Origin: Streptomyces sp. NP160
GTDB lineage: Bacteria; Actinomycetota; Actinomycetes; Actinomycetales; Quadrisphaeraceae
DNA: 64,000 nucleotides
Reading direction: 5' to 3'
Assembly: GCF_006335115.1 (NCBI RefSeq)
Contig: NZ_VDMJ01000037.1
Coordinates: forward strand, 1 to 64,000
Below, piece by piece: positions 1 to 64,000 of this stretch. The notes beneath the pieces were generated by a model that ran no database searches, was not told where the DNA came from, and saw nothing but the letters and a program-made list of their open reading frames with translations. Made by a program: the position numbers and the translations under genes. Numbering within the stretch: the stretch's first letter is position 1; the number at the start of each line of letters is the position of its first letter.

Positions 1-363
1 ACCACCGAGGGCAGCGTGCAAGGCGTCCAGCGCAGCGACCTGAGCCGGGCCGGGGTCCCCAGCCACCGCAGCCGCGATCGCCGGGCGGATGCGCCGGCGC
101 TCAGCGATCGACCCGGTCAACGGGTCGAGCAGGAGCTGGTGGCTCCACCAGGGGCTGCTGAAGCGCACCAGGTGAGCCTCGTCGCCCTCGACGCCGGGAC
201 CACCGTCGAAGGGGGCGTAGAGCACGTCGTTGAGGTCGCCGTCCCAGAAGTCGTCCCAGAAGACGTCGCCCAGATCGACGACCCCCTCCTCAGTGCGCAT
301 GCGCCCACGAAGGTGGTCGGCGTCATCACCGACCACCCACCGCGGGAGCGCGCTGGAGGTCAT
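1..363 (-). CDS. Hypothetical protein, C-terminus cut by window edge
   Basis: An open frame runs leftward from an ATG at 363 to the first base of the window, giving 121 residues without a stop, so the C-terminus lies outside. The protein is acidic and rich in Trp, Asp and Gly in the first half (motif DVFWDDFWDGDLNDV) and has a helical, Ala-rich end. Third codon positions are nearly all G or C, which supports real coding. I do not recognise the family. The ATG is one choice; the frame stays open further upstream. Confidence 0.5.
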   Translation of the reverse strand, partial: MTSSALPRWVVGDDADHLRGRMRTEEGVVDLGDVFWDDFWDGDLNDVLYAPFDGGPGVEGDEAHLVRFSSPWWSHQLLLDPLTGSIAERRRIRPAIAAAVAGDPGPAQVAALDALHAALGG

Positions 364-752
364 GTCGAAAACGCTAGAGGCCACCACCGACAACCCGGTG
401 AACCTCGTCATCGCAGGTCAGCACCGTGATCGTTGATCGACGGAACGTGACGTCGGTCCCTCGAGAGCCCGCCAGCACCGTGCTGGGCCACGTCGCCGAG
501 CGAGGCGCCGGAAGATTCCTTCGTGCGTGGTGCTGCTGCTCACGGTCCAGCCCCCGCCGCGCGCGAACACCAGCACGCGCGGCCGATCCTGAGACCTGCA
601 GACGCACCGGAGAGGCGGGTGCTGGCCAAGCGCCGGGTACGTCGACGTCGCCGACCGGCGCCAGCGGCGGACCCGGCTCGCGCGCGAAGGCCTTCGTCAG
701 CGGAGGGAGTCCCCGGCGGCAGTCTCGGCGCCTCACCGACCGCCCTGCGACC
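364..752. other. Stretch with no recognisable gene
   Basis: About 390 bases between the partial gene at the left edge and the transporter remnant. Frames open here on both strands but none has a recognisable domain or a consistent codon pattern. It is part of a damaged or poorly sequenced edge that continues to about 1.9 kb. No hairpin, promoter or repeat stood out. Confidence 0.4.
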
Positions 753-1086
753 TCAGCACGTCGTGCGAGCGCGCTGCCCGAAGCTCGCGGGCAGCGCGGC
801 CAGCAGAGAGATGCCGTACAGCACCGCTGCCAGCACCGGCGGCCCACGGTCCACCACTCGGACACCGTCCCCGCCACCAGTCCCACGGGCACCGCGGCGA
901 AGGCGGCTGCCGTCTGCACCGCCGCGTCGAAGCCCGCGGTGCGCTCCGGCTCGACGACCGAGACCACCACCGCCTCGCGGTAGGACTCCAGGACGAACGG
1001 CCCCGCAGCCGCTTCCGCCGCGGCCACGAGGACGACGACGGCGGACGGCGCATCCGGCAGGGCGGCGAAGAGCCTCCAACTGGCGC
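753..1086 (-). pseudogene. Fragment of an MFS-type transporter, frameshifted
   Basis: Reading right to left, one frame encodes a hydrophobic stretch with the pattern of a major facilitator C-terminal half (motifs LPDAPSAVVVLVAAAEAAAG, then VESY/EPERTAGF-like loop, then AFAAVPVGLVAGTVSE). Near 850 the sense passes to another frame that gives one more membrane helix (VLAAVLYGISLLAALPASFG) and stops at 753. At least one frameshift and the lack of the N-terminal half mean no working carrier is made. Family assignment rests on helix pattern only, so another polytopic membrane protein is possible. Confidence 0.45.
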
Positions 1087-1103
1087 AAGCGAACGCCAGC
1101 TCT

Positions 1104-1390
1104 GATGACCGAGGACGTTGCTGACACGGGTGATCTGGTATCGGTGAACGGCGTGCCGCTGCTCGTGGCCGGCTGTCTGGAGTTCCTCGTGGTCGACGGC
1201 CCCGGCACCGCCGCGCTGACCGTCTGGAGTCCCTGCTGCGTCTGGTGGGGCTGCTCCGGCGGCGCACCGCCGACCCCCGGGCCCGCTCGCAGCGGACCGG
1301 TGCGGACAAGGCGGCGCAGGTCCTCGTGGCACCGCCCGGCTCGGGAGTCAGCGGGGGAGCAGGCCCAGCCAGGCGACCGCGAGCCCGGTG
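1104..1390 (+). pseudogene. Possible broken gene fragment of unknown origin
   Basis: From an ATG at 1104 a frame gives a hydrophobic piece (VNGVPLLVAGCLEFLVVDG), then the good codon pattern passes to another frame (LESLLRLVGLLRRRTADPRA) that stops near 1390, overlapping the 3' end of the opposite-strand gene. The base composition is a little less GC-rich than its neighbours. It may be a remnant of a small gene, or chance. No family is recognised. Confidence 0.2.
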
Positions 1391-1817
1391 ACCAGCACGG
1401 CGACCACCCCGAGGACGACACCCAGGGCCAGCCCCAGCAGCAGCGCGCGGGACCGGCGGTCCGGCTGGTCCAGTCGCCGCGAGGCGGTGGGTGCGCCGGC
1501 ACCGGCAGGGCCGGTCGCCGCGGGAGCCGCCGCTCGCGCATCGCGCCGCGCAGGCACGGCGGCCCTCGTCGTCGTCCTCGTCGTCCGCGAGGCCGTCGCG
1601 AGGCGGCCACCTGCTGCGGCTGCCGCCGCCGGGTGGACGGGCGGGCGCTGGACGGGGAGCGGCTCCGTGGCCGGGAGCACCACCTCCAGGGCGCCGGTCT
1701 CCACGAAGGCGACCCGGTAGGCCCTGCCGAGTCGCCGGGCGGCTGGCGCCGGCGCACGGGCGCGTCGTCGTGGGGGCCGTCCGGCGACGGCGGCTCGGCG
1801 GTGACGGGGTGGTGCAC
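1348..1817 (-). pseudogene. Unknown C-terminally anchored protein, frame disturbed
   Basis: The last about 45 residues form a clear single membrane helix after a basic segment (RRLDQPDRRSRALLLGLALG, then a Val/Leu-rich helix ending WLGLLPR). Upstream, codon third positions point to different frames in different parts: one frame from a GTG at 1817 (VHHPVTAEPPSPDG) down to about 1725, another through GRAYRVAFVETGALEVV, and possibly a third around 1500-1600. A soluble, charged N-terminal part tail-anchored in the membrane is the likely original design. The frame switches suggest decay or sequence errors. Confidence 0.4.
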
Positions 1818-1947
1818 TGCGGCAGGACTCCTCGTGGGTCGGGCGTGCCCGGCACCTGCTGGACACCTCGGTGTCACCGCAGATTAGCCGCGCAGGTCCC
1901 GCCAGCGGGGGACGCCGGTGATCTTCGGTCGTCGCGTCGCCGACGAG

Positions 1948-3579
1948 CTACCACGACTCGGTAGCCACCCCGTCGGCGTGGACCACCGCCCCGTCCACCA
2001 CGGTCAGCGACACCCGTGCCTCGCCGCGCACCACGGCCGCGGCCGTGCCGCCCGCGAAGGGGTCTGCGTCCAGCGCCACCACGTCCGCGACGCCACCCAC
2101 CGCCACCACCGACCGGCCGCGGGCGCTCGCCGCGAGCGCCTCGGCGGTGGTGATCGCCTGCTCGGGGTGCCACGGGGGCCGGGGGTGTCCGTCGGCGAGC
2201 GTCCGCGGGTCGGTCCTGTCGACGGCGGCGACCACCGCCAGCCACGGGTCGAGCGCGGCGACGGGCGCGTCCGAGCCCATCGCCAGGCGGGCTCCGGCGT
2301 CGAGCAGCGCGCGCAGCGGGAAGGCGCGCCCGGTGCGGCCGCGCCAGTGGACCTCGGCGACGTCGCGGTCGTCCAGGAGGTGCGCGGGCTGCACGCTGGC
2401 GACGACGCCGAGGGCGGCGAAGCGGGGGACGTCGTCGTCGGCGACCAGCTGGGCGTGCTCGATCCTGCCGCGGACGCCGCCGGCCGGACCGACGGCCTCC
2501 AGGGCGTCGAGCGCTGTGCGGACGGCAGCGTCGCCGATGGCGTGCACCGCCGGCAGGAAGCCCCCTGCACGACCACGGCGCAGTTGCTCGAGCAGCTGCT
2601 CCGGCGGCCACGTCAGCTCGCCGTGGCTGCCCGGCCCGGTGCGCCCGGGGTAGGGCTCCAGGCAGCAGGCGGTGCGCGTGTTGAGGGAGCCGTCGGTGAT
2701 GACCTTCAGCGGGCCGGCCACGACCAGCGGGGAGCTGCCGGACAGGGGCACGGCGCCGAGCACCCCGCTCGCCAGGACGTCCTCGAGGTGCTGCGGGTAG
2801 GTGCCGGCCTCCACCCGCAGCCCCGCCGACGCCGCCCTCCCGGTCCCCTCAGACCCGGCGCGCCGCTGCCACACGGCGACCGTGCCGCCGGCGGTGTCGG
2901 TCATCTCCAGGTCCACCACGCCGACCACCCCTCGGGTGGCCGCCTCCGCGAGCGCCTCCGCGACCGCTGCGTCCAGCTCGGCCTCGCCGACCCTGCCGAG
3001 CGCGCGCTGCACGGCGAAGGCCGCCTCCTCGCGCACGAGGCCCTGCTCGTCGGGCACCACGCCCAGCGGCGCGGCCACCTGCTGCGCCGCTGCGCTCGAC
3101 AGCCACGCGCAGTGCAGGTCACCGGAGACCAGCACCACCGGCCGCTGCGCGTCACCGGCGGAGAGGACCGCCCGGTCCAGCAGCGCCGGGGAGGGGGCGT
3201 CGAGCCAGAGCCCGTCGCGGAAGCCGTACCCGACCAGCGCGCCGGCACCGCTGCCGGTGCCCCGCTCCGAGGCGGCCCGCTGCGCCACCGCCGCGGCGGC
3301 GGCCGCGGCGGTGGTGGCCGTGGAGACGTCCAGCCTGCGGCGCACCTGCGCCCACTGCCCGAGGTGGACGTGCTCGTCCCACAAGCCCGGCAGCAGCCAC
3401 CGCCCGTCCAGGTCGACCACCCGGTCGGGGGTGGCGCCGGGGGTCGTCGTCCCCGTCGGGCTGGTCGAGGCGACCGCACCTCCCGCGAGCAGCACGTCGA
3501 CGAGCCCGCCGTCCCGGCGGCGGGAGGGCCGGGCGGGGTCGGCGAGGCGGCAGCGGCGCAGCAGGAGGGAGGTGCTCAC
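1948..3579 (-). CDS. Amidohydrolase, YtcJ-like (metal-dependent hydrolase)
   Basis: A 543-residue member of the amidohydrolase superfamily, group 3 (YtcJ/imidazolonepropionase-like). Near residue 65 the metal-binding HxH sits in GLWDEHVHLGQWA; further on are HAIGDAAVRTALDALE, RIEHAQL and the late metal ligand Asp in GSDAPVAALDPW, the standard order of ligands in this family. Such enzymes hydrolyse C-N bonds in amides or ring compounds; the substrate cannot be told from sequence. No signal peptide is visible, so it is cytoplasmic. It is divergent from the pirin gene with only about 40 bases between starts, so promoters must be compact or shared. Confidence 0.88.
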   Translation of the reverse strand: MSTSLLLRRCRLADPARPSRRRDGGLVDVLLAGGAVASTSPTGTTTPGATPDRVVDLDGRWLLPGLWDEHVHLGQWAQVRRRLDVSTATTAAAAAAAVAQRAASERGTGSGAGALVGYGFRDGLWLDAPSPALLDRAVLSAGDAQRPVVLVSGDLHCAWLSSAAAQQVAAPLGVVPDEQGLVREEAAFAVQRALGRVGEAELDAAVAEALAEAATRGVVGVVDLEMTDTAGGTVAVWQRRAGSEGTGRAASAGLRVEAGTYPQHLEDVLASGVLGAVPLSGSSPLVVAGPLKVITDGSLNTRTACCLEPYPGRTGPGSHGELTWPPEQLLEQLRRGRAGGFLPAVHAIGDAAVRTALDALEAVGPAGGVRGRIEHAQLVADDDVPRFAALGVVASVQPAHLLDDRDVAEVHWRGRTGRAFPLRALLDAGARLAMGSDAPVAALDPWLAVVAAVDRTDPRTLADGHPRPPWHPEQAITTAEALAASARGRSVVAVGGVADVVALDADPFAGGTAAAVVRGEARVSLTVVDGAVVHADGVATESW

Positions 3580-3620
3580 GCGGGCATCCTCGCCCGGAGC
3601 GGGAGGAGCAGACTCGGGGC

Positions 3621-4568
3621 GTGAGCGAGAGCGCGACGGGTCGGCTGCTGGAGGGCCGCGACGTGCCGCTGGGCGGCGTGCGCGGCATGAGCGTGCAGCG
3701 GTGGCTGCCGCACCGGGAGGTGCCGACCGTCGGGGCGTGGTGCTTCCTGGACCGGATCGGGCCGCAGCGGGTGGACATGCGGGTGCAGCCGCACCCGCAC
3801 ACGGCGCTGCAGACCGTGACGTGGCCGTTGAGCGGCGAGATCCACCACCGGGACTCGGTGGGCAGCGACGTGGTGGTGCGCCCGGGGGAGCTGAACCTCA
3901 TGACCGCCGGGCGCGGGGTCTCCCACAGCGAGTTCTCGCTGGGTGAGCAGCCGCTGCAGCACGCGGTGCAGCTGTGGGTGGTGCTGCCGCGCGAGCAAGA
4001 CGGCTGCGCACCGCGCTTCGAGCAGCAGCGCGAGCTGCCGGTGGTGGAGGTCGGGGGAGCGCGCGGCGGCGTGCGGGCGACGGTGCTGGTGGGGTCCCTC
4101 GGCGGCGAGACGTCGCCGGCGGGCGTGGCCCCGGGGCTGGTGGGCGCTGACGTGGCGCTCGACGACGGCGCGGACGTCGAGGTGCAGGTCGATCCGGCCC
4201 ACGAGCACGCCCTGCTCACCCTCGACCCCGACGGCGGGCTGCCGGCGCTAGGGCACTGGGCCCCCGGCCGGACCAGCCTGCGGCTGCGGCACGCCGACGG
4301 CGCGCGCCAGCTGCTGCTCGGCGGTGTGCCCACCACGGACGACCTGGTGATGTTCTGGAACTTCATCGGCCGCACCCACGAGGACGTCGCCGCCGCCCGC
4401 GCCGACTGGGAGGACCCGGACGCCGCCGCCGAGCGCTTCGGGCGGGTGCCCGGCCACGCCGCCGCCGAGCGGATCCCGGCGCCGCCGCTGCCGCCGGTGC
4501 GCCTGACGCCGCGCCGCCCGCGACCGCGCCGCGTGGTGGAGCCCGGCGAGGCCCCCGCCTTCAGCTGA
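3621..4568 (+). CDS. Pirin family protein
   Basis: A 315-residue bicupin of the pirin family. The N-terminal cupin has the metal-binding pattern in QPHPHTALQTVTW followed by GEIHHRDS, and the family signature MTAGRGVSHSE. Bacterial pirins bind one metal ion; some have quercetin 2,3-dioxygenase activity and others modulate partner proteins, so the role here is open. The GTG start at 3621 follows a GGGAGGAG ribosome site about ten bases upstream. The C-terminal tail is Pro/Arg-rich and probably disordered. The gene ends before a strong inverted repeat shared with the converging YihY gene. Confidence 0.9.
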   Translation: MSESATGRLLEGRDVPLGGVRGMSVQRWLPHREVPTVGAWCFLDRIGPQRVDMRVQPHPHTALQTVTWPLSGEIHHRDSVGSDVVVRPGELNLMTAGRGVSHSEFSLGEQPLQHAVQLWVVLPREQDGCAPRFEQQRELPVVEVGGARGGVRATVLVGSLGGETSPAGVAPGLVGADVALDDGADVEVQVDPAHEHALLTLDPDGGLPALGHWAPGRTSLRLRHADGARQLLLGGVPTTDDLVMFWNFIGRTHEDVAAARADWEDPDAAAERFGRVPGHAAAERIPAPPLPPVRLTPRRPRPRRVVEPGEAPAFS

Positions 4569-4592
4569 CCCCAGCCCCACGCCCTCTCCCGC

Positions 4593-4650
4593 AGCCGAGC
4601 GCCCGGTTGCTGCTCCCGAAGGGGGCGGGACCGCGACCAGGCGCTCGGCT
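4593..4650. terminator. Bidirectional terminator-like stem-loop
   Basis: Arms AGCCGAGCGCCCGGTTGC (4593-4610) and GCGACCAGGCGCTCGGCT (4633-4650) pair at 16 of 18 positions around a 22-base loop. It lies between the converging ends of the pirin and YihY genes. There is no T tract on either strand, as is usual in high-GC actinobacteria, so it is placed by position and stem strength. Confidence 0.6.
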
Positions 4651-4679
4651 GCGGTCCGGGGGAGCGAAAGGCGGGCGCG

Positions 4680-5876
4680 TCAGCGCGGAGCGCCGCTGGG
4701 GGCATGCTCGGCGGTGCGCTCGTCGTCGTCCTCGACGGCGGGGTGGGCGCTGCTGGTGTCCGCGCTCGTGTCCGCGGCGTCCTTGTCGAAGGTGGCCACG
4801 ACCGTCTCGAAGCCCTTGTACGTCTCGCTGCGCGCGTAGCCGGTGTACGCGCGGACGTCCTGCGGGGTGAGGTCGACGTCGTCGGTGAACGGCGTCAGCA
4901 GCGCGCGCGGGTACAGGCGGCGCTGGCGGACCACGTTGATCTCCGCGGCGAGCACCAGCGCCATCGACTGCAGGTACAGCCACGCCAGCAGCCCCAGGAC
5001 GACGCCGAACACGCCGTACACGTCTCCGGCGTGCTGCAGGTAGGCGCCGGCCAGGCGCGCGAAGACCGTCTGCAGCCCCTCCCACAGCGCCGCGGCCACC
5101 AGCGCGCCGATCGCGACGTTGCGCCACCCCAGCCGCACGGCGGTGAGCACCTTGAAGACGACGAGGAAGATGCACGTGTTGATCGCGAAGGGCACGAGCG
5201 TGCCCGCCGCGAGCAGCAGCCCGCCGCCCACCGGCACCGCGTCGGCCAGCCGCGGGAGCACCACGGAGACGGCGGTGGCGACGAGCGCGAGCAGGCCGAG
5301 GGCGAGCATGAGCACGATGCTGCGCAGCCGGGACAGCACCGGGTTGGGCTGCTTGTAGCGCGGCACGGCGTAGATGCGGTTGAGCGCCGCCTGCGTGGCC
5401 TGCATGACGCCCATGCCGCCGTAGAGCGTGCCGAGCGCACCGATGGTGAGCGCGACGCCGCTGCCGCGCAGCCCGGTGATGCTGCCCTGCAGGGCGCTGC
5501 CGAGGACGGGCACGCCGGCGAGGACGTCGATCGTCGTCGTCACCGCCTGGCCCGACAGCTCGGGGTCGGAGCCGGCGAAGGGCTGCAGCACGAAGCCCAG
5601 CACCGACACCAGGAGCAGCAGCAGCGGGAAGACCGAGACGAAGCCGTAGTAGGCCATGAGCGCCGCGAGGTGGGGGCCGCGGTCGTCGGCGAACTTGTAG
5701 ACGACGGCCAGCGGGAAGGAGCTCGCGGGGTGGCGGCGCTGGAACGCGTCGATGCGGTCGGTGAGCTTCGCGCCGCCTGCCACGGGCGTCATCCTGCCCG
5801 AGCCGAGATCGCGCGGCCCCTCGGCGGGCGGCCGGTCGGGCAGGTCTGAAACTTTCGAGAGCGGCCTGTCGTGCAC
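4680..5876 (-). CDS. YihY/BrkB family inner-membrane protein
   Basis: A 398-residue polytopic membrane protein. About six hydrophobic helices are visible, beginning after the family signature DRGPHLAALMAYYGFVSVFP around residue 70, with the conserved GLLAWLYLQSMALVLAAEIN near the end. These proteins were once called ribonuclease BN; that name is obsolete and their transport or barrier role is still unclear. The C-terminal about 60 residues are charged and cytoplasmic. Start at ATG 5876 gives an extended N-terminus; an internal Met at residue 29 is an alternative. The product acts in the cytoplasmic membrane. Confidence 0.88.
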   Translation of the reverse strand: MHDRPLSKVSDLPDRPPAEGPRDLGSGRMTPVAGGAKLTDRIDAFQRRHPASSFPLAVVYKFADDRGPHLAALMAYYGFVSVFPLLLLLVSVLGFVLQPFAGSDPELSGQAVTTTIDVLAGVPVLGSALQGSITGLRGSGVALTIGALGTLYGGMGVMQATQAALNRIYAVPRYKQPNPVLSRLRSIVLMLALGLLALVATAVSVVLPRLADAVPVGGGLLLAAGTLVPFAINTCIFLVVFKVLTAVRLGWRNVAIGALVAAALWEGLQTVFARLAGAYLQHAGDVYGVFGVVLGLLAWLYLQSMALVLAAEINVVRQRRLYPRALLTPFTDDVDLTPQDVRAYTGYARSETYKGFETVVATFDKDAADTSADTSSAHPAVEDDDERTAEHAPSGAPR

Positions 5877-5952
5877 CGGCGTGTCACGATCACATCACGG
5901 TTCCGACCTGGGATGTTTGGGGGTTTCCGTGACTTCCGGGTACTTTCTGTCC

Positions 5953-5975
5953 GCTCCCGGAGTCGCTCCGGGAGC
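5953..5975 (+). other. Perfect 10-bp hairpin in riboswitch leader region
   Basis: GCTCCCGGAG and CTCCGGGAGC form a perfect stem around a three-base loop (TCG). It lies about 30 bases before the c-di-AMP riboswitch and 80 bases from the start of the oppositely oriented YihY gene. It could be a protein-binding site or the first hairpin of the leader RNA. No T tract follows it. Confidence 0.45.
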
Positions 5976-6004
5976 CCTCGTCGCGCACGCCGAGCCCCTG
6001 CCAG

Positions 6005-6160
6005 CGCGTTCGAGGTCCGCAGATCCTTGTGGCAGGGGACGGGGGAACCACTTCCGGGCGCGCTGCTCTTCGGAGCGTCGTCGCGTCCTCGGGGTGAAGC
6101 TCGCCTAGCGAGCCGGGGGACCTCACCTCCCGAACCCGACAGCTCACCTCGCAGGCGTCG
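6005..6160 (+). promoter_or_regulatory. ydaO/yuaA-type c-di-AMP riboswitch
   Basis: The conserved parts of the ydaO motif appear in order: GATCC then GACGGGGGAACCAC (6038-6051), GGGGTGAAGC (6091-6100), and the strongly conserved tail CCGAACCCGACAGCTCACCT (6130-6149) followed by CGCAGGCG. The element binds cyclic di-AMP and, in known cases, turns off downstream wall-hydrolase or osmolyte genes when the nucleotide is high. It lies directly before the NlpC/P60 gene, the classic actinobacterial target. Boundaries are estimated from conserved blocks; the expression platform is probably the short segment just before the ATG at 6178. Confidence 0.9.
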
Positions 6161-6177
6161 GAGAGGCTCACCCCCAC

Positions 6178-6687
6178 ATGTCGATGACCCATGCCCATCG
6201 CGGCCGCCACGTCTCCTGCTCCCGCTGCGCCGGCGGTGCGTCCCGTCCCCGCCGCGCCCTGGCCCGCGCCGTCGCCGGCGTCGCCCTGACCGGCGGCCTC
6301 ATGGCGGCCGCCGCCCTCCCCGCCAACGCGGCGCCGGTGCTGAACAGCGGAGCCGTCCTGGCCACCGCCAGCCAGTACATCGGCACCCCGTACCGCTTCG
6401 GCGGGACCACCCCGTCCGGCTTCGACTGCTCGGGCTACACCCAGCACGTCTTCGCCAAGAACGGCATCTCCATCCCGCGCACCGCGGACGCCCAGATGGA
6501 CGCCAGCACCCGCATCAGCGCCTCCCAGGCGCGTCCGGGCGACCTGGTCTTCTTCGTCCGCGGCGGCCGCGCCTACCACGTGGGCATCTACACCGGCGAC
6601 GGTCGGATGATGGACTCCCCGCGCTCCGGCAAGACCGTCACCGAGCGCTCCATCTGGGGCAGCAACGTGGTGTACGGCCGCTTCTGA
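6178..6687 (+). CDS. Secreted NlpC/P60 peptidoglycan endopeptidase
   Basis: A 169-residue exported wall hydrolase. Residues 1 to about 50 are an Arg-rich signal peptide with a hydrophobic core (AVAGVALTGGLMAAAALP) and a likely cleavage at ANA. The rest is one NlpC/P60 domain: catalytic Cys in GFDCSGYTQHVF, catalytic His in AYHVGIYTGDG, and the third polar position downstream. It cuts peptide stems of peptidoglycan, probably the D-Glu to diamino acid bond. It is short, with no SH3 or coiled-coil targeting region. The upstream c-di-AMP riboswitch indicates control by wall/osmotic signalling. GAGAGG at 6160-6165 may be the ribosome site; a second ATG lies at 6184. Confidence 0.92.
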   Translation: MSMTHAHRGRHVSCSRCAGGASRPRRALARAVAGVALTGGLMAAAALPANAAPVLNSGAVLATASQYIGTPYRFGGTTPSGFDCSGYTQHVFAKNGISIPRTADAQMDASTRISASQARPGDLVFFVRGGRAYHVGIYTGDGRMMDSPRSGKTVTERSIWGSNVVYGRF

Positions 6688-6717
6688 GCGAGCCGCGGCA
6701 GCTGAGCCGCTCCGCAC

Positions 6718-6767
6718 GCACCCCCCTCACCTCCTCGGCGTCACCGTCGAGTGGGCGAGGGGGGTGC
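6718..6767 (+). terminator. Terminator-like stem after the NlpC/P60 gene
   Basis: GCACCCCCCTC (6718-6728) and GAGGGGGGTGC (6757-6767) form a perfect 11-bp stem around a 28-base loop, 30 bases after the NlpC/P60 stop. Because the right arm covers a GTG at 6764, it also argues that the next small gene starts later, at 6779. Confidence 0.6.
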
Positions 6768-6778
6768 ATGCTTGTGGG

Positions 6779-7000
6779 GTGAAGGCGTCGACGTGGGTGC
6801 CCGTGGTGTCCTTCCTGGTGTCCCTGGGCGCCTTCGTGCTCACGCGGATGCTGACCCGCGGCCTGCCGTGGTGGCTGTCCGTGGGACTGGCCGTGGTCGC
6901 GATGCTCCTGGCCGGCCGCCTCGCCGCCGTCGCGGCCGCCGACGTGCTGCTGCGGGTGCGCCGCCGCGCTCAGGCGCGCGGCGCCGTCAACCGGTCGTAG
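6779..7000 (+). CDS. Small two-helix membrane protein, unknown function
   Basis: A 73-residue protein made almost wholly of two hydrophobic helices (about residues 5-23 and 30-52) followed by a basic tail (RVRRRAQARG). No family is recognised. The GTG at 6779 is preferred because an earlier in-frame GTG at 6764 lies inside a terminator stem. The 3' end overlaps the converging nitrilase-like gene by 31 bases. Codon third positions fit coding in this frame across the helices. Confidence 0.6.
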   Translation: MKASTWVPVVSFLVSLGAFVLTRMLTRGLPWWLSVGLAVVAMLLAGRLAAVAAADVLLRVRRRAQARGAVNRS

Positions 7001-7797
7001 AGCTCCGGGCGCCGGTCCAGCCACAGGTCCGAGGACCCGCTGACCAGCTTGTCGCGCGAGGTCTCCGGGTCCACGTCCGCCCAGGCGGCGCTGCGTCCCG
7101 GACCGGCCGCCGCCAGGATCTGCCCCCCGGCCGACACGATGCAGCTGCCCGCCGTCCACCCCGGGCCGCTGCGGTCGGCGCAGACCACGGCCACCCGCTC
7201 CAGCCGCGCGGTGGCCGCCGCCACCAGCTGGCCGTCCGGACCGCCTCCCTCACCGGGCTGCGCCGCCGGCCACGCCACCGGCACCGCCAGCACGTCCGCG
7301 CCGGACAGCGCCGCCGTGCGGGTCCACTCCGGGAAGCGGAGGTCGTAGTTGACCAGCACCCCGATCCGCCCGTGCACCGTCTCCACCACGGGCGGCGCCG
7401 CCGACCCCGCCGCGAACACCAGGCGCTCGCGGTCCCACAGGTGGGCGCACCGGTAGACCGCCCGCAGGCCCGTGGCGTCCACCACGGCCGCGCTGTTGTA
7501 GAGCTGCCCGTCGTCGCCGGCCTCGCAGAACCCCCCGACCACCACCGAGCCCTGGCGCGCGGTGCACGCCGCCGCCCACGCGGCGAAGACGCCGTGCCCG
7601 GGAGCGACCGCCACCGCGCGGGCCTGCTCGGCGTCCTCGAGCACCCCGCCGGTGGTGACCAGCTGGGGGAGGACGACGACGTCGGCCCCCTGCCCCAGAG
7701 CCTCGCGCACGGCGTCTGCGGTGAGCTCCGCGTTGGCCGCGAGGCCGTCGGGGACGGGGGCCAGCTGGCACGCGGCGATCCTCGTCACGCCACCCAT
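6970..7797 (-). CDS. Nitrilase-fold protein lacking the catalytic Glu-Lys-Cys triad
   Basis: A 275-residue carbon-nitrogen hydrolase fold: the start (TRIAACQLAPVPDG), the central GVLVNYDLRFPEWTRTAAL and the end (WADVDPE) align well with the family. Active members use Glu, Lys and Cys. Here the Glu position is Gln 45 (VVLPQLVTTG), the Lys position is Cys 117 (VYRCAHLWDRER), and the Cys before YD is Asn 150 (VLVNYDLRFPE). All three are changed while the scaffold is kept, so hydrolysis is unlikely and a binding or structural role is more plausible. It is predicted cytoplasmic. The ATG at 7797 is used; GTG at 7788 is possible. Confidence 0.85.
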   Translation of the reverse strand: MGGVTRIAACQLAPVPDGLAANAELTADAVREALGQGADVVVLPQLVTTGGVLEDAEQARAVAVAPGHGVFAAWAAACTARQGSVVVGGFCEAGDDGQLYNSAAVVDATGLRAVYRCAHLWDRERLVFAAGSAAPPVVETVHGRIGVLVNYDLRFPEWTRTAALSGADVLAVPVAWPAAQPGEGGGPDGQLVAAATARLERVAVVCADRSGPGWTAGSCIVSAGGQILAAAGPGRSAAWADVDPETSRDKLVSGSSDLWLDRRPELYDRLTAPRA

Positions 7798-7845
7798 CCT
7801 GCCGGGCGAGCGGGCCTGCGTCCCCGTGAGGGCGGGTCCGCGGCC

Positions 7846-8082
7846 TCAGCGCTGGCGGGCGCCGGCGGGGACCTGGGCGGGGGCCTGGCCGGAGAGCGCC
7901 TCAGGGTGCGGCTGGTGCAGCGCCAGGTACCGGGAGGGTCGCTGGGGGCCGCCCGTGGGCGGGCGCAGGTCGGCGACGACCCGCTCCACGCGCCCGCACC
8001 GGGCGCAGCGCATCGCCACCACACCGGCGGGCTCCACGCCCACCAGCTCGAAGCCCCGGCCTCCGCACGTCTCGCACGTCAC
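7846..8082 (-). CDS. Small zinc-ribbon-like protein
   Basis: A 78-residue protein from a GTG at 8082. It has two paired cysteine knuckles, CETCGGRG near the start and CARCGRVE near residue 26, spaced as in a zinc ribbon, then a Pro-rich tail. A structural zinc and a nucleic-acid or protein contact role are likely; nothing more specific can be said. It lies 48 bases upstream of the nitrilase-like gene on the same strand and could be co-transcribed with it. Confidence 0.6.
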   Translation of the reverse strand: MTCETCGGRGFELVGVEPAGVVAMRCARCGRVERVVADLRPPTGGPQRPSRYLALHQPHPEALSGQAPAQVPAGARQR

Positions 8083-8370
8083 CGCAGGTCACCTCCCCGT
8101 CCGCACCGCCCATCCTCTCCTTCGAGGATCGGCACGCGCCCACCCTGCCCGCACCGGGCTCGCCCGGAAGGGTGAACGCGCCGGTCGCTGCCGCCGGACT
8201 GCCAGCCGGGTCCCCGGAGCACCGCCGTAGCAATGCCGCAGCACCGCCGTCGGACCGCTGCCGGTGCCCGCGGGTATCGGCGTTCCGGCCCGCCGCCGAG
8301 CTGGTCGCGCCAGACTCGGGCCTGGGGCCGCTGTGGCGGATGGGCTCCACCGTGACGGGAGGGCAGAGGC

Positions 8371-10053
8371 GTGGGTGTGCTGGACCGGCTGATGAGGCAC
8401 GCCGACGGCGGGCGCCGTCGCTTCTCGCTCAGCGGCGCCGCCGCCGCGCGGTCCGGCTCGGTCGCCGGGCAGACGCCCGCGGGCGTGCCCGTGATGCCGC
8501 TGGCCCTGCGCGGCGCCGAGCTGGGCGCCCTGCGCGCCGCCGACGCTGCCGAGCACGCGGTCACCCTCCCGCTGTCGGTGGTGGCCGAGGTGGCCGCCCG
8601 CGCCGCAGGAGTCGTGCCCGACGCCCGCGGGTCCGTCCCGGTGACCAGCGGCCGTCCCGCCCACGAGCACGGGTACGCCGTCCTGGACGTGGTCACCAGC
8701 GGCCCCTCGCCCGAGCGCGACCGCGTGCTCGAGGTGGCCGTGGTCCAGCTGGACGCCGACGGCGCCGTGGTGGGGGAGTGGACCTCCCTGCTGCGCCCCT
8801 CGGTCACCTGCCCCGCTGCCGACCCCGCGGGGAGGACCGCTGACCCGGCCCTCGACCTGGGCGTCCTCGCGGCCGCGGCCGGGGCCTCGGTGGAGGAGCT
8901 CTCCGCCGCACCCACCCTCGCCGACGTCGCCGCGGAGCTGGTCACCGCGCTCGCGGGCCGCGTGCTGGTCGCGCACGGCGCGGCCTCCGACCTCGCCCAC
9001 CTGCGCGGGGAGCTGGCCGCGGTGGGCGTGGTGCTGCCGGTCGCCCCGGTGCTGTGCACCCTCGAGGCCAGCTGGCGGCACCTGCCCGGCCTGCACCGCC
9101 GCCGGCTCGTCGACTGCTGCCGCGCCGCCGGCGTGGCCCTGGACGGCGTGCCCACCGCCCTCACCGACGCACGCGCGGCCGCCGGTCTGCTGCAGCGCTA
9201 CCTGGCGCGCTCGGGCGAGCGCGGCGAGGCGCAGGCGGCCGTGGTGGCCCGCGCCGCCGCGACCGCGTGGCCGGAGGTGGAGGTGCCCCCGATGAGCACG
9301 GCCGCACCCCGCGCCGACGCGCAGCCGGCGCCGTCCCTGGCCGCGGCGCCCGGGCGCCTGGCTGTGGTGCTGGAGTCGCTGGCCCTCGACGGGCCCGACC
9401 TGCCGCTCCCGGCGGTGGCCGCCCACGTGGAGCTGCTCGCCGACGCCCTCGCCGCCGGTCCTCTCGACGACGACGCCGCCCGCACCCTGGCCCTGCTGGC
9501 AGACGCCGCCAACCTCACCCGCGCCCAGGTCCGCGCCGCCTCCCGCGGCGTGGTCATGGCCCTGGCGGGCGCCGTCGGCCGCGAGCCCACCGCGGGGGAG
9601 GCCGAGCGCGAGGAGCTGCTCACCGCCGCGCGGGTGCTGGCTGTGGACGTCGACGACGTCCTCGCCGCCCTCACCGCCGCCGCCGTCGCCACCGGCTCGA
9701 TGCCCCTGGTGCCCGGCGGGGCCGGCGGCCACGGCGGTCCCGGCGGTCGTGGGGCGTCCGCCGCTCCCGCCCCCGGCCCGCTGACCCAGGCGCTGGCCGC
9801 GGTGCGCGTGCCGTCGCCGCGACCGGAGCGGGTCTCCCGTCCCGCGGCCGAGCCGGTCGTCACGGCTGCCGTCGACGTCGACCTCACCGGCGCCGCGCTG
9901 GCACCGCTCGACCTGAGCGAGCCGTCGGCGCGCGCCGCCGTGCGCACGTGGGCGCGGGAGCGGGGCCTGGAGGTCAGCCCGCGCGGCAGGCTCCCGCGCG
10001 CCGTGGTGGAGGCCTTCGAGGCCGAGCGCGCCGGGCTGGTCAGCGCGCGCTGA
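8371..10053 (+). CDS. DnaQ-like exonuclease-fold protein fused to an Lsr2-like C-terminus
   Basis: A 560-residue protein. Residues about 100-280 align with DEDDh 3'-5' exonucleases: YAVLDVVTSG (Asp 106), LVAHGAASDLAHL (Asp 207) and ALTDARAAAGLL (Asp 266). The second acidic residue of the first motif, normally Glu in DVETTG, is Val 108, and the usual His before the last Asp is not evident, so catalysis is doubtful. Residues about 340-460 are helical and resemble a TerB-like region weakly. Residues 514-552 (SARAAVRTWARERGLEV then RGRLPRAVVEAF) match the Lsr2 DNA-binding domain. Likely a DNA-bound protein. GTG at 8371 follows GGGAGGG at a good distance. Confidence 0.8.
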   Translation: MGVLDRLMRHADGGRRRFSLSGAAAARSGSVAGQTPAGVPVMPLALRGAELGALRAADAAEHAVTLPLSVVAEVAARAAGVVPDARGSVPVTSGRPAHEHGYAVLDVVTSGPSPERDRVLEVAVVQLDADGAVVGEWTSLLRPSVTCPAADPAGRTADPALDLGVLAAAAGASVEELSAAPTLADVAAELVTALAGRVLVAHGAASDLAHLRGELAAVGVVLPVAPVLCTLEASWRHLPGLHRRRLVDCCRAAGVALDGVPTALTDARAAAGLLQRYLARSGERGEAQAAVVARAAATAWPEVEVPPMSTAAPRADAQPAPSLAAAPGRLAVVLESLALDGPDLPLPAVAAHVELLADALAAGPLDDDAARTLALLADAANLTRAQVRAASRGVVMALAGAVGREPTAGEAEREELLTAARVLAVDVDDVLAALTAAAVATGSMPLVPGGAGGHGGPGGRGASAAPAPGPLTQALAAVRVPSPRPERVSRPAAEPVVTAAVDVDLTGAALAPLDLSEPSARAAVRTWARERGLEVSPRGRLPRAVVEAFEAERAGLVSAR

Positions 10054-10077
10054 GGGCGGTCCGGCACCATCACCGGC

Positions 10078-10830
10078 GTGGCGAGGGTGCTGGGGGCCGA
10101 CGTCTGGGACGGGCGCTGGGTCGGCGTGGTCCTCGACGACGACGTCGTCGGGGGCTGGGCGGGCGCCCACCTCGCCGACGACGTCCGCGCGCTCGTGGCG
10201 GCGGCCCAGCGCGGCGGCCCGCTCGCCGTCGTCGGGCTCGACATCCCCGTCGGCCTGGCGGAGCGCGGTCCTCGCGCCGCCGACCTCGCCGCCCGCGAGG
10301 TGCTGGGGGCGCGCCGGTCGTCGGTGTTCGTCACGCCCGTGCGCGCCGCGCTGGAGGCCGGCTCGCACGCCGAGGCGGTGGCGCTGTCCCGCGCAGCGAC
10401 CGGCGCGGGGGTGAGCGTGCAGGCCTACGGGCTGCGGGCGAAGGTGCTCGAGGTGGACGCCTGGGTGCGGGACCCCGCGGGCCCGAGCGGCGCCGGCGGT
10501 CCGCGCGTGCTGGAGGTCCACCCCGAGGTCGCCTTCGGCGTCCTGGCCGCGCTCGCCGCCGGCGGCGCTGCGGGCGCGCCCGGCTGCCTGCCGCTGGCCG
10601 ACCGCAAGAAGAGCTGGGCCGGCGCCGTCCGGCGCAGGGCGCTGCTGGCCGCGGGCGGCGTCGTCGTCCCCGACGACGTCGGCCAGGCCGGGCGCGCTGC
10701 CGTGGACGACGTGCTCGACGCGGCCGTCGTCGCCTGGGTGGCGCGGCGCGCGGCGCACGGGCTGGCGCGGCCGCTGCCGGACCCGCCCCAGGTCACCCCG
10801 GACGGCTGGCCATCGGCGATCTGGGCGTGA
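10078..10830 (+). CDS. DUF429 domain protein
   Basis: A 250-residue protein with the DUF429 pattern: an N-terminal RNase H-like strand (VLGADVWDGRWVGVVLDDD), GLDIPVGLAERGPRAADLAAR, RRSSVFVTPVR and EVHPEVAF. The fold suggests a nuclease-like or nucleotide-binding role; no function is proven for the family. GTG start at 10078, 25 bases after the exonuclease-like gene, so the two are probably one transcript. The end converges on the pilin-like gene with three bases between. Confidence 0.85.
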   Translation: MARVLGADVWDGRWVGVVLDDDVVGGWAGAHLADDVRALVAAAQRGGPLAVVGLDIPVGLAERGPRAADLAAREVLGARRSSVFVTPVRAALEAGSHAEAVALSRAATGAGVSVQAYGLRAKVLEVDAWVRDPAGPSGAGGPRVLEVHPEVAFGVLAALAAGGAAGAPGCLPLADRKKSWAGAVRRRALLAAGGVVVPDDVGQAGRAAVDDVLDAAVVAWVARRAAHGLARPLPDPPQVTPDGWPSAIWA

Positions 10831-10833
10831 GGC

Positions 10834-11358
10834 TCAGATGGGCGGGAACCCGACGTGGTACCCGTCCTGGTCCCAGTAGCCCTTGTCGAACTGCATGCCG
10901 GGCGCGGTGAGGCAGCCGGGGTCCGCGGAGGTGACCGTCGAGACGGGGCGGGTCGCTGAGACGTACATCAGTCGCGTGCTGAGGCGAGCTGCCGCGGCGT
11001 AGCCGGAGGTGTCGGGCCCCGCGCCGGTGCTCGTACCAACGAGGCAGAAGTCGGTGGTCGAGCGCGACAGCACGACGACCCGCACGCCCGCGGAGGTGCG
11101 CAGGGCCGTGCCGGCGGTGTTGAGGTCGTCCGCCCACGGGTAGCTGCCGGCCTCGAGCCCGTGGCTGCGGACGGCGGTCGCGATGTTCCGCAGGTCGGCC
11201 TTCAGTGCGGTCTCCGCAGCCTTCTGCCGCTGGGCCGAGAAGACCGGGACGGCGATGGCCGCCAGGATCCCGATGACGACCATGACGACCAGCAGCTCGA
11301 TGAGCGTGAAGCCCGAGTCGGCGCTGTGCGTGCGGCGTGTGCCGTGGTGCTCGCTCAC
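10834..11358 (-). CDS. Type IV pilin-like protein (prepilin)
   Basis: A 174-residue protein with a short basic leader and a class III prepilin site: Gly 16 before FTLIELLVVMVVIGILAAIA, with Glu at mature position 5. The hydrophobic helix is followed by a helical shaft (AETALKADLRNIATAVRSHG) and a globular C-terminus with several Cys-poor beta segments. It should be processed by a prepilin peptidase and placed in a pilus or pseudopilus. No assembly ATPase, peptidase or other pilin is nearby, so it is an orphan in this window. The GTG at 11358 is preferred over an upstream extension rich in Pro and Arg. Confidence 0.85.
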   Translation of the reverse strand: MSEHHGTRRTHSADSGFTLIELLVVMVVIGILAAIAVPVFSAQRQKAAETALKADLRNIATAVRSHGLEAGSYPWADDLNTAGTALRTSAGVRVVVLSRSTTDFCLVGTSTGAGPDTSGYAAAARLSTRLMYVSATRPVSTVTSADPGCLTAPGMQFDKGYWDQDGYHVGFPPI

Positions 11359-11428
11359 GCCTCCAGTTCGGCACGGCCTCGTGCGTCCTGCGGCCGGCGG
11401 CCCCGCCACCACCCGGACGGATCAGCGC

Positions 11429-11869
11429 TCAGGCGCCCAGCGCCCGGCGGCAGAGGTCGCGCAGGACGACGAGGTCGTCGTCGTCGAGGTGCTCCCCGAG
11501 GGCGTCGGCGATGGCTGCCGCGTGCCGCCGGCCGACCTCGCGCTGCAGCGCCCGCCCCGCGGTGGTGAGGACGAGGACGACGCCGCGCCGGTCGGCGGGG
11601 TCCGGCTCGCGCTGCACGAGCCCCTGCGCGACGAGCCTGTCGACGAGCCGGCTCAGCGACGGCTGCGGCAGCAGCACCGCGTCGGCCAGCGCACCGAGGC
11701 GGGCCCGGCCGCCGTCGGTGGTGGTGAGGGCGTAGAGGACGTCGTACTCGCGCAGGCCCACACCGCGCTCCGGCGCCCAGACGTCCTGCTCGGCGAAGCG
11801 GCGCACCAGCGAGGCCTGGGTGCGGAAGAGCGCCTCCCAGGCCTCGACGGCGAGCTTGGTGCTGGTCAC
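11429..11869 (-). CDS. MarR family transcriptional regulator
   Basis: A 146-residue winged-helix regulator. The recognition region reads LGALADAVLLPQPSLSRLVDRL (helix-turn-helix) with the wing REPDPADRRGVVLVLTTAGR, the usual MarR signature. The start overlaps the stop of the flavin oxidoreductase gene by four bases, so the two are translationally coupled. A near-perfect palindrome 31 bases upstream of that gene is the likely operator, which would make the regulator control its own operon. The inducer is unknown. Confidence 0.9.
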   Translation of the reverse strand: MTSTKLAVEAWEALFRTQASLVRRFAEQDVWAPERGVGLREYDVLYALTTTDGGRARLGALADAVLLPQPSLSRLVDRLVAQGLVQREPDPADRRGVVLVLTTAGRALQREVGRRHAAAIADALGEHLDDDDLVVLRDLCRRALGA

Positions 11870-12981
11870 GCGGACCGGGCGGCCTTCGCGTCCGCGACCT
11901 GCTGGGCGCGGGCGTCGACCCGGCTCGCGTGGCTGGGCGGGTCGCTCGGGACGCCCGCGGGGCGGCGCGCCTCCATCTCCTTGCGCAGCGCCGGCACGAC
12001 GTGCTCACCGAGCATGTCGATCTGCTCCAGCACCGTCTTCAGCGGCAGCCCCGCGTGGTCGACGAGGAACAGCTGGCGCTGGTAGTCGCCGAAGAACTCC
12101 TGGAACGTCAGGGTCTTCTCGACCACCTGCTCCGGGGTGCCGACGGTCAGCGGCGTCTCGCGGGCGAACTCCTCCAGGCTCGGGCCGCCGCCGTACACGG
12201 GGGCGACGTCGAAGTAGGGGCGGAACTCGCGCACCGCGTCCTGGCTGTTCTTGCGCATGAACACGTGCCCGCCCAGGCCCACCACCGCGGTGCTCCCCGG
12301 CCCGTGGCCGTGGTGCTCCCAGCGCTCGCGGTAGAGGTCGATCAGGCGGATGTAGTGCTCCTTCGGCCAGAAGATGTTGTTGGCGAAGTAGCCGTCCCCG
12401 AAGTACGCCGCGATCTCGGCGACCTCCGGCGTGCGGATGGAGCCGTGCCAGACGAACGGGGCGACGCCGTCGAGCGGGCGCGGGGTGGCGGTGAACTGGT
12501 GCAGCGGGCCCCGGAACTGGCCCTGCCAGTCCACGGGGGAGTCCTCGTCCCACAGGCGGCGCAGCAGCTGGTAGTTCTCCACGGTCAGCTGCACCGAGGC
12601 GCGGGGGTCCTTGCCGAAGGCGGAGTAGCCGGCCATGGAGTTGCCGCGGCCGAACATGACGTCCACGCGGTCGTCGGAGAGCAGCTGCAGGGTGGCGTAG
12701 TCCTCGGCGAGCTTCACCGGGTCGTTGGTGGTGATGTGCGCGATGGACGTCGACAGGCGCAGCCGCGAGGTCCGCCCCGCGATGTAGCCGAGCACCGTGG
12801 TGGGGCTGGAGGTGACGAAGCCGGTCTCGTGGTGCTCGCCGATGGCGAAGACGTCCAGGCCGGCGGCCTCCACGTGCTGGGCGATGGTGACGAGGGAGCG
12901 CATGCGCTCGACGTCGTCCGGGACGTGACCGGTGTGGACGTCGGGCGTCTGGTCCGCGACGGTGAACACGCCGAACTGCAC
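11866..12981 (-). CDS. LLM-class flavin-dependent oxidoreductase
   Basis: A 371-residue member of the luciferase-like monooxygenase family, with the TIM-barrel start QFGVFTVADQ, AGLDVFAIGEHHE, the strand SRLRLSTSIAHI and the phosphate-binding region DRVDVMFGRGN. It uses reduced flavin (FMN or F420) to oxidise or reduce a small molecule; the substrate is not evident. The last about 40 residues are charged and probably flexible. First gene of an operon with the MarR regulator, with a palindromic operator in its promoter. GGAGG lies about ten bases before the ATG. Confidence 0.9.
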   Translation of the reverse strand: MQFGVFTVADQTPDVHTGHVPDDVERMRSLVTIAQHVEAAGLDVFAIGEHHETGFVTSSPTTVLGYIAGRTSRLRLSTSIAHITTNDPVKLAEDYATLQLLSDDRVDVMFGRGNSMAGYSAFGKDPRASVQLTVENYQLLRRLWDEDSPVDWQGQFRGPLHQFTATPRPLDGVAPFVWHGSIRTPEVAEIAAYFGDGYFANNIFWPKEHYIRLIDLYRERWEHHGHGPGSTAVVGLGGHVFMRKNSQDAVREFRPYFDVAPVYGGGPSLEEFARETPLTVGTPEQVVEKTLTFQEFFGDYQRQLFLVDHAGLPLKTVLEQIDMLGEHVVPALRKEMEARRPAGVPSDPPSHASRVDARAQQVADAKAARSA

Positions 12982-13011
12982 GGTGCGCCTCCTGGGGTGC
13001 TGGGGTGTGCG

Positions 13012-13039
13012 CCAAGTCTATGCATGTGCATGGACTTGG
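13012..13039 (-). promoter_or_regulatory. Probable MarR operator
   Basis: CCAAGTCTATGCA (13012-13024) and TGCATGGACTTGG (13027-13039) form an inverted repeat with 12 of 13 pairs and a two-base centre, 31 bases before the oxidoreductase start. On the gene strand it contains TAGACT, a possible -10 element. Position and symmetry fit a dimeric MarR site that blocks the promoter of the operon. Confidence 0.7.
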
Positions 13040-13080
13040 GGCTCAACCACCCCGTGCGCCGGGGTGTTCCCGAGCCGGCC

Positions 13081-13159
13081 CGTGACGACGGACGTGCAGG
13101 AGCGCCCGAGGACGCCTCCGCACCGGCGTGTCGGCGACTCCTGTCCGGCCGGCGTCACG
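13081..13159. repeat. Intergenic inverted-repeat element, copy a
   Basis: An element of about 79 bases with arms 13081-13102 (starts CGTGACGACGGACGTGCAGG) and 13138-13159 (ends GGCCGGCGTCACG), pairing at 18 of 22. The left arm nearly repeats 34615-34633 (CGTGACGACCGACGTGCAGG), so it belongs to the same family as the elements near 34.6 kb. It lies in the gap between the divergent oxidoreductase and acetamidase genes. Confidence 0.55.
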
Positions 13160-13187
13160 CCTGGGCCGGTCAGGTGTCCCGCCGAGC

Positions 13188-13240
13188 CTGCAGAACTCCC
13201 TCGACCAGGCCCGGTCGCGGTGCAGCGCTGGAGTTCTGCA
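13188..13240. repeat. Intergenic inverted-repeat element, copy b
   Basis: TGCAGAACTCC (13188-13198) and GGAGTTCTGCA (13230-13240) form a perfect 11-bp stem around 31 bases. The same stem sequence recurs in the element at 34520-34598 (GGAGTTCTGCA). Adjacent to copy a in the same gap of about 350 bases, which otherwise holds only the MarR operator. Confidence 0.5.
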
Positions 13241-13333
13241 CGCCGTGCGGGACGCGCGACCGCTCGCTCGGGCTCCGGCTCAGGCTCGGGAGCCCGACCT
13301 CCGCGGACAGCGCGGCTGTGGTGGGGTGGCGCC

Positions 13334-14374
13334 ATGGAGGTCGTCGAGGTCCACCCGTCCGTCGAGCAGTACGCGTACACCTTCGGCGGGGCAGCCCCGC
13401 TCAGGACCGTGCGCCCCGGGCAGGCGCTGCGCCTGTGGAGCGAGGACGCCTTCGGCGGCGGCCTGCGCACCACGTCCGACCTGGTCTCGAACACTCCGCC
13501 GGCACCCGGCCTCAACCCCCAGACCGGCCCGTTCCTCGTGGAGGGGGCACGGCCCGGCGACGTGCTGGCCCTGCACCTGGTGGACCTCGAGCCCGCGCGC
13601 GACACCGGCGTCTCCAGCCTGGTCCCGTTCTTCGGCGGCCTCACCGGCACCGACACCACCGCGCTGCTCACGCCGCCCCTGCCGGAGCGCACGTGGCTCT
13701 ACCACCTCGACTCCGCCCGCCGGACCCTCGCCGTCGAGCTCACCTCCGGCGGCTTCAGCGCGGAGCTGCCGCTGGAGCCCATGCTCGGCACCGTCGGCGT
13801 CGCGCCCGCCGCCGGCGAGGTCCGCACGTCCCTGGTGCCCGGGGTGTTCGGCGGCAACCTCGACACCCCGCAGATGCGCGCCGGCACCACCTGCTACCTG
13901 CGCGTCAACGTGGAGGGGGCCCTGTTCAGCCTCGGGGACGGCCACTACCGCCAGGGCGAGGGCGAGACGTGCGGCACCGCCGTCGAGGGCGCGATGACCA
14001 CGACGCTGCTGGTGGACCTCGTCAGGGCCGGTGAGCTGAGGACGGCGGCGGGCGCGCCCGCGTCCGCCCCGGCGACGCCGCGGCTCGAGGACGACGACCA
14101 CTGGATGACCGTCGGCACCGGCCGCCCCCTGGAGGACGCGTGGCGGGCGAGCCAGGTGGAGATGGTCCGCTGGCTGCGCGAGCTGTACGGCCTGGACGAC
14201 CTCGACGCCTACCAGCTGCTCAGCCAGGTGGGCCTGGCGCCGCTGGCCAACGTCGTCGACCCCGCCTACGCCGCGCTCGCGAAGGTGCCGAAGGCGCTGC
14301 TGCCCACCCCCGCCACCAGCGCCTTCGGCGGCGTGCACGCCCGCCTGCGCGAGGCGGCCCGCACCCTGCGCTGA
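13334..14374 (+). CDS. Acetamidase/formamidase family protein
   Basis: A 346-residue member of the FmdA/AmdA family. Family marks are the start VHPSVEQYAYTFGG, the GPFLVEGARPGDVLALHL segment, GGNLDTPQMRAGTTCYLRV and FSLGDGHYRQGEGE. Such enzymes release ammonia from formamide, acetamide or similar short amides; the exact amide is not evident. The ATG at 13334 fits the family start; longer forms upstream would read through the repeat elements. It is a single gene converging on the phosphatase with ten bases between. A second family member lies at 40.6-41.6 kb. Confidence 0.9.
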   Translation: MEVVEVHPSVEQYAYTFGGAAPLRTVRPGQALRLWSEDAFGGGLRTTSDLVSNTPPAPGLNPQTGPFLVEGARPGDVLALHLVDLEPARDTGVSSLVPFFGGLTGTDTTALLTPPLPERTWLYHLDSARRTLAVELTSGGFSAELPLEPMLGTVGVAPAAGEVRTSLVPGVFGGNLDTPQMRAGTTCYLRVNVEGALFSLGDGHYRQGEGETCGTAVEGAMTTTLLVDLVRAGELRTAAGAPASAPATPRLEDDDHWMTVGTGRPLEDAWRASQVEMVRWLRELYGLDDLDAYQLLSQVGLAPLANVVDPAYAALAKVPKALLPTPATSAFGGVHARLREAARTLR

Positions 14375-14384
14375 GCGGGCCCGC

Positions 14385-14936
14385 TCACACCCGCTGCGCC
14401 AGCGCAGTCCTCACGTGGTCCACCACGCCGTCGGCGGCGGCCTCGACCTGGGCCAGGCAGACCTCGAAGTCGCGCAGGTCCCCGTACCAGGGGTCGGCCA
14501 CGTCCAGCCCCGCGCCCACCAGGCCCGAGGCGGCGGGGTCGAAGGACCGCCACATCGCCACCCGGTCCGAGGCCCCGGGCGCGATCCGCTGCAGGGCGCG
14601 GCGGTGCGCGGCGGTCATGGCGAGCACGAGGTCGCGCTGCTCCACCTGCCCGGGCTGCACCTGTCGCGCGCGGTGGCGCCCCGCGCCCTCCTCGACGTCG
14701 TACCCGGCGTCGGTGAGCACGCGGCGGGCGCGCCGGTCGACCGGGTTGCCCTCCTCCTCGTCGGACGTGCCGGTGGAGTCGACCACCACCACGTCCTCAC
14801 CCAGGCCGGCCTCGTCCAGCCGGTGCCGCAGCACCACCTCGGCCATGGGGGAGCGGCAGATGTTGCCGGTGCAGACGGTCATGATCCGGTAGGGGCGGCC
14901 GCTGCCGGACGGGCGGTCGGGGGAGGGGGAGCTCAC
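14385..14936 (-). CDS. Low-molecular-weight protein-tyrosine phosphatase
   Basis: A 183-residue LMW-PTP. The P-loop is VCTGNICRSPMAE, with nucleophile Cys 22 and Arg 28, and the general acid Asp is in VADPWYGD. About 18 residues precede the core and are Ser/Pro-rich. It removes phosphate from tyrosine in proteins such as wall or capsule kinases. Its start overlaps the stop of the dihydroxyacetone kinase gene by four bases (GTGA), so the two are coupled, an unusual pairing of a sugar kinase and a phosphatase. Confidence 0.92.
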   Translation of the reverse strand: MSSPSPDRPSGSGRPYRIMTVCTGNICRSPMAEVVLRHRLDEAGLGEDVVVVDSTGTSDEEEGNPVDRRARRVLTDAGYDVEEGAGRHRARQVQPGQVEQRDLVLAMTAAHRRALQRIAPGASDRVAMWRSFDPAASGLVGAGLDVADPWYGDLRDFEVCLAQVEAAADGVVDHVRTALAQRV

Positions 14937-16723
14937 CCCTCGATCGTCCCCGACGCCACCTGCGACGGCGACGGCAGCGCCTGCGCCTGCGGTGACTCCT
15001 CGAGGACCTGGGCGACGACGACGACGAGCGCCGCCACCGCGACGGCGCCCGGGTCCGGAGCACCGACCGCCCGGTCACCCAGGTAGCGGGAGCGGCCCCG
15101 CCGCCCCACCAGCTGCGCCGTGCCCAGCGCCCCGTCGACGGCGGCCCGCGCCGCGTCCACCAGCGAGCCGCCCGCGTCGAGGGCGTCGGCGGCGGGGACG
15201 AGGGCGTCGAGGAAGGTGCGGTCACCCACCTGCGCGCCGCCCACGCGCGTCACGGCCTGCGCTCCCGAGCGCAGTGCGGCCCCGACGTCGCCGGCCACCT
15301 GCGAGGGGTCGCCGCGGCGCACGGCCGGGACCAGCTCGGTGAGCAGCAGCCCCAGCAGCGGGCCGCTGCTGCCGCCGACCTCGTCGAGGAAGGCCCCGGC
15401 CGCCCCGGACAGGGTGCCTCCGCGGCGCTGCGCGTGGGCCAGGCCGGAGGCGACGTTGTCGCCGAAGTCGCCGTCGCCGGCCAGCTGGTCCAGGCGCGTG
15501 AGGTCCTCGTGGGCGGCGTCCAGCGCCTGCGCCCACGCGTCCACCACGGCGGCGCCGGCGTCGTCGGGGTCCTGCGCGTGCGCGGCCGGTCCGTCTCCAC
15601 CGGAGGACGCCCCGTCGACGCGCTCCCTGATCCGCGGCGCCTCCTCACCCGGCAGCGCCGGGAGCGACGGGGTCGCCGTGGGCGCGGCCAGCAGCTCAGC
15701 CCATCCGGGACGCAGCGCCAGCAGCGTCAGGGAGAAGCCGCGCATGTCCAGGGCCGCGGTGTACGTGCCCACCAGGGACGTCGCCACGCGCACGCCGCGC
15801 TCGGCGAGCAGGTCGCCCACCAGCGCCCGCAGGGCGTGCAGCTCCAGCGACGTCGTCCCGCCCAGGCCGTTGACCAGCAGCGCGACGCCCTCGTCGTCGA
15901 CGGGTGCCCCGGCGGCCTCCAGCCCCTCGAGCAGCTCGACGAGCATGCCCGCCACCAGCTCGCGGGTCGGCGGGCGGGCCGTGGTGGACGCCGCGCGCTC
16001 CCCGTGGATGCCCACGCCCCGCTCCAGCTCGTCCGGGCCCAGCTCGAAGGCCGGCTGCCCGGTGGCCGTCGACGTCTGCGCCCGCGAGGCCACCGCGAGG
16101 CTGCGCGCCCGCGAAACCACGTCGCGGCCCAGGGAGGCCAGCGCGGCGAGGTCGTCACCGCGGTCGGCCGCGGCGCCCAGCACCTTCTCCAGCAGCACGG
16201 TCGCGGCGGTGCCGCGGCGCTGGCTGGCCCCACCGCCGTCGCCGTCGCCGTCGCCGCCGTCGGGGGAGCCCTCGGTGGCGAGGTCGTCGTCCACGAGCAC
16301 CGTCTCCACCGCGACGCCCTCGGCGCGCAGGCGCTCCGCGGCGATCGCGAAGCAGATGACGTCGCCGGTGTAGTTCTTGACCACCAGCAGCACCCCGCCG
16401 GGACCGGCGGCGCCGCGCGCTGCCTCGTGCACCTGGCGGTGGTGGGGTGAGGTGAACACCAGCCCCGGGCAGGCCGCGTCGAGGCCACCGGGTCCGAGGA
16501 AGCCGGCGTGCAGGGGCTCGTGCCCCGCGCCGCCGCCGGAGACGAGCGCCACCTGCCGCCCCGGCGCCCGGCGGCGCGCGTACAGGTGCAGCGGGTCGAG
16601 CACCACGCCCACGTCCGCCGGGTGCGCCATCGCCAGGCCCCTGGCCGCGTCGGCGACCGCCGAGGCGGCGTCGGGGAGGAAGTGGGTGTCGGTGCGGGGG
16701 CCCGGGTGGACGTCGTCAGCCAC
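14933..16723 (-). CDS. Dihydroxyacetone kinase, DhaK-DhaL fused
   Basis: A 596-residue ATP-dependent dihydroxyacetone kinase of the single-chain type. The DhaK half has SGGGAGHEPLHAGF near residue 62, VVKNYTGDVICF, and the substrate-binding His 240 in RGVGIHGERA. The DhaL half has the nucleotide site DGDFGDNVASGL near residue 437 and GGSSGPLLGLLL. Between residues 153 and 168 is a Gly/Asp-rich insert encoded by short tandem repeats. It phosphorylates dihydroxyacetone for glycolysis. Start GTG at 16723. Downstream it is coupled to the tyrosine phosphatase; no dehydrogenase or transporter for glycerol is adjacent. Confidence 0.9.
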   Translation of the reverse strand: MADDVHPGPRTDTHFLPDAASAVADAARGLAMAHPADVGVVLDPLHLYARRRAPGRQVALVSGGGAGHEPLHAGFLGPGGLDAACPGLVFTSPHHRQVHEAARGAAGPGGVLLVVKNYTGDVICFAIAAERLRAEGVAVETVLVDDDLATEGSPDGGDGDGDGGGASQRRGTAATVLLEKVLGAAADRGDDLAALASLGRDVVSRARSLAVASRAQTSTATGQPAFELGPDELERGVGIHGERAASTTARPPTRELVAGMLVELLEGLEAAGAPVDDEGVALLVNGLGGTTSLELHALRALVGDLLAERGVRVATSLVGTYTAALDMRGFSLTLLALRPGWAELLAAPTATPSLPALPGEEAPRIRERVDGASSGGDGPAAHAQDPDDAGAAVVDAWAQALDAAHEDLTRLDQLAGDGDFGDNVASGLAHAQRRGGTLSGAAGAFLDEVGGSSGPLLGLLLTELVPAVRRGDPSQVAGDVGAALRSGAQAVTRVGGAQVGDRTFLDALVPAADALDAGGSLVDAARAAVDGALGTAQLVGRRGRSRYLGDRAVGAPDPGAVAVAALVVVVAQVLEESPQAQALPSPSQVASGTIEG

Positions 16724-16761
16724 GCCCCGGACGCTAGCGCCGCCCGCCCGGGACGGCGCGG

Positions 16762-17343
16762 TCAGCGCAGGGGGACGAGCGGCTCGCGGGTGCGCAGGTC
16801 GATGACGACGGCGTCGGCCGGGTCCGCCCACGCCTCGAGGTCCACCGGGTCCGGCAGCGGCGGTGGGCCCTGCGCCACGTGCAGGCTCACCAGCCCCGGC
16901 AGCACGCCGGGGGGACCGGCCAGCGCTGCGGCGCCCACGCCGAGCGGGGCGTCCGGGTGGCGGGTCGCCCGCTGGTGCAGGCGGACCGCGGTGCCCGGCA
17001 CCAGCCGGCCCGACAGGTCGAGGTGGTGCCAGGCGTGCACCGGCGCCCTGCCCACCCGGACCGGGCCCGTCCCCGCGCCGGTCTGCCCGGCGGTGCCCAG
17101 GGCGTCCTCGGCGCAGTCCAGGAGGATCCAGCCGTCGGGGCTGACCGACGTCACGGTGCCCCGGCGCCACCCCCATGGGGTGCGGCGCACCAGCTCGGCG
17201 AGCAGGCGCGGCATGCGGTGGCCGGGCAGGTGGGACCGGCACGCCGCCTCCGCGGCGGCCGACGCACCCGCCGCGGGCTGGCCCGGCTGCTCGGAGCGCC
17301 CGGACCGGCCGGGCTCCGGGGAGGTCGAGGCGCACGTGCTCAC
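16762..17343 (-). CDS. Hypothetical protein
   Basis: A 193-residue protein from a GTG at 17343. The first 40 residues are Ser, Ala and Pro-rich and probably disordered. Residues 45-90 look like a small beta-barrel (RRGTVTSVSPDGWILLDCAED), and the end is a second beta-rich part (VIDLRTREPLVPLR). I do not recognise a family. It is 38 bases upstream of the dihydroxyacetone kinase gene on the same strand and may share its transcript. Codon third positions support coding throughout. Confidence 0.65.
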   Translation of the reverse strand: MSTCASTSPEPGRSGRSEQPGQPAAGASAAAEAACRSHLPGHRMPRLLAELVRRTPWGWRRGTVTSVSPDGWILLDCAEDALGTAGQTGAGTGPVRVGRAPVHAWHHLDLSGRLVPGTAVRLHQRATRHPDAPLGVGAAALAGPPGVLPGLVSLHVAQGPPPLPDPVDLEAWADPADAVVIDLRTREPLVPLR

Positions 17344-17387
17344 GGCGGGCCCTCCTCGCGGTGTGGTGCTGGCGCGCGACGGGGGGC

Positions 17388-17492
17388 CGCGTCAGACGCG
17401 ACCCTAGCCGCCCGCCCGGGGCCCGGTGCGGCGAGAGCCCGCCGTCTGCGGCGACCGGGTGACGCGCCCCCGCACGGGTCGCGTCAGACGCG
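17388..17492. repeat. Two copies of a 13-bp palindrome
   Basis: CGCGTCAGACGCG, a perfect palindrome about a central A, occurs at 17388-17400 and again at 17480-17492, 92 bases apart. The second copy contains the stop codon of the LacI gene. With flanking ACCC/GGGT the copies can also pair with each other. They may be a protein-binding pair or parts of a terminator for the LacI gene. Confidence 0.4.
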
Positions 17493-18521
17493 CGCGGTGA
17501 CCGGCGCGCTGTCGCGGACCACCAGCCGGAACGGCGTCTGCAGCTGCCGCGGCGGCAGGGCGGGGTCGGCCAGCCGGGTGGTGAGCAGCTCCACGGCGCG
17601 CTCGGCCACGAAGGCCCTGTCGATGGCGACGGTGGTCAGGGCGGGCCAGGAGAAGCGGGCCTCCCCGACGTCGTCGACGCCCACCACGGCCACCTCCCCG
17701 GGCACGCTGCGGCCCGCCTCGCGCAGGGCGGCCAGCGCCCCCAGGGCCAGCTCGTCGTTGGCGGCGAAGACCGCGTCGACGTCGGGGCGCGCCGCGAGCA
17801 GCGCGACGGTGGCGCGGTGGCCGTCCTCGCGGGTCCAGTCGTCGCACAGCGGCACCAGCGTGCTGTCGAAGGCGAGCCCGGCGGCGTCCAGGGCGGCCCG
17901 GTAGCCGGCCATGCGCAGGCGGGCGCTGTTGTGCACCGGCGCCTTGTCGCCCAGGAACGCCACGCGGGAGCGCCCGCACGAGACCAGGTGGTCCACGGCG
18001 AGGCGGGCGACGCCGGCGCTGTCGATGCTCACCCGGTCCACCGGGAGGTCGGAGCCCCCGTGCTCGCCGATGAGCACGATCGGGGTGTCGGGGTGGGGGG
18101 CCGCGAGCTCCTCGTCGGGCATCTCCAGCGCCGACAGGAGCAGCCCGTCGGCGAACCTCACGGGCTGGCCGTCGGCGACCTCGCGCTCGCGCTCGAGCTG
18201 GCCCTCGGTCTGCTCCACCACCAGCACCAGCCCGCGCTCGCGGGCCTGCGCGGCCACGTGGCGGGCGAGGTCGGCGAAGTACGGCGCGGAGATGCTGGGC
18301 ACGGCCAGGGCGATCATCCCGGTGCGACCGCTGCGCAGCTGCCGCCCCACCGCGGAGGGCCGGTAGCCGAGGGCGTCGATGACCCCCTGCACCCGGCGGC
18401 GCGTCTCGGGGTGCACGTGGACGTAGGCGTTGACGACGTTGGAGACGGTCTTGGGGGAGACGCCGGCGGCTGCGGCGACCTCGCGGATGGTCACCGGTCT
18501 GCGCGTCGGCGGAGAGCTCAC
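17484..18521 (-). CDS. LacI family transcriptional regulator
   Basis: A 345-residue LacI/GalR repressor. The N-terminal helix-turn-helix is VTIREVAAAAGVSPKTVSNV with the hinge helix near YRPSAVGRQLRSGRTG, followed by a periplasmic-binding-type sugar domain (AVFAANDELALGALAALREA, VVGVDDVGEARFSWPALTTV). It is divergent from a GH51 arabinofuranosidase, and an operator of the type bound by LacI proteins lies between them, so it most likely represses that gene until an arabinose-containing sugar is present. GTG start at 18521 gives the family N-terminus. Confidence 0.92.
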   Translation of the reverse strand: MSSPPTRRPVTIREVAAAAGVSPKTVSNVVNAYVHVHPETRRRVQGVIDALGYRPSAVGRQLRSGRTGMIALAVPSISAPYFADLARHVAAQARERGLVLVVEQTEGQLEREREVADGQPVRFADGLLLSALEMPDEELAAPHPDTPIVLIGEHGGSDLPVDRVSIDSAGVARLAVDHLVSCGRSRVAFLGDKAPVHNSARLRMAGYRAALDAAGLAFDSTLVPLCDDWTREDGHRATVALLAARPDVDAVFAANDELALGALAALREAGRSVPGEVAVVGVDDVGEARFSWPALTTVAIDRAFVAERAVELLTTRLADPALPPRQLQTPFRLVVRDSAPVTARV

Positions 18522-18562
18522 CGGCGCAGTCTGGCGCCGAGGGGCCCCCGGAGTCGATCTGC

Positions 18563-18588
18563 TCACCGCACCGGCACCGGTGCGGTGA
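18563..18588. promoter_or_regulatory. Perfect 26-bp palindrome between lacI and abfA
   Basis: TCACCGCACCGG (18563-18574) and CCGGTGCGGTGA (18577-18588) are perfectly complementary around CA. It lies 42 bases from the LacI start and just before a TTGACA box (18598-18603), so it may be a second regulator site acting on either direction, or a leader hairpin of the LacI gene. Confidence 0.55.
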
Positions 18589-18597
18589 TCCGCGGGG

Positions 18598-18642
18598 TTG
18601 ACAGGCCGGGGGAGGGGCCACCAGGATTTACGACGTTGTAAA
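18598..18642 (+). promoter_or_regulatory. Promoter -35 box and LacI-type operator of abfA
   Basis: TTGACA at 18598-18603 is a consensus -35 box. TTTACGACGTTGTAAA at 18627-18642 is a near-perfect palindrome (one mismatch pair) of the CG-centred kind bound by LacI/GalR proteins, sitting where the -10 region and start point are expected. The -10 itself is not clear. It implies direct repression of the arabinofuranosidase. Confidence 0.7.
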
Positions 18643-18719
18643 GTCCAGCGCAGCGACGCGCGGGCCCTCACCGAGGAGCGACTCCGCCGCCGCCCCAGGT
18701 CCCTCCGGAAGGACGCCCC

Positions 18720-20297
18720 GTGCCTCGCGCCCGCATCTCCCTCGACGCCGCCTACACGACGGCCCCGGTGCCCCGACGCCTCTTCGGCTCCTTCGTCGAG
18801 CACATGGGCCGCTGCGTCTACACGGGGATCTTCGAGCCTGACCACCCCAGCGCCGACGCCGACGGGCTGCGCTCCGACGTGCTCGAGCTGGTCCGCGAGA
18901 TCGGCCCCACCGTGGTCCGCTACCCCGGCGGCAACTTCGTCTCCGGGTACGACTGGGAGGACGGCGTCGGCCCGCTCGAGCAGCGCCCGCGCCGCATCGA
19001 CAGGGCCTGGCGCACGGTGGAGACCAACGCCTTCGGCCTGGAGGAGTTCTCCCGCTGGGCCGACAAGGCCCAGACCGAGGTCATGTACGCGGTCAACCTG
19101 GGCACCCGCGGCCTCCAGGAGGCCTGCGACGTCCTTGAGTACGCCAACCACCCCTCGGGCACCAGGTTCTCCGACCTGCGCCGCTCCCACGGCCGGCAGG
19201 ACCCGTACGGCATCAAGCTCTGGTGCCTGGGCAACGAGATGGACGGCCCCTGGCAGACCGGGCACAAGACCGCCCACGAGTACGCCCGCCTCGCCGGCGA
19301 GACCGCCCGCGCCATGCGCCAGGTCGACCCGACCATCGAGCTGGTGGCCTGCGGCTCCTCCTCGCGCTCCATGCCGACCTTCGGCGAGTGGGAGCGGATC
19401 GTGCTCGAGGAGACCTACGAGGACGTGCAGATGATCTCCGCGCACGCCTACTACGAGGAGTCCGAGACCACGCCGCTGGCCGACTTCCTCGCCTCCGCGG
19501 TGGACATGGACCTCTTCATCGACTCCGTGGCCGCCACCGCCGACGCCGTCGGCGCCAAGCTCAAGAGCCGCAAGAAGATCGGCATCAGCTTCGACGAGTG
19601 GAACGTCTGGAACCAGACCGCCTGGAACTCCTCCGAGCGCGCCAGGGGCCTCACCGCCTGGGACGTCGCCCCGCGCGTCATCGAGGACGAGTACACCGTC
19701 CAGGACGCCGTGGTCGTCGGCACGCTGCTCAGCTCCCTGCTGCGCCACGGCGACCGCGTGCTCGTCGGCTGCCAGGCCCAGCTCGTCAACGTCATCGGGC
19801 TCCTGCGCTCCGAGCCGGGCGGCCCGGCGTGGAAGCAGACCATCGCGCTGCCCTTCGAGGAGGTGCGCCGCCGCTCCCTGGGCGGCCACCTGCTCGACGT
19901 GCGCACCACCTCCGACCGCTACGAGACCCCCAAGTTCGGCGACGTCGACCTCGTGGACGCCTCCGCGGTGCTCCACCACGACGACGACGGCGGGGTCGCG
20001 CGCGTCACCCTCTTCCTCGCCAACCGCTCGCTGGAGGAGTCCGCGGACACCACCGTCAGCCTGGGCGGCTTCGCCGACCTCGCCGTGGGTGACGCCCTCG
20101 TGCTGGCCGCGACCGACGGGCAGGACCGGTACACCTCCAACACCGAGGCGTCCCCCGCGGCCGTGGGCCTGCGCCCGCTGTCCGCCGCGGGCGGCGCGGC
20201 AGCGCTGGAGGTGGGCGAGCGCGGCGCGCAGACCGCGCGCATCACCCTGCCGGCGCTGTCGTGGGCCGTCGTCGAGCTGGTGCCCGCCGCCGGCTGA
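18720..20297 (+). CDS. abfA: Alpha-L-arabinofuranosidase, GH51
   Basis: A 525-residue glycoside hydrolase of family 51. The start LFGSFVEHMGRCVYTGIFEP and VVRYPGGNFVSGYDWEDG are family marks; the acid/base Glu 173 is in WCLGNEMDGPW and the nucleophile Glu 293 in GISFDEWNVW. The C-terminal beta domain (VTLFLANRSLEESADTTVSL) completes the usual layout. It has no signal peptide, so it acts inside the cell on imported arabino-oligosaccharides, releasing L-arabinose. It stands alone under a LacI-type operator; no sugar transporter is adjacent. GTG start with GGAAGGA about eight bases before. Confidence 0.93.
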   Translation: MPRARISLDAAYTTAPVPRRLFGSFVEHMGRCVYTGIFEPDHPSADADGLRSDVLELVREIGPTVVRYPGGNFVSGYDWEDGVGPLEQRPRRIDRAWRTVETNAFGLEEFSRWADKAQTEVMYAVNLGTRGLQEACDVLEYANHPSGTRFSDLRRSHGRQDPYGIKLWCLGNEMDGPWQTGHKTAHEYARLAGETARAMRQVDPTIELVACGSSSRSMPTFGEWERIVLEETYEDVQMISAHAYYEESETTPLADFLASAVDMDLFIDSVAATADAVGAKLKSRKKIGISFDEWNVWNQTAWNSSERARGLTAWDVAPRVIEDEYTVQDAVVVGTLLSSLLRHGDRVLVGCQAQLVNVIGLLRSEPGGPAWKQTIALPFEEVRRRSLGGHLLDVRTTSDRYETPKFGDVDLVDASAVLHHDDDGGVARVTLFLANRSLEESADTTVSLGGFADLAVGDALVLAATDGQDRYTSNTEASPAAVGLRPLSAAGGAAALEVGERGAQTARITLPALSWAVVELVPAAG

Positions 20298-20374
20298 GCG
20301 GGCGCCCGGCAGACCACCGGGGGGAGGGACCGCCGCTGGGGGGCGGCCCCTGCCCCCGGTCCTACGGTGGGGGC

Positions 20375-21064
20375 GTGGCGAAGGGGATCCTGGCGCAGCT
20401 GGTCGACCTCGCGAAGGCCGTGGCCTCCGCGGCGCGGTCCACCCCGCCTCCCGAGGCACGGGCCGACCACCGGAGCGGCAGCGCAGCCGATCGTGCTGCC
20501 GACCGCACGGCCGACCGTCCAGCGCAGCGGTCCTCCCCGCCGCGGCGACCGTCGCCGTCCTCGCCGTCCTCGCCGTCCTCGCCGTCCTCGACGTCCTCGC
20601 CGGGCGGCAGGCCGTCCGGGCGCCTGCGCCGGGAGCCGGCGCCCGCTCCCCGCCCCCGCGACGCGCCCGCCGAGGCGGGGCCCCGCTACGCGCCGGAGGC
20701 GGACGGGCAGCCCGACCCCGGCGAGGTCGTCTGGGCGTGGGTGCCCTACGAGGAGGACGCCTCCCGCGGCAAGGACCGCCCGGTGCTCGTGCTCGACGTC
20801 CGCCAGGGCGCTGCCGGTGGTGAGGTGGTCGGCCTCATGCTCACGAGCAAGGACCACGCGGGTCCGCGCACCCAGGGCGAGCGCGACCACGACGGCCGCC
20901 GGTGGATGGACGTGGGGACGGGCGCGTGGGACTCACAGCGCCGCCCCAGCGAGGTGCGCCTGGACCGGGTGCTGCACCTGCCCGTCGCCGCCGTCCGGCG
21001 CGAGGGGGCAGCGCTGTCCCGCGAGGTGTTCGAACGCGTCGTCGCGGCGTCGCGCGGTCAGTAG
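20375..21064 (+). CDS. PemK/MazF-like protein with disordered N-terminus
   Basis: A 229-residue protein. The C-terminal half, about residues 110-229, has the PemK/MazF pattern: GEVVWAWVPYEEDASRGKDR, then PVLVLDV, WMDVGTGAWD and LDRVLHLPVAAVRREGAALS. MazF-type proteins are sequence-specific endoribonucleases or, in some actinobacterial relatives, housekeeping proteins. Residues 20-105 are low complexity: ADRAADRTADRPAQ, then a Pro-Ser run encoded by a 9-base tandem repeat (20550-20600), then Pro/Arg-rich. No small antitoxin gene is adjacent. GTG start at 20375. Confidence 0.75.
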   Translation: MAKGILAQLVDLAKAVASAARSTPPPEARADHRSGSAADRAADRTADRPAQRSSPPRRPSPSSPSSPSSPSSTSSPGGRPSGRLRREPAPAPRPRDAPAEAGPRYAPEADGQPDPGEVVWAWVPYEEDASRGKDRPVLVLDVRQGAAGGEVVGLMLTSKDHAGPRTQGERDHDGRRWMDVGTGAWDSQRRPSEVRLDRVLHLPVAAVRREGAALSREVFERVVAASRGQ

Positions 21065-21304
21065 GTGCCGCCCGCTGCGCGTCGCCACCTGCCGGGGGCG
21101 CCGACGTGGACGGTGGGTGCGAGTAGGAAGCGCGACGCCGCCAGTCACCGCCGGTGGTAGCGACTCACACTCCGAGGTGCGCCAGTACGCCGGCGAGTAC
21201 TGCGGTGGGGTGGGATCGAGTCTGCCGAGGCGCACCGCGAGTCGATCTCGACGCGTTCCCGTCACCCGGCGCGCGGCGGCTCCGTGCGCCGCTACGCTCA
21301 CCGT

Positions 21305-22282
21305 GTGGACGTCGCCGATGTGCTCCGCTGCGCCGCGGACGCCGTCGACCGTTCCGGGGTCGCGGGCGACCTGCGCGCGGTGGCCTTCACCACCGCTGTC
21401 GAGCTCGTGCTCCGGTCCGCCGGCGAGGCGCCCCTGGGACGCCCGGAAGCGGCGCCCGAGCAGGGTCCCGAGCGCACGGGGGACCGCACCGCCGACCGCC
21501 CGCTCGACCGCTCGGCCGGGCCGGCGCTGAGGCTCCACGGCGGCGAGCCCCGCCCCAGCACCGGCCGCGAGCACCCCGCCTACGGCGACGCGGACCGCGA
21601 CGACGACCACCGCCCCTGGGACCTCGACCACCGCTCGGACCACCGTGCCGACGCCCGTGCCGACGCCCGTGCCGACCACCGGGCGGACCACGGGCCCGAC
21701 TGGCCCGAGGCGCCGCGCGTCCTGCGTCCCCTGACCAGCGCCGCCGCGCAGCGCGCCGGCCTGCCCCGCCTGGCTCCCCGCCCCGACGCCGACGACGACG
21801 GCACCGACTGGTCCGTCCCGCGGCGGGGGCCTGAGCGGCTCGTGGCCGTCGGCCCGCGCTCGTGGTCCGGTGCGCCCGGGGCCGGCGAGGAGCCGTGGGG
21901 CTCCATCGCCGACGCGCTCGGGGTCCGCCCCGAGCTGCTCGACAGGGTCTGGGAGGAGCGCGGCGGCAAGCTGCAGCTCGCCGGGGACCCGGCCCGGCTG
22001 GGACGCACCCGAGCGCAGCGCGTGGGCACCGCCGCAGTGCTCCTCCTGGCGGCGCTGCGCTGGAGCGGGCGCGACGGCGGAGAGCCCGTCCCCGACGCCG
22101 TCGTCAGGGCAGAGGTGGAGCGCCTGGGGCTGCTCGACACCGGCAACTACACCAAGCACCTCGCCGGCCGGCGCCACCTGCTGTCCACCACGGGCTCGGG
22201 CCGCACCGCCACCTACAAGCTCCGCTACGACGGCCTCGAGGAGGCCCGGGTCATCGCCCGGGCGCTCCTCGAGGAGGCCTGA
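21305..22282 (+). CDS. Unknown protein with Asp/Arg/His-rich linker
   Basis: A 325-residue protein. The N-terminal 45 residues form a helical domain (DVADVLRCAADAVDRSG). Residues about 55-135 are low complexity and rich in Asp, Arg, His and Ala (DRTADRPLDRSAG, then HRADARADARADHRADH). The C-terminal part, from about residue 185, is a compact helical domain (WGSIADALGVRPELLDRVWE, RAQRVGTAAVLLLAALRW) ending in a winged-helix-like pair with GNYTKHLAGRRHLLSTTGSG, which looks suited to DNA or nucleotide contact. The family is unknown. The TACGCT box just before GTG 21305 suggests a leaderless message. Confidence 0.65.
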   Translation: MDVADVLRCAADAVDRSGVAGDLRAVAFTTAVELVLRSAGEAPLGRPEAAPEQGPERTGDRTADRPLDRSAGPALRLHGGEPRPSTGREHPAYGDADRDDDHRPWDLDHRSDHRADARADARADHRADHGPDWPEAPRVLRPLTSAAAQRAGLPRLAPRPDADDDGTDWSVPRRGPERLVAVGPRSWSGAPGAGEEPWGSIADALGVRPELLDRVWEERGGKLQLAGDPARLGRTRAQRVGTAAVLLLAALRWSGRDGGEPVPDAVVRAEVERLGLLDTGNYTKHLAGRRHLLSTTGSGRTATYKLRYDGLEEARVIARALLEEA

Positions 22283-22306
22283 CCGGCCCTCACCCGCAGG
22301 CCGGTC
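22281..22306. terminator. Terminator-like stem between converging genes
   Basis: GACCGGCC (22281-22288) and GGCCGGTC (22299-22306) form a perfect 8-bp stem around ten bases, beginning at the stop codon of the unknown protein and facing the end of the aldo/keto reductase gene. More GGCCGG blocks follow and could form alternative stems. Confidence 0.45.
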
Positions 22307-22343
22307 GGGCCGGTCGCGCCGGTCCGGCCGGCCAGCCGGTCCC

Positions 22344-23390
22344 TCAGCTCGCGCGGCCCCCGGTGACGGGGCGGCTGCGCTGGGCGCTGCCGGCCGGGCC
22401 GTAGGGGTAGTCGTCCGGCGCCGGGTCGCTGGCGGCGTCGAGGGCCTCCACCTGCGCCGGCTCCAGGCGCAGGTCGGCCGCGCCGAGGTTCTCCCGCAGC
22501 TGCTCGGTGGTCCGCGCCCCGAGGATCACCGAGGTCACCGACGGGCGCGCCACCAGCCAGGCCAGCGCCACCGCGGCCATCGAGGTGCCGCGCTGCTGCG
22601 CCACCTGCTGCACAGCGTCGACCACGTCCCACGTGCGCTGCTGGGATGAGCGCTTGCCGTAGGCCTCCATGCCCCGGTCGGGGTTCTCGCCCAGCCGGGT
22701 GCTGCCGGTGGGGCGCTGGTCACGGGTGTACTTGCCGGTGAGCCACCCCCCGCCCAGCGGGGACCACGGCAGCAGGCCCAGCCCTGCGTCCAGGCAGGAG
22801 GGGACGACCTCGAGCTCCACCCCGCGCGCCAGCAGGTTGTACTGCGGCTGCAGGGTGACGGGGACGGCGGTGCCCAGCTGGCGGGCGAGGGCCACGACCT
22901 TCTGCACCTGCCAGCCGGTGAAGTTGGAGAGGCCGACGTAGCGGACCTTGCCCGCGCGCACCGCGTCGTCGAGGGTGCGCAGCGTCTCCTCCAGCGGCGT
23001 CAGCGGGTCCCACGCGTGCACCTGGTAGAGGTCGATCGCGTCGACACCGCTGCCGAGGCGCCGCAGGGACGCGTCGATGGCGCGCGTCAGGTGCCGCCGC
23101 GACAGCCCGACGTCGTTGGCGCCCGGCCCGGTGGGGAAGCGGCCCTTGGTGGCCAGCACCACGCGGTCGGTGACGTCGTCGGGCCGGTCGGCCATCCACC
23201 GGCCGACCACCTCCTCGCTGACGCCGTCGTTGTAGACGTCGGCGGTGTCGACGAGCGTGCCGCCCGCCTCGACGAAGGCGTCGAGCTGCTCGTGCGCGCC
23301 CGCCTCGTCGGTCTCCTTGCCGAACGTCATCGTCCCGAGGGTGAACGCCGAGACGGCGCACCCGCTTGCTCCCAAGAGCCTCGTCTCCAC
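22344..23390 (-). CDS. Aldo/keto reductase
   Basis: A 348-residue NADPH-dependent aldo/keto reductase. Family marks: [19 protein letters not shown] at the start, [18 protein letters not shown] with catalytic Asp and Tyr, the Lys in [22 protein letters not shown] with the catalytic His, and [11 protein letters not shown]. The C-terminal cofactor part has [18 protein letters not shown]. It reduces aldehydes or ketones to alcohols; the substrate is unknown. It is monocistronic, with a 416-base upstream gap that holds a tandem repeat. Confidence 0.92.
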
Positions 23391-23619
23391 CGCTCCACCC
23401 TCCTCGCCGCGGAGCCGGTGCGCGCGCCGGGGTGCCGCCGGCCCCTCCGGGCCACCTCCCAGGCCGCCTCAGACCCACGAGTCATCCACGTCCTCGTGCG
23501 AGTCATCACGAGTCAGTCCTGCCGGAGGCAGCGTCACTGCCGCGTCACCGCGCGTCGTGGCACTGGTGACGCTGTTCGACTCGGGCTTGACTCCCATGCG
23601 TGTGACGCGTCGCTGGACC

Positions 23620-23784
23620 GTGAATGACAAGGGCGCGACGCGTCGGTCCGCGTGAACGACACGCGCGTCGCGCGTCGGCCGCTCGTGAATGACAAGCGCG
23701 CGACGCGTCACGGCGTCGTGAACGACACGGAGGTGGCGCGTCGGGCGCACCTGAACGACACGGAGGTGGTGCGTCGAGGGCCGC
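23620..23784. repeat. Five-copy 33-bp intergenic tandem repeat
   Basis: Units start at 23620, 23652, 23685, 23718 and 23751 (spacing 32-33). Each begins GTGAAYGACAMG (the last with CTGAACGACACGG) and ends with a GCG/GACGCGTCGG-like block. Copies differ by several bases. The period is a multiple of three, but neither strand gives a convincing gene across it. It fills much of the 416-base gap (23391-23806) between the aldo/keto reductase start and the LysR end; the rest of the gap has related CGTCAC/GACGCG words but no gene. Confidence 0.7.
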
Positions 23785-23806
23785 GAGGCCGGCTGACCCG
23801 CAGGCG

Positions 23807-24703
23807 TCAGGGGCTGACGGCGTCGAGCTCTCCCACCGCGCGGCGCAGCTCGGCCGTGAGCGCCTGCACCGCGGGCACCCGCTGGGACTCGGGGCGCAGC
23901 AGCAGCTCCACCACCCGGGCGTCCAGCCCAGCGCTCGGGGCGTGCACCACGCCCGGCACGGTGCTCGCCCGCAGCGCCCAGGACGGCAGCAGCGCCACCC
24001 CGAGTCCCGCGGCCACGAGGTGCTGGACCGCGACGTGGTCGTCGGTCTCGAGCCGGACGTCGGGGGTGAAGCCCGCCGCAGCGGCGCAGCGCACGAGGTG
24101 GGCGCGGCAGCGGGGGCAGCCCGCGATCCACGGCCTGCCGGCCAGGTCCGCCAGGTGGGCCGGGGGTCGCTCACCGGCGGGCACCACCGCGTGCACGGGG
24201 TGGCTGCCCAGCGGCACCCGCAGGAGGTCCCCGGGCACGGGCTCGCTGTCGCGGGCGTGGCGGAAGACCAGCGCCAGGGACACCCGCCCCTCGCGCACGG
24301 CGGCCTCCGCCTCGGGCGGCTCGGCCTCGGTGAGCCGCACCGACAGGCCCGGTGCCCGCGCCGCCAGCGCAGCGAGCGCTCGCGGCACCACGACCGCCGA
24401 GGCGGTCGGGAAGGCCGCCAGCGACACCTCGCCCCGCACCAGTCCCGAGAGCGCGGCGAGGTCCTCCTCGGCGGCCCGCAGCACCTCTGCGAGCTCCTCC
24501 GCGCGCGCCGCGAGCACCCGGCCCGCCTCCGTGAGGGAGCTGCCGCGGCCCTCGCGCACCAGCAGGGCCGTGCCCGCCTCCGCCTCCAGCCGCGTGACCT
24601 GCTGGCTCACGGCCTGCTGCGTGGTGCCCAGCCGGGCCGCCGCGCCGGTCAGCGACCCGGCCTCCTCCACCGCGAGCAGCACGAGCAGGCGTCGGGGGTC
24701 CAC
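23807..24703 (-). CDS. LysR family transcriptional regulator
   Basis: A 298-residue LysR-type regulator. The helix-turn-helix is in AVEEAGSLTGAAARLGTTQQ followed by AVSQQVTRLEAEAG; the effector domain follows from residue 85. GTG at 24703 gives the canonical family start (VDPRRLLVLLAVEEAGS); a TTG at 24721 would add six residues. It is divergent from the racemase gene, with a perfect palindrome just upstream of its start, so it probably controls that operon and itself. The effector is unknown. Confidence 0.9.
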   Translation of the reverse strand: MDPRRLLVLLAVEEAGSLTGAAARLGTTQQAVSQQVTRLEAEAGTALLVREGRGSSLTEAGRVLAARAEELAEVLRAAEEDLAALSGLVRGEVSLAAFPTASAVVVPRALAALAARAPGLSVRLTEAEPPEAEAAVREGRVSLALVFRHARDSEPVPGDLLRVPLGSHPVHAVVPAGERPPAHLADLAGRPWIAGCPRCRAHLVRCAAAAGFTPDVRLETDDHVAVQHLVAAGLGVALLPSWALRASTVPGVVHAPSAGLDARVVELLLRPESQRVPAVQALTAELRRAVGELDAVSP

Positions 24704-24714
24704 CTGCCGACTGT

Positions 24715-24735
24715 CCCACAAGCAGCGCTTGTGGG
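24715..24735. promoter_or_regulatory. Probable LysR binding site
   Basis: CCCACAAGC (24715-24723) and GCTTGTGGG (24727-24735) form a perfect palindrome around AGC in the gap between divergent LysR and racemase genes. Size, symmetry and place fit the recognition site of a LysR dimer. It overlaps the alternative TTG start of the regulator, another reason to prefer the GTG at 24703. Confidence 0.6.
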
Positions 24736-24790
24736 TGCCTGCAGGGCGGCAGGGCTACCGCCTGGGAGCAGCCGCGGCCAGCGTGGAGCC

Positions 24791-25597
24791 ATGACCGCAC
24801 CCGCTTCCCCGACCAGCACGACCAGCACGACGACGGTCGGCGTCCTCGGCGGCATGAGCTGGGAGTCGACGGCGCTGTACTACCGCCTCGCCAACGAGCT
24901 GGTCCGGGACCACCGCGCCGGTGGCACCGGCGACCAGCCCGGCGAGCCGCTCGCCAGCGCCGACCTCCTGGTCCGCAGCCTCGACTTCGCCCCCGTCCGC
25001 CAGCTGCAGCTCACCGACCGCTGGGACGCCGCCGCCGAGCAGCTGCGCCGCGAGGGCCTGGCGCTCGCGGGGGCGGGCGCCGGCGTCGTCGTCGTCGCCA
25101 CCAACTACATGCACAAGGCGGCCGGCCCGCTCGAGGAGGCGCTCGCCGAGCGGGGCGCGACCTTCCTGCACCTCGCGGACGTCGTGGCGCGGGCGGCGCT
25201 GGCGCGCGGGGCGCGGACGGTGGGGCTGCTCGGTGCCGGCGGCACCATGACCGAGCCGTTCTACGCCGAGCGCCTCGCAGGCTCCGGGGTGGAGGTGGTG
25301 GTGCCCGACGCCGCCGGGGTGGCCCGCGTGGACGCCGCGGTGTTCGGCGAGCTGTGCCGCGGGGTGTTCTCGCCCGGCACCCGCGCCGACGTCGCCGCCG
25401 TGGTGGCCGACCTGGCCGAGCGCGGCGCGCAGGCGGTGGGCCTGTGCTGCACCGAGCTGGAGCTGCTCCTCGGCCCCGATGACGCCCCGGCCGGCGTGCC
25501 GCTGCTGCCTTCGGCGCGGCTCCACGTCGAGGCCGCGCTGGCGGCCTCCGGTCAGGTGCCCGCCGCCGGCCCGGTCGCCGCGCTGGCGACCGTCTAG
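24791..25597 (+). CDS. Aspartate/glutamate racemase family protein, one Cys missing
   Basis: A 268-residue member of the family that includes RacX and YgeA: TVGVLGGMSWESTALYYRLA at the start and FLHLADVVARA in the centre. Racemases of this fold use two cysteines. The second is present (Cys 220, GLCCTELELLL), but the first motif reads VVVATNYMHKAA, with Ala 103 where E. coli YgeA has Cys. A one-base (Cys-only) mechanism or a non-racemase reaction is possible. It heads a run with the alcohol dehydrogenase ten bases downstream, under a divergent LysR gene. Confidence 0.85.
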   Translation: MTAPASPTSTTSTTTVGVLGGMSWESTALYYRLANELVRDHRAGGTGDQPGEPLASADLLVRSLDFAPVRQLQLTDRWDAAAEQLRREGLALAGAGAGVVVVATNYMHKAAGPLEEALAERGATFLHLADVVARAALARGARTVGLLGAGGTMTEPFYAERLAGSGVEVVVPDAAGVARVDAAVFGELCRGVFSPGTRADVAAVVADLAERGAQAVGLCCTELELLLGPDDAPAGVPLLPSARLHVEAALAASGQVPAAGPVAALATV

Positions 25598-25607
25598 CCT
25601 CCGCCGG

Positions 25608-26690
25608 GTGCGCGCGCTGCAGTACGCCGAGCCCGGCGGCCCCCTGACCCTGGTCGACCTGCCCGACCCCGAGCCTCCGGTGCACGGCGCGGTGCTGGCG
25701 GTGGAGGCCACGGGCCTGTGCCGCAGCGACGTGCACGCGTGGGCCGGGCACGACCCGGACGTCGTGGTCGGCGCCCACGCCGGTCCCGGGGGCGGCGCCG
25801 CGACCCACGTCCCGGGCCACGAGCTGGCGGGCCGCGTGGTGGCCGTCGGCGCCGGCGTCGACGCGTCGTGGCTGGGACGGCGCGCGACCACCCCGTTCGT
25901 GCACGCCTGCGGCTCCTGCCCCGAGTGCGCCGCCGGTGACGGCCAGGTGTGCCGCGACCAGACCCAGCCGGGCTTCACCACCCAGGGGTCGTGGGCGGAC
26001 CAGGTGGTGGTCCGCCACGCGGACGTGAACCTCGTGGAGGTGCCGGACGACGTCGACGGCGGGGCCGCCGCCCTGCTCGGCTGCCGCTTCGCCACCGCCT
26101 ACCGCGGCCTGGTGCAGCGCGCGCAGCTGCGGCCCGGTGAGCGGGTGCTCGTGGTCGGCTGCGGAGGCGTGGGGCTGTCGGCGGTCGTGGTGGCCGCGGC
26201 GCTCGGAGCCGAGGTGGTGGCCGCCGACGTGGACGAGCGGGCGCTGGCCCGCGCGGTGGAGCTGGGCGCCAGCGCCACCGTGAGGACCGCGGGCCTGTCC
26301 CCGGCCGAGGTCGCCGACGCCGTGCGGGCGGCCGGCGGTGGCGCGGGACCGGCGGTCAGCGTCGACGCGGTGGGCCGGCCCGGGGCGCTGGACGCGTGCC
26401 TGCTCTCGCTGGCCCGGCGCGGCCGGCACGTGCAGATCGGCCTGGTGGCCTCCGAGCCCGTGGTCGAGGTCTCCCGCGTGGTCAGCCACGAGCTGGCGCT
26501 GCTCGGCAGCCACGGCATGGACGCCCGCAGCTACCCCGAGCTCATGGCGCTGGTCACCAGCGGCCGGCTGCGACCGCAGGACCTCGTGGCGCGCTGGCTG
26601 CCCCTGGAGGACGCCGCCGGGATCGAGGCGCTGGTGCGGGCCATGGACGGCGGCACAGCACCCGTCGGCGTCACGATGATCCGCCCGTGA
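25608..26690 (+). CDS. Zinc-dependent alcohol dehydrogenase (MDR family)
   Basis: A 360-residue medium-chain dehydrogenase. Catalytic zinc ligands are Cys in TGLCRSDVHAW, the His-Glu in VPGHELAG, and Cys in LLGCRFATAYRGL; the structural zinc lobe is CGSCPECAAGDGQVC with four Cys. The Rossmann motif is VVGCGGVGLSAVVVAAALGA. It oxidises an alcohol or reduces an aldehyde with NAD(P); the substrate is unknown. The start GTG at 25608 is ten bases after the racemase stop, and its own stop overlaps the next start by four bases, so the three form an operon. Confidence 0.92.
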   Translation: MRALQYAEPGGPLTLVDLPDPEPPVHGAVLAVEATGLCRSDVHAWAGHDPDVVVGAHAGPGGGAATHVPGHELAGRVVAVGAGVDASWLGRRATTPFVHACGSCPECAAGDGQVCRDQTQPGFTTQGSWADQVVVRHADVNLVEVPDDVDGGAAALLGCRFATAYRGLVQRAQLRPGERVLVVGCGGVGLSAVVVAAALGAEVVAADVDERALARAVELGASATVRTAGLSPAEVADAVRAAGGGAGPAVSVDAVGRPGALDACLLSLARRGRHVQIGLVASEPVVEVSRVVSHELALLGSHGMDARSYPELMALVTSGRLRPQDLVARWLPLEDAAGIEALVRAMDGGTAPVGVTMIRP

Positions 26691-27085
26691 CCTCACAGCC
26701 GCCGTCCTCACAGCCGCCGTCCTCACCGGGCCCGCCGCTCTCGCTGGCGGACGTGGTGGCCGCGCTGGAGGCCGAGCGGGCCGACGCGACCGCGCAGGTG
26801 CGCGACCTGGAGCGGGCCGTGGCGGGGGTGGTGGAGGCCTCCCGCGACTCCAACGCCGACGACGAGCACGACCCGGAGGGCGCCACCATCGCCTTCGAGC
26901 GGGCCCAGGCCATCGCCGTCCGCGACCGCCAGCTCGCCCGGCTGCGGGAGGTGGACGCCGCTCTCGAGCGCGTCGCCACGGGGACGTTCGGACGGTGCGA
27001 GCGCTGCGGATGTGAGATCGCACCGGGAAGGCTCCTGGTCAGACCCACTTCTCACACCTGCGTCTCGTGCGCCTCTGTGAGGTAG
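26687..27085 (+). CDS. TraR/DksA-type zinc-finger protein
   Basis: A 132-residue protein of the DksA/TraR family. A coiled-coil region with the DSNADDEHDPEGATIAFER segment leads to the four-Cys zinc finger CERCGCEIAPGRLL...CVSCA at the C-terminus. DksA-like proteins enter the secondary channel of RNA polymerase; short actinobacterial members are less well known. Start GTG at 26687 overlaps the dehydrogenase stop by four bases. The first 18 residues are a Pro/Ser repeat (SQPPSSQPPSS). Confidence 0.88.
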   Translation: MTSQPPSSQPPSSPGPPLSLADVVAALEAERADATAQVRDLERAVAGVVEASRDSNADDEHDPEGATIAFERAQAIAVRDRQLARLREVDAALERVATGTFGRCERCGCEIAPGRLLVRPTSHTCVSCASVR

Positions 27086-27100
27086 CAGCTGAGGTTCCAT

Positions 27101-27132
27101 ATCTCACACGGCAGGTCGACGCGGTGTGAGAT
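27101..27132. terminator. Terminator-like stem after the DksA-like gene
   Basis: ATCTCACAC (27101-27109) and GTGTGAGAT (27124-27132) form a perfect 9-bp stem around 14 bases, between the DksA-like gene and the oppositely oriented dehydrogenase remnant. The local sequence is less GC-rich than its neighbours. TGTGAGAT also occurs inside the end of the DksA-like gene at 27012. Confidence 0.5.
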
Positions 27133-27136
27133 CGGG

Positions 27137-27277
27137 TCAGCGGTGGGTGCGGAAGCCGCCGTTGCTGAACAGCACCTGCCCGGTCACCCAGCCGCCGCGC
27201 GGTGACAGGAGGAACTCCACGAGGTCAGCGGTGTCCTGCGGGGTGCCCAGGCGTCCGAGCGGCGTGGCCGCTCGCCG
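27137..27277 (-). pseudogene. C-terminal remnant of a short-chain dehydrogenase
   Basis: A 46-residue end of an SDR reading RLGTPQDTADLVEFLLSPRG then GGWVTGQVLFSNGGFRTHR and a stop at 27137. This is the standard SDR ending. Nothing of the nucleotide-binding or catalytic parts is present upstream; the sequence is cut off where the promoter and start of the HIT gene begin. It is a relic of a deletion that joined two unrelated regions. Confidence 0.75.
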
Positions 27278-27323
27278 GTGAGCACCGGGTTTTCCCGGCC
27301 CCGCGCGTGGGCAGGGAGCGGGT

Positions 27324-27770
27324 GTGGCGCAGGAGTTCACCCCGCGGGGGTCAGACCAGCCGTGCGTGTTCTGCAGCATCGTGCGCGGGGAGGTCTCGGC
27401 GGAGGTGGTGCACCGCACCGACACCGTGGTCGCCTTCCTCGACGCGCACCCGCTGTTCCCCGGGCACGTCCTCCTCGTGCCGGCCGTCCACGTGCAGACG
27501 TGGGACCAGCTGCCCGTCGAGCTCGCCCACGAGTGGCTCACCACGAGCCAGGCGCTGCAGCGCGCCGTCGAGGCGGCCACGGGAGCCGACGGGGCGCTGC
27601 TGCTGAACAACAACGTGGTCAGCCAGAGCGTCCCGCACGTGCACCTGCACGTGATCCCCCGCACCCGGGGTGACGGGCTGAGGTTCTTCCTCGGCCCGCG
27701 CCGCCGCTACGCGGCGGGACAGGCCCGCGAGGTGGCTGACGCCGTCCGGGAGCAGCTCGCTCCGGGGTGA
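27324..27770 (+). CDS. HIT family protein
   Basis: A 148-residue histidine-triad nucleotide hydrolase or transferase. The triad is HVHLH with His 105, 107 and 109 in SVPHVHLHVIPR; the N-terminal CVFCSIVRGE has the paired Cys often seen binding zinc. It acts on nucleotide conjugates such as adenosine phosphoramidates. GTG start at 27324 with GGGAG about ten bases before. It is monocistronic, next to the dehydrogenase relic. Confidence 0.9.
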   Translation: MAQEFTPRGSDQPCVFCSIVRGEVSAEVVHRTDTVVAFLDAHPLFPGHVLLVPAVHVQTWDQLPVELAHEWLTTSQALQRAVEAATGADGALLLNNNVVSQSVPHVHLHVIPRTRGDGLRFFLGPRRRYAAGQAREVADAVREQLAPG

Positions 27771-27804
27771 GCCGCTCGGAGCTCCGGCGGGGCGGACTGG
27801 TGGT

Positions 27805-28176
27805 TCAGGTCCCGGTGGGGCGCTCGCGGGCCGGAGCCCCGGGGACCAGGTCCACCACGTGGTCGGCGCCGAAGATCTCCAGCGCGTGCAGCGGCTGCCC
27901 GCTGGCCCCGACCACCCGCACCCGGCGCGGCGCGACCAGGCGGGCGACCTGCACCAGCAGCCGCATGCCGGAGGAGTCCAGGAACGTGGTGTCCGTGAGG
28001 TCGACCTGCTCGACGTCACCCCACTGCGGCAGGTCGTGGAGCACGTCCTGCGTGACCGAGATGTCGACCTCGCCGCTGACCACCAGCGTGGTGGGGTCCG
28101 CGGCGTCGAGGTCGATGGTCCCCACGGGCCCGCCGACGGCGTCACCGCGCGCTGGTGCTGTCCCCACGCCCCCCAT
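27805..28176 (-). CDS. STAS-domain anti-sigma factor antagonist
   Basis: A 123-residue STAS protein. The core strand VVSGEVDISVTQDVLHDL and the phosphorylation loop FLDSSGMRLL (Ser 68/69) are present. Such antagonists bind an anti-sigma kinase when dephosphorylated and so free a sigma factor. No anti-sigma gene is adjacent, but an RsbW-like ATPase (39.5 kb) and two SpoIIE-type phosphatases (37.0 and 53.8 kb) are in this window. Ends are disordered. It is a single gene, divergent from the DUF1905 gene. Confidence 0.88.
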   Translation of the reverse strand: MGGVGTAPARGDAVGGPVGTIDLDAADPTTLVVSGEVDISVTQDVLHDLPQWGDVEQVDLTDTTFLDSSGMRLLVQVARLVAPRRVRVVGASGQPLHALEIFGADHVVDLVPGAPARERPTGT

Positions 28177-28290
28177 CTTGCACGGGCGGGCCCTCGATCG
28201 TCAGCCGACGTCCCCCTGGCGCACCATCACGGTGTCTCCCCTCCGCAGGCCGAGGGTGACGGCGAGGGGCTGCTGCGCCACGCTGGGGCG

Positions 28291-28677
28291 GTGGCGAGGA
28301 GGCGGCCGGGCGGGCACCACGAGCAGGACGACGACGGCGGGCCGCCTGGCGCGCAGACGCGCTACGAGTTCACGGCGGAGCTGTGGCGGTGGCAGGCGCG
28401 CACCGACGAGTGGGTCTTCGCGACCCTGCCCCAGGACGCGTCCGACGAGATCGCCGCGGTGCCCCGTCCGCGCGCCGGCTTCGGTGCCGTCAGGGTGACG
28501 GTCACGGTCGGCGGCTCGCGGTGGACCACCTCGATCTTCCCCGAGCCGTCGGGAGCCCCTGACGTGGAGGGCGAGCGGCGCGTCCGCTACGTGCTGCCGC
28601 TGAAGAAGGCGGTGCGCGCCCGGGAGGGCCTGGAGCTGGGCGACGAGGCGCGGGTCGCGGTGGAGACCCACCACTGA
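28291..28677 (+). CDS. DUF1905 domain protein
   Basis: A 128-residue protein. After a disordered charged start, the core (TRYEFTAELWRWQARTDEWV, FGAVRVTVTVGG, RWTTSIFP, RYVLPLKKAVRAREGLELGD) matches the DUF1905 beta-barrel. The function is unknown. GTG at 28291 gives the shortest form with the complete domain. The gene converges on the RecQ-like helicase with about 40 bases between. Confidence 0.8.
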   Translation: MARRRPGGHHEQDDDGGPPGAQTRYEFTAELWRWQARTDEWVFATLPQDASDEIAAVPRPRAGFGAVRVTVTVGGSRWTTSIFPEPSGAPDVEGERRVRYVLPLKKAVRAREGLELGDEARVAVETHH

Positions 28678-28718
28678 GGGCGCCCGCCGACGCCGGCGCG
28701 GTGAGCGGTGTGGGGTGC

Positions 28719-30944
<2,226 letters not shown>

Positions 30945-30983
30945 GGAGCACCACTCTGCCCTGCGCCTCCGACAGCACCCCTG

Positions 30984-31655
30984 TCAGCGCGGGGCCGTCC
31001 AGACCGCGACGTAGCGCCAGAACAGCCAGCGCCGCACGCGCACACCCGGCAGCTGCGTCCGCAGCGCGGCGGCGATCTCCACGTACGGCTCCGCTGCCTC
31101 GCGGGTCGGAGCGGTCATGTGCGCCGGGTGCTCGGTGGCGGTCCTCGGGTGCCTGACCAGCCCGACCAGCGGGTTCAGCGCCACCGAGACCCACGAGTGG
31201 TACCGGTCGGCACGGGTGTCGCGGTAGCAGCCGACCACCACGAGCCTCCCGCCCGGGCGCAGCGCAACACGGGCCGCCGCCAGCGTCGGCTCCAGCGGGA
31301 GGTGGTGCAGGCTCGCGACGAAGGTCAGCAGGTCGACCGACCGCTCCGGCAGGGCCTCGAACGGCGCGTGCCGCACCTCGACGTTCGGCAGGGCCGCGGT
31401 GGCCGACGCGGCCAGGTCCGCGCAGCGCTCGTCCGGCTCTACGCCGGTGACCCGCGGCAGCACCCTCGCCAGCTGCCGCAGCAGGTTCCCCGTGCCGCAG
31501 CCGACGTCCACGGCGCGGGTGCCCCCCTCCGCGGCGACGCGACGGGCGTGGTGCAGCACCACCGGCGCGTAGACGTCGTCGTGCGACCAGGGGTGGCGGG
31601 CGTTGAGGGCGTCGAGCGTCCTCAGCGCCGTCGACGCCACCGCGGGGGCTGCCAT
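30984..31655 (-). CDS. Class I SAM-dependent methyltransferase
   Basis: A 223-residue methyltransferase. The SAM motif is TRAVDVGCGTGNLLRQLARV near residue 45, the acidic end of strand 2 is VTGVEPDERC, and strand 4 is VDLLTFVASLHHLPLEPTL. No specific substrate domain is visible. ATG at 31655 fits the family start; longer frames upstream are shadow sequence. The gene ends 40 bases before the RecQ-like start on the same strand, so they may be co-transcribed. It is divergent from the broken epimerase gene. Confidence 0.88.
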   Translation of the reverse strand: MAAPAVASTALRTLDALNARHPWSHDDVYAPVVLHHARRVAAEGGTRAVDVGCGTGNLLRQLARVLPRVTGVEPDERCADLAASATAALPNVEVRHAPFEALPERSVDLLTFVASLHHLPLEPTLAAARVALRPGGRLVVVGCYRDTRADRYHSWVSVALNPLVGLVRHPRTATEHPAHMTAPTREAAEPYVEIAAALRTQLPGVRVRRWLFWRYVAVWTAPR

Positions 31656-31761
31656 GCCCGCCAGTGTGGAGGCGGCGCCGGGCCTGCAGATCACCTGCCA
31701 CCGGAACAGGTGCACCCTGACGGGGCACCGCGACCGGGGGACGAGCGGAGGGGAGGCGCGC

Positions 31762-32738
31762 GTGGAGGCGCTCGTGCTGGGGGTCAGCGGCATGACCGGC
31801 AGGGCCGTCGCGGCCGCGCTCGCGGACGCCGGGCACCGCGTGGTGGGCACCGGCCGGTCGGCGGACCGGTTCCCCGCGGCGCTGCGCGAGCGCGGCGTGG
31901 CCTTCCTCCGTTCGGACCGCCACGACCCGGTCGAGCTGCGCGCCGCGGTCGGGAGGGGCGCGGACGTCGTCGTCGACGTGCTCGCCTTCACGGCAGCGCA
32001 CGCGCGCAGCGTGCTCGAGGCGTCCCCGGACGTGGGCTCCGTCGTCGTGGTGTCGAGCAAGGCGGTGTACCGCGACGCCCAGGGTCGCCACTCCAACAGC
32101 GACGAAGCGCCCGACTTCGGCGGCCCGGTCACCGAGGACACCCCGACGCTGGCGCCGGACTGGTCGGGCGCGTACGACTCGCGCGCGGGCTACGGCCCCA
32201 CAAGGCGGCGGTGGAGGCGGTGTACCGCGGTGCGGACCTGCCGGTCTCCGTGCTGCGCCCGTCGCGGGTCCACGGCCCGGGGAACGCCCACCCGCGCGAG
32301 CAGTGGGTGGTCGACAGGGTGCTGGCCGGCCAGCGCACCTTCCGCCTCCCGCACGCCGCGGGCGCCGGCAACCACCCGACGGCCGCCGCGAACCTCGCCG
32401 CGCTGGTCCTCCTGTGCGCCGAGCGGCCCGCGCACCGCGTGCTGAACTCCGCCGATCCCGGCACCCCCACGGCCGCCGAGGTGGTCACCGCCGTCGCTGC
32501 CGCGACGGGCGTCGAGGTGGAGGTCGTCGACGACGACGACGGGGACGCGGACGGCGACGTTTCGCCCTGGAGCACGTGGCCGCCCTTCTTCCTGGACACG
32601 CGGGCGTCCCGGGCGGTCGGGTACCGGCCTGCCGGCACCCACGCGCAGACGGTCGGCGCGAGCGTGGCCGAGCTCGTGGAGCGCTCGCGCTCGCGGGCAC
32701 CAGCACCAGCACGACACCGGGCGACCGGGTCGCCGTGA
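31762..32738 (+). pseudogene. NAD-dependent epimerase/reductase, frameshifted
   Basis: An extended SDR with the Rossmann start LVLGVSGMTGRAVAAALADA and VVVVSSKAVYRD. Near 32199 the frame breaks: the first part reads DSRAGYGP, and one base further on the sense continues HKAAVEAVYRGADLPVSVLR to a stop at 32738. One extra C in the run at 32196-32199 would restore YGPHK, the catalytic YxxxK, so the break falls exactly inside the active site. Start GTG 31762 follows GGAGGGG. Either a one-base deletion inactivates the gene or the base was missed in sequencing. Confidence 0.85.
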
Positions 32739-32799
32739 CGCTGTCCCCGCCCTCGTCCATCCCGAGCAGGGCTGGTGCCTCTGGTGCCAGGCTCTGGTC

Positions 32800-33744
32800 G
32801 TGCCCACCGCCGCTGCGCCGCCGTCACGGGTCCTGGCCGCCTTCGGCCTCCGCGGCGCCACCGTCACCGTGCTTCCCGGCGGTCAGGGCAGCAGCTGGCT
32901 GGTCTCGCCAGCCCCAGCCCCAGCCCCGGCGCCCGACGCGGCGACCGGCTCGGGGCGCCCGGCGGCGCCCCTGGTGCTCAAGCCCGTCGAGGGCGACCTG
33001 CAGGCCGAGGAGGTCGCCTGGCTGGCCGAGGTCCTGGCGCCGCTGTGCGTCGCACCGGCGCACGAGGTCGGCTTCCGCCTGCCTGCTCCGGTGCCGGGAC
33101 CCGGGGACCGGTGGGTCGTCGACGGCTGGAGCGCCACCACCTGGGCCGCCGGCGAGCCCGGCCCCGCCGGCCGCTGGGTGGACCTGCTGGCCACCGCGCG
33201 GGCCTTCTCGACGGCCCTCGCCCCCCTGCCGCGGCCCGGGTTCCTCGAGCGCCGCACCGACCCGTGGGCGGTGGCCGACCGCGCCGCCTGGGGCGAGCAG
33301 CCGCTGGAGGTCCTCCCCGACCAGCGCGCGCTCGTGGACGGGCTGCGGCAGCTCGCCCGGCGCGGTGACCGCCACCCGCGAGCCGACCAGCTCGTCCACG
33401 GCGACATGACGGGGAACGTGCTCTTCGCCGAGGGACTGCCCCCGGCGGTCATCGACGTCTCGCCGTACTGGAGGCCGGCGGCCTACGCGGGCGCGGTGGT
33501 CGTCGCGGACGGACTGCTGTGGTGGGGCCAGGACGGCGGCCTGGTCTCCGCGGCCGGCGAGAGCGGGGACGTGGGTCTGGTGGCGCGGGCGCTGCTGTTC
33601 CGGCTGCTCACCGACGTGCAGCTGGTGGGGGACGGCTGCGACGACGTCACCGCGAGAGGTGCTCAGGGCGCGGTGCCGCTGCGGGCGGTCGACGTGGCGC
33701 GCTACCGGCGCGCGCTGGACGTGCTCGGGGGCGCGGGCGCGTGA
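32800..33744 (+). CDS. Aminoglycoside phosphotransferase-like protein (TIGR02569 type)
   Basis: A 314-residue protein-kinase-like fold protein of the actinobacterial TIGR02569 group: VLAAFGLRGATVTVLPGGQG then SSWLV, LVLKPVEGDLQAEEVAWLAE, RTDPWAVADRAAWGE, and the catalytic loop QLVHGDMTGNVLF with VIDVSPYWRP. Catalytic Asp and Asn are present. The phosphoryl acceptor is unknown. Residues 36-52 are a Pro/Ala-rich insert. The stop overlaps the next start by four bases. Confidence 0.85.
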   Translation: MPTAAAPPSRVLAAFGLRGATVTVLPGGQGSSWLVSPAPAPAPAPDAATGSGRPAAPLVLKPVEGDLQAEEVAWLAEVLAPLCVAPAHEVGFRLPAPVPGPGDRWVVDGWSATTWAAGEPGPAGRWVDLLATARAFSTALAPLPRPGFLERRTDPWAVADRAAWGEQPLEVLPDQRALVDGLRQLARRGDRHPRADQLVHGDMTGNVLFAEGLPPAVIDVSPYWRPAAYAGAVVVADGLLWWGQDGGLVSAAGESGDVGLVARALLFRLLTDVQLVGDGCDDVTARGAQGAVPLRAVDVARYRRALDVLGGAGA

Positions 33745-34331
33745 GCGGCGCCCGTGACGTGGAGCGAGCTGTCGCGGCCATGACCGCCGCCCTGCAGCCG
33801 AGCGCCGACCACGAGTGGAGCGCGCCCGCGGGAGACCTCGACTGGAGCTGCTGGCAGACCACCGCCCACGTCGCGCACGACCTGCTCGCCTACGCGTGCC
33901 AGGTCACCGCTCGACCTCGCGACGCCTACCTCCCGCTCGACCTCGTGGTGCGCCCCGACGCCTCTCCGTCGCAGCTGCTGCAGGCCGTCCGGACCTCCGC
34001 GTCGCTGCTGGTCCTCGCGCTGGACGCCGCTGACCCCCGGGCACGGGCGTGGCACTTCGGGACGACCGACCCCAGCGGTTTCGCGGTGCTCGGCGTCAAC
34101 GAGCTGCTGGTCCACGCCTGGGACGTCTGCCAGGGCCTGGGGCTGGGCTTCGAGCCGCCGGAAGACCTGGCGCGGGGGGTCCTGGACCGGCTGTGGACGC
34201 GCGCCCCCGCCGGGTCGCCGTGGCAGGTGCTGCTGTGGTGCACCGGCCGGGTGGCGCTGCCGGGGCACCCGCGGGCGGGTGGCTGGGTGGAGCCCTCTCC
34301 CGCCCCCTGCGGGGACGACCGGGACTGGTGA
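33741..34331 (+). CDS. Maleylpyruvate isomerase-type (DinB-like) protein
   Basis: A 196-residue protein with the mycothiol-dependent maleylpyruvate isomerase N-terminal fold: helices containing WQTTAHVAHDLLAYA (metal His) and ELLVHAWDVCQGLGL (second metal His pair). In actinobacteria many such proteins use mycothiol for isomerisation or transfer; the substrate here is unknown. GTG at 33741 overlaps the stop of the phosphotransferase-like gene by four bases, so the two are coupled. No SCP2-type second domain follows. Confidence 0.8.
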   Translation: MSGARDVERAVAAMTAALQPSADHEWSAPAGDLDWSCWQTTAHVAHDLLAYACQVTARPRDAYLPLDLVVRPDASPSQLLQAVRTSASLLVLALDAADPRARAWHFGTTDPSGFAVLGVNELLVHAWDVCQGLGLGFEPPEDLARGVLDRLWTRAPAGSPWQVLLWCTGRVALPGHPRAGGWVEPSPAPCGDDRDW

Positions 34332-34519
34332 GCTCACAGCGGGCGGGAGGGCGCTGCCGGCGAGCAGGGCGACGACCGCCGCCTCCTGGCGGCAGGCGTC
34401 GCGGTGGCGGGGGACGGTTCAGCCGGACGGCGACCTCGGGCCCCCGCGTGCGCCCGCTGCGGCCTCAGGTGGAGCCGATGACCACCGCTGTGGGTACGCG
34501 ACGCCGGTACCGGACGAGC

Positions 34520-34598
34520 CGTCCCGACCAGCATGCAGAAGTCTGCCGGCGGGCGCCCAGCGGACGTCGCGGAGGAGTTCTGCATGTCGGTCGGGACG
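34520..34598. repeat. Intergenic inverted-repeat element, copy c
   Basis: A 79-base element with 21-base arms, 34520-34540 (starts CGTCCCGACCAGCATGCAG) and 34578-34598 (ends TCGGTCGGGACG), pairing at 19 of 21. The centre contains GGCGGGCGCCCAGCGG. In reverse orientation it aligns with copy d. It lies in the 394-base gap (34332-34725), which has no gene. Confidence 0.65.
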
Positions 34599-34617
34599 AC
34601 CCGGCTGGCTGAGCCGT

Positions 34618-34690
34618 GACGACCGACGTGCAGGAACCCGTCGGAGGACCCACTGGGCGCCTGCCGGCGCACCCCCGCACGTCCGTCGTC
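34618..34690. repeat. Intergenic inverted-repeat element, copy d
   Basis: Arms GACGACCGACGTGC (34618-34631) and GCACGTCCGTCGTC (34677-34690) pair at 13 of 14. Its centre CACTGGGCGCCTGCCGGC is the inverse of the centre of copy c, and its left arm matches copy a at 13083. Two elements in opposite orientation just after the broken oligopeptidase gene. Confidence 0.6.
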
Positions 34691-34725
34691 CCGGCCGCCC
34701 TCAGCCACCGGGCGGGAGCTGCGCG

Positions 34726-36978
34726 TCAGGCCAGGCCGAGCACGTCCAGCGCCCACGCGTCCTCGAACGCCCGCTCGCGCCACGCCTCGTAGCGGCCCGA
34801 CCGGCCGCCGTGCCCACCGTCGACCTCGGTCTTCAGCAGCACGCCGGGGGCGCCGTCGGGGGCCTGGGCCCGCATCCGCGCCACTCACTTGAACGGCTCC
34901 ACGTAGAGCACGCGCGTGTCGTGCAGGCTGGTGGTGACCAGCAGCTGCGGCCACGTCGGTGACCCCGGCCCGCCGTCGGCGGCCGACGGCAGGTTCTCCG
35001 TGGGGGCGTAGCCCTTGATCAGCGCGTACGCCTCGGGGTCGCGGATCGGGTCGCCCCACTCCTCCTGCTCGGGCACGGTCAGCGGCAGCGACTCGTCGAG
35101 CATCGTCGTGAGGGGGTCGACGAAGGGCACCGCGGCCAGCACCCCGGCGAACAGCTGGGGCGCGAGGTTCAGCGCCGCACCGACGAGCAGCCCACCCGCT
35201 GAGCCGCCGGAGGCGACCAGCCGCGCCGGGTCGACGAAGCGCTCGCGGCCCAGGTGCTCGGCGGCCGCGACGAAGTCGGTGAAGGTGTTGCGCTTGCGGG
35301 CCAGGCGCCCGTCCTCGTACCAGCGCCGCCCCAGCTCGCCGCCGCCGCGCACGTGCGCCACGGCGAAGACCACGCCGCGGTCCAGCAGCGACAGCCGCGG
35401 CACGGAGAACCACGGGTCGAGGCTGACCTCGTAGCTGCCGTAGCCGTACAGGTACCCCGGGGCGGTCCCGTCGACGGCGACGTCGGCGCGGCGCACCACC
35501 GACAGCGGCACCCGCACACCGTCGGGGGCGGTGGCCCAGGTGCGCTCCTCGACGTAGGCCGAGGCGTCGTACCCGCCGCGCACCGGCGTCTCGCGCCGCA
35601 GCACCAGCTGCCCGTCGCGCTCACCGGCGGACAGGTCGAGGTCGACCACGCGCACCGGCGTGGTGAAGGACGTCTGCTGCAGCCGCAGCAGCGGCGCCTC
35701 GAAGGAGGGGTTGCCCGCCAGCACCGAGGAGGCGAGGGCCGTGGGCACCGGCACCTCCTCCGGCGCGCCCAGCACGCCGTCTCGCCCGACCCTGAGGACG
35801 GCGACGCGCGGCAGCGCCTCGCGCCGCCACGAGACCGCCACGTGACCGGCGAAGGCGTCGACGTCCTCCAGCCGGCGCCCGGGCTCGTGGCCGATGACGG
35901 TGGTCCACCGCTGGTGGGCGGTCGCCGGGTCGGCGGACCCGTCCAGCACGCCGTCGGCGTCCAGCAGGGCCAGGGCGAAGTCGGGGGCGTCGTCGTCGTG
36001 GAGCACCAGCAGCACGTCGCGTCCGCCGCTGCCGGCGGGCAGCACCGCGTGGTCGACGGAGTACTCCACGCCGTCGCGCCGCCCCGCCACCGACACCGGC
36101 ACCTCGCCGGGGGCGCGGTCCGGTCCACCGGCGTCGAGCAGCCAGACCTCGGAGGTGTTCTTCGACCCCGCCGAGAGCACGAGGAAGCGCCCCGAGCGGG
36201 TGCGCCCGACGCCCAGCCAGTAGCGCTCGTCGTCCTCGCGCAGCACCACGGCGTCCCCGGTGCCGTCCGGTGCGCTCTCGCCGAGCACGTGCCGGCGCAC
36301 CTCGAAGGGGCGCCAGGCCTCGTCGACCACGGAGTACAGCAGCGTGCGGGAGTCCGAGGCCCAGGTGGCCCCGTGCCCCAGGCCGGCGACGGCGACCTCG
36401 AGGTCCGCACCCGTGACGAGGTCGCGCACGCGCAGCGTGAAGCGCTCGTCGCCGGTGGTGTCCGCCGACCAGGCCAGCAGCTGCCCGTCAGGGCTCACCG
36501 AGGCGGCCCCCAGGGCGAAGAAGGCGGCGTCGCCCGCCTCGACGTTGCCGTCCAGCAGCACCTGCTCCCCGGGCAGCGCGGAGCCGTCCCCGGGCAGCGC
36601 CGGCGGCTCCCAGCCCTCCGGGGAGCCGGCGGGCGCCTCGGCCCGCACCCGGCAGATGAGCCCGTACTGCTGGCCCTCCACCGTGCGCCGGTAGTACCAC
36701 CACGCGCCGTCGCGGGAGGGCACGGACAGGTCGCTCTCCTGCGTGCGGGAGCGCACCTCCTCGAACAGCTGCTCGCGCAGCTGCTCCAGGTGCGCGGTGC
36801 GCGCCGCGGCCCACGCGTTCTCGGCGTCGACCAGCTCGCGGACGGCCGGGTCCTCGGCGTCGCGCAGCCACTCGTGCTCGTCGACGACGACGTCACCGTG
36901 GTTCACCCGCTCCACGCGCTCCCGGCGCGCCACCGGCGGGTGCTGCGGGGCGGTCGTCACGTCGGCGGCGCTGCTCAC
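34726..36978 (-). pseudogene. ptrB: Oligopeptidase B (S9 family), one in-frame stop
   Basis: The frame from ATG 36978 encodes 697 residues of an S9A prolyl oligopeptidase/oligopeptidase B: N-terminal propeller (RRERVERVNHGDVVVDEHEW), then the hydrolase domain with nucleophile Ser in VASGGSAGGLLVGAA and Asp in TSLHDTRVLYVEPFK. A TGA at 34885-34887 stops it there. In the same frame the gene goes on: VARMRAQAPDGAPGVLLKTE, then GGHGGRSGRYEAWRE with the catalytic His, to a stop at 34726. Relatives have Trp (TGG) at the stop position. The product lacks the catalytic His unless the stop is read through or is an error. Confidence 0.85.
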
Positions 36979-37012
36979 GCGCCCGACCCTACGGCGCCGG
37001 CCGTGCCGCGGA

Positions 37013-39385
37013 TCAGCCCCCGGGCACCCAGCCGACGGCGAGGACGGTGGTGTCGTCGGCGCGGGCGGACACCGAGCGCATCAGCTGGTCGCACAGGGCG
37101 TCCAGCGATCCGGCGCTGCTGCTGGCCGTGGTGATCACGCGCTGCAGCCGCTCGGCCCACTCCGAGCGGCGCTCCTCCACGAGCCCGTCGGAGTACAGCA
37201 GCAGCGCACCGCCGGGCTCCAGCGCCACCTCCGCGGCAGTGTACTCGACCTCGTCGATCAGGCCGACCGCCGGTCCGCGCAGGCCGTCGTCGACGAGCTG
37301 CGCGGCGCCGTCCCCGGCGCGCACCACCAGCGGGGGGTGCCCGGCGTTGGCGACCCGCGCCCGTCCCGTGGCCGGGTCGACCACCACGACGACGGCGGTG
37401 GCGAGCTCACCGGTCAGCAGCCGGGTGACCAGCTCGTTGAGGCGCTCCAGCGCCTGCCCGGGGTCCCGCGTGGCCAGCACGTAGGCGCGCAGCGCGTTGC
37501 GCATCTGCGCGCTGATGGCCGACGCGGCCAGCCCGTGGCCGGCGACGTCGCCGAGCACCACCGCGGTGCAGCCGTCGGACAGCGGGACGATGTCGTACCA
37601 GTCCCCGCCGACCACGTCGTCGCTGTGGGGCACGTAGCGCACGGCGAGGTCGAGCCCGGGGACGTCGGGCAGCTTCTCCAGCAGCAGCGTCTGCTGCAGC
37701 GCCGTGGCGAGCCGGTTGGTCCGCTCCACCTCGCGCAGCATCGAGTCGGACAGGTGCTGGGCGAAGCCGAGGGCGGCCTCCACCTCGTGAGGGGCCCACG
37801 CCACGGCGGTCAGCCGCTTGGTCTCGCTCCACGCCTCGAAGGAGTGCCGCGGGCTCAGCCGCAGGCCCCCGCCGCCGTCGTCGTCGAGGACCACCTTGCT
37901 CGAGCGCGGGTCGCCGCCCCAGGTGACCTCCTGCAGCACCTCCGGGCGGAACCAGGCGACCAGGTCGCCCGGCTGGCCGCCGGACACGGGAGCGGCGAGC
38001 ACTCCGCTGGCCACCTCCCAGACCTCCCGGGCGTCGACCCCGCCGGCTGCTGCGACGTCACCGCCCGCGCCGCCCGCGCCGCCGGCGCCGACGACGCCGG
38101 GGGCCGCGGCGGCGAGCGACGAGGTCACCAGCGGCTCGTCGGACAGGAGCGCGGACAGGGCGGTGACCACCGACGGCGGCGGGGCGGCGCCCAGCAGGCG
38201 CAGCTCGCCGTGCACGCGCAGCGCGGCGCCGCCGCAGGGCACGAGGTCGGCGATGGTCACCGACTCCCGGGTCAGGGCCTCCAGCGGCAGGTCGGGGGTG
38301 GCGGCGAGCAGCTCGGTGAGCCGGGCGCGCACGCGCGCGGCGGCCACGACGTCCTGGTCGGCCTCGCGGCCCACCACCACCGGCAGCAGCAGCGAGGCCG
38401 TGCGGCCCAGGAACTCGGCGGCGGTGCGCACCGGGACGCTCGGGCGGTGGGGGCCGGCGTAGTGGTGGCAGGCGATTAGGCCCCACAGCCGGTCGCCGTG
38501 CATCAGGGAGATCGACATGGACGCCGCGACGCCCATGTTGCGCAGGTACTGCAGGTGGACGGGGGAGACGCTGCGCAGCACCGCCAGCGACAGGTCGAGC
38601 GGCGCCCCCGTCGGCTGCGCCGGCTCCAGCGGGACCGGGAGGTAGGTGGCGGTGGGGATGATCCGCAGCCACTGGCGGGCGTACAGCGCCCTGGCCTGCG
38701 CAGGGATGTCGGACGCGGGGTAGCGCAGCCCGAGGAAGGGCTCGAGGTCCTCGCGGCGGTCCTCGGCGAGCACCTCGCCGTTCCACTCCTCGTCGAAGCG
38801 GTAGACCATCACCCGGTCGAAGCCGGTCAGGTGCCTCACCCCGGTGGCCAGGCCCTCGGCGAGGTCCAGCACGCTGCCGGCGTCCTGCAGCCGGCGCAGC
38901 ACGGTCGGGAGCTGCAGGTGCCAGGGCCTCGCGGACCCCTCGTCACCGGCGGCCGGCTCGAGCTCGAGGACGACCACGGCGGCTGCGCCGGCCTGGTCGG
39001 GGACCCGGTGGGCGACCGCGTGGTGGCGGCGGCCGGACCCGGGCGGCAGCTCCACGGGCTCGGTGGTGGTGGCCTGGTCGTCCTCACCAGCGGCCACGGC
39101 CGCCACGAGGGACGCGAGCTGGGGCGACAGGTCCGGCAGGCGCGCACCGGCCGCGGCTGCCGGGCCGAGGGCGGCCGCGGAGCCCGCGGACGCCGACAGC
39201 ACCGGGAGGCCCGCGGAGGCGGAGCCCACCACCAGCAGGTGGCCGTGCGGCTGCACGGACCCCGGCACGCGGATCGGCTCGTCGGCGCAGGCGGCCGCTG
39301 CGGCGGCCAGCGCGGCGTCGCCGTCGAACGGGTCCACCGACGGGGGCGGCGCTGCGGCGGTGGACGAGGGCCGCGAGGGTTGCAC
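37013..39385 (-). CDS. Bacteriophytochrome with C-terminal PP2C (SpoIIE) phosphatase
   Basis: A 790-residue photoreceptor. PAS-like start with the chromophore-attachment Cys 33 before DEPIRVPGSVQPHGHLL; GAF domain with RYPASDIPAQAR (Asp 226), LRNMGVAASMSISL and WGLIACHHY (His 308); PHY tongue motif PRHSFEAWSE. The last 200 residues are a SpoIIE phosphatase: GGDWYDIVPL at 593, GDVAGHGLAAS, NAGHPPL and LLYSDGLVE, with the metal-binding Asp residues in place. Red/far-red light sensed through biliverdin probably sets phosphatase activity on a STAS antagonist. It is divergent from an anti-sigma-type ATPase gene. No heme oxygenase is in the window. Confidence 0.93.
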   Translation of the reverse strand: MQPSRPSSTAAAPPPSVDPFDGDAALAAAAAACADEPIRVPGSVQPHGHLLVVGSASAGLPVLSASAGSAAALGPAAAAGARLPDLSPQLASLVAAVAAGEDDQATTTEPVELPPGSGRRHHAVAHRVPDQAGAAAVVVLELEPAAGDEGSARPWHLQLPTVLRRLQDAGSVLDLAEGLATGVRHLTGFDRVMVYRFDEEWNGEVLAEDRREDLEPFLGLRYPASDIPAQARALYARQWLRIIPTATYLPVPLEPAQPTGAPLDLSLAVLRSVSPVHLQYLRNMGVAASMSISLMHGDRLWGLIACHHYAGPHRPSVPVRTAAEFLGRTASLLLPVVVGREADQDVVAAARVRARLTELLAATPDLPLEALTRESVTIADLVPCGGAALRVHGELRLLGAAPPPSVVTALSALLSDEPLVTSSLAAAAPGVVGAGGAGGAGGDVAAAGGVDAREVWEVASGVLAAPVSGGQPGDLVAWFRPEVLQEVTWGGDPRSSKVVLDDDGGGGLRLSPRHSFEAWSETKRLTAVAWAPHEVEAALGFAQHLSDSMLREVERTNRLATALQQTLLLEKLPDVPGLDLAVRYVPHSDDVVGGDWYDIVPLSDGCTAVVLGDVAGHGLAASAISAQMRNALRAYVLATRDPGQALERLNELVTRLLTGELATAVVVVVDPATGRARVANAGHPPLVVRAGDGAAQLVDDGLRGPAVGLIDEVEYTAAEVALEPGGALLLYSDGLVEERRSEWAERLQRVITTASSSAGSLDALCDQLMRSVSARADDTTVLAVGWVPGG

Positions 39386-39541
39386 GGAGCTCCAGCTGTC
39401 GAGGGCGGGTCGTGCGAAGAGGGTCTCCGTCAGGTCACGATGAGGACCGGGGACGGATCACCACGTGTGCGCTCGGCCGTCGCGGGTAGGTCCGTGCCAT
39501 CATCGCACCGCTGCTGCGCCACCCGCCGACTTGGAGGTCCC

Positions 39542-40012
39542 GTGCACCTCAGCTACGGGCTCCGGCTCCCCACGGACGTGCGCCACGTCCCGGTGGTCCG
39601 GCACCTGGCCACCGCCACGCTCACCGAGCTGGGGGTGAGCCCGTCGAGCATCGACGACATCGCCCTCGCCGTGACCGAGGCCTGCAGCAACGTGGTCCAG
39701 CACGCGGGCTCCGGGGCGGACTTCGAGGTCCGCGTCAGCGTGGAGGGCGAGTGGTGCCGCATCGAGGTGGTCGACGGCGGCGGCGGGTTCGACCCGGCGC
39801 GCGCGGCCGCCGAGGTGCTCGCCGAGGGGCCCAGCAGCGACCTCACGCACGGCCGGGGCCTGGGGCTCATGCGCATCCTCGTGGACCAGCTGCACTTCGT
39901 TCCGGGGGAGAGCGGCACCACGGTGGTGCTGGTCAAGCACCTGCAGCTGCTGCCCGGGTCGGTGCTGGCGGCGGCGCTCCGGATGGGGCAGGACGCGCGA
40001 GAGGGCGCCTGA
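39542..40012 (+). CDS. Anti-sigma-factor-type ATPase (RsbW-like GHKL)
   Basis: A 156-residue serine-kinase-fold ATPase. The N box is VTEACSNVVQHAG, G1 VVDGGGGFDP and G2 GRGLGLMRILVD, all in family order. RsbW-like proteins bind a sigma factor or phosphorylate a STAS antagonist. GTG at 39542 follows GGAGG at five bases. It is divergent from the phytochrome-phosphatase gene, 156 bases away. Its own sigma factor is not in the window. The tail, about 25 residues past G2, is short and helical. Confidence 0.9.
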   Translation: MHLSYGLRLPTDVRHVPVVRHLATATLTELGVSPSSIDDIALAVTEACSNVVQHAGSGADFEVRVSVEGEWCRIEVVDGGGGFDPARAAAEVLAEGPSSDLTHGRGLGLMRILVDQLHFVPGESGTTVVLVKHLQLLPGSVLAAALRMGQDAREGA

Positions 40013-40034
40013 GGCCTCGGCCCCGGGCGCCCTC
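40001..40034 (+). terminator. Terminator-like stem at the end of the anti-sigma gene
   Basis: GAGGGCGCC (40001-40009) and GGCGCCCTC (40026-40034) form a perfect 9-bp stem. The left arm includes the last codons of the gene, so the stem starts at the stop codon. It lies between this gene and the converging OsmC gene and may serve both. Confidence 0.5.
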
Positions 40035-40065
40035 CGGCGTCGGACGACGTGCTGAGCCGCTGGGC

Positions 40066-40509
40066 TCAGGACTCCAGCGAGGCGTCGAGCGTGATCTCCA
40101 CGCCGGTCAGCGCCTTGCTGATCGGGCAGCCGGCCTTGGCGTCGGCGGCGGCCTTCTGGAAGCCGGCCTCGTCGAGGCCCTCGACCTCGCCGACCACGGT
40201 CAGCTTGATGCCGGTGAGCTTGAAGCCGCCGTTCGCGGAGTCCGGGCCGAGGGAGACGTCGGCCTTGACCTCGAGGGACTGCGGGGTGCCGCCGGCCTGG
40301 GCGATGAGGGCGGACAGCTGCATGGCGAAGCAGGAGGAGTGCGCCGCAGCGACGAGCTCCTCGGGGCTGGTGGTGCCGTCGGCGTCGTCAGCGGCGCGCT
40401 TGGGGAAGGACACGGTGTAGGTGCCGACGCCGGAGCTGGTGAGCTCGACCTGGCCGGAGCCCTGCTCCAGGGTGCCGTTCCAGGCGGTGCGCGCGGTGCG
40501 GGTGGGCAT
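40066..40509 (-). CDS. OsmC/Ohr family peroxiredoxin
   Basis: A 147-residue OsmC-type protein. The two redox Cys are in AAHSSCFAMQLS and AGCPISKALTG, spaced as in OsmC/YhfA-type proteins, which reduce organic hydroperoxides with help of a dithiol. ATG at 40509; GGAGAC precedes it. Upstream (40580-40610) is an AT-rich patch with ACAACATATCGTGCACGAC, a possible promoter or operator region. Monocistronic. Confidence 0.9.
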   Translation of the reverse strand: MPTRTARTAWNGTLEQGSGQVELTSSGVGTYTVSFPKRAADDADGTTSPEELVAAAHSSCFAMQLSALIAQAGGTPQSLEVKADVSLGPDSANGGFKLTGIKLTVVGEVEGLDEAGFQKAAADAKAGCPISKALTGVEITLDASLES

Positions 40510-40623
40510 CTCGTCTCCTCGTGTCTCGACGTGTCGCCCGCGCGCACCGGACGAGCCGGGCGCGCGGGCTGGTGCTTACCGGCAACAACATATCGTGCAC
40601 GACAGGTGTTCCCCGTCGGCGGG

Positions 40624-41625
40624 TCAGCCGGCGATCTCCACCCTGCCCGGTGGCAGCACCGCGTGCACGCCGTGGACGCCGCCGTTGACCACCTGGGTCA
40701 CCCGCAGGTCCACGGCGGCCGACGCCAGCGCCAGCGCCCGCTGCCGCGAGAGGGCGTGGCGCGAGCACAGCAGGTCCACCACGCCGCCGAGCGCGTCGGC
40801 GGCCGCCTCGTCCAGGGAGGTGCCGGTGCCGAAGACGACGACGCCGGCCGGCGTGCTCGCCCACGGACGTAGCCCCGGCAGCGCCGCGGCGAGGTCGACG
40901 GCGGGGTCGGCGGCGTCCTCGCGGCCGTGCAGCACCAGCTGGAGCTCCAGGACCTCCAGCGGGCACTCCAGCGCCACGCCGGCCACCTCGCCGTCGCCCT
41001 GCGCGGCGTGCCCGTCCCCGAAGGACAGCAGCGCCCCGGGCACCTCCACCGGCAGGAAGAGCGCCGAGCCCGCCACCAGCTCGCGGCAGTCGAGGTTGCC
41101 TCCGGTGCGTCGCGGCGGGACGGTCGAGCGCGGTCCGGCGCCCGCGGGGACGGCCGGGCAGGTGCCCACCAGCCCGGGGAAGGCCCGCACCGCCACGACG
41201 TCGCCGAACTGGTCGACGGCGCGGGTGCGCTCGTCGTCGAGCTGCCACACGAGCACCTCACGTGGCAGCGCGTCGACGCCGGCGGCGCGGTCGGCGAAGG
41301 TCTCCCGCGACCCCGCCCCCGTCAGCGCCCACGCCCCGGGCCGCACGTCGAGCACGCGGACCTCCAGCACGTCGCCCGGGCGCGCGCCGCGCACCGCCAC
41401 GGGTCCCGTCAGCGCGTGGCCGGGGTCGAGCACGGGGTCGTGCCCGGGCCAGCCCATCAGCTCCCCGGAGGACAGGGCCTGCGGCGGCTGCTCGGGCGCG
41501 TGCCAGCCCGAGTCGAGCGCCGACGCCACGAGGACGTCGCCGTCGTCGACCACCAGGGCCGCCGGCAGCGACGGGTCGAAGCGTCCGTGCAGCGTCCCCC
41601 CGCCCGGGGCGAGGCGGTGCCTCAC
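40624..41625 (-). CDS. Acetamidase/formamidase family protein, second copy
   Basis: A 333-residue FmdA/AmdA family member. Marks: LTGPVAVRGARPGDVLEVRV, TGGNLDCRELVAGSALFLPV and LLSFGDGHAAQGDGE, the family's metal and active-site region. It differs clearly from the protein at 13.3 kb, so it is an old paralogue or separate acquisition. GTG start at 41625 overlaps the nitroreductase stop by four bases, so the two are translated together. It probably hydrolyses a short amide. Confidence 0.88.
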   Translation of the reverse strand: MRHRLAPGGGTLHGRFDPSLPAALVVDDGDVLVASALDSGWHAPEQPPQALSSGELMGWPGHDPVLDPGHALTGPVAVRGARPGDVLEVRVLDVRPGAWALTGAGSRETFADRAAGVDALPREVLVWQLDDERTRAVDQFGDVVAVRAFPGLVGTCPAVPAGAGPRSTVPPRRTGGNLDCRELVAGSALFLPVEVPGALLSFGDGHAAQGDGEVAGVALECPLEVLELQLVLHGREDAADPAVDLAAALPGLRPWASTPAGVVVFGTGTSLDEAAADALGGVVDLLCSRHALSRQRALALASAAVDLRVTQVVNGGVHGVHAVLPPGRVEIAG

Positions 41626-42224
41626 GCCGAGGCGCCGCGCAGGGGGAGCAGCAGCTCGGACAGGGGCGCGCGGCTGCGCGCCAGCTCGCGGCTGCGGCTC
41701 TTCTCGTCCAGCGAGGCCAGGTCGCCCTGGCGGCCCACGGCCACCACCACCAGCGGCTCCACGCCGCCCGGCACCTCGAAGACCTCACGCACCCGGTCCA
41801 CCTCGAAGCCGCCCATGGTGTGCACCACCAGGCCGTCGGCCGCGGCCTGCACCGTGAGGTGCGCGACGGCCTGGCCGGCGTCGAGGTCGGCCCAGCGCAG
41901 GTCCTTCCCCTCCGGCGTGGTGCGCTCGGCGGCGACGAGGACCAGCGCGGAGGCCTTCGCGGCCCAGGCGGTGTTGAAGCCCATGAGCGTGCCGAACAGG
42001 GCGTCGTGCTCGGGGGTGCCGCGCAGGGCCAGCGCGAAGCGCCACGGCTGGGTGTTGCTGGCGCTGGGCGACCAGCGGGCCGCCTCCATCAGGCGCGCGG
42101 CGGTCTCGGCGTCGAGCACGTGCTCGGGGTCGAAGGCGCGGGTGCTCCAGCGCTCGGACAGGAGCGGGTGCACGTCCTGCGCGCCGGTGGGCGCCGCGGT
42201 GGTCGGCAGGGAGGTGGTGGTCAC
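41622..42224 (-). CDS. Nitroreductase family protein
   Basis: A 200-residue FMN-dependent nitroreductase. SERWSTRAFDPEHVLDAETA at residues 25-45 and AARWSPSASNTQPWRFA (FMN contact) are family signatures; VVAVGRQGDLASLDEKSRSR near the C-terminus fits the FMN-binding end. It reduces nitro groups or quinones with NAD(P)H. It heads a two-gene unit with the acetamidase-like gene, coupled by overlap. ATG/GTG at 42224; a GTGA-rich leader sits upstream. Confidence 0.9.
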   Translation of the reverse strand: MTTTSLPTTAAPTGAQDVHPLLSERWSTRAFDPEHVLDAETAARLMEAARWSPSASNTQPWRFALALRGTPEHDALFGTLMGFNTAWAAKASALVLVAAERTTPEGKDLRWADLDAGQAVAHLTVQAAADGLVVHTMGGFEVDRVREVFEVPGGVEPLVVVAVGRQGDLASLDEKSRSRELARSRAPLSELLLPLRGASA

Positions 42225-42238
42225 GTGACCGGTGAGCG

Positions 42239-42253
42239 ACGGGCGTCGCCCGT
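42239..42253. terminator. Short hairpin after the DUF1206 pair
   Basis: ACGGGC and GCCCGT around GTC form a perfect 6-bp stem with a three-base loop, 50 bases past the stop of the second DUF1206 gene and just upstream of the nitroreductase start. It is followed by TTTCTTCC on the plus strand, but the transcripts that need ending run the other way, so the call is weak. Confidence 0.3.
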
Positions 42254-42303
42254 TTCTTCCCGCCGCCGCGGCGCCACCGCGGCAGGTGCTCCGGACGGCG
42301 GGG

Positions 42304-43185
42304 TCACAGGTGCCCGAGCCGAGCCCTCACCACGGCGTACGCGCCGTACGCGGCGAAGCCCGCGCCCACGCAGCCCAGCAGCACCGACCCCGCCGGCAGC
42401 AGCAGCAGCGCCCGCAGCGCGGCGTCGAGCCCGCCCGCCTCGCGCGGGTCGTTGGTGACCGCCGCCACCACGAACAGCACGCCCACCACGCCCAGCGCCA
42501 GGCCCTTGGCGGAGTACCCGACCACCCCGGCGACGTCCACGCCCCGGCGCGCCGGCCCCTCGGGCAGGCGCAGGTCCTTCCGGAACCGCAGCCGCACCCC
42601 CTTGGCCACGTGGTAGAGCCCCACGCCCACCACGGCCAGGCCCGCCGCCGCCACCGCCGCGGTGCCGAGGAGGTTCTCCATGAGCTGCTCGGTGACGTCG
42701 TCGCTGGTGTCCTCGGTGTCGGTGTGGCCGCCGGCGGCGTACGTCACCGCCGTCACCACCACCGCGCTGTAGACCACCCCCTTGGCGAGGTCCTTCAGCC
42801 CCGCGGAGCGCTGGCGCCACCGCAGCTCCAGCGCCCCGTCCACCAGGTGCCACAGCGCCAGCGCCGCCAGCGCGGCGCTGGCGGCCCACAGCAGCACCTG
42901 CCCGCCGGGGGTCCCGGCCACGGCCGCCAGGGCGCCGCCCTGGTCGGCCGTGCCGCTGCGCACGCCCACCGCGAGGCGCACCGCGAGCGCCCCGATGAGC
43001 ACGTGCAGCAGGCCGGACAGGGCGTACCCCACGCGCGCCACCGGCTCCAGGTGCTCGCGGGCCGCGCGGGCGCCGTCCTCGACGTCGTCGGAGACCTCGC
43101 CGTCCCCGTCGCGGTCCAGCCAGGTGCGCAGCCGCCGCAGGAGGCCCTTCGCCTCGACGGCGGCCTGGGCCGCGGACGGGCTCAG
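42304..43185 (-). CDS. DUF1206 membrane protein (second of a tandem pair)
   Basis: A membrane protein of about 293 residues with three DUF1206 repeats; each begins VARVGYALSGLLHVLIGALA-like and has two helices. The frame has no ATG or GTG at the beginning. A CTG at 43185 would overlap the previous stop as CTGA, giving a 294-codon gene; the first GTG is much later, inside the first repeat. A charged EF-hand-like segment (DRDGDGEVSDD) lies near the start. The function is unknown. It is co-transcribed with the upstream paralogue. The start is uncertain. Confidence 0.75.
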   Translation of the reverse strand: MSPSAAQAAVEAKGLLRRLRTWLDRDGDGEVSDDVEDGARAAREHLEPVARVGYALSGLLHVLIGALAVRLAVGVRSGTADQGGALAAVAGTPGGQVLLWAASAALAALALWHLVDGALELRWRQRSAGLKDLAKGVVYSAVVVTAVTYAAGGHTDTEDTSDDVTEQLMENLLGTAAVAAAGLAVVGVGLYHVAKGVRLRFRKDLRLPEGPARRGVDVAGVVGYSAKGLALGVVGVLFVVAAVTNDPREAGGLDAALRALLLLPAGSVLLGCVGAGFAAYGAYAVVRARLGHL

Positions 43186-44042
43186 AGCTCGCCCCAGCGG
43201 GCGCGCACGAAGCACCAGACCCCGTACAGGGCGAAGCCCACGCCCACCGCCACCAGGAGGGCCACGCCGAAGGGCGCGCCCACCAGCGTCCGCATGGCGG
43301 CGTCGAGCCCACCGGCCTCGGAGGGGTCGCTGCGCACCGCCGCCACCACGAACAGCGCGCCGACCACCGCCAGCGCGACGCCCTCGGCCAGGTACCCGGC
43401 GCGGCCCGCCCACAGGGCGGCCCGGCCGGCCCGCCCCCGGGGGCCTGCGGACCGGCCACCGCGCAGGTCGTCCCGGACCTTGCGGGAGCACCCCTTGTAG
43501 ACGAGGTACCCGCCGACGCCGAGCACAGCCAGGCCCACCGCCCCCACGAGCAGCACTCCGCCGGGGGAGCCCATGAGGGCGGCCGTGACGTCGTCGGTGG
43601 CGGACTCCGACGACGACGACCCGCCGCGCGCGAAGGTCAGCGCCGTGCCCGCCAGCACCAGGTAGGTGACTCCCTTGCCCAGGCCCTTCGCGGCCTCCTG
43701 CGCGTCCTTGGCGCGGGCCTCGAGGGCGCCGTCGAGCAGCTGCCACAGCCCCAGCGCGGCCAGGGCGACCACCGCCGCCCACAGGGCGAACGCGCCGAAC
43801 GGGGTGCGGGCCACCTCGCCGAGGGCGCCGCTGGAGTCCGCGCTGCTTCCTGACCCGCCGCCCAGGGCGATGCGGACGGCGAGCACGCCGATGAGCACGT
43901 GCAGCACGCCGGAGACCACGAACCCGGCGCGCGCCACCGGCTCCAGGCGCTCGCGCGCCTGCCGGGCGCGGTGCTCGGCGTCCGCCCCGGCCCGCCGGCC
44001 GGCTGCGGCCGCCGGCTCTCGGGAGGGTGGCACAGCGCACAT
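43182..44042 (-). CDS. DUF1206 membrane protein (first of a tandem pair)
   Basis: A 286-residue membrane protein with three DUF1206 repeats (VARAGFVVSGVLHVLIGVLA; LGKGVTYLVLAGTALTFARG; AGYLAEGVALAVVGALFVVA), six helices in all. The family has no proven role. ATG at 44042 is used; a GTG at 44069 would add nine residues. Its paralogue follows with a four-base overlap, so the pair came from local duplication and is probably one operon. The two share the motif DPSEAGGLDAAMR / DPREAGGLDAALR. Confidence 0.85.
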   Translation of the reverse strand: MCAVPPSREPAAAAGRRAGADAEHRARQARERLEPVARAGFVVSGVLHVLIGVLAVRIALGGGSGSSADSSGALGEVARTPFGAFALWAAVVALAALGLWQLLDGALEARAKDAQEAAKGLGKGVTYLVLAGTALTFARGGSSSSESATDDVTAALMGSPGGVLLVGAVGLAVLGVGGYLVYKGCSRKVRDDLRGGRSAGPRGRAGRAALWAGRAGYLAEGVALAVVGALFVVAAVRSDPSEAGGLDAAMRTLVGAPFGVALLVAVGVGFALYGVWCFVRARWGEL

Positions 44043-44098
44043 GGTGGACCCGCAGACCTCCACCGGCACGCCGAGCGGAGGCGGTCGAGCGGTGCGCC

Positions 44099-44965
44099 TC
44101 AGGGGCGTGCCGGGAGCACCGCCACCAGGTCGGACACCACGGCGCCGGCCGTTCCCAGCGCCCGCGCGCGCTGCAGCTGCGCCGGGGTGGTGAGGACGTG
44201 GGCCAGCACCGGCCTGCCCAGTCCCGCCACCTCAGCCCAGCGCGCGTCAGGGGCGCCCACGTCCAGGCCGAGCAGGTCCCAGGAGGCAGCGGTCCGCGTG
44301 AGCAGCCCGGGGTCCGCGTCGAGCTCGCGGGCCCAGCAGAAGCCCCAGCTGCGCCAGCCCTCCCGGCGGGCGGCGTCGGCCCAGGAGGTGGTCGCCACCG
44401 GGGCCTTGGCCACGACCCAGTCCTGGGAGGAGGGCACGCGGCGCAGCGCGGCCACGAGCTCCGGGTGGAACCTCGAGCTGACGGCCTTGGGGTCCACGAA
44501 CAGCACGCGCCGCCCGCCCCAGCGCTCCAGCAGCTCCTCCAGGCGGGCGTACGGGCGCCGCGGCTGGGTGCGGTCGACCGTGCCCGAGGGGCTGATGCGG
44601 TAGGAGGCGACCTCGGCCCAGGTGTGCTCGGAGGCCTTGAAGCCCTGCGTGCCGGAGGTCCTGTCGAGGGTGCCGTCGTGCAGGCCGAACCACACGCCGT
44701 CCGCCGTGCGGGACAGCGACAGCTCCAGCGCGTCGGCGCCCAGGGCCGCCGCGCGCTCGTAGGCGAACGCCGACATCTCCGGCCAGTCGCGCGAGCCGCC
44801 CCGGTGGGCCACCAGGAAGGCCGGGGTGGCCAGCAGCCGGTCGACGTCGGGGGCGGACGCCGCGCGCGCCTCGGGCGCCAGCGGGCCGGCTGCAGCCGCC
44901 GCGCCCACCGCCGCGAGCCCCGCGCCGGCCAGCACCGCGCGCCGCGACCACACCGCCCCGTCCAC
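44099..44965 (-). CDS. Glycerophosphodiester phosphodiesterase, Tat-exported
   Basis: A 288-residue GDPD. The first 35 residues form a twin-arginine signal (SRRAVLAGAGLAAVGAAAAA). The catalytic barrel has AHRGGSRDWPEMS, ALELSLSRTADGVWFGLHDG (Glu and catalytic His) and DRTSGTQGF. The usual EDx metal motif is E-L-S, so one metal ligand may be replaced. It hydrolyses glycerophosphodiesters to glycerol-3-phosphate outside the membrane. GTG/ATG start at 44965. It is divergent from the M3 peptidase and follows DUF1206 genes on the same strand. Confidence 0.88.
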   Translation of the reverse strand: MDGAVWSRRAVLAGAGLAAVGAAAAAGPLAPEARAASAPDVDRLLATPAFLVAHRGGSRDWPEMSAFAYERAAALGADALELSLSRTADGVWFGLHDGTLDRTSGTQGFKASEHTWAEVASYRISPSGTVDRTQPRRPYARLEELLERWGGRRVLFVDPKAVSSRFHPELVAALRRVPSSQDWVVAKAPVATTSWADAARREGWRSWGFCWARELDADPGLLTRTAASWDLLGLDVGAPDARWAEVAGLGRPVLAHVLTTPAQLQRARALGTAGAVVSDLVAVLPARP

Positions 44966-45108
44966 GCCCGCTCCCGTCGTCGTCCTGCGGGCACGGTCCT
45001 ACCGGTTCCGGGGGCGCCGGGCCCAGCCCCCGCGCCGCACGTCCACCCGCTCGGCCGCCGGGCCGGCGCGCCGCGAGGCCGGTGGGGCGCTGGGATAGCG
45101 TCGCCCGG

Positions 45109-47211
45109 GTGCTGGACCCCACCAACCCCCTGGCCGCACCGAGCACCCTGCCGCACGGCCTGCCGCCGTTCGACGCCCTGCGCACCGAGCACTTCGCGCC
45201 GGCGCTGCGCGAGGGGATGGCCCAGCAGCGCGCCGAGGTGGAGGCCGTGGCGACCTGCGCCGAGCCCCCCACCTTCGCCAACACCGTCGGAGCGCTGGAG
45301 GCCTCCGGCGAGCTGCTCACCCGGGCGGCCAACGCGTTCTACAACCTGGTCTCCTCCCACTCCGACGACGCGCTGCGCGCCGTGGAGGCGGAGCTGGCGC
45401 CGGAGCTGACGGCCCACGGCGACGCCGTCCGCCTCGACCCGCGGCTGTTCGCCCGCCTGGCCGCCGTGCGCGAGCACACCGCCGGCGGCGCCCCGGACGC
45501 CGACGGCACCGAGCTCGACGACGAGCAGCGGGCCGTGCTGGAGCGGTGGCACCGGGACCTGGCCCGCGCGGGCGCCGGTCTCGACGAGGCCGCCAAGGCG
45601 AGGCTGCGCGAGCTCAACGGCGAGCTGTCGCGGCTGACCACCCAGTTCGGCACCGAGCTGCTGGCCGCCACCAACGCCGCCGCCGTGCACGTCACCGAGG
45701 AGGCGCAGCTGGCGGGCCTGAGCGCCGGGGAGCGCTCTGCGGCCGCGCAGGCGGCGGTGGCGCGCGGGCTGGACGGCTGGGTGCTGCCGCTGTCGCTGCC
45801 CACCGACCAGCCCGTGCTGGCCTCCCTCGACCACCGGGGCCTGCGCGAGCGCGTGTTCCGCGCCTCCACCACCCGCGGGCTGGGGGGCGAGCACGACACC
45901 CGCCCGCTGCTGGTGCGCATCGCCGCGCTGCGCGCCGAGCGCGCCGGGCTGCTGGGTGCCGCGCACCACGCCGAGCACGTGCTCGAGGACGCGACCGCCC
46001 CCTCGGTGGAGGCGGTCATGGACCTGCTCACCTCCGTGGTCCCGGCCGCGGTGAGCAACGCCCGCGGCGAGGCGCTGGAGCTGGCCGAGGAGCTGCGCGC
46101 CGCCGGCCCCGGGGACGACGACGCACCCGCCGAGCTGCGGCCCTGGGACTGGGCGTGGGCCGCGGCGCGCGTGCGCGCCCGCCGCTTCGAGCTCGACCCG
46201 GCCGGGCTGAAGCCGTACTTCGAGCTGGACGCCGTCGTCACCCGCGGCGTCTTCGCCGCCGCCACCGCCCTGTACGGCCTGACCTTCACCGAGCGGCCCG
46301 AGCTGCCGACCTACCACCCCGACGTGCGCACCTGGGAGGTCTTCGACGAGGGCGGGACGTCCGTCGGGCTGTTCCTCGGCGACTTCTTCGCCCGCGAGTC
46401 CAAGCGCGGCGGCGCGTGGATGAGCAACTACGTCGACCAGTCGGCGCTGCCGGGCCGCCGGTCCTCGAGGCCGGTGGTGGTGAACAACCTCAACGTGCCC
46501 CGCCCGCCCGACGGCGAGCCGGCGCTGCTCACCCCCGACGAGGTGGAGACCGCCTTCCACGAGTTCGGGCACGCGCTGCACGGCCTGCTCTCCGACGTGC
46601 GCTACCCGCGCCTGTCGGGCACCACCGTGCCCCGCGACTTCGTGGAGTTCCCCTCCCAGGTGAACGAGGTGTGGGCGTGGGACCCGGCGCTGCTGCCCGC
46701 CTACGCGCGCCACGTGGAGACCGGTGAGCCGCTGCCCGCGTCGACGGTGCAGGCGCTGCTGGCGTCGCGCTCCTACGGCGAGGGCTTCGCCACCACCGAG
46801 ATCGTCGCGGCGATGCTGCTCGACCAGGCCTGGCACCAGCTCGCGCCGGGGGAGTCGGTGGCCCCCGACGACGTCGAGGCCTTCGAGGCGGCCGCGCTGG
46901 AGCGCCACGGCACCGCGCTGGAGCTGGTGCCGCCGCGCTACCGCTCCACCTACTTCAACCACGTCTTCTCCGGCGGCTACTCGGCCGGGTACTACTCCTA
47001 CCTGTGGAGCGAGGTGCTCGACGCCGACACCGTCGAGTGGTTCGCCGAGAACGGCGGCCTGCGCCGCGAGAACGGGGCCGCGTTCGCCCGGGAGGTCCTC
47101 TCGCGCGGCGGCACGGTGGACCTGTCCGCCGCCTACCGCGCCTTCCGGGGCCGCGACCCGCGGGTCGAGCCGCTGCTGCAGCGCCGCGGCCTCGCCGCGA
47201 CCGGCTCCTGA
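45109..47211 (+). CDS. M3 family metallopeptidase (Dcp/oligopeptidase A type)
   Basis: A 700-residue zinc peptidase. The zinc motif is VETAFHEFGHALHGLL with HExxH at 484-488 and a downstream Glu in SQVNEVWAWDP. The N-terminal helical part (DPTNPLAAPSTLPHGLPPFD) is that of peptidyl-dipeptidase Dcp. It trims short peptides in the cytoplasm. GTG at 45109 is chosen since it begins at the family start and has TAGCGT about ten bases before, so the message may be leaderless. The 93-residue membrane protein follows 11 bases later. Confidence 0.93.
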   Translation: MLDPTNPLAAPSTLPHGLPPFDALRTEHFAPALREGMAQQRAEVEAVATCAEPPTFANTVGALEASGELLTRAANAFYNLVSSHSDDALRAVEAELAPELTAHGDAVRLDPRLFARLAAVREHTAGGAPDADGTELDDEQRAVLERWHRDLARAGAGLDEAAKARLRELNGELSRLTTQFGTELLAATNAAAVHVTEEAQLAGLSAGERSAAAQAAVARGLDGWVLPLSLPTDQPVLASLDHRGLRERVFRASTTRGLGGEHDTRPLLVRIAALRAERAGLLGAAHHAEHVLEDATAPSVEAVMDLLTSVVPAAVSNARGEALELAEELRAAGPGDDDAPAELRPWDWAWAAARVRARRFELDPAGLKPYFELDAVVTRGVFAAATALYGLTFTERPELPTYHPDVRTWEVFDEGGTSVGLFLGDFFARESKRGGAWMSNYVDQSALPGRRSSRPVVVNNLNVPRPPDGEPALLTPDEVETAFHEFGHALHGLLSDVRYPRLSGTTVPRDFVEFPSQVNEVWAWDPALLPAYARHVETGEPLPASTVQALLASRSYGEGFATTEIVAAMLLDQAWHQLAPGESVAPDDVEAFEAAALERHGTALELVPPRYRSTYFNHVFSGGYSAGYYSYLWSEVLDADTVEWFAENGGLRRENGAAFAREVLSRGGTVDLSAAYRAFRGRDPRVEPLLQRRGLAATGS

Positions 47212-47222
47212 GGGCAGCTCCC

Positions 47223-47504
47223 GTGCCGCGCGTCCCGGGCGAGAACAACGGGCTGGGGAAGGCGTCGCTGGCGGTGGGCGTGGTGTCGCTGGTGCTCGGC
47301 GCGCTGGCCTTCACCCCGCTGCTGCTCGGCGGCGGGGTCGGGGTGTGGCTGGCGGTGCGGGCGCGCCGGCGCGTCATCGACGGCGACGCGGACAACCCCA
47401 GGACGGTCCTCGCGGGGTTCTTCTGCTCGGCGGCCGCGCTGGCGCTGTTCGTCGTGCTCCTGACCGTCAGCGTCATCGCCCACGCCGGGGGCGGCGCCTC
47501 CTGA
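47223..47504 (+). CDS. Small DUF4190-like membrane protein
   Basis: A 93-residue protein with two hydrophobic helices (ASLAVGVVSLVLGALAF and GFFCSAAALALFVVLL) joined by a basic loop (AVRARRRVIDGDADNPRT). The pattern NGLGKASLAVGVVSLVLG is typical of DUF4190-like proteins. The function is unknown. GTG start 47223, 11 bases after the M3 peptidase gene; probably the same transcript. Confidence 0.65.
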   Translation: MPRVPGENNGLGKASLAVGVVSLVLGALAFTPLLLGGGVGVWLAVRARRRVIDGDADNPRTVLAGFFCSAAALALFVVLLTVSVIAHAGGGAS

Positions 47505-47663
47505 CGGTGACCAGCGCCGCGCGGGAGGGGCAGGGCGGGTCATCGTCCTCCGGCAGGGGCCTGCGCGCCAGGGAGCTGGGTCCCTGTCGCCGGGTGGTCG
47601 CCGTGAGGATCGTGGTGCGCCGTCCGGGGACGTGAGGGCCCCGGCCACGAGGAGGTGGTCCGG

Positions 47664-48791
47664 ATGGTGGTCACGAGCGCGCGGTCCAGGCGGGCGAGGG
47701 CGGCGCTCTCCGCAGCGGCCGTCGGGTCCGCGCTGGTGCTGCTGGCACCGCCGGCGGTGGCCCACGGCCGCCACGGAGGGGGCCACCACGACGGCGGGCC
47801 ACCGGTCGAGGTGGTCGCGTCGGGGCTGTCCGACCCGTGGAGCGTGAGGTTCGACGGGCGCGGGCGCCTCGTGGTGGCCGAGCAGGGCACCGGGGAGGTG
47901 ACCCGCGTCGAGGGGCCGGGCGCTGGCGGGCAGCGCGTCCTCGCCACCCAGCCGGGCCTGGCGGCGGCCGACACCTCCGGGCGCACCGTGCTCGCGCTGA
48001 CCTCCGGCGGGGCGCCCGACGCCCCCGCCGTCGCCGGGCAGGCGACGCTGTTCGCCGGTGCTCCCGGCCAGCTGCGCGCGCTGGCGGACCTGCTCGCCCA
48101 CGAGAGGGCCACCAACCCCGACGGGCAGGACCAGGACGCCCCCGACGCCCTGTCCAACCCGTTCTCGGTGCTGGCCGGCAGCGGGAAGCGCGCGCCGCTG
48201 GCCTACGTGGCCGACGGCGGTGCCAACGACGTGCTCGCCGTGGGCGGGGACGGGAGGGTCAGCACCTTCTTCGTGCCGCCCACCGTGAGCACCGGCGCCT
48301 GCGCCGGCGTGCCCAACAACGGCTCCCTCACGGGGTGCGACTCCGTGCCCACGGGCCTGTCCTACGGCCCCGGCGGGAAGCTCTACGTCGCCGCGCTCAC
48401 CGCGGAGGTGCCCGGCGAGGGTCGCGTCTACGTGGTGGACCGCGGGGGCCGGCTGGTCCGCGAGATCAGCGGCTTCACCGCCCCCACGGGGGTGGCCGTC
48501 GGTGACGACGGGACCGTCTACGTCAGCGAGCTGCTCGAGGGCGCACCCCCGCAGGACGCTCCGCCGCCGGCCGGCTTCGACCCGTCCACCATCGGTCGCA
48601 TCGTCGCGGTGGCGCCCGACGGCCGCCGGTCGGCCGCGCAGGTGACCATGCCGCTGGGCCTGCAGTGGAAGGACGGCGCGCTCTACACCACGGCGTGGAG
48701 CGTGGCGGGCCAGTTCGGGACCACCCCTGCGGGCGCCCCGCCCGTCGGTGTGGTGGCCAGGGTCCGCGCCAGCGCCTTCAGCGAGCTCTGA
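47664..48791 (+). CDS. Secreted ScyD/ScyE-like beta-propeller protein
   Basis: A 375-residue exported protein. Residues 1-33 are a signal peptide (Arg-rich start, AALSAAAVGSALVLLAPPAV, cleavage near AHG). A His/Gly-rich linker (HGRHGGGHHDGG) follows and may bind metal. The rest is the ScyD/ScyE fold: VVASGLSDPWSVRFDGRGRL, SVLAGSGKRAPLAYVADGG, GLSYGPGGKLYVAALT and FTAPTGVAVGDDGTVYVSE, a six-bladed propeller. The function is unknown. ATG at 47664 with GGAGG eight bases before; a GTG at 47655 is less well placed. Confidence 0.82.
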   Translation: MVVTSARSRRARAALSAAAVGSALVLLAPPAVAHGRHGGGHHDGGPPVEVVASGLSDPWSVRFDGRGRLVVAEQGTGEVTRVEGPGAGGQRVLATQPGLAAADTSGRTVLALTSGGAPDAPAVAGQATLFAGAPGQLRALADLLAHERATNPDGQDQDAPDALSNPFSVLAGSGKRAPLAYVADGGANDVLAVGGDGRVSTFFVPPTVSTGACAGVPNNGSLTGCDSVPTGLSYGPGGKLYVAALTAEVPGEGRVYVVDRGGRLVREISGFTAPTGVAVGDDGTVYVSELLEGAPPQDAPPPAGFDPSTIGRIVAVAPDGRRSAAQVTMPLGLQWKDGALYTTAWSVAGQFGTTPAGAPPVGVVARVRASAFSEL

Positions 48792-48847
48792 GACCGCTCC
48801 GGCACGGCAAGCGGCCCGCCAGCCGCTGACAAGCGCCGTCGCCCAGC

Positions 48848-49369
48848 GTGGCCGGCATGGACACCACGACCACGGACTCCACCCCGGGCACGACCACCCG
48901 GACGACGACGAGCGCGGCCGGGCGGCTCCTGCTCCTCGCCGCGGGCGCGCAGCTGGGAACCGCCCTGGTGGGGCAGGCCGTCGCGGTGCGCCGCGGCCTG
49001 CCCGTCGACATCGCCGCCCTCGGCCTGCGCCCCCGGCTGCCACCGGGGCCCGCCAGCAGCCGGCGCGTCGCCCGCGACGCCTGGGTCACCGGCACCGCCC
49101 TGTCAGCGCCGGTGCCCGCCCTGCTGCTGCAGGGCGGGGCGCTCGCGGTGCTGGCTCGCCACCCCGCTCCGGCTCCGGCCGGGAGGTCGGCAGCGCTCGT
49201 CCTCGGCGTGCAGGCGGCGGTCGCCTGCGCGGGCCAGCCGGCCGAGCGCCTGGGGCGGGTGCGGCTCGTCCGGGGCTCCACCGACCCGGTGGAGACACCG
49301 GTGGTGGTGCTGGGGACGGTGCTGGCGGCGGCGGTCGTCGCACTCAGCGCCGTCGCCCGCCGCCCGTGA
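48848..49369 (+). CDS. Hypothetical membrane protein
   Basis: A 173-residue protein. A Thr-rich start (DTTTTDSTPGTTTRTTTS) leads to a hydrophobic helix (GRLLLLAAGAQLGTALVG); further helices are at about 100-115, 125-140 and 150-165. No family is recognised. An ATG at 48857 is an alternative to the GTG at 48848. It is a single gene converging on hrpA, with a clear stem between. Confidence 0.55.
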   Translation: MAGMDTTTTDSTPGTTTRTTTSAAGRLLLLAAGAQLGTALVGQAVAVRRGLPVDIAALGLRPRLPPGPASSRRVARDAWVTGTALSAPVPALLLQGGALAVLARHPAPAPAGRSAALVLGVQAAVACAGQPAERLGRVRLVRGSTDPVETPVVVLGTVLAAAVVALSAVARRP

Positions 49370-49373
49370 GGCC

Positions 49374-49411
49374 CCGCCTCCTCCGGCCCCTCCCGGGGTC
49401 AGAGGAGGCGG
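49374..49411. terminator. Bidirectional terminator-like stem
   Basis: CCGCCTCCTC (49374-49383) and GAGGAGGCGG (49402-49411) form a perfect 10-bp stem around 18 bases, exactly between the stop of the membrane-protein gene (49369) and the stop of hrpA (49415). Confidence 0.6.
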
Positions 49412-49414
49412 TGG

Positions 49415-52400
49415 TCAGCGCAGGGCGGTGATGGCGGCGGCGACGCGCTTCTCGCTCACCGGCCCGCTCGCCCCGACGGTCTGGGCGAACAGGCTCACCC
49501 GCAGCTCCTGCAGCTGCCAGCGCACCGCGCGCACCTCGGCGGCGTCGCGCCGGGCCGACGGCAGCGCCGCCACCGCGCGCTCGAGGTCCGCCTCGAGCCG
49601 CTGGACGACGCCGGTGCGGTCCCGGTCGCGCTGGGCGGCCTGGGCCGGACCACCCCCGCCACCGGAGCCCCCGAGGACCTCCAGGCGCCGCAGCAGGGCG
49701 CGCAGGTAGCGCTGCACGTCCGGCAGCCGCTCCAGCCCCACCTCGGCGACGAACCCGGCGTGCACGAGCACCTGCAGCTGCGCGCGGACGTCGGCCAGCG
49801 AGGCGACCAGCGGCAGCGACGCGGGCGTCCGGTCGAGGGCGTGCTCCACGTCGCGCGCCGACTTGAGCACCCGTTGCACCAGCCCCAGCACCTGCTGCGT
49901 GGTGGCGAGCAGGTCGGGGCGGACGGCCCGCAGGAGCGCGTCGAAGGCCTCGCCGTCGCGGACGCCGAGCCCACCGCCGGGGGCGCGGGTGGCCACGAGG
50001 TGGTCCACGGCGGCGTCGGCGCAGTCCGCGAGCAGCGCCTCGACCGTGCCGTGCGGCGAGCGCGCGAGCGCCAGCCGCGCGGGCGTGCCCAGGCCGTCGA
50101 GCAGCGCCTTGGTGGGGTTGGCCAGCACCAGCCGGGCCAGGCGCGCCACGCCCCGCGGGTGCGCCGCGCGGGCCTCGGCCTCGGTGGCGAGGACGCGCAC
50201 CGCGATGCGCCGCTCGCCGTCCTTCCCGCCCCTGCCCTTCGCCGGCTGCGTCCAGCGCTCCACCACCAGGCTCGGGAAGCCCACGACGGGCCGCCCGTCG
50301 GGCGCGGCGGTCTCCACCTGCCCGGCGAGCACCAGCCCCGCCGGCCACGCGGTGAGCGCCTCGTGCTCGAGCTGCTGCCCCTGCGCCCTGGCCCCAGCCG
50401 TCACCGCCTGGACGACGGCGGCGCGCTGCGCCCCGGCGGTCCTCTCGCGCAGCGCGGCGAGGTCCTTGCCGGTCGCGACGACCTTCCCGTCGGCGTCCTC
50501 GAGGGCGTACGTGGGCAGCAGGTGCGGAGCGCTCTCCGCGAGCCGCGCGGCGTCCCACGCCTCCGGCGGGACGACGACGCCGCGCCGCGCGCGCAGCACC
50601 TCGCCCACGGCGTCGACCAGCCGCACACCGGGCGGCGGGACGTCCGGCAGTGCGGCGGCCACCTCGCGGGCCGTGTCCGGCACGGGCACCAGCTGCACGC
50701 GGACCGGCTTCGGCAGCGCGCGCAGCAGCGCGGTGACCAGCTCGGTGCGCCACGCGGGCACACCCCAGTCGAGCCCCGTCTCCGGCACCTGGGCGAGCAC
50801 CGCCAGCGGCACGTGCACGGTGACGCCGTCGTCGGCGGCGAGCGGGTCGAACCGGTAGCTCAGCGACAGGTCGAAGCTGCCCGAGCTCCACGACGTCGGG
50901 GCGTCGTCGAGTGACAGGGCGTCGGCGTCGTCGATCGTCAGGTCGGCCACCGTCAGCGTCAGCAGGTCGGGGCGAGTGCGGCGCTCCTTGCGCCACCACG
51001 CCTCGAAGGCGCGGGCGCTCGTGGCGTCAGCGGGCAGCCGGGCGTCGTAGAAGGCGACCAGCGCCTCGTCGTCCACGCGCAGGTCGCGGCGGCGGGTGCG
51101 GGCCTGGAGCTCCTCGACGTCGCGGGCCACCGCGGCGTTCGCCTCCACGAAGGCGACCGCCGCGCCGCGCGCGTCCCACTCACCGCCGACGAGGGCGTGG
51201 CGGATGAAGAGGTCGCGCGCGGTCACCGGGTCGAGCCGGGCCAGCGGCACCGTGCGCCCGGCCACCAGGGGCAGGCCGTAGAGGGTGACGCGCTCGGTGG
51301 CGACCGCCGCACCGCGCTGCTTGCTCCAGCGCGGCTCGGAGTGGCTGCGCACCACGAGGTGCGCGGCCAGGGCCTCCACCTGCTCCGGGTCGACCCGGGC
51401 CACCACGCGCGCCCACAGCCGCGAGGTCTCCACCAGCTCGGCGGCCACCACCCAGCTCGGGGAGCGCTTGGCGAGCACGGAGCCCGGGGCGATGGCGAAG
51501 CGGGTGCCGCGCGCCCCGACGTACTCCGCCGGTCCGCGGCGCCGCGTCTCGCGGCCCCCCTGCTGCCCGTCGCGGCCGTCCCGGCCGCCCGCGCGCCCGT
51601 TCTTCTCCTCCGCGCGCAGGTCCTTGCTGCCCACCTGCGTCAGCAGCCCCGCCAGCAGTGCCGCGTGCACCTGGGCGCGCACCGGCTCGAGGTCCTCGCC
51701 CGTCCTCACGCGCGCCGCCTCGGCACCGCTCGGGGTGGAGATCCCGAGCCCGCGCAGCACCCGCCGCAGCTGGGCGTGGACGTCCTGCCACTCGCGGATC
51801 CGCAGGTGGTGGAGGAACTCCGCCTTGCACATCCGCCGGAACGACGAGGAGGACCGCTCGGCGGCCTGCTCCGTGAGGTAGGCCCAGAGGTTCAGGGTGG
51901 AGACGAAGTCGGAGTGCTCGTCGGCGAAGCGCCGGTGGCTCTCCCGCGCCGCCTCGGGGTTCTCCAGCGGCCGCTCGCGCACGTCCTGCACCGACAGGGA
52001 CGCCACGAGCACGAGCAGCTCGGGGACGACGCCCTCCCGGTCGGCCTGGAGCAGCATCCGCGCGAACCGCGGGTCGGCCGGCACCTGCGCCAGCCGCTTC
52101 CCGACGTCCGTCAGGCGGGGGTTCCCCTCGGGGGAGGGGTCGTCGATCGCACCCAGCTCGTGCAGCAGCGCCAGCCCGTCGCGCACCTGGCGGCGGTCGG
52201 GGGCGTCGAGGAAGGGGAAGTCCTCCACCGCACCGAGCCCCAGCGACGCCATCTGCAGGATGACGCTGGCCAGCGACGTGCGCTGCACCTCCGGCTGGGT
52301 GAACCGGGGCCTCGACTCGAAGTCGCGCTCGCTGTACAGGCGGATCGCCACGCCGTCGGCCACGCGCCCGCACCGGCCGGAGCGCTGCGCGGCACTCGCC

Positions 52401-53740
52401 TGGCTGACGGGCTCGATGGGCAGGCGCTGCACCTTGGTGCGCGCGGAGTACCGCGAGGTGCGGGCCGTGCCGGTGTCGACGACGTACCGGATGCCCGGCA
52501 CCGTCAGCGACGTCTCCGCCACGTTGGTCGCCAGCACGATGCGCCGCGACGTGCCCGCGCCGGGCCGGGAGAAGACGCGGTGCTGGTCGGCGGCCGACAG
52601 CCGCCCGAACAGCGGCAGCACCTCCGTGGCGCCCGCGCCGCCCGAGCCCGCCGGCCGCAGCCCGGGGACCTCCCGCCGCTCGATGGCGGCGGTGAGGGCG
52701 TCGGCGGTGTCGCGGATGTCGCGCTCGCCGGAGAGGAACACCAGCACGTCGCCGTCGCCGAGCGCGGTGAGCTCGGCGACCGCGTCGATGACGCCCTCGG
52801 TCTGGTCCCGGTCCTCGGCGCCGTCAGCGTGTCCGTGGCGCGCGTCGTCGGGGTCGGCCTCGAGGGACTCGCCGTCCTCGTCGTCGGCGTCCTCCGCAGC
52901 ACCGCCGTCGAGCGGGGTCTCGTCGAGGCTGAGCGGGCGGTAGCGCACCTCCACCGGGAACGTGCGCCCGGAGACCTCCACCACCGGCACCTCGCCCGCC
53001 ACGGTCGAGAAGTGGTCGGCGAAGCGCTGCGGGTCGATGGTCGCGGAGGTGATGACCACCTTGAGGTCCGGCCGGCGCGGCAGCAGCCGGTGCAGGTAGC
53101 CCAGGAGGAAGTCGATGGTGAGGGACCGCTCGTGCGCCTCGTCGATGATGATCGTGTCGTAGGCGAGCAGGTCGGGGTCTCGCTGGACCTCGGCCAGCAG
53201 GATGCCGTCGGTCATGAGCTTGACCAGGCTGTCCGGCCCGACCTCGTCGGTGAAGCGCACCGCGTAGCCGACCGCGCCGCCGACCTCGCCGCCCAGCTCC
53301 TCCGCCACGCGCTCGGCGACCGCGCGGGCCGCGATGCGCCGCGGCTGGGTGTGCCCGACCAGGCCCCGCACGCCGCGGCCCAGCTCCAGGCAGATCTTGG
53401 GCAGCTGCGTGGTCTTGCCCGAGCCGGTCTCCCCGGCGACGACGACCACCTGGTGGTCGGCGATGGCGGCGGCGATGTCGTCGCGGCGGGCGCTCACCGG
53501 CAGGTCGGGGTAGGTGATGGAGCCGACGAGCGCGTCGGCGGACGCCGCCCGGGAGGCCAGCCGGCCCTGCGCGGCCACCACCTGCTCGGCCACCTCGGCC
53601 AGCTGCTGGGTCCGGCGGGGGCCCTTGGCGCGCTCCGCGCCGTCGAGGCGGCGGGCCAGGCGCCGCTCGTCGCGCAGGGTGGTGGCCACGAGCCCGCTGC
53701 GGAGCACGGACGGGTCGGGGCCCGCGGTCGTCGTCGTCAT
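49415..53740 (-). CDS. hrpA: ATP-dependent RNA helicase HrpA
   Basis: A 1441-residue DEAH helicase. Walker A GETGSGKTTQ at 103-112, DEAH motif IIIDEAHERSLTIDF at 197-211, and motif VI AAQRSGRCGR are present; the ratchet, OB-fold and the long DUF3418-type C-terminal part follow, giving the usual HrpA length of 1300-1450. A charged insert (about 285-315, rich in Asp and Glu) lies between the RecA-like halves. HrpA rescues stalled ribosomes and remodels RNA. ATG at 53740. It is a single gene; upstream lies the SpoIIE phosphatase. Confidence 0.95.
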   Translation of the reverse strand: MTTTTAGPDPSVLRSGLVATTLRDERRLARRLDGAERAKGPRRTQQLAEVAEQVVAAQGRLASRAASADALVGSITYPDLPVSARRDDIAAAIADHQVVVVAGETGSGKTTQLPKICLELGRGVRGLVGHTQPRRIAARAVAERVAEELGGEVGGAVGYAVRFTDEVGPDSLVKLMTDGILLAEVQRDPDLLAYDTIIIDEAHERSLTIDFLLGYLHRLLPRRPDLKVVITSATIDPQRFADHFSTVAGEVPVVEVSGRTFPVEVRYRPLSLDETPLDGGAAEDADDEDGESLEADPDDARHGHADGAEDRDQTEGVIDAVAELTALGDGDVLVFLSGERDIRDTADALTAAIERREVPGLRPAGSGGAGATEVLPLFGRLSAADQHRVFSRPGAGTSRRIVLATNVAETSLTVPGIRYVVDTGTARTSRYSARTKVQRLPIEPVSQASAAQRSGRCGRVADGVAIRLYSERDFESRPRFTQPEVQRTSLASVILQMASLGLGAVEDFPFLDAPDRRQVRDGLALLHELGAIDDPSPEGNPRLTDVGKRLAQVPADPRFARMLLQADREGVVPELLVLVASLSVQDVRERPLENPEAARESHRRFADEHSDFVSTLNLWAYLTEQAAERSSSSFRRMCKAEFLHHLRIREWQDVHAQLRRVLRGLGISTPSGAEAARVRTGEDLEPVRAQVHAALLAGLLTQVGSKDLRAEEKNGRAGGRDGRDGQQGGRETRRRGPAEYVGARGTRFAIAPGSVLAKRSPSWVVAAELVETSRLWARVVARVDPEQVEALAAHLVVRSHSEPRWSKQRGAAVATERVTLYGLPLVAGRTVPLARLDPVTARDLFIRHALVGGEWDARGAAVAFVEANAAVARDVEELQARTRRRDLRVDDEALVAFYDARLPADATSARAFEAWWRKERRTRPDLLTLTVADLTIDDADALSLDDAPTSWSSGSFDLSLSYRFDPLAADDGVTVHVPLAVLAQVPETGLDWGVPAWRTELVTALLRALPKPVRVQLVPVPDTAREVAAALPDVPPPGVRLVDAVGEVLRARRGVVVPPEAWDAARLAESAPHLLPTYALEDADGKVVATGKDLAALRERTAGAQRAAVVQAVTAGARAQGQQLEHEALTAWPAGLVLAGQVETAAPDGRPVVGFPSLVVERWTQPAKGRGGKDGERRIAVRVLATEAEARAAHPRGVARLARLVLANPTKALLDGLGTPARLALARSPHGTVEALLADCADAAVDHLVATRAPGGGLGVRDGEAFDALLRAVRPDLLATTQQVLGLVQRVLKSARDVEHALDRTPASLPLVASLADVRAQLQVLVHAGFVAEVGLERLPDVQRYLRALLRRLEVLGGSGGGGGPAQAAQRDRDRTGVVQRLEADLERAVAALPSARRDAAEVRAVRWQLQELRVSLFAQTVGASGPVSEKRVAAAITALR

Positions 53741-53808
53741 CTCGCCGTCCAGGGTAGGCGGCGCGGGGGAGGGCGGGCCCGCGGGTTTTCGGCGGTCCCG
53801 CGTGCTCC

Positions 53809-55011
53809 TCAGGTGGTGCGGACGGCGAGCACGGCGACGTCGTCGTCGCGGTGGCCGTGCAGCAGGTCGGGCAGGAGGGTGTCGAGGAGGTCGTCCAGGT
53901 CGCGGTGGCCCTCGCGCTCCAGCTCGGCCAGCAGCGCCGCGGTGCCCTGCTCCAGGTCCGCCTCGCGCCGCTCCACGAGCCCGTCGGTGTGCAGCAGCAG
54001 GGTCGCGCCGGGCGGGAGGGTGCAGCGGTGGTCCCGGCGGGCGGACCCGGGCAGCACGCCCACCATGAGGTCAGGCCCGCTCGCCCCACCGGTGGCGGGC
54101 ACCACGGACGCGTGGACGTGCCCGCCGGGACCGGTCCGCAGCAGCACCGGGTGCGGGTGGCCGGCGCTGCTCCACACCAGGCGCCGCGGCCCGCCGGGCA
54201 GCTCGGGCGGGTCCAGGCGCGCCACCAGCACGGTCGCCATGACGTCCAGGCCCAGCCGGTCCAGGGCCGTCTCGGTGCGGGCGACCAGCGCCGACGGCTC
54301 CTGCCCGCCCTCCACGGCGTAGGCGCGCAGCACCGCGCGGACCTGGCCCATGGCGGCGGCGGCGCGGATGTCGTGGCCCATGACGTCACCGATGACCAGC
54401 GTCGTGGCCCCCGAGGGGTCGACGAGGGCGTCGTACCAGTCACCGCCCACCTGGTCCCCGGAGCTGGCCGGGGTGTACCGGGCGACCAGCTGCAGGCCCT
54501 GCGGCTGCGGCAGGTGCGTGAGCATGGCGGACTGCAGCGTGCGGGCGGCCTGGCGGCGGTCCTGCAGCTGCGCCAGGTGCGAGCGGCGCACGCCCGCCAC
54601 CGTCGCCGCCACCGCGGTGGAGGTCCCCACCACGGCGCAGCTGATGAGCGTGGTGAGCGGCGGGGTGCCGTCGAGGACGCACGTCCACAGCGCGACCAGC
54701 ACCGACATCGCCCCGACCAGCGCCACGTGCCAGCGGGCGCCGCCGATGGCCGTCAGCGTGGGCGCCAGCGCGAACGCGCCGGCGATGTTGGCCGCGCCGG
54801 GGTCGCCGCTGACCTCACCCGAGACCAGGTCGGTGACGGCCAGCCCGACCACGGCGGCCACGCCCAGCCACAGCCAGCGGCGGGTCGGCCTCAGCAGGAC
54901 GTGGTCGTCCCCGACGGCACCGGCGGGCGGAACGACGAGAGCCGCGCCGCCCCGTCCGTCCCTCCGTCCGTCCCCCCGTCCGTCCCCGTCCACGGGCCCA
55001 GCGTGCCGCAC
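53809..55011 (-). CDS. Membrane SpoIIE-type PP2C phosphatase
   Basis: A 400-residue protein. About four hydrophobic helices at residues 45-165 (WLWLGVAAVVGLAV, TTLISCAVVGTSTAVAATVA) anchor it. A short coiled linker (HLAQLQDRRQAARTLQSAML) leads to the SpoIIE phosphatase: VGGDWYDALVDPSGATTLVI, GDVMGHDIRA, SSAGHPHPVLL, LLLHTDGLVE. It would dephosphorylate a STAS protein in a partner switch. The N-terminal tail DGDGRGDGRRDGRGG is coded by a GTCC-rich short tandem repeat (54952-54990). GTG at 55011 or 54993. Confidence 0.9.
   Translation of the reverse strand: MRHAGPVDGDGRGDGRRDGRGGAALVVPPAGAVGDDHVLLRPTRRWLWLGVAAVVGLAVTDLVSGEVSGDPGAANIAGAFALAPTLTAIGGARWHVALVGAMSVLVALWTCVLDGTPPLTTLISCAVVGTSTAVAATVAGVRRSHLAQLQDRRQAARTLQSAMLTHLPQPQGLQLVARYTPASSGDQVGGDWYDALVDPSGATTLVIGDVMGHDIRAAAAMGQVRAVLRAYAVEGGQEPSALVARTETALDRLGLDVMATVLVARLDPPELPGGPRRLVWSSAGHPHPVLLRTGPGGHVHASVVPATGGASGPDLMVGVLPGSARRDHRCTLPPGATLLLHTDGLVERREADLEQGTAALLAELEREGHRDLDDLLDTLLPDLLHGHRDDDVAVLAVRTT
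54952..54990. repeat. GTCC short tandem repeat at a gene start
   Basis: CCGTCCGTC, CTCCGTCCGTC and CCCCGTCCGTCCC follow each other, about eight near-perfect GTCC/CGTC units, near the 5' end of the SpoIIE-type phosphatase gene. Gain or loss of one four-base unit would shift the frame if the real start is the upstream GTG. Confidence 0.5.
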
Positions 55012-55037
55012 GCGGCTGGGAGCTGTAGGCAGGAGAC

Positions 55038-55193
55038 ATGAGCGAGAGCACCCACGAGAGCGGCGTCGGCAAGACCGGAGGGCTTCCGGGCGCCAACGCG
55101 GACCCGGCGGCGGCCGAGACCCCCGAGCGCGAGCTGCAGGAGCTGCAGGCCGGCGAGGTGTCCCCGCCGGAGCCCGGCAGCGCCGGCGACTGA
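55038..55193 (+). CDS. Small acidic protein, 51 residues
   Basis: ATG at 55038, two bases after an AGGAGA ribosome site, and a stop at 55191-55193. The product is acidic and hydrophilic (ETPERELQELQAGEVSPPEP) with no membrane helix and few hydrophobic residues, so it is probably disordered. The ribosome site and the high GC at third positions support coding. It is divergent from the SpoIIE phosphatase gene, 27 bases from its GTG. No family is recognised. Confidence 0.6.
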   Translation: MSESTHESGVGKTGGLPGANADPAAAETPERELQELQAGEVSPPEPGSAGD

Positions 55194-55248
55194 GCGCGGC
55201 GGCCGCTCGCCGGCCGCTCCCGCCGTCGTCGTCGTCCTGGTCGGAGGG

Positions 55249-55740
55249 TCAGGACGACGACGGCACCGCCGCCACCGCCCGCTCCAGCTCGGCGACGTCG
55301 ATCCTGTCCATGGTCATCATCGACTGCATCGCAGCGCGGGCCCGGTCGGGGTCGGGGTCGGCCAGGAGCTCGGTGAGGCGCTCGGGCACCACCTGCCAGG
55401 AGAAGCCCCACGGGTCCTTCAGCCACCCGCACCGGCTCTCCTCGCCACCGCCGGCGACGAGCCCGTCCCAGTACTGGTCCGTCTCGGCCTGGTCGGCGGT
55501 GTGCACCTGGATGCTCACCGCCTCGTTGGGGGTGAACGCCGGCCCGCCGTTGAGGCCGAGGAAGCGCCGGCCGTCGAGGGTGAACTCCACGGTGAGCACC
55601 GCTCCTTCGCTGACGCTGGGGTTGTCGGCGGGGGAGCGCACCACGGCGTCGACGGAGCTGTTCGGGAACAGCTCGGTGTAGCGCCGTGCGGCCTCCTCCG
55701 CTGCGCCGTCGAACCACAGGCAGGTCACCATCTCGGGCAT
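55249..55740 (-). CDS. VOC family protein (PhnB-like)
   Basis: A 163-residue glyoxalase-fold protein. Start PEMVTCLWFDGAAEEAARRY is that of the PhnB/3-demethylubiquinone methyltransferase-like group; VSIQVHTADQAETDQYWDGL and CGWLKDPWGFSWQVVP complete the fold. The last 45 residues are helical. The role is unknown, possibly small-molecule binding or resistance. ATG at 55740 has a GGAAGGA ribosome site; 14 residues further upstream belong to the leader. Divergent from the sirtuin gene. Confidence 0.9.
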   Translation of the reverse strand: MPEMVTCLWFDGAAEEAARRYTELFPNSSVDAVVRSPADNPSVSEGAVLTVEFTLDGRRFLGLNGGPAFTPNEAVSIQVHTADQAETDQYWDGLVAGGGEESRCGWLKDPWGFSWQVVPERLTELLADPDPDRARAAMQSMMTMDRIDVAELERAVAAVPSSS

Positions 55741-55822
55741 CTCTCGTCCTTCCCTCGGGGGTCCTCGCGAGTGTGACCGCACGGGCGCGCGGGAGTCATC
55801 GGTGCTGGCTTAGCGTGACCCG

Positions 55823-56749
55823 GTGAGCGAGCCTGCAGCCGGAGCGGTCGAGGCGCTGGTCGAGCTGCTGGCCTCCGCCCGGGCGTCGGGGCGGGGGGTC
55901 ATGGCGCTGACCGGCGCCGGCATGTCCACGGCGTCGGGCATCCCCGACTACCGCGGTCCCACCGGCTCGCAGCGCAAGGGCTCGCCGATGCGGTACGAGG
56001 AGTTCCTCCACGACGCCGAGGGCCGCCGCCGCTACTGGGCGCGCTCCTACGTCGGCTGGTGGCAGATCGCGACGGCGCGGCCGAACGCCGCGCACACGGC
56101 GGTGGCCGACCTGCAGCGCTGCGGGGCGGTGGGGGCGCTCGTGACCCAGAACGTCGACGGGCTGCACCAGGCAGCCGGCAGCGAGCGGGTGCTGGAGCTG
56201 CACGGGACGCTCGCCCGGGTGGTCTGCCTGGACTGCGGCGCCGTCGTGCCGCGGGTGCAGATGGACCGGCGGCTGCGCGCCGCGAACCCCGGCTTCGCCG
56301 AGGCGGCCGAGTCCGTGGCCGACGAGCTGCGGGTGAACCCCGACGGCGACGTCGACCTGCCCGAGGACCTCGTGGCCTCGTTCGTGGTGGTGCCGTGCCC
56401 GGTGTGCGAGGTGGGCACGCTGAAGCCGGACGTCGTCTACTTCGGCGAGCCGGTCCCCAAGGACCGGGTGGAGCGCTCCTACGACCTGCTCGAGCTGGCG
56501 CCGGCGCTGCTGGTGCTCGGCTCGTCGCTGACGGTGATGAGCGGCTACCGGTTCGTGCGGGCGGCGGTGCGCCGCGGCCAGCCGGTGGCGGTGGTCACCG
56601 ACGGCGCCACCCGCGCCGACGGCGACCCGGTGCTCAAGGTGGCGGCCCCCGTGCAGGAGCTGCTGCCGCGGCTCGTCTCGGACCTGGCCGCCCTGCCCGA
56701 CCGGGACGGCGACGCCGAGCCCGCGGGCGTGGTGGCTGCGTCCCGCTGA
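55823..56749 (+). CDS. NAD-dependent deacetylase, Sir2 family
   Basis: A 308-residue sirtuin. NAD motifs GAGMSTASGIPDYRG at 31-45 and TQNVDGLHQAAG; catalytic His in LELHG; zinc Cys pairs in VCLDCGA and CPVCEVG with a longer gap between them than in classical sirtuins (about 55 residues). It removes acyl groups from protein lysines. GTG at 55823; the leader TAGCGTGACCCG has TAGCGT, a possible -10 box for a nearly leaderless message. It ends before a large repeat stem. Confidence 0.93.
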   Translation: MSEPAAGAVEALVELLASARASGRGVMALTGAGMSTASGIPDYRGPTGSQRKGSPMRYEEFLHDAEGRRRYWARSYVGWWQIATARPNAAHTAVADLQRCGAVGALVTQNVDGLHQAAGSERVLELHGTLARVVCLDCGAVVPRVQMDRRLRAANPGFAEAAESVADELRVNPDGDVDLPEDLVASFVVVPCPVCEVGTLKPDVVYFGEPVPKDRVERSYDLLELAPALLVLGSSLTVMSGYRFVRAAVRRGQPVAVVTDGATRADGDPVLKVAAPVQELLPRLVSDLAALPDRDGDAEPAGVVAASR

Positions 56750-56810
56750 CCCCCGCACCCGCGCGGGCAGGGGGGCTGCTGCGGTCCGCCGCCACGAGGT
56801 GCCCGACCCG

Positions 56811-56913
56811 GCCCGGAAGTGCCGGAACCCTGCCCGGAAGTGCCGGAACCCTGCCCGGAGGTGTCGGAACCGGACCTCGGTCCCGACACCTCCGGGCAGG
56901 GTTCCGGCACTTC
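56811..56913. repeat. 21-bp tandem repeat ending in a 31-bp perfect stem-loop
   Basis: Units GCCCGGAAGTGCCGGAACCC at 56811 and 56832 are identical over 21 bases; a third at 56853 differs (GCCCGGAGGTGTCGGAACCG). Bases 56837-56867 pair perfectly (31 of 31) with 56883-56913 around a 15-base loop. It sits in the 223-base gap between the converging sirtuin and acyl-CoA dehydrogenase genes. It could end transcripts of both. The tandem unit outside the stem offers two alternative left arms. Confidence 0.75.
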
Positions 56914-56972
56914 GGGGTGTCCTCCACGAAGGCCGGGCTCGACGGCGCGGCCCCCCCCGCCGTCGTGCCTCC

Positions 56973-59111
56973 TCAGCTGGCGATGTGGGCGCCCAGCCAG
57001 CCCTCCGGCAGCCCGAACGCGTCCACCACGCGCAGCGCGTGCGGGCGCACCTGCGCGCACAGCGCGTTGACCGCGGTGGTCAGCTCGCGGCTGCGGCCGG
57101 CGGTGATGAGCCCGCGCTCGAGGTACCAGGCGCGGTCGGCCTCCACCACCGAGAGCACGTGCAGGTCGAGCAGGCGGGACAGGAGCACCTTCGCGCGCTC
57201 GTCGTCGGCGCGGCCGATGGCCGCGTCGGCGGTGCGGGCCACCCACGCGTCGAGGTGGGCGCGCGCGGCGAGCACCAGGTGGTCCTGCACCTCGTTCATC
57301 ACCGTGAAGCCGCTCTCGCCGGCCTGCGCGCGCTTGCGCATGCGCAGCGCCAGGCTCTCCAGCGTCCGGCGCTCGCGGTGCTCGAGCATGCGCAGCTGCC
57401 ACGCCCTGTCGAAGAGCTCGGCGTCGGCGTCGTCCTGGCCCGCGGCGGCGTGCTTCTGGGCGCCCCGCTGGCGCAGCGCACCGATGTCGGTGACCACCTC
57501 GCCGACGAACCCGGCGACGGCGCGGGCGGGGGTGCGCCCGGCGTAGGCGTCCACCAGGGACGTCGTCACGGCCTTCGCCTGCCCGATCTTCCCGGCGCCC
57601 TTGAGGGCGTCGCGGTGCTCGGAGAGCAGGTGCTTGCCCAGCAGCTGCATGAGCACCGTGTTGTCGCCCTCGAAGGTGGTGAAGACGTCGGTGTCGCCCT
57701 TGAGCTGCGCGATCCGGTTCTCCGAGAGGAACCCGGAGCCGCCGCAGGCCTCGCGCGCCTCCTGCAGGGAGCGGGTGGCGTGCCAGGTGAGCAGCGCCTT
57801 CATGCCGGCGGCCTTCGCCTCCAGCGCCTTCTGCGGGCCGGGCGTCGGCGCGGCGCCGAGGAGCACGGGGTTGGTCACGCGGTGCAGCTCGGCGACGACG
57901 TCGTCCTGCGCGAGGGCGTACACGGCGGAGGAGGCCAGCAGCGGCAGCAGCCGTCGCTGGTGGGTGCGGTAGTCGAGGAGCGTGACCTCCTCGCCCTCCG
58001 CCCCGCCGGCCTTCGGGAACTGCGCGCGCCGCTCGGCGTAGGTGACCGCGATGGCCAGCCCGGTCTTCGCGGCGGCCAGCGCGGCGCCGCCGATGCAGAC
58101 GCGGCCCTTGACCAGCGCGCCGAGCGTGGTGAAGAAGCGGGCGTTGTCGCTGGCGATGGAGGAGGAGTAGGTGCCGTCCTCGGCCACCTGCCCGTACCTG
58201 TTGAGCAGGTTCTCGCGCGGCACGCGGACGTGGTCGAACATGATCCGGCCGTTGTCCACGCCGTTGAGGCCCATCTTGCGCCCGCAGTCGCTCAGCGTGA
58301 CGCCGGGCAAGGCGTTCCCGGCCTCGTCGCGGATCGGCACCAGCACGGCGTGCACTCCGTGCTTCTTCCCCCGCGTCACCAGCTGGGCGTAGACGACGGC
58401 CATCCGGGCGTCGCGCGCGGCGTTGCCGATGTAGTCCTTGCGGGCCTCGGGGCCGGGGGAGTGGACGACCAGCTCGCCGGTGGCCTCGTCGTAGGTGGCG
58501 GTGGTGCGCAGGTTGGCGACGTCGGAGCCGTGCCCGGTCTCCGTCATCGCGAAGCAGCCGAGCAGGTCGGTCTCCACGGCGTCGCGCAGGAAGCGCTCGT
58601 GGTGCTCGGCGGTGCCGAGCGCCTGGATCGAGCCCGCGAACAGGCCCCACTGCACGCCCGCCTTGATGGTCAGGGACAGGTCGGCGTGGCCGAGCATCTC
58701 GAAGTTCACCGTCTGCGCGCCGACGCTGTCGCCGCCGATGCCGCCGGTGGCGCTGGCGGCGAAGCCGTAGCGGTGCTCCCCGGTGGCGACGATCTCCTGC
58801 AGGCGCTGCAGCGTGACCGCGCGGTGCTCCTCGGTGGAGAGGTGGTCGGTCGGCTCGCACCAGGCGGCGGGGATGGTGGTGCGGGCGCGGTCGCGCACGT
58901 GCGCCCAGCGCCCGTCGAGCACCTTCTGGACGGCGCGCGGGTCGGCGGCGAGCTGTGCGGGGTCCACCGGCCAGACGTGGCCGGCCCGGCCCTCGGCCTG
59001 CCCGTCCAGGCGGCTCGGCGAACCGTCGGAGGTCTCGGCGACGCCGGCGGCCACGTCAGCCGTGGCGGTGCTGTCGGTGCGGGCCGCGCTCTCGGTGGCG
59101 GGGGTGCTCAT
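56973..59111 (-). CDS. fadE5: Acyl-CoA dehydrogenase/oxidase-like (FadE5-type)
   Basis: A 712-residue flavoprotein. The first 60 residues are disordered. The acyl-CoA dehydrogenase core has FAMTETGHGSDVANLRTTAT, SIASDNARFFTTLGALVKGR and the oxidase-like FTTFEGDNTVLMQLLGKHL; the helical end (about 560-712) is longer than in FadE proteins of 380-400 residues. It makes the first double bond in fatty-acid breakdown. Gene order with fadA2, fabG4 and htdX resembles the mycobacterial Rv0241c-Rv0244c locus. Its start overlaps the TetR stop by four bases, so the two are coupled. The oxidase alternative stays open. Confidence 0.88.
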   Translation of the reverse strand: MSTPATESAARTDSTATADVAAGVAETSDGSPSRLDGQAEGRAGHVWPVDPAQLAADPRAVQKVLDGRWAHVRDRARTTIPAAWCEPTDHLSTEEHRAVTLQRLQEIVATGEHRYGFAASATGGIGGDSVGAQTVNFEMLGHADLSLTIKAGVQWGLFAGSIQALGTAEHHERFLRDAVETDLLGCFAMTETGHGSDVANLRTTATYDEATGELVVHSPGPEARKDYIGNAARDARMAVVYAQLVTRGKKHGVHAVLVPIRDEAGNALPGVTLSDCGRKMGLNGVDNGRIMFDHVRVPRENLLNRYGQVAEDGTYSSSIASDNARFFTTLGALVKGRVCIGGAALAAAKTGLAIAVTYAERRAQFPKAGGAEGEEVTLLDYRTHQRRLLPLLASSAVYALAQDDVVAELHRVTNPVLLGAAPTPGPQKALEAKAAGMKALLTWHATRSLQEAREACGGSGFLSENRIAQLKGDTDVFTTFEGDNTVLMQLLGKHLLSEHRDALKGAGKIGQAKAVTTSLVDAYAGRTPARAVAGFVGEVVTDIGALRQRGAQKHAAAGQDDADAELFDRAWQLRMLEHRERRTLESLALRMRKRAQAGESGFTVMNEVQDHLVLAARAHLDAWVARTADAAIGRADDERAKVLLSRLLDLHVLSVVEADRAWYLERGLITAGRSRELTTAVNALCAQVRPHALRVVDAFGLPEGWLGAHIAS

Positions 59112-59890
59112 GGCGTCTCCTCCAGGTGGTCCCGGGCCGCCGGGTCTCGACGGCCTGTCGTCGGGGTCGTGTCGTGTGCGGTGGGCGGTGAGGACGACGA
59201 CGGCGGCGTCGTCAGCGGAGCCCGCGACAGCCCGCCCCACGCCAGGGCGGTGAGCTGCTCGGCGAGCACGTCGGCGGGCGTGCGGCGGCCGCCGTCGGGC
59301 ACCGGGGCGCTCATCCAGTGGTCCGCGGCGGCCCGGACCATGCCCACCAGGCCGTGGGCCCACGGCTCGGCGGTGGCGGCGTCGAGGCCGGCGGTGCGCA
59401 GCTGGCGGGCGATGGAGCGGGCGAACTCCGCGCTGACCGCCTGCGTCAGCCCGGCCAGCGGGTCAGCGGCTCCGCCGGAGCTGCTCGTGGCCATCGAGCC
59501 GGCGCCGCGGGTGACGAACCAGTACACGTCGGGGTCGTGCTCGACCAGGCGCAGGTAGGTGGCGATGACGGCGCCGAGGGCGGCGCGGGGGCGGTCGTGC
59601 TGGGCGGCCGCGGCCACCAGGTCGCGCAGGATGCGCCGGCTCACGCGGTCGGCGACGGCGAGGTAGAGCTGCTCCTTGTCGGCGAAGTGCCGGTACAGCG
59701 CGGTCTTGCTGGTGCCGGCGGCGGCGGCGATCTCGTCGACCCCCACGCCGGGGCCGTGCTGGGTGATGGCCCGCAGCGCCGCCTGCACGAGCTCCTCGCG
59801 GCGGGCCCGGCGGTGGGCCTCCCAGCGGGTGCTGCGCCCGTCCGCGGGCGCAGCAGCCGTCGGCAGCGGCGTCGTCGCAGCGGGTGTCAC
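59108..59890 (-). CDS. TetR family transcriptional regulator
   Basis: A 260-residue TetR regulator. The helix-turn-helix is GVGVDEIAAAAGTSKTALYR followed by HFADKEQLYLAVADR, the family hallmark; the C-terminal part is the ligand domain. The last 35 residues are Thr/Ser/Pro-rich and probably disordered. It lies between the thiolase (divergent) and the dehydrogenase (coupled, downstream), with a GGTACC-type palindrome in its promoter. It likely senses an acyl-CoA and controls both directions. GTG at 59890. Confidence 0.9.
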   Translation of the reverse strand: MTPAATTPLPTAAAPADGRSTRWEAHRRARREELVQAALRAITQHGPGVGVDEIAAAAGTSKTALYRHFADKEQLYLAVADRVSRRILRDLVAAAAQHDRPRAALGAVIATYLRLVEHDPDVYWFVTRGAGSMATSSSGGAADPLAGLTQAVSAEFARSIARQLRTAGLDAATAEPWAHGLVGMVRAAADHWMSAPVPDGGRRTPADVLAEQLTALAWGGLSRAPLTTPPSSSSPPTAHDTTPTTGRRDPAARDHLEETP

Positions 59891-59904
59891 GGTGCGAGCG
59901 TAAC

Positions 59905-59939
59905 CCGGTACCCGCAGTACCCGCTACCTCCAGTACCGG
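59905..59939. promoter_or_regulatory. Candidate TetR operator between TetR and thiolase genes
   Basis: CCGGTAC (59905-59911) and GTACCGG (59933-59939) are perfect inverted repeats with a further GTACC between them and a CGGTACCG palindrome at 59955-59962, eight bases before the thiolase start. Several GTACC half-sites in 60 bases between divergent genes fit an autoregulated TetR control region. Confidence 0.55.
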
Positions 59940-59969
59940 ATAGACCACGGCTGCCGGTACCGTCGGCGG

Positions 59970-61349
59970 GTGGCCACCTCCACCGCTCCCTCCTCCGCCT
60001 CCGCGGCCCCGCCGACGGGACTGCGCGACGCCGTCGTCGTCGCCGCGGACCGCACCCCCTTCTCCCGGGCCGGGCGCGCCTACGCGCGCGCCTCCAGCCA
60101 GGACCTCCTCGCCGCCGCGCTGGACGGCCTCACCGCCCGCACCGGCCTGGCGGGGGAGCGCCTCGGCGCGGTCGTCGCCGGCTCCGTGCTGCGCCACAGC
60201 ACCGACCTCAACCTCACCCGCGAGGCGCTGCTGTCCAGCGCGCTGGCGCCCACCACGCCCACCACGGACCTGTCGATGGCGTGCGCCACCGGCCTGGAGG
60301 CGGCGGTCATCGTGGCCAACGCCATCCGCGTCGGCCAGATCGACGCGGGTGTCGCCGGAGGCGCCGACTCCGCCAGCGACGCCCCTCTCGCCGTCAGCGA
60401 CGACCTGCGCCGCACCCTCCTCGCCACCCGCTCCGCGCGCTCGGTGCCGCAGCGCCTCAGGGCGCTCGCCGGCCTGCGCCCCGGAGCCGTGCGCATCGAG
60501 GCCCCGCGCAACGCCGAGCCGCGCACCGGGCTGTCGATGGGGGAGCACGCGGCGCTGACCGCCGCCGCCTGGGGCGTCAGCCGCGCCGCGCAGGACGGGC
60601 TGGCCGCCCGCAGCCACCACGCCCTCGCCAGGGCCTGGGACGAGGGCTTCTTCGACGACCTCGTCACCAGCTGCCTGGGGCTGCGCCGCGACGACGTGCT
60701 GCGGCCCTCCACCAGCGTGGAGGCGCTCGCCGCGCTGCAGCCCGCGTTCGGCCGCGACCTGCCCGCGGACCAGACCGGCGCCGCCACCATGACCGCCGGC
60801 AACTCCACGCCGCTGACCGACGGCGCCGCCGTCGTCCTGCTGGCCACCCGCGAGTGGGCCGAGCAGCACTCGCTGCCCGTGCTGGCGCGGGTGGTGGACG
60901 CGGAGTCGGCCGCGGTGGACTTCGTCACCGGCACCGACGGGCTGCTCACCGCCCCCGTCTACGCCATGCCGCGCCTGCTGGACCGGATCGGGTGGACGCT
61001 GCAGGACGCCGACGTCCTGGAGGTCCACGAGGCCTTCGCCTCCACCGTGCTCGCCACCCTGGCCGCGTGGGAGTCCGAGGAGTTCTGCCAGCAGCGGCTC
61101 GGCCGGCCCGCCCTCGGCGCCGTCGACAGGACCCGCCTGAACCCCGTCGGCTCCTCCCTGGCCACCGGCCACCCGTTCGCCGCGACCGGCGGGCGCGTGC
61201 TCGCCACGGCCGCCAAGCAGCTGCACCAGCTCTCGGTCTCGCGCGGCACCGGCGACGGCGCAGCGCCCCACCAGCACAGGCCCCGCGCGCTCATCTCCGT
61301 GTGCGCCGCCGGCGGGCAGGGCGTGGTCATGGCGCTGGAGGCGGCGTGA
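59970..61349 (+). CDS. fadA2: Acetyl-CoA C-acyltransferase (thiolase, FadA2-type)
   Basis: A 459-residue thiolase. Nucleophile Cys 105 in LSMACATGLEAAV; His in NPVGSSLATGHPFAATGGR; second Cys in SVCAAGGQGVVM, giving the full thiolase set. It cleaves 3-ketoacyl-CoA in the last step of beta-oxidation. GTG at 59970. The stop overlaps the next start by one base (TGATG), so the three genes 59970-63687 form an operon. Longer than a typical thiolase (390) because of an extended N-terminus and loop, as in FadA2/FadI types. Confidence 0.92.
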   Translation: MATSTAPSSASAAPPTGLRDAVVVAADRTPFSRAGRAYARASSQDLLAAALDGLTARTGLAGERLGAVVAGSVLRHSTDLNLTREALLSSALAPTTPTTDLSMACATGLEAAVIVANAIRVGQIDAGVAGGADSASDAPLAVSDDLRRTLLATRSARSVPQRLRALAGLRPGAVRIEAPRNAEPRTGLSMGEHAALTAAAWGVSRAAQDGLAARSHHALARAWDEGFFDDLVTSCLGLRRDDVLRPSTSVEALAALQPAFGRDLPADQTGAATMTAGNSTPLTDGAAVVLLATREWAEQHSLPVLARVVDAESAAVDFVTGTDGLLTAPVYAMPRLLDRIGWTLQDADVLEVHEAFASTVLATLAAWESEEFCQQRLGRPALGAVDRTRLNPVGSSLATGHPFAATGGRVLATAAKQLHQLSVSRGTGDGAAPHQHRPRALISVCAAGGQGVVMALEAA

Positions 61350-62767
61350 TGGCGCGCCCGGCACAGCCCCGCGACCTGTACGCCGAGCTGGTGCGCACCG
61401 CCCCCGGTGCGGCGCTCGCCCGCCGGGCAGGGCTGCCGCGCCCCGCGGTGCTGCGCCGCTTCGAGGCCGGAGCTCCGCTGCTGCCCGGTCCCGCGCTCGT
61501 GCTCACCCTCGGCACCGGGTTGTCCGCGTTCCGCACGCGCGAGGCCGGCGGCGCGCTCGCCTCGGTCCTGGCCCGCGCGGGTGCCGACGTGGCGCTGGAG
61601 CTGTCCGCCGTGCCCGACGGCGAGCGCCTGGGCGCCGTGGTGGTCGACGCCACCGGCGCGACCAGCACCGCCGACCTCGCCGCGCTCGGCCTGGCCCTCG
61701 GGCCCGCCGTGCGGCGGCTGGGGCCGAGCGCCCGGGTGCTGCTCGTCGGACGCACCCCGGCCGCCGGTGGGGGTGCCGCCGCCGTCGAGACCGCGGCCGT
61801 CCAGCAGGGCCTGGAGGGCATCACGCGCACGGTGGGCAAGGAGCTGCGCGCCGGGGCCACCGCCAACCTCCTGCGCCTGGCCCCCGGTGCCGGGGCCGGC
61901 GACCTGGCCGGGCCGCTGGCCTTCCTCGCCTCGGCGCGGTCGGCCTTCGTCGACGGGCAGGTCGTCGAGGTCGCGCCCGGCACCGCTGGCGACGACGACG
62001 GGGGCACCGCCTCCGAGCGACCGCTGGACGGCGCCGTCGCCGTCGTCACCGGGGCCGCCCGCGGCATCGGACGGGCCACGGCGCAGGTGCTCGCCCGTCA
62101 GGGCGCCCGCGTGGTCGCCGTGGACGTGCCCGCCGCCAGCGGCGACCTGGCCCGCACCGCCAACGGCGTGGCCGGGCAGGCGCTCGCGCTCGACGTGACC
62201 GCCGCCGACGCGCCGACGCGCCTGGTGGAGCACCTGCGTCGGGTGCTGGACGGGCCCGCGGGCGACCGGCTCGTCGTCGTCCACAACGCCGGCATCACCC
62301 GCGACCGGCTGCTGGTCAACCTCGACGCCGCCCGGTGGGAGGCCGTGCTGGCGGTGAACCTCGCGGCACCGCTGCGCCTGACCGGTGCGCTCCTGGACGC
62401 CGGGCTGCTCGGTGCGGGCGCGCGCGTGGTGGGCGTCTCCTCCACGTCCGGGCTGGCGGGCAACCGCGGCCAGGCCAACTACGCGGCGTCCAAGGCGGGC
62501 GTCGCCGGCATGGTGCGGGCGCTCGCGCCGCGCCTGGCGGAGGTCGGAGCGACGGCCAACGCGGTGGCGCCGGGCTTCGTCGAGACCGAGATGACCGCCA
62601 GGATCCCGCCGGTGCTGCGCCAGCTGGGACGGCGCACGGCCAGCCTGCAGCAGGGCGGGCTGCCCGTGGACGTCGCCGAGACCGTGGCCTGGCTGGCCGA
62701 GCCCGCCAGCGCGGGCGTCACCGGTCAGGTGGTCAGGGTCTGCGGCCAGGCGCTGGTGGGCGCGTGA
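61349..62767 (+). CDS. fabG4: 3-oxoacyl-ACP/CoA reductase, FabG4-type
   Basis: A 472-residue two-domain reductase. The N-terminal about 210 residues are a degenerate flavodoxin-like Rossmann domain without the glycine motif. The C-terminal domain is a full SDR: VTGAARGIGRATAQVL, VVHNAGITRDRLLV, catalytic Ser in GVSSTSGLAG and Tyr-Lys in QANYAASKAG. This is the architecture of mycobacterial FabG4. It reduces 3-ketoacyl-CoA with NADH. ATG at 61349 overlaps the thiolase stop; its stop overlaps the next start by four bases. Confidence 0.93.
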   Translation: MARPAQPRDLYAELVRTAPGAALARRAGLPRPAVLRRFEAGAPLLPGPALVLTLGTGLSAFRTREAGGALASVLARAGADVALELSAVPDGERLGAVVVDATGATSTADLAALGLALGPAVRRLGPSARVLLVGRTPAAGGGAAAVETAAVQQGLEGITRTVGKELRAGATANLLRLAPGAGAGDLAGPLAFLASARSAFVDGQVVEVAPGTAGDDDGGTASERPLDGAVAVVTGAARGIGRATAQVLARQGARVVAVDVPAASGDLARTANGVAGQALALDVTAADAPTRLVEHLRRVLDGPAGDRLVVVHNAGITRDRLLVNLDAARWEAVLAVNLAAPLRLTGALLDAGLLGAGARVVGVSSTSGLAGNRGQANYAASKAGVAGMVRALAPRLAEVGATANAVAPGFVETEMTARIPPVLRQLGRRTASLQQGGLPVDVAETVAWLAEPASAGVTGQVVRVCGQALVGA

Positions 62768-63687
62768 GCGGCCGGTCCCTGACCCCCGTGTACGCGCGGG
62801 CGGTGCTGTCCGCACGGCGCAAGGGCGCCGCGGTGCGCGCCGCCGCCGCCGCGGGTGAGCCGCTGGTGCTGCCGAGCGGCCCGGGCTCCGCGCTCGTGCA
62901 CACCGGCGTCAGCGTCAGCGCTGACCGGGCGGCCGCGCTGGCCCGGGCCACCGGGGTGCCGCTGCGCCCGGTGCTGCCCGTGCTGGGACCGCACCTGCTG
63001 GCCTTCGCGGCGCAGCTGGAGCTGCTCTCCGCCGACGCCTTCCCCCTGCCGCTGCCCGGCCTCGTGCACGTGACCCAGCTGGTGCGCCAGCACCGCGCTC
63101 TCGCCCCCGGGGAGCGGGTCGACGTGCGCGTCACCGCGCGCAGGCCGCTGCCCCACACCAAGGGGGCCGTGGTCGAGCTGGAGTCCGTGCTGACCAGCGG
63201 CAGCGAGGTGGTGTGGGAGGGCACCAGCGGCTACCTCGCCCGCGACGCGAGCGCCGGTCCCGGCGCTGCCGCGGCGTCCGAGCGGCGCCCACCGCTCGAG
63301 CTGCCCGGTCCGGCCTCCCGCACGGCGGCTCGGTGGCTCGTCCCCACCGGCGCGGGCCGCCGCTACGCAGCGGTGAGCGGCGACGTGAACCCGATCCACC
63401 TGTCGGCGCTGGCGGCGAGGGCGTCCGGCTTCCGCGGCGCCATCGCGCACGGGATGTGGACCCTGGCGCGCGCCCTCGGCCAGGTGGAGCCGCAGCTCGG
63501 TCCCGCCGTCGAGGTGCGCGCCCGCTGGGGCTCGGCGCTGCTGCTCGGCTCCCGCGCGGCCCTGTGCGTGGAGCCGCTGGGCGGCGGGCGCGGCGGCTGG
63601 TCGCTCGCGGTGCGCTCGGGCTCGCCCCAGCCGGGCGCCCGGGTCCACCTCACGGCCGTCACCGCCCCCCTCGCTCCCCCTTCGTGA
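62764..63687 (+). CDS. htdX: MaoC-like enoyl-CoA/3-hydroxyacyl hydratase (HtdX-type)
   Basis: A 307-residue double-hotdog protein. The catalytic hotdog has GDVNPIHLSALAARASGFRG then AIAHGMWTLARAL, the hydratase-2 motif with Asp and His. The first half is a second, degenerate hotdog. It should hydrate or dehydrate 3-hydroxyacyl thioesters, completing the cycle with the reductase and thiolase. GTG at 62764 overlaps the reductase stop by four bases (GTGA). The operon ends here; the next gene is on the other strand. Confidence 0.9.
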   Translation: MSGRSLTPVYARAVLSARRKGAAVRAAAAAGEPLVLPSGPGSALVHTGVSVSADRAAALARATGVPLRPVLPVLGPHLLAFAAQLELLSADAFPLPLPGLVHVTQLVRQHRALAPGERVDVRVTARRPLPHTKGAVVELESVLTSGSEVVWEGTSGYLARDASAGPGAAAASERRPPLELPGPASRTAARWLVPTGAGRRYAAVSGDVNPIHLSALAARASGFRGAIAHGMWTLARALGQVEPQLGPAVEVRARWGSALLLGSRAALCVEPLGGGRGGWSLAVRSGSPQPGARVHLTAVTAPLAPPS

Positions 63688-63702
63688 CCACGGGGGTGCC
63701 GC

Positions 63703-63918
63703 TCAGGCCTTGTCGAGGGCGTCCGGCTTGTGGACGGCCTCCTTGCCGGTCTTGTCGCTCTTGACGAGGTACTGGGGGTCGTCCTTGTCGGCCTTGACCT
63801 TGCGGCCGCCGGCCTCCGTGTCCTCGGTGATCTTCTTCTCGACCGTGCCCTCGACGGTGTTGCCGTGCGACGACCACTCGACGTCGTCGCCCTTGCGGAG
63901 GGTCTGCTCCTCAGCCAT
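63703..63918 (-). CDS. DUF2945 (Tudor-like) small protein
   Basis: A 71-residue highly charged protein. LRKGDDVEWSSHGNTVEGTV, EKKITEDTEAGGRKVKADKD and DPQYLVKSDKTGKEAVHKP match the DUF2945 (hypervirulence-associated, Tudor-like) domain almost end to end. The function is unknown. ATG at 63918; its leader runs to the window end and shows no promoter I can name. Converges on the MaoC-like gene with 15 bases between. Confidence 0.88.
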   Translation of the reverse strand: MAEEQTLRKGDDVEWSSHGNTVEGTVEKKITEDTEAGGRKVKADKDDPQYLVKSDKTGKEAVHKPDALDKA

Positions 63919-64000
63919 GGCCCCCCGATGCCCAGCTCGCGGCGGTTCACACGTGGCCGGACGGGGGACGGGTTGCCGGCCGGTGATCGGCTGCCTACGG

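Follow-up and report, generated by a model that had tools for sequence, protein, structure and literature searches.

The divergent gene pair at positions 37013 to 40012 is best understood as the remnant of a three-gene red/far-red partner switch that has lost its own STAS adaptor and now works with a STAS protein supplied in trans; we put the probability of this reading at roughly 0.6. The pair lies in a 64,000-nucleotide stretch (the window) from a soil bacterium of the genus Quadrisphaera, in which a phytochrome–SpoIIE fusion and an RsbW-like ATPase face away from each other across 156 bp. In the proposed mechanism, a biliverdin-type PAS-GAF-PHY sensor would act, by way of a single helix of constant length, on a PPM phosphatase of the RsbU type. 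This enzyme would take the phosphate off a STAS protein, and the unphosphorylated STAS would then bind the RsbW-like kinase, so that the client held by the kinase, most likely a sigma factor, would be released. The ancestral STAS gene would have stood between the kinase and phytochrome genes, coupled to the latter, and would have been lost in the Quadrisphaera lineage. Because of this loss, phosphatase and kinase would have to meet on a STAS encoded elsewhere, for which an RsbV-like protein at G000:C35:48243-48563 is the first candidate, and the light signal would therefore probably reach gene control through another protein.

The bacteriophytochrome-SpoIIE (PPM) phosphatase gene (37013 to 39385, minus strand) has a GTG start and encodes 790 amino acids. 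Pfam detected a PAS-GAF-PHY photosensory core composed of PAS_2 (residues 33-145; 38951 to 39289), GAF (residues 174-327; 38405 to 38866) and PHY (residues 353-552; 37730 to 38329), as well as a SpoIIE/PPM phosphatase domain (residues 603-786; 37028 to 37579) at 160 bits. A single predicted helix (residues 532-567; 37685 to 37792) leads from PHY to the phosphatase within the constant-length stretch W519-D595. The solved relatives and fold matches of the fusion were bacteriophytochromes; against the NCBIfam BphP equivalog NF041576 it scored 274.7 bits (residues 30-540), under the curated score of 1040. For alignment A2, 45 of 52 listed references were taken in, L103, L110, L115, L117, L121, L122 and L124 being left out as near-duplicates, while four others had been dropped beforehand: L075 (cut), L091 (X), and L126 and L134, in which the motif could not be located. 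C33 (codon 39287 to 39289), D226-I227-P228, H277, H307 and P512-R513-S515-F516 were invariant in 46/46 rows. We take C33 to be the expected biliverdin attachment site, and the N-terminal cysteine before PAS, the DIP motif, the GAF histidine and the PRxSF tongue to be features of a biliverdin-type bacteriophytochrome. D595, D613, D733, D777 and D778 of the phosphatase domain were likewise invariant across A2; the metal-binding aspartates of the PPM domain are among them. The fusion would be expected to bind a bilin and to act as a phosphatase, and both its light response and the direction of the light effect are likewise predicted. A heme oxygenase, which the earlier note had suggested looking for, is encoded in the same genome at G000:C57:154720-155316 (164 bits). 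Within the family this enzyme tracks the phytochrome, being present in six of seven carriers and none of six non-carriers; no heme oxygenase match was obtained in the carrier G011 (91% complete).

The facing gene (39542 to 40012, plus strand; GTG start, 156 amino acids) encodes an RsbW/SpoIIAB-like ATPase that matched HATPase_c_2 at 90.8 bits. Its start codon at 39542 was picked from the position of GGAGG at 39533 to 39537 (plus strand), the likely Shine-Dalgarno sequence. The protein shows the N, G1 and G2 boxes of the GHKL fold, with E46, N50, D78, G80, G82 and G104-L107 invariant (n = 6 sequences), and its fold matches were RsbW, SpoIIAB and UsfX. As it scored 55.1, 45.4 and 38 bits against NCBIfam RsbW and SpoIIAB equivalogs with curated cut-offs of 145, 155.05 and 135, we named it only RsbW-like; kinase activity is predicted. 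The arrangement described in the earlier note, a phytochrome-SpoIIE fusion divergent from an RsbW-like ATPase at a distance of 156 bases, was confirmed in its reading frames, domains and gap. The gap itself (39386 to 39541) contains a conserved element, GTGCCATCATCGCACC (39494 to 39509, plus strand), 32 bp 5' of the ATPase start. What we take to be the SigB-type promoter consensus could be matched by eye in 4/5 Quadrisphaera gaps and was absent in G011 and in G003, a member of another genus of the family; we do not claim a promoter on this match. Both genes are under purifying selection, with closest-pair dN/dS values of 0.22-0.24 for the fusion and 0.10-0.14 for the ATPase. Only the closest pairs were used because dS is depressed at about 97% GC3, and more distant pairs gave values up to 0.70 (ATPase versus G003).

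The gene order in relatives points to the missing component. The divergence is conserved, a check that had been proposed earlier: the pair was found in six of seven orthologous loci of the family, and the contig of the seventh starts inside the gene; this recurrence goes beyond chance. In six Geodermatophilaceae-clade genomes and in G003, an RsbV-type STAS gene occupies the gap, giving the order kinase< STAS> phytochrome-phosphatase>. With the STAS and phytochrome start codons of these relatives picked manually, the STAS stop overlaps the phytochrome start as GTGA in G003 and lies 10-12 nt 5' of it in the six Geodermatophilaceae-clade loci. This gene was absent from every one of the five Quadrisphaera genomes whose gap is intact; if a complete partner-switch module is one with a STAS gene in the locus, the Quadrisphaera loci are incomplete. 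Measured from the first conserved phytochrome residues to ATPase codon 10, the stretch is 224-352 nt in the five Quadrisphaera genomes versus 509-560 nt in STAS-bearing loci. A STAS hidden in the Quadrisphaera gap was considered and rejected, since the stretch is shorter than in those loci and the frames read showed none. When the six Quadrisphaera genomes were searched with the module-STAS profile, no STAS exceeded 51.6 bits and no convincing orthologue was seen; the 152 bits of G003 are expected because G003 is in the A4 training set. The partner-switch module proposed in the earlier note is thus partly supported, by the conserved neighbourhood, the STAS in the relatives' gap, the heme oxygenase that goes with the phytochrome and the RsbW/SpoIIAB-like fold of the ATPase, but not with the STAS protein that it had named as partner.

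That protein, encoded at 27805 to 28176 (minus strand), could be the partner of the kinase and phosphatase, and it would then be their cognate antagonist in a set that directly controls a sigma factor. It is a real gene, 8.8 kb from the pair, with a DSSG motif and a weak match to PF01740 (27.3 bits, cut-off 22.6); against TIGR00377 it scored 24.9 bits, below the cut-off of 53.45. Its orthologues occur in 5/6 Quadrisphaera genomes, and in four of these, its own included, the phytochrome is on the same contig, although this can be plain synteny. Several observations make this reading quite improbable. Pairwise comparison, best hits and the profile spoke against its being the displaced module STAS, to which it is not orthologous, and by the profile it ranked only ninth of 15 STAS matches in its own genome. 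In G008 the phytochrome and ATPase are kept, but the interval bounded by the corresponding flanking genes lacks this STAS, so co-inheritance with the pair fails there. It also evolves faster than the ATPase (dN/dS 0.33-0.39 versus 0.10-0.14, closest pairs). A second SpoIIE phosphatase (53809 to 55011, minus strand), which had also been listed, is equally real at 134 bits, and nothing found links it to the module. The genome gave 22 SpoIIE matches, 20 STAS matches and 42 HATPase_c_2 matches (26 over the cut-off, some of those histidine kinases); because such matches are so numerous, co-location within 64 kb says little by itself.

Direct light control of a sigma factor, as suggested in the earlier note, remains a conjecture. 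The note was right that neither a STAS nor a sigma gene stands beside the pair: the contig yielded no SigB-type sigma gene, all five Sigma70_r3 matches of the genome being on other contigs, and queries with two SigB/F-like sigma proteins gave no match in the actinobacterial loci and flanks searched. A sigma gene near the module was therefore dropped as the candidate client. Many known partner-switch modules also have no client sigma gene nearby.

The absence of a STAS gene from the locus also fits two other readings. The two genes might be neighbours by inheritance only, so that after the loss the phosphatase would act on one STAS while the kinase works in a different pathway. A genome with 20 STAS and 22 SpoIIE matches offers room for this, and a B. 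subtilis phosphatase study (PMC11418112), in its accessible portion, indicates that the specificities of kinases and phosphatases can change independently of each other in evolution. However, the pair has stayed adjacent and under purifying selection in 5/5 intact Quadrisphaera loci with a conserved element between the genes, and we regard mere inheritance as unlikely. Alternatively, the phosphatase might target a non-STAS protein, and the ATPase might have ceased to phosphorylate STAS proteins. The α3/4 docking loop of the ATPase does differ strongly between Quadrisphaera and the STAS-keeping relatives (identity 0.11 and 0.03), but it is variable within the relatives too (0.31), whereas loop α2/β4 is conserved (0.74-0.80), and the comparison gave no clear signal that the docking loops relaxed after the STAS loss. 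As the ATPase moreover retains E46, N50, D78, G80 and G82, we consider such a change of target very improbable. A lost adaptor replaced in trans is the reading we prefer, with a STAS protein as the putative substrate of the phosphatase.

Phytochromes with SpoIIE/PPM output have already been placed in a distance tree (Fig. 2 legend, PMC9587094). They have the same sensor and output domains as the window fusion, but the part of that paper available to us gives no partner-switch neighbours, linker analysis or function for the group. It also describes the PadC phytochrome-activated diguanylate cyclases, which share the PAS-GAF-PHY core and the helical linker to the output but have a GGDEF output and several linker lengths, as opposed to one length in 112/114 fusion ORFs. 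The RsbU-RsbV-RsbW-SigB and SpoIIE-SpoIIAA-SpoIIAB-SigF switches, as far as the accessible portions of PMC11418112 and PMC12143880 go, combine a PPM phosphatase, a STAS and an RsbW-like kinase as the Geodermatophilaceae form does, and the ATPase of the window matches their RsbW and SpoIIAB in fold. The present system differs in its phytochrome input, in the missing STAS gene of Quadrisphaera and in that no sigma gene was found nearby. HltA, a cyanobacterial GAF-SpoIIE phosphatase required for high-light tolerance, resembles the fusion in combining GAF with SpoIIE and in its link to light, but it has a single GAF and no PAS-PHY, and partner-switch genes are not mentioned in the excerpt available (PMC9430166). 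The Saccharothrix photocobilin is a B12/bilin photoreceptor; the available excerpt of PMC10979010 does not show it fused to SpoIIE and reports only a prediction, from network analysis, that it meets STAS, SpoIIE and sigma-linked phosphatases. Surveys do list phosphatase-output phytochromes, but among the open-access literature matches listed, none tied one to a partner switch. The Geodermatophilaceae form, which packs kinase, STAS and photosensor-phosphatase into some 3 kb, is a compact system in which to study how a light signal acts on a PPM phosphatase. The Quadrisphaera arrangement amounts to a natural adaptor deletion, which allows asking how a partner switch rewires without the protein recognised by its two enzymes.

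The phytochrome–SpoIIE fusions of the sampled Actinomycetota loci form one clade of 106 distinct sensor sequences; the 114 fusion ORFs include second copies from the same genome. The linker is 76 residues long in 112 of these 114 ORFs, a constancy that may be only a mark of one ancestral fusion. Tentatively, and with more doubt than belief, one may picture Actinomycetota as harbouring a class of red-light RsbU proteins that is old, arose once and keeps its transmission helix at a fixed length. Its Quadrisphaera member would have given up a private STAS for a shared RsbV of the general stress response, supplied in trans, and red/far-red light would thereby set a stress sigma programme in a bacterium that is not photosynthetic. 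Around 43 fusion loci, the density of STAS/ATPase genes was 0.256 per kb up to a distance of 1.5 kb and 0.022 per kb farther out; these hits are not independent, as several come from Cellulosimicrobium and Geodermatophilaceae loci. Neither gene was found within 1.5 kb in 75/114 fusion loci, many with short flanks; since the loci taken from the wider genome searches carry flanks of 1.5 kb or less past the matched part, their linkage is a lower bound. The linkage is hence recurrent rather than usual, and the tree implies a minimum of 11 state changes, the state labels having been set by hand (the automatic neighbour count adds L111). FastTree, which gave a long-branch warning among the kinase-type rows, did not resolve the branching order of Quadrisphaera plus G003, the Geodermatophilaceae clade and four Cellulomonadaceae loci. 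The ATPases beside other fusions belong partly to another subtype, which lacks the G1 motif.

The earlier note described a phytochrome-SpoIIE fusion gene divergent from an RsbW-like ATPase gene, and this arrangement was borne out in its ORFs, domains and coordinates. The phytochrome-SpoIIE ORF (37013..39385, minus strand) encodes 790 residues with PAS_2, GAF, PHY and SpoIIE domains. Across a gap of 156 bp, the ATPase gene runs on the plus strand from a GTG at 39542 to 40012 (156 aa), with GGAGG before its start. The ATPase matched RsbW, SpoIIAB and UsfX both in sequence and in fold, ranked first among the 42 HATPase_c_2 matches of the genome, and carries E46, N50, D78, G80, G82 and G104-L107, which were invariant in six sequences. 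As it scored under the NCBIfam cut-offs for RsbW and SpoIIAB, we therefore call it RsbW-like. Bacteriophytochromes were the best solved relatives of the sensor by sequence and by fold, and C33, D226-I227-P228, H277, H307, R513, S515 and F516 were invariant in all 46 rows of an alignment of the fusions.

When the sensor was used as a query against 13 genomes of the family, strong matches were obtained in seven, namely six genomes taken as Quadrisphaera, the present one among them, and G003, a genome of another genus; three further genomes gave weak matches confined to the SpoIIE end. Five Quadrisphaera genomes carry the divergent pair, as does G003, where the surrounding gene order is largely retained; the contig of the sixth Quadrisphaera genome starts within the gene. 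A heme oxygenase was found in six of the seven phytochrome carriers versus none of the remaining six genomes, a pattern that does not amount to thirteen independent events as these genomes are akin. The sole carrier without a heme oxygenase match, G011, is 91% complete. Both the conserved divergence and the heme oxygenase had been named in the earlier note as things to look for. The observation stands, with the pair read as a conserved input of red light into a partner switch.

In G003, a STAS gene lies between phytochrome and ATPase, and its stop overlaps the phytochrome start (GTGA). The same order was found at six loci of the Geodermatophilaceae clade (two Blastococcus, three Geodermatophilus, one other), with the phytochrome start 10-12 nt after the STAS stop. 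Pfam confirmed STAS in both loci scanned (L079, L037) of these seven. In the tree, Quadrisphaera, G003, the Geodermatophilaceae clade and four Cellulomonadaceae loci form one clade (support 100), within which Quadrisphaera and G003 are sisters (support 100). On this comparison of loci, the simplest history would be that the gap STAS predates the Quadrisphaera/G003 split and was then lost in Quadrisphaera. Alternatively, STAS may have been inserted twice at one site. The tree fixes no branching order for Quadrisphaera plus G003, the Geodermatophilaceae clade and the Cellulomonadaceae loci, and the latter have neither a STAS nor an ATPase gene nearby.

We searched for the missing STAS with a profile built from seven module STAS proteins. 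G003, whose STAS belongs to the training set, scored 152 bits; the top score in the six Quadrisphaera genomes was 51.6 bits. The best matches of these six cover common profile positions and look like a single gene, whose copy in the present genome adjoins a HATPase_c_2 gene on contig C35. Matches of 48-59 bits also occurred in five of the six family genomes without a phytochrome. We infer that the C35 protein is the first candidate partner. The STAS gene at 27805-28176 (minus strand), pointed to earlier as a possible partner, is real, as is the second SpoIIE gene (53809-55011), yet their presence within the same 64 kb has little meaning alone, because the genome (4.77 Mb, 186 contigs) holds 22 SpoIIE matches, 20 STAS matches and one PHY domain. 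We rejected this STAS gene as a displaced module gene because it ranked ninth of 15 profile matches in its own genome, its nearest relative, orthologues aside, was another Quadrisphaera STAS group, and it was absent from its place between the same flanking genes in the Quadrisphaera genome G008. The STAS link drawn in the earlier note did not hold in that form. At that place (L240, about 8276-8643) no STAS frame was seen, and an inverted repeat was noticed by eye.

A genome scan retrieved at least 80 loci, comprising at least 56 actinobacterial fusions and at least 24 sensors without SpoIIE that end in a histidine-kinase-type ATPase. Sensor matches occurred in 58 of 396 genomes at order level, where all 23 loci retrieved outside the family were SpoIIE fusions, and in 39 of 394 at class level. 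At 43 named fusion loci with full flanks, 33 STAS/ATPase matches lay no more than 1.5 kb away and 12 lay farther out (0.256 versus 0.022 per kb). Gene orders vary (kinase< STAS> phy>; phy> kinase< STAS<; phy> STAS< kinase<; phy> STAS> kinase>; kinase> STAS< phy>), and the tree, with labels set by hand, requires at least 11 changes in the presence or absence of a neighbour. From these arrangements, it looks as if the trio had been assembled more than once. Two results count against linkage: 75 of 114 fusion loci had neither gene within 1.5 kb, and the DxGxG motif is absent from the ATPases of, for example, Cellulosimicrobium loci. The module parts are of known kinds, and a distance tree includes phytochrome-SpoIIE fusions (PMC9587094). 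Among the best matches in the open-access literature, with most subscription papers and bioRxiv outside the search, no description of such a partner-switch module was found, nor any of the recurrent STAS/ATPase linkage or of the adaptor loss in Quadrisphaera. Differing orders of the trio were seen at L093, L202, L208 and L109, which include Mycobacterium asiaticum and Nocardioides.

A single branch of the tree parts 106 distinct fusions from 24 phytochromes without SpoIIE. Of the 114 fusion ORFs, 112 share a linker of 76 residues from W519 (tongue) to D595 (phosphatase). The other two have 75, and by eye they differ directly before GGDW, outside the helix. In the predicted structure (mean pLDDT 87.5), residues 532 to 567 form a single helix. 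A single old fusion whose linker hardly varies in length is compatible with mechanical signalling via a coiled coil, a mechanism put forward for PPM phosphatases in PMC12143880, but is no proof of it. According to PMC11418112, three PPM-domain loops choose the STAS substrate in B. subtilis; in Quadrisphaera these docking loops, mapped roughly from the predicted structure, showed no clear relaxation.

The gap also contains GTGYCATCATCGCACC (39494-39509), 32 bp before the ATPase start and conserved between the two genera. An exact copy occurred once in each of the six genomes of the family whose gap is intact, and allowing one mismatch added a single site, in G011, across the 13 genomes. It was absent from G012, whose contig is cut, from the six family genomes without a phytochrome and from the Geodermatophilaceae gaps, and the reversed control pattern gave zero matches. 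GTGYCATCATCGCACC could be a promoter or operator.

The proposed link to a sigma factor did not hold as stated: none of the five Sigma70_r3 matches in the genome lies on the module's contig, and when two SigB/F-like sigma proteins served as queries, the only match was a cyanobacterial locus. By analogy with the family, sigma control by the putative module would be expected, and these two proteins are candidate targets in trans. On C126, the gene of the first immediately follows one with a borderline HATPase_c_2 match; on C132, that of the second follows a same-strand GAF/PAS-SpoIIE gene at a distance of about 1.7 kb. Judged by its domain matches, the genome has a large predicted partner-switch repertoire. 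Some SpoIIE matches share a frame with a HATPase_c_2 match (a 1261-aa frame on C110, a 593-aa frame on C100). An apparently noncoding stretch of the window (34510-34608) holds an inverted repeat of 39 nt, with arms 21 nt apart and 77% complementary, which is possibly a dispersed element.
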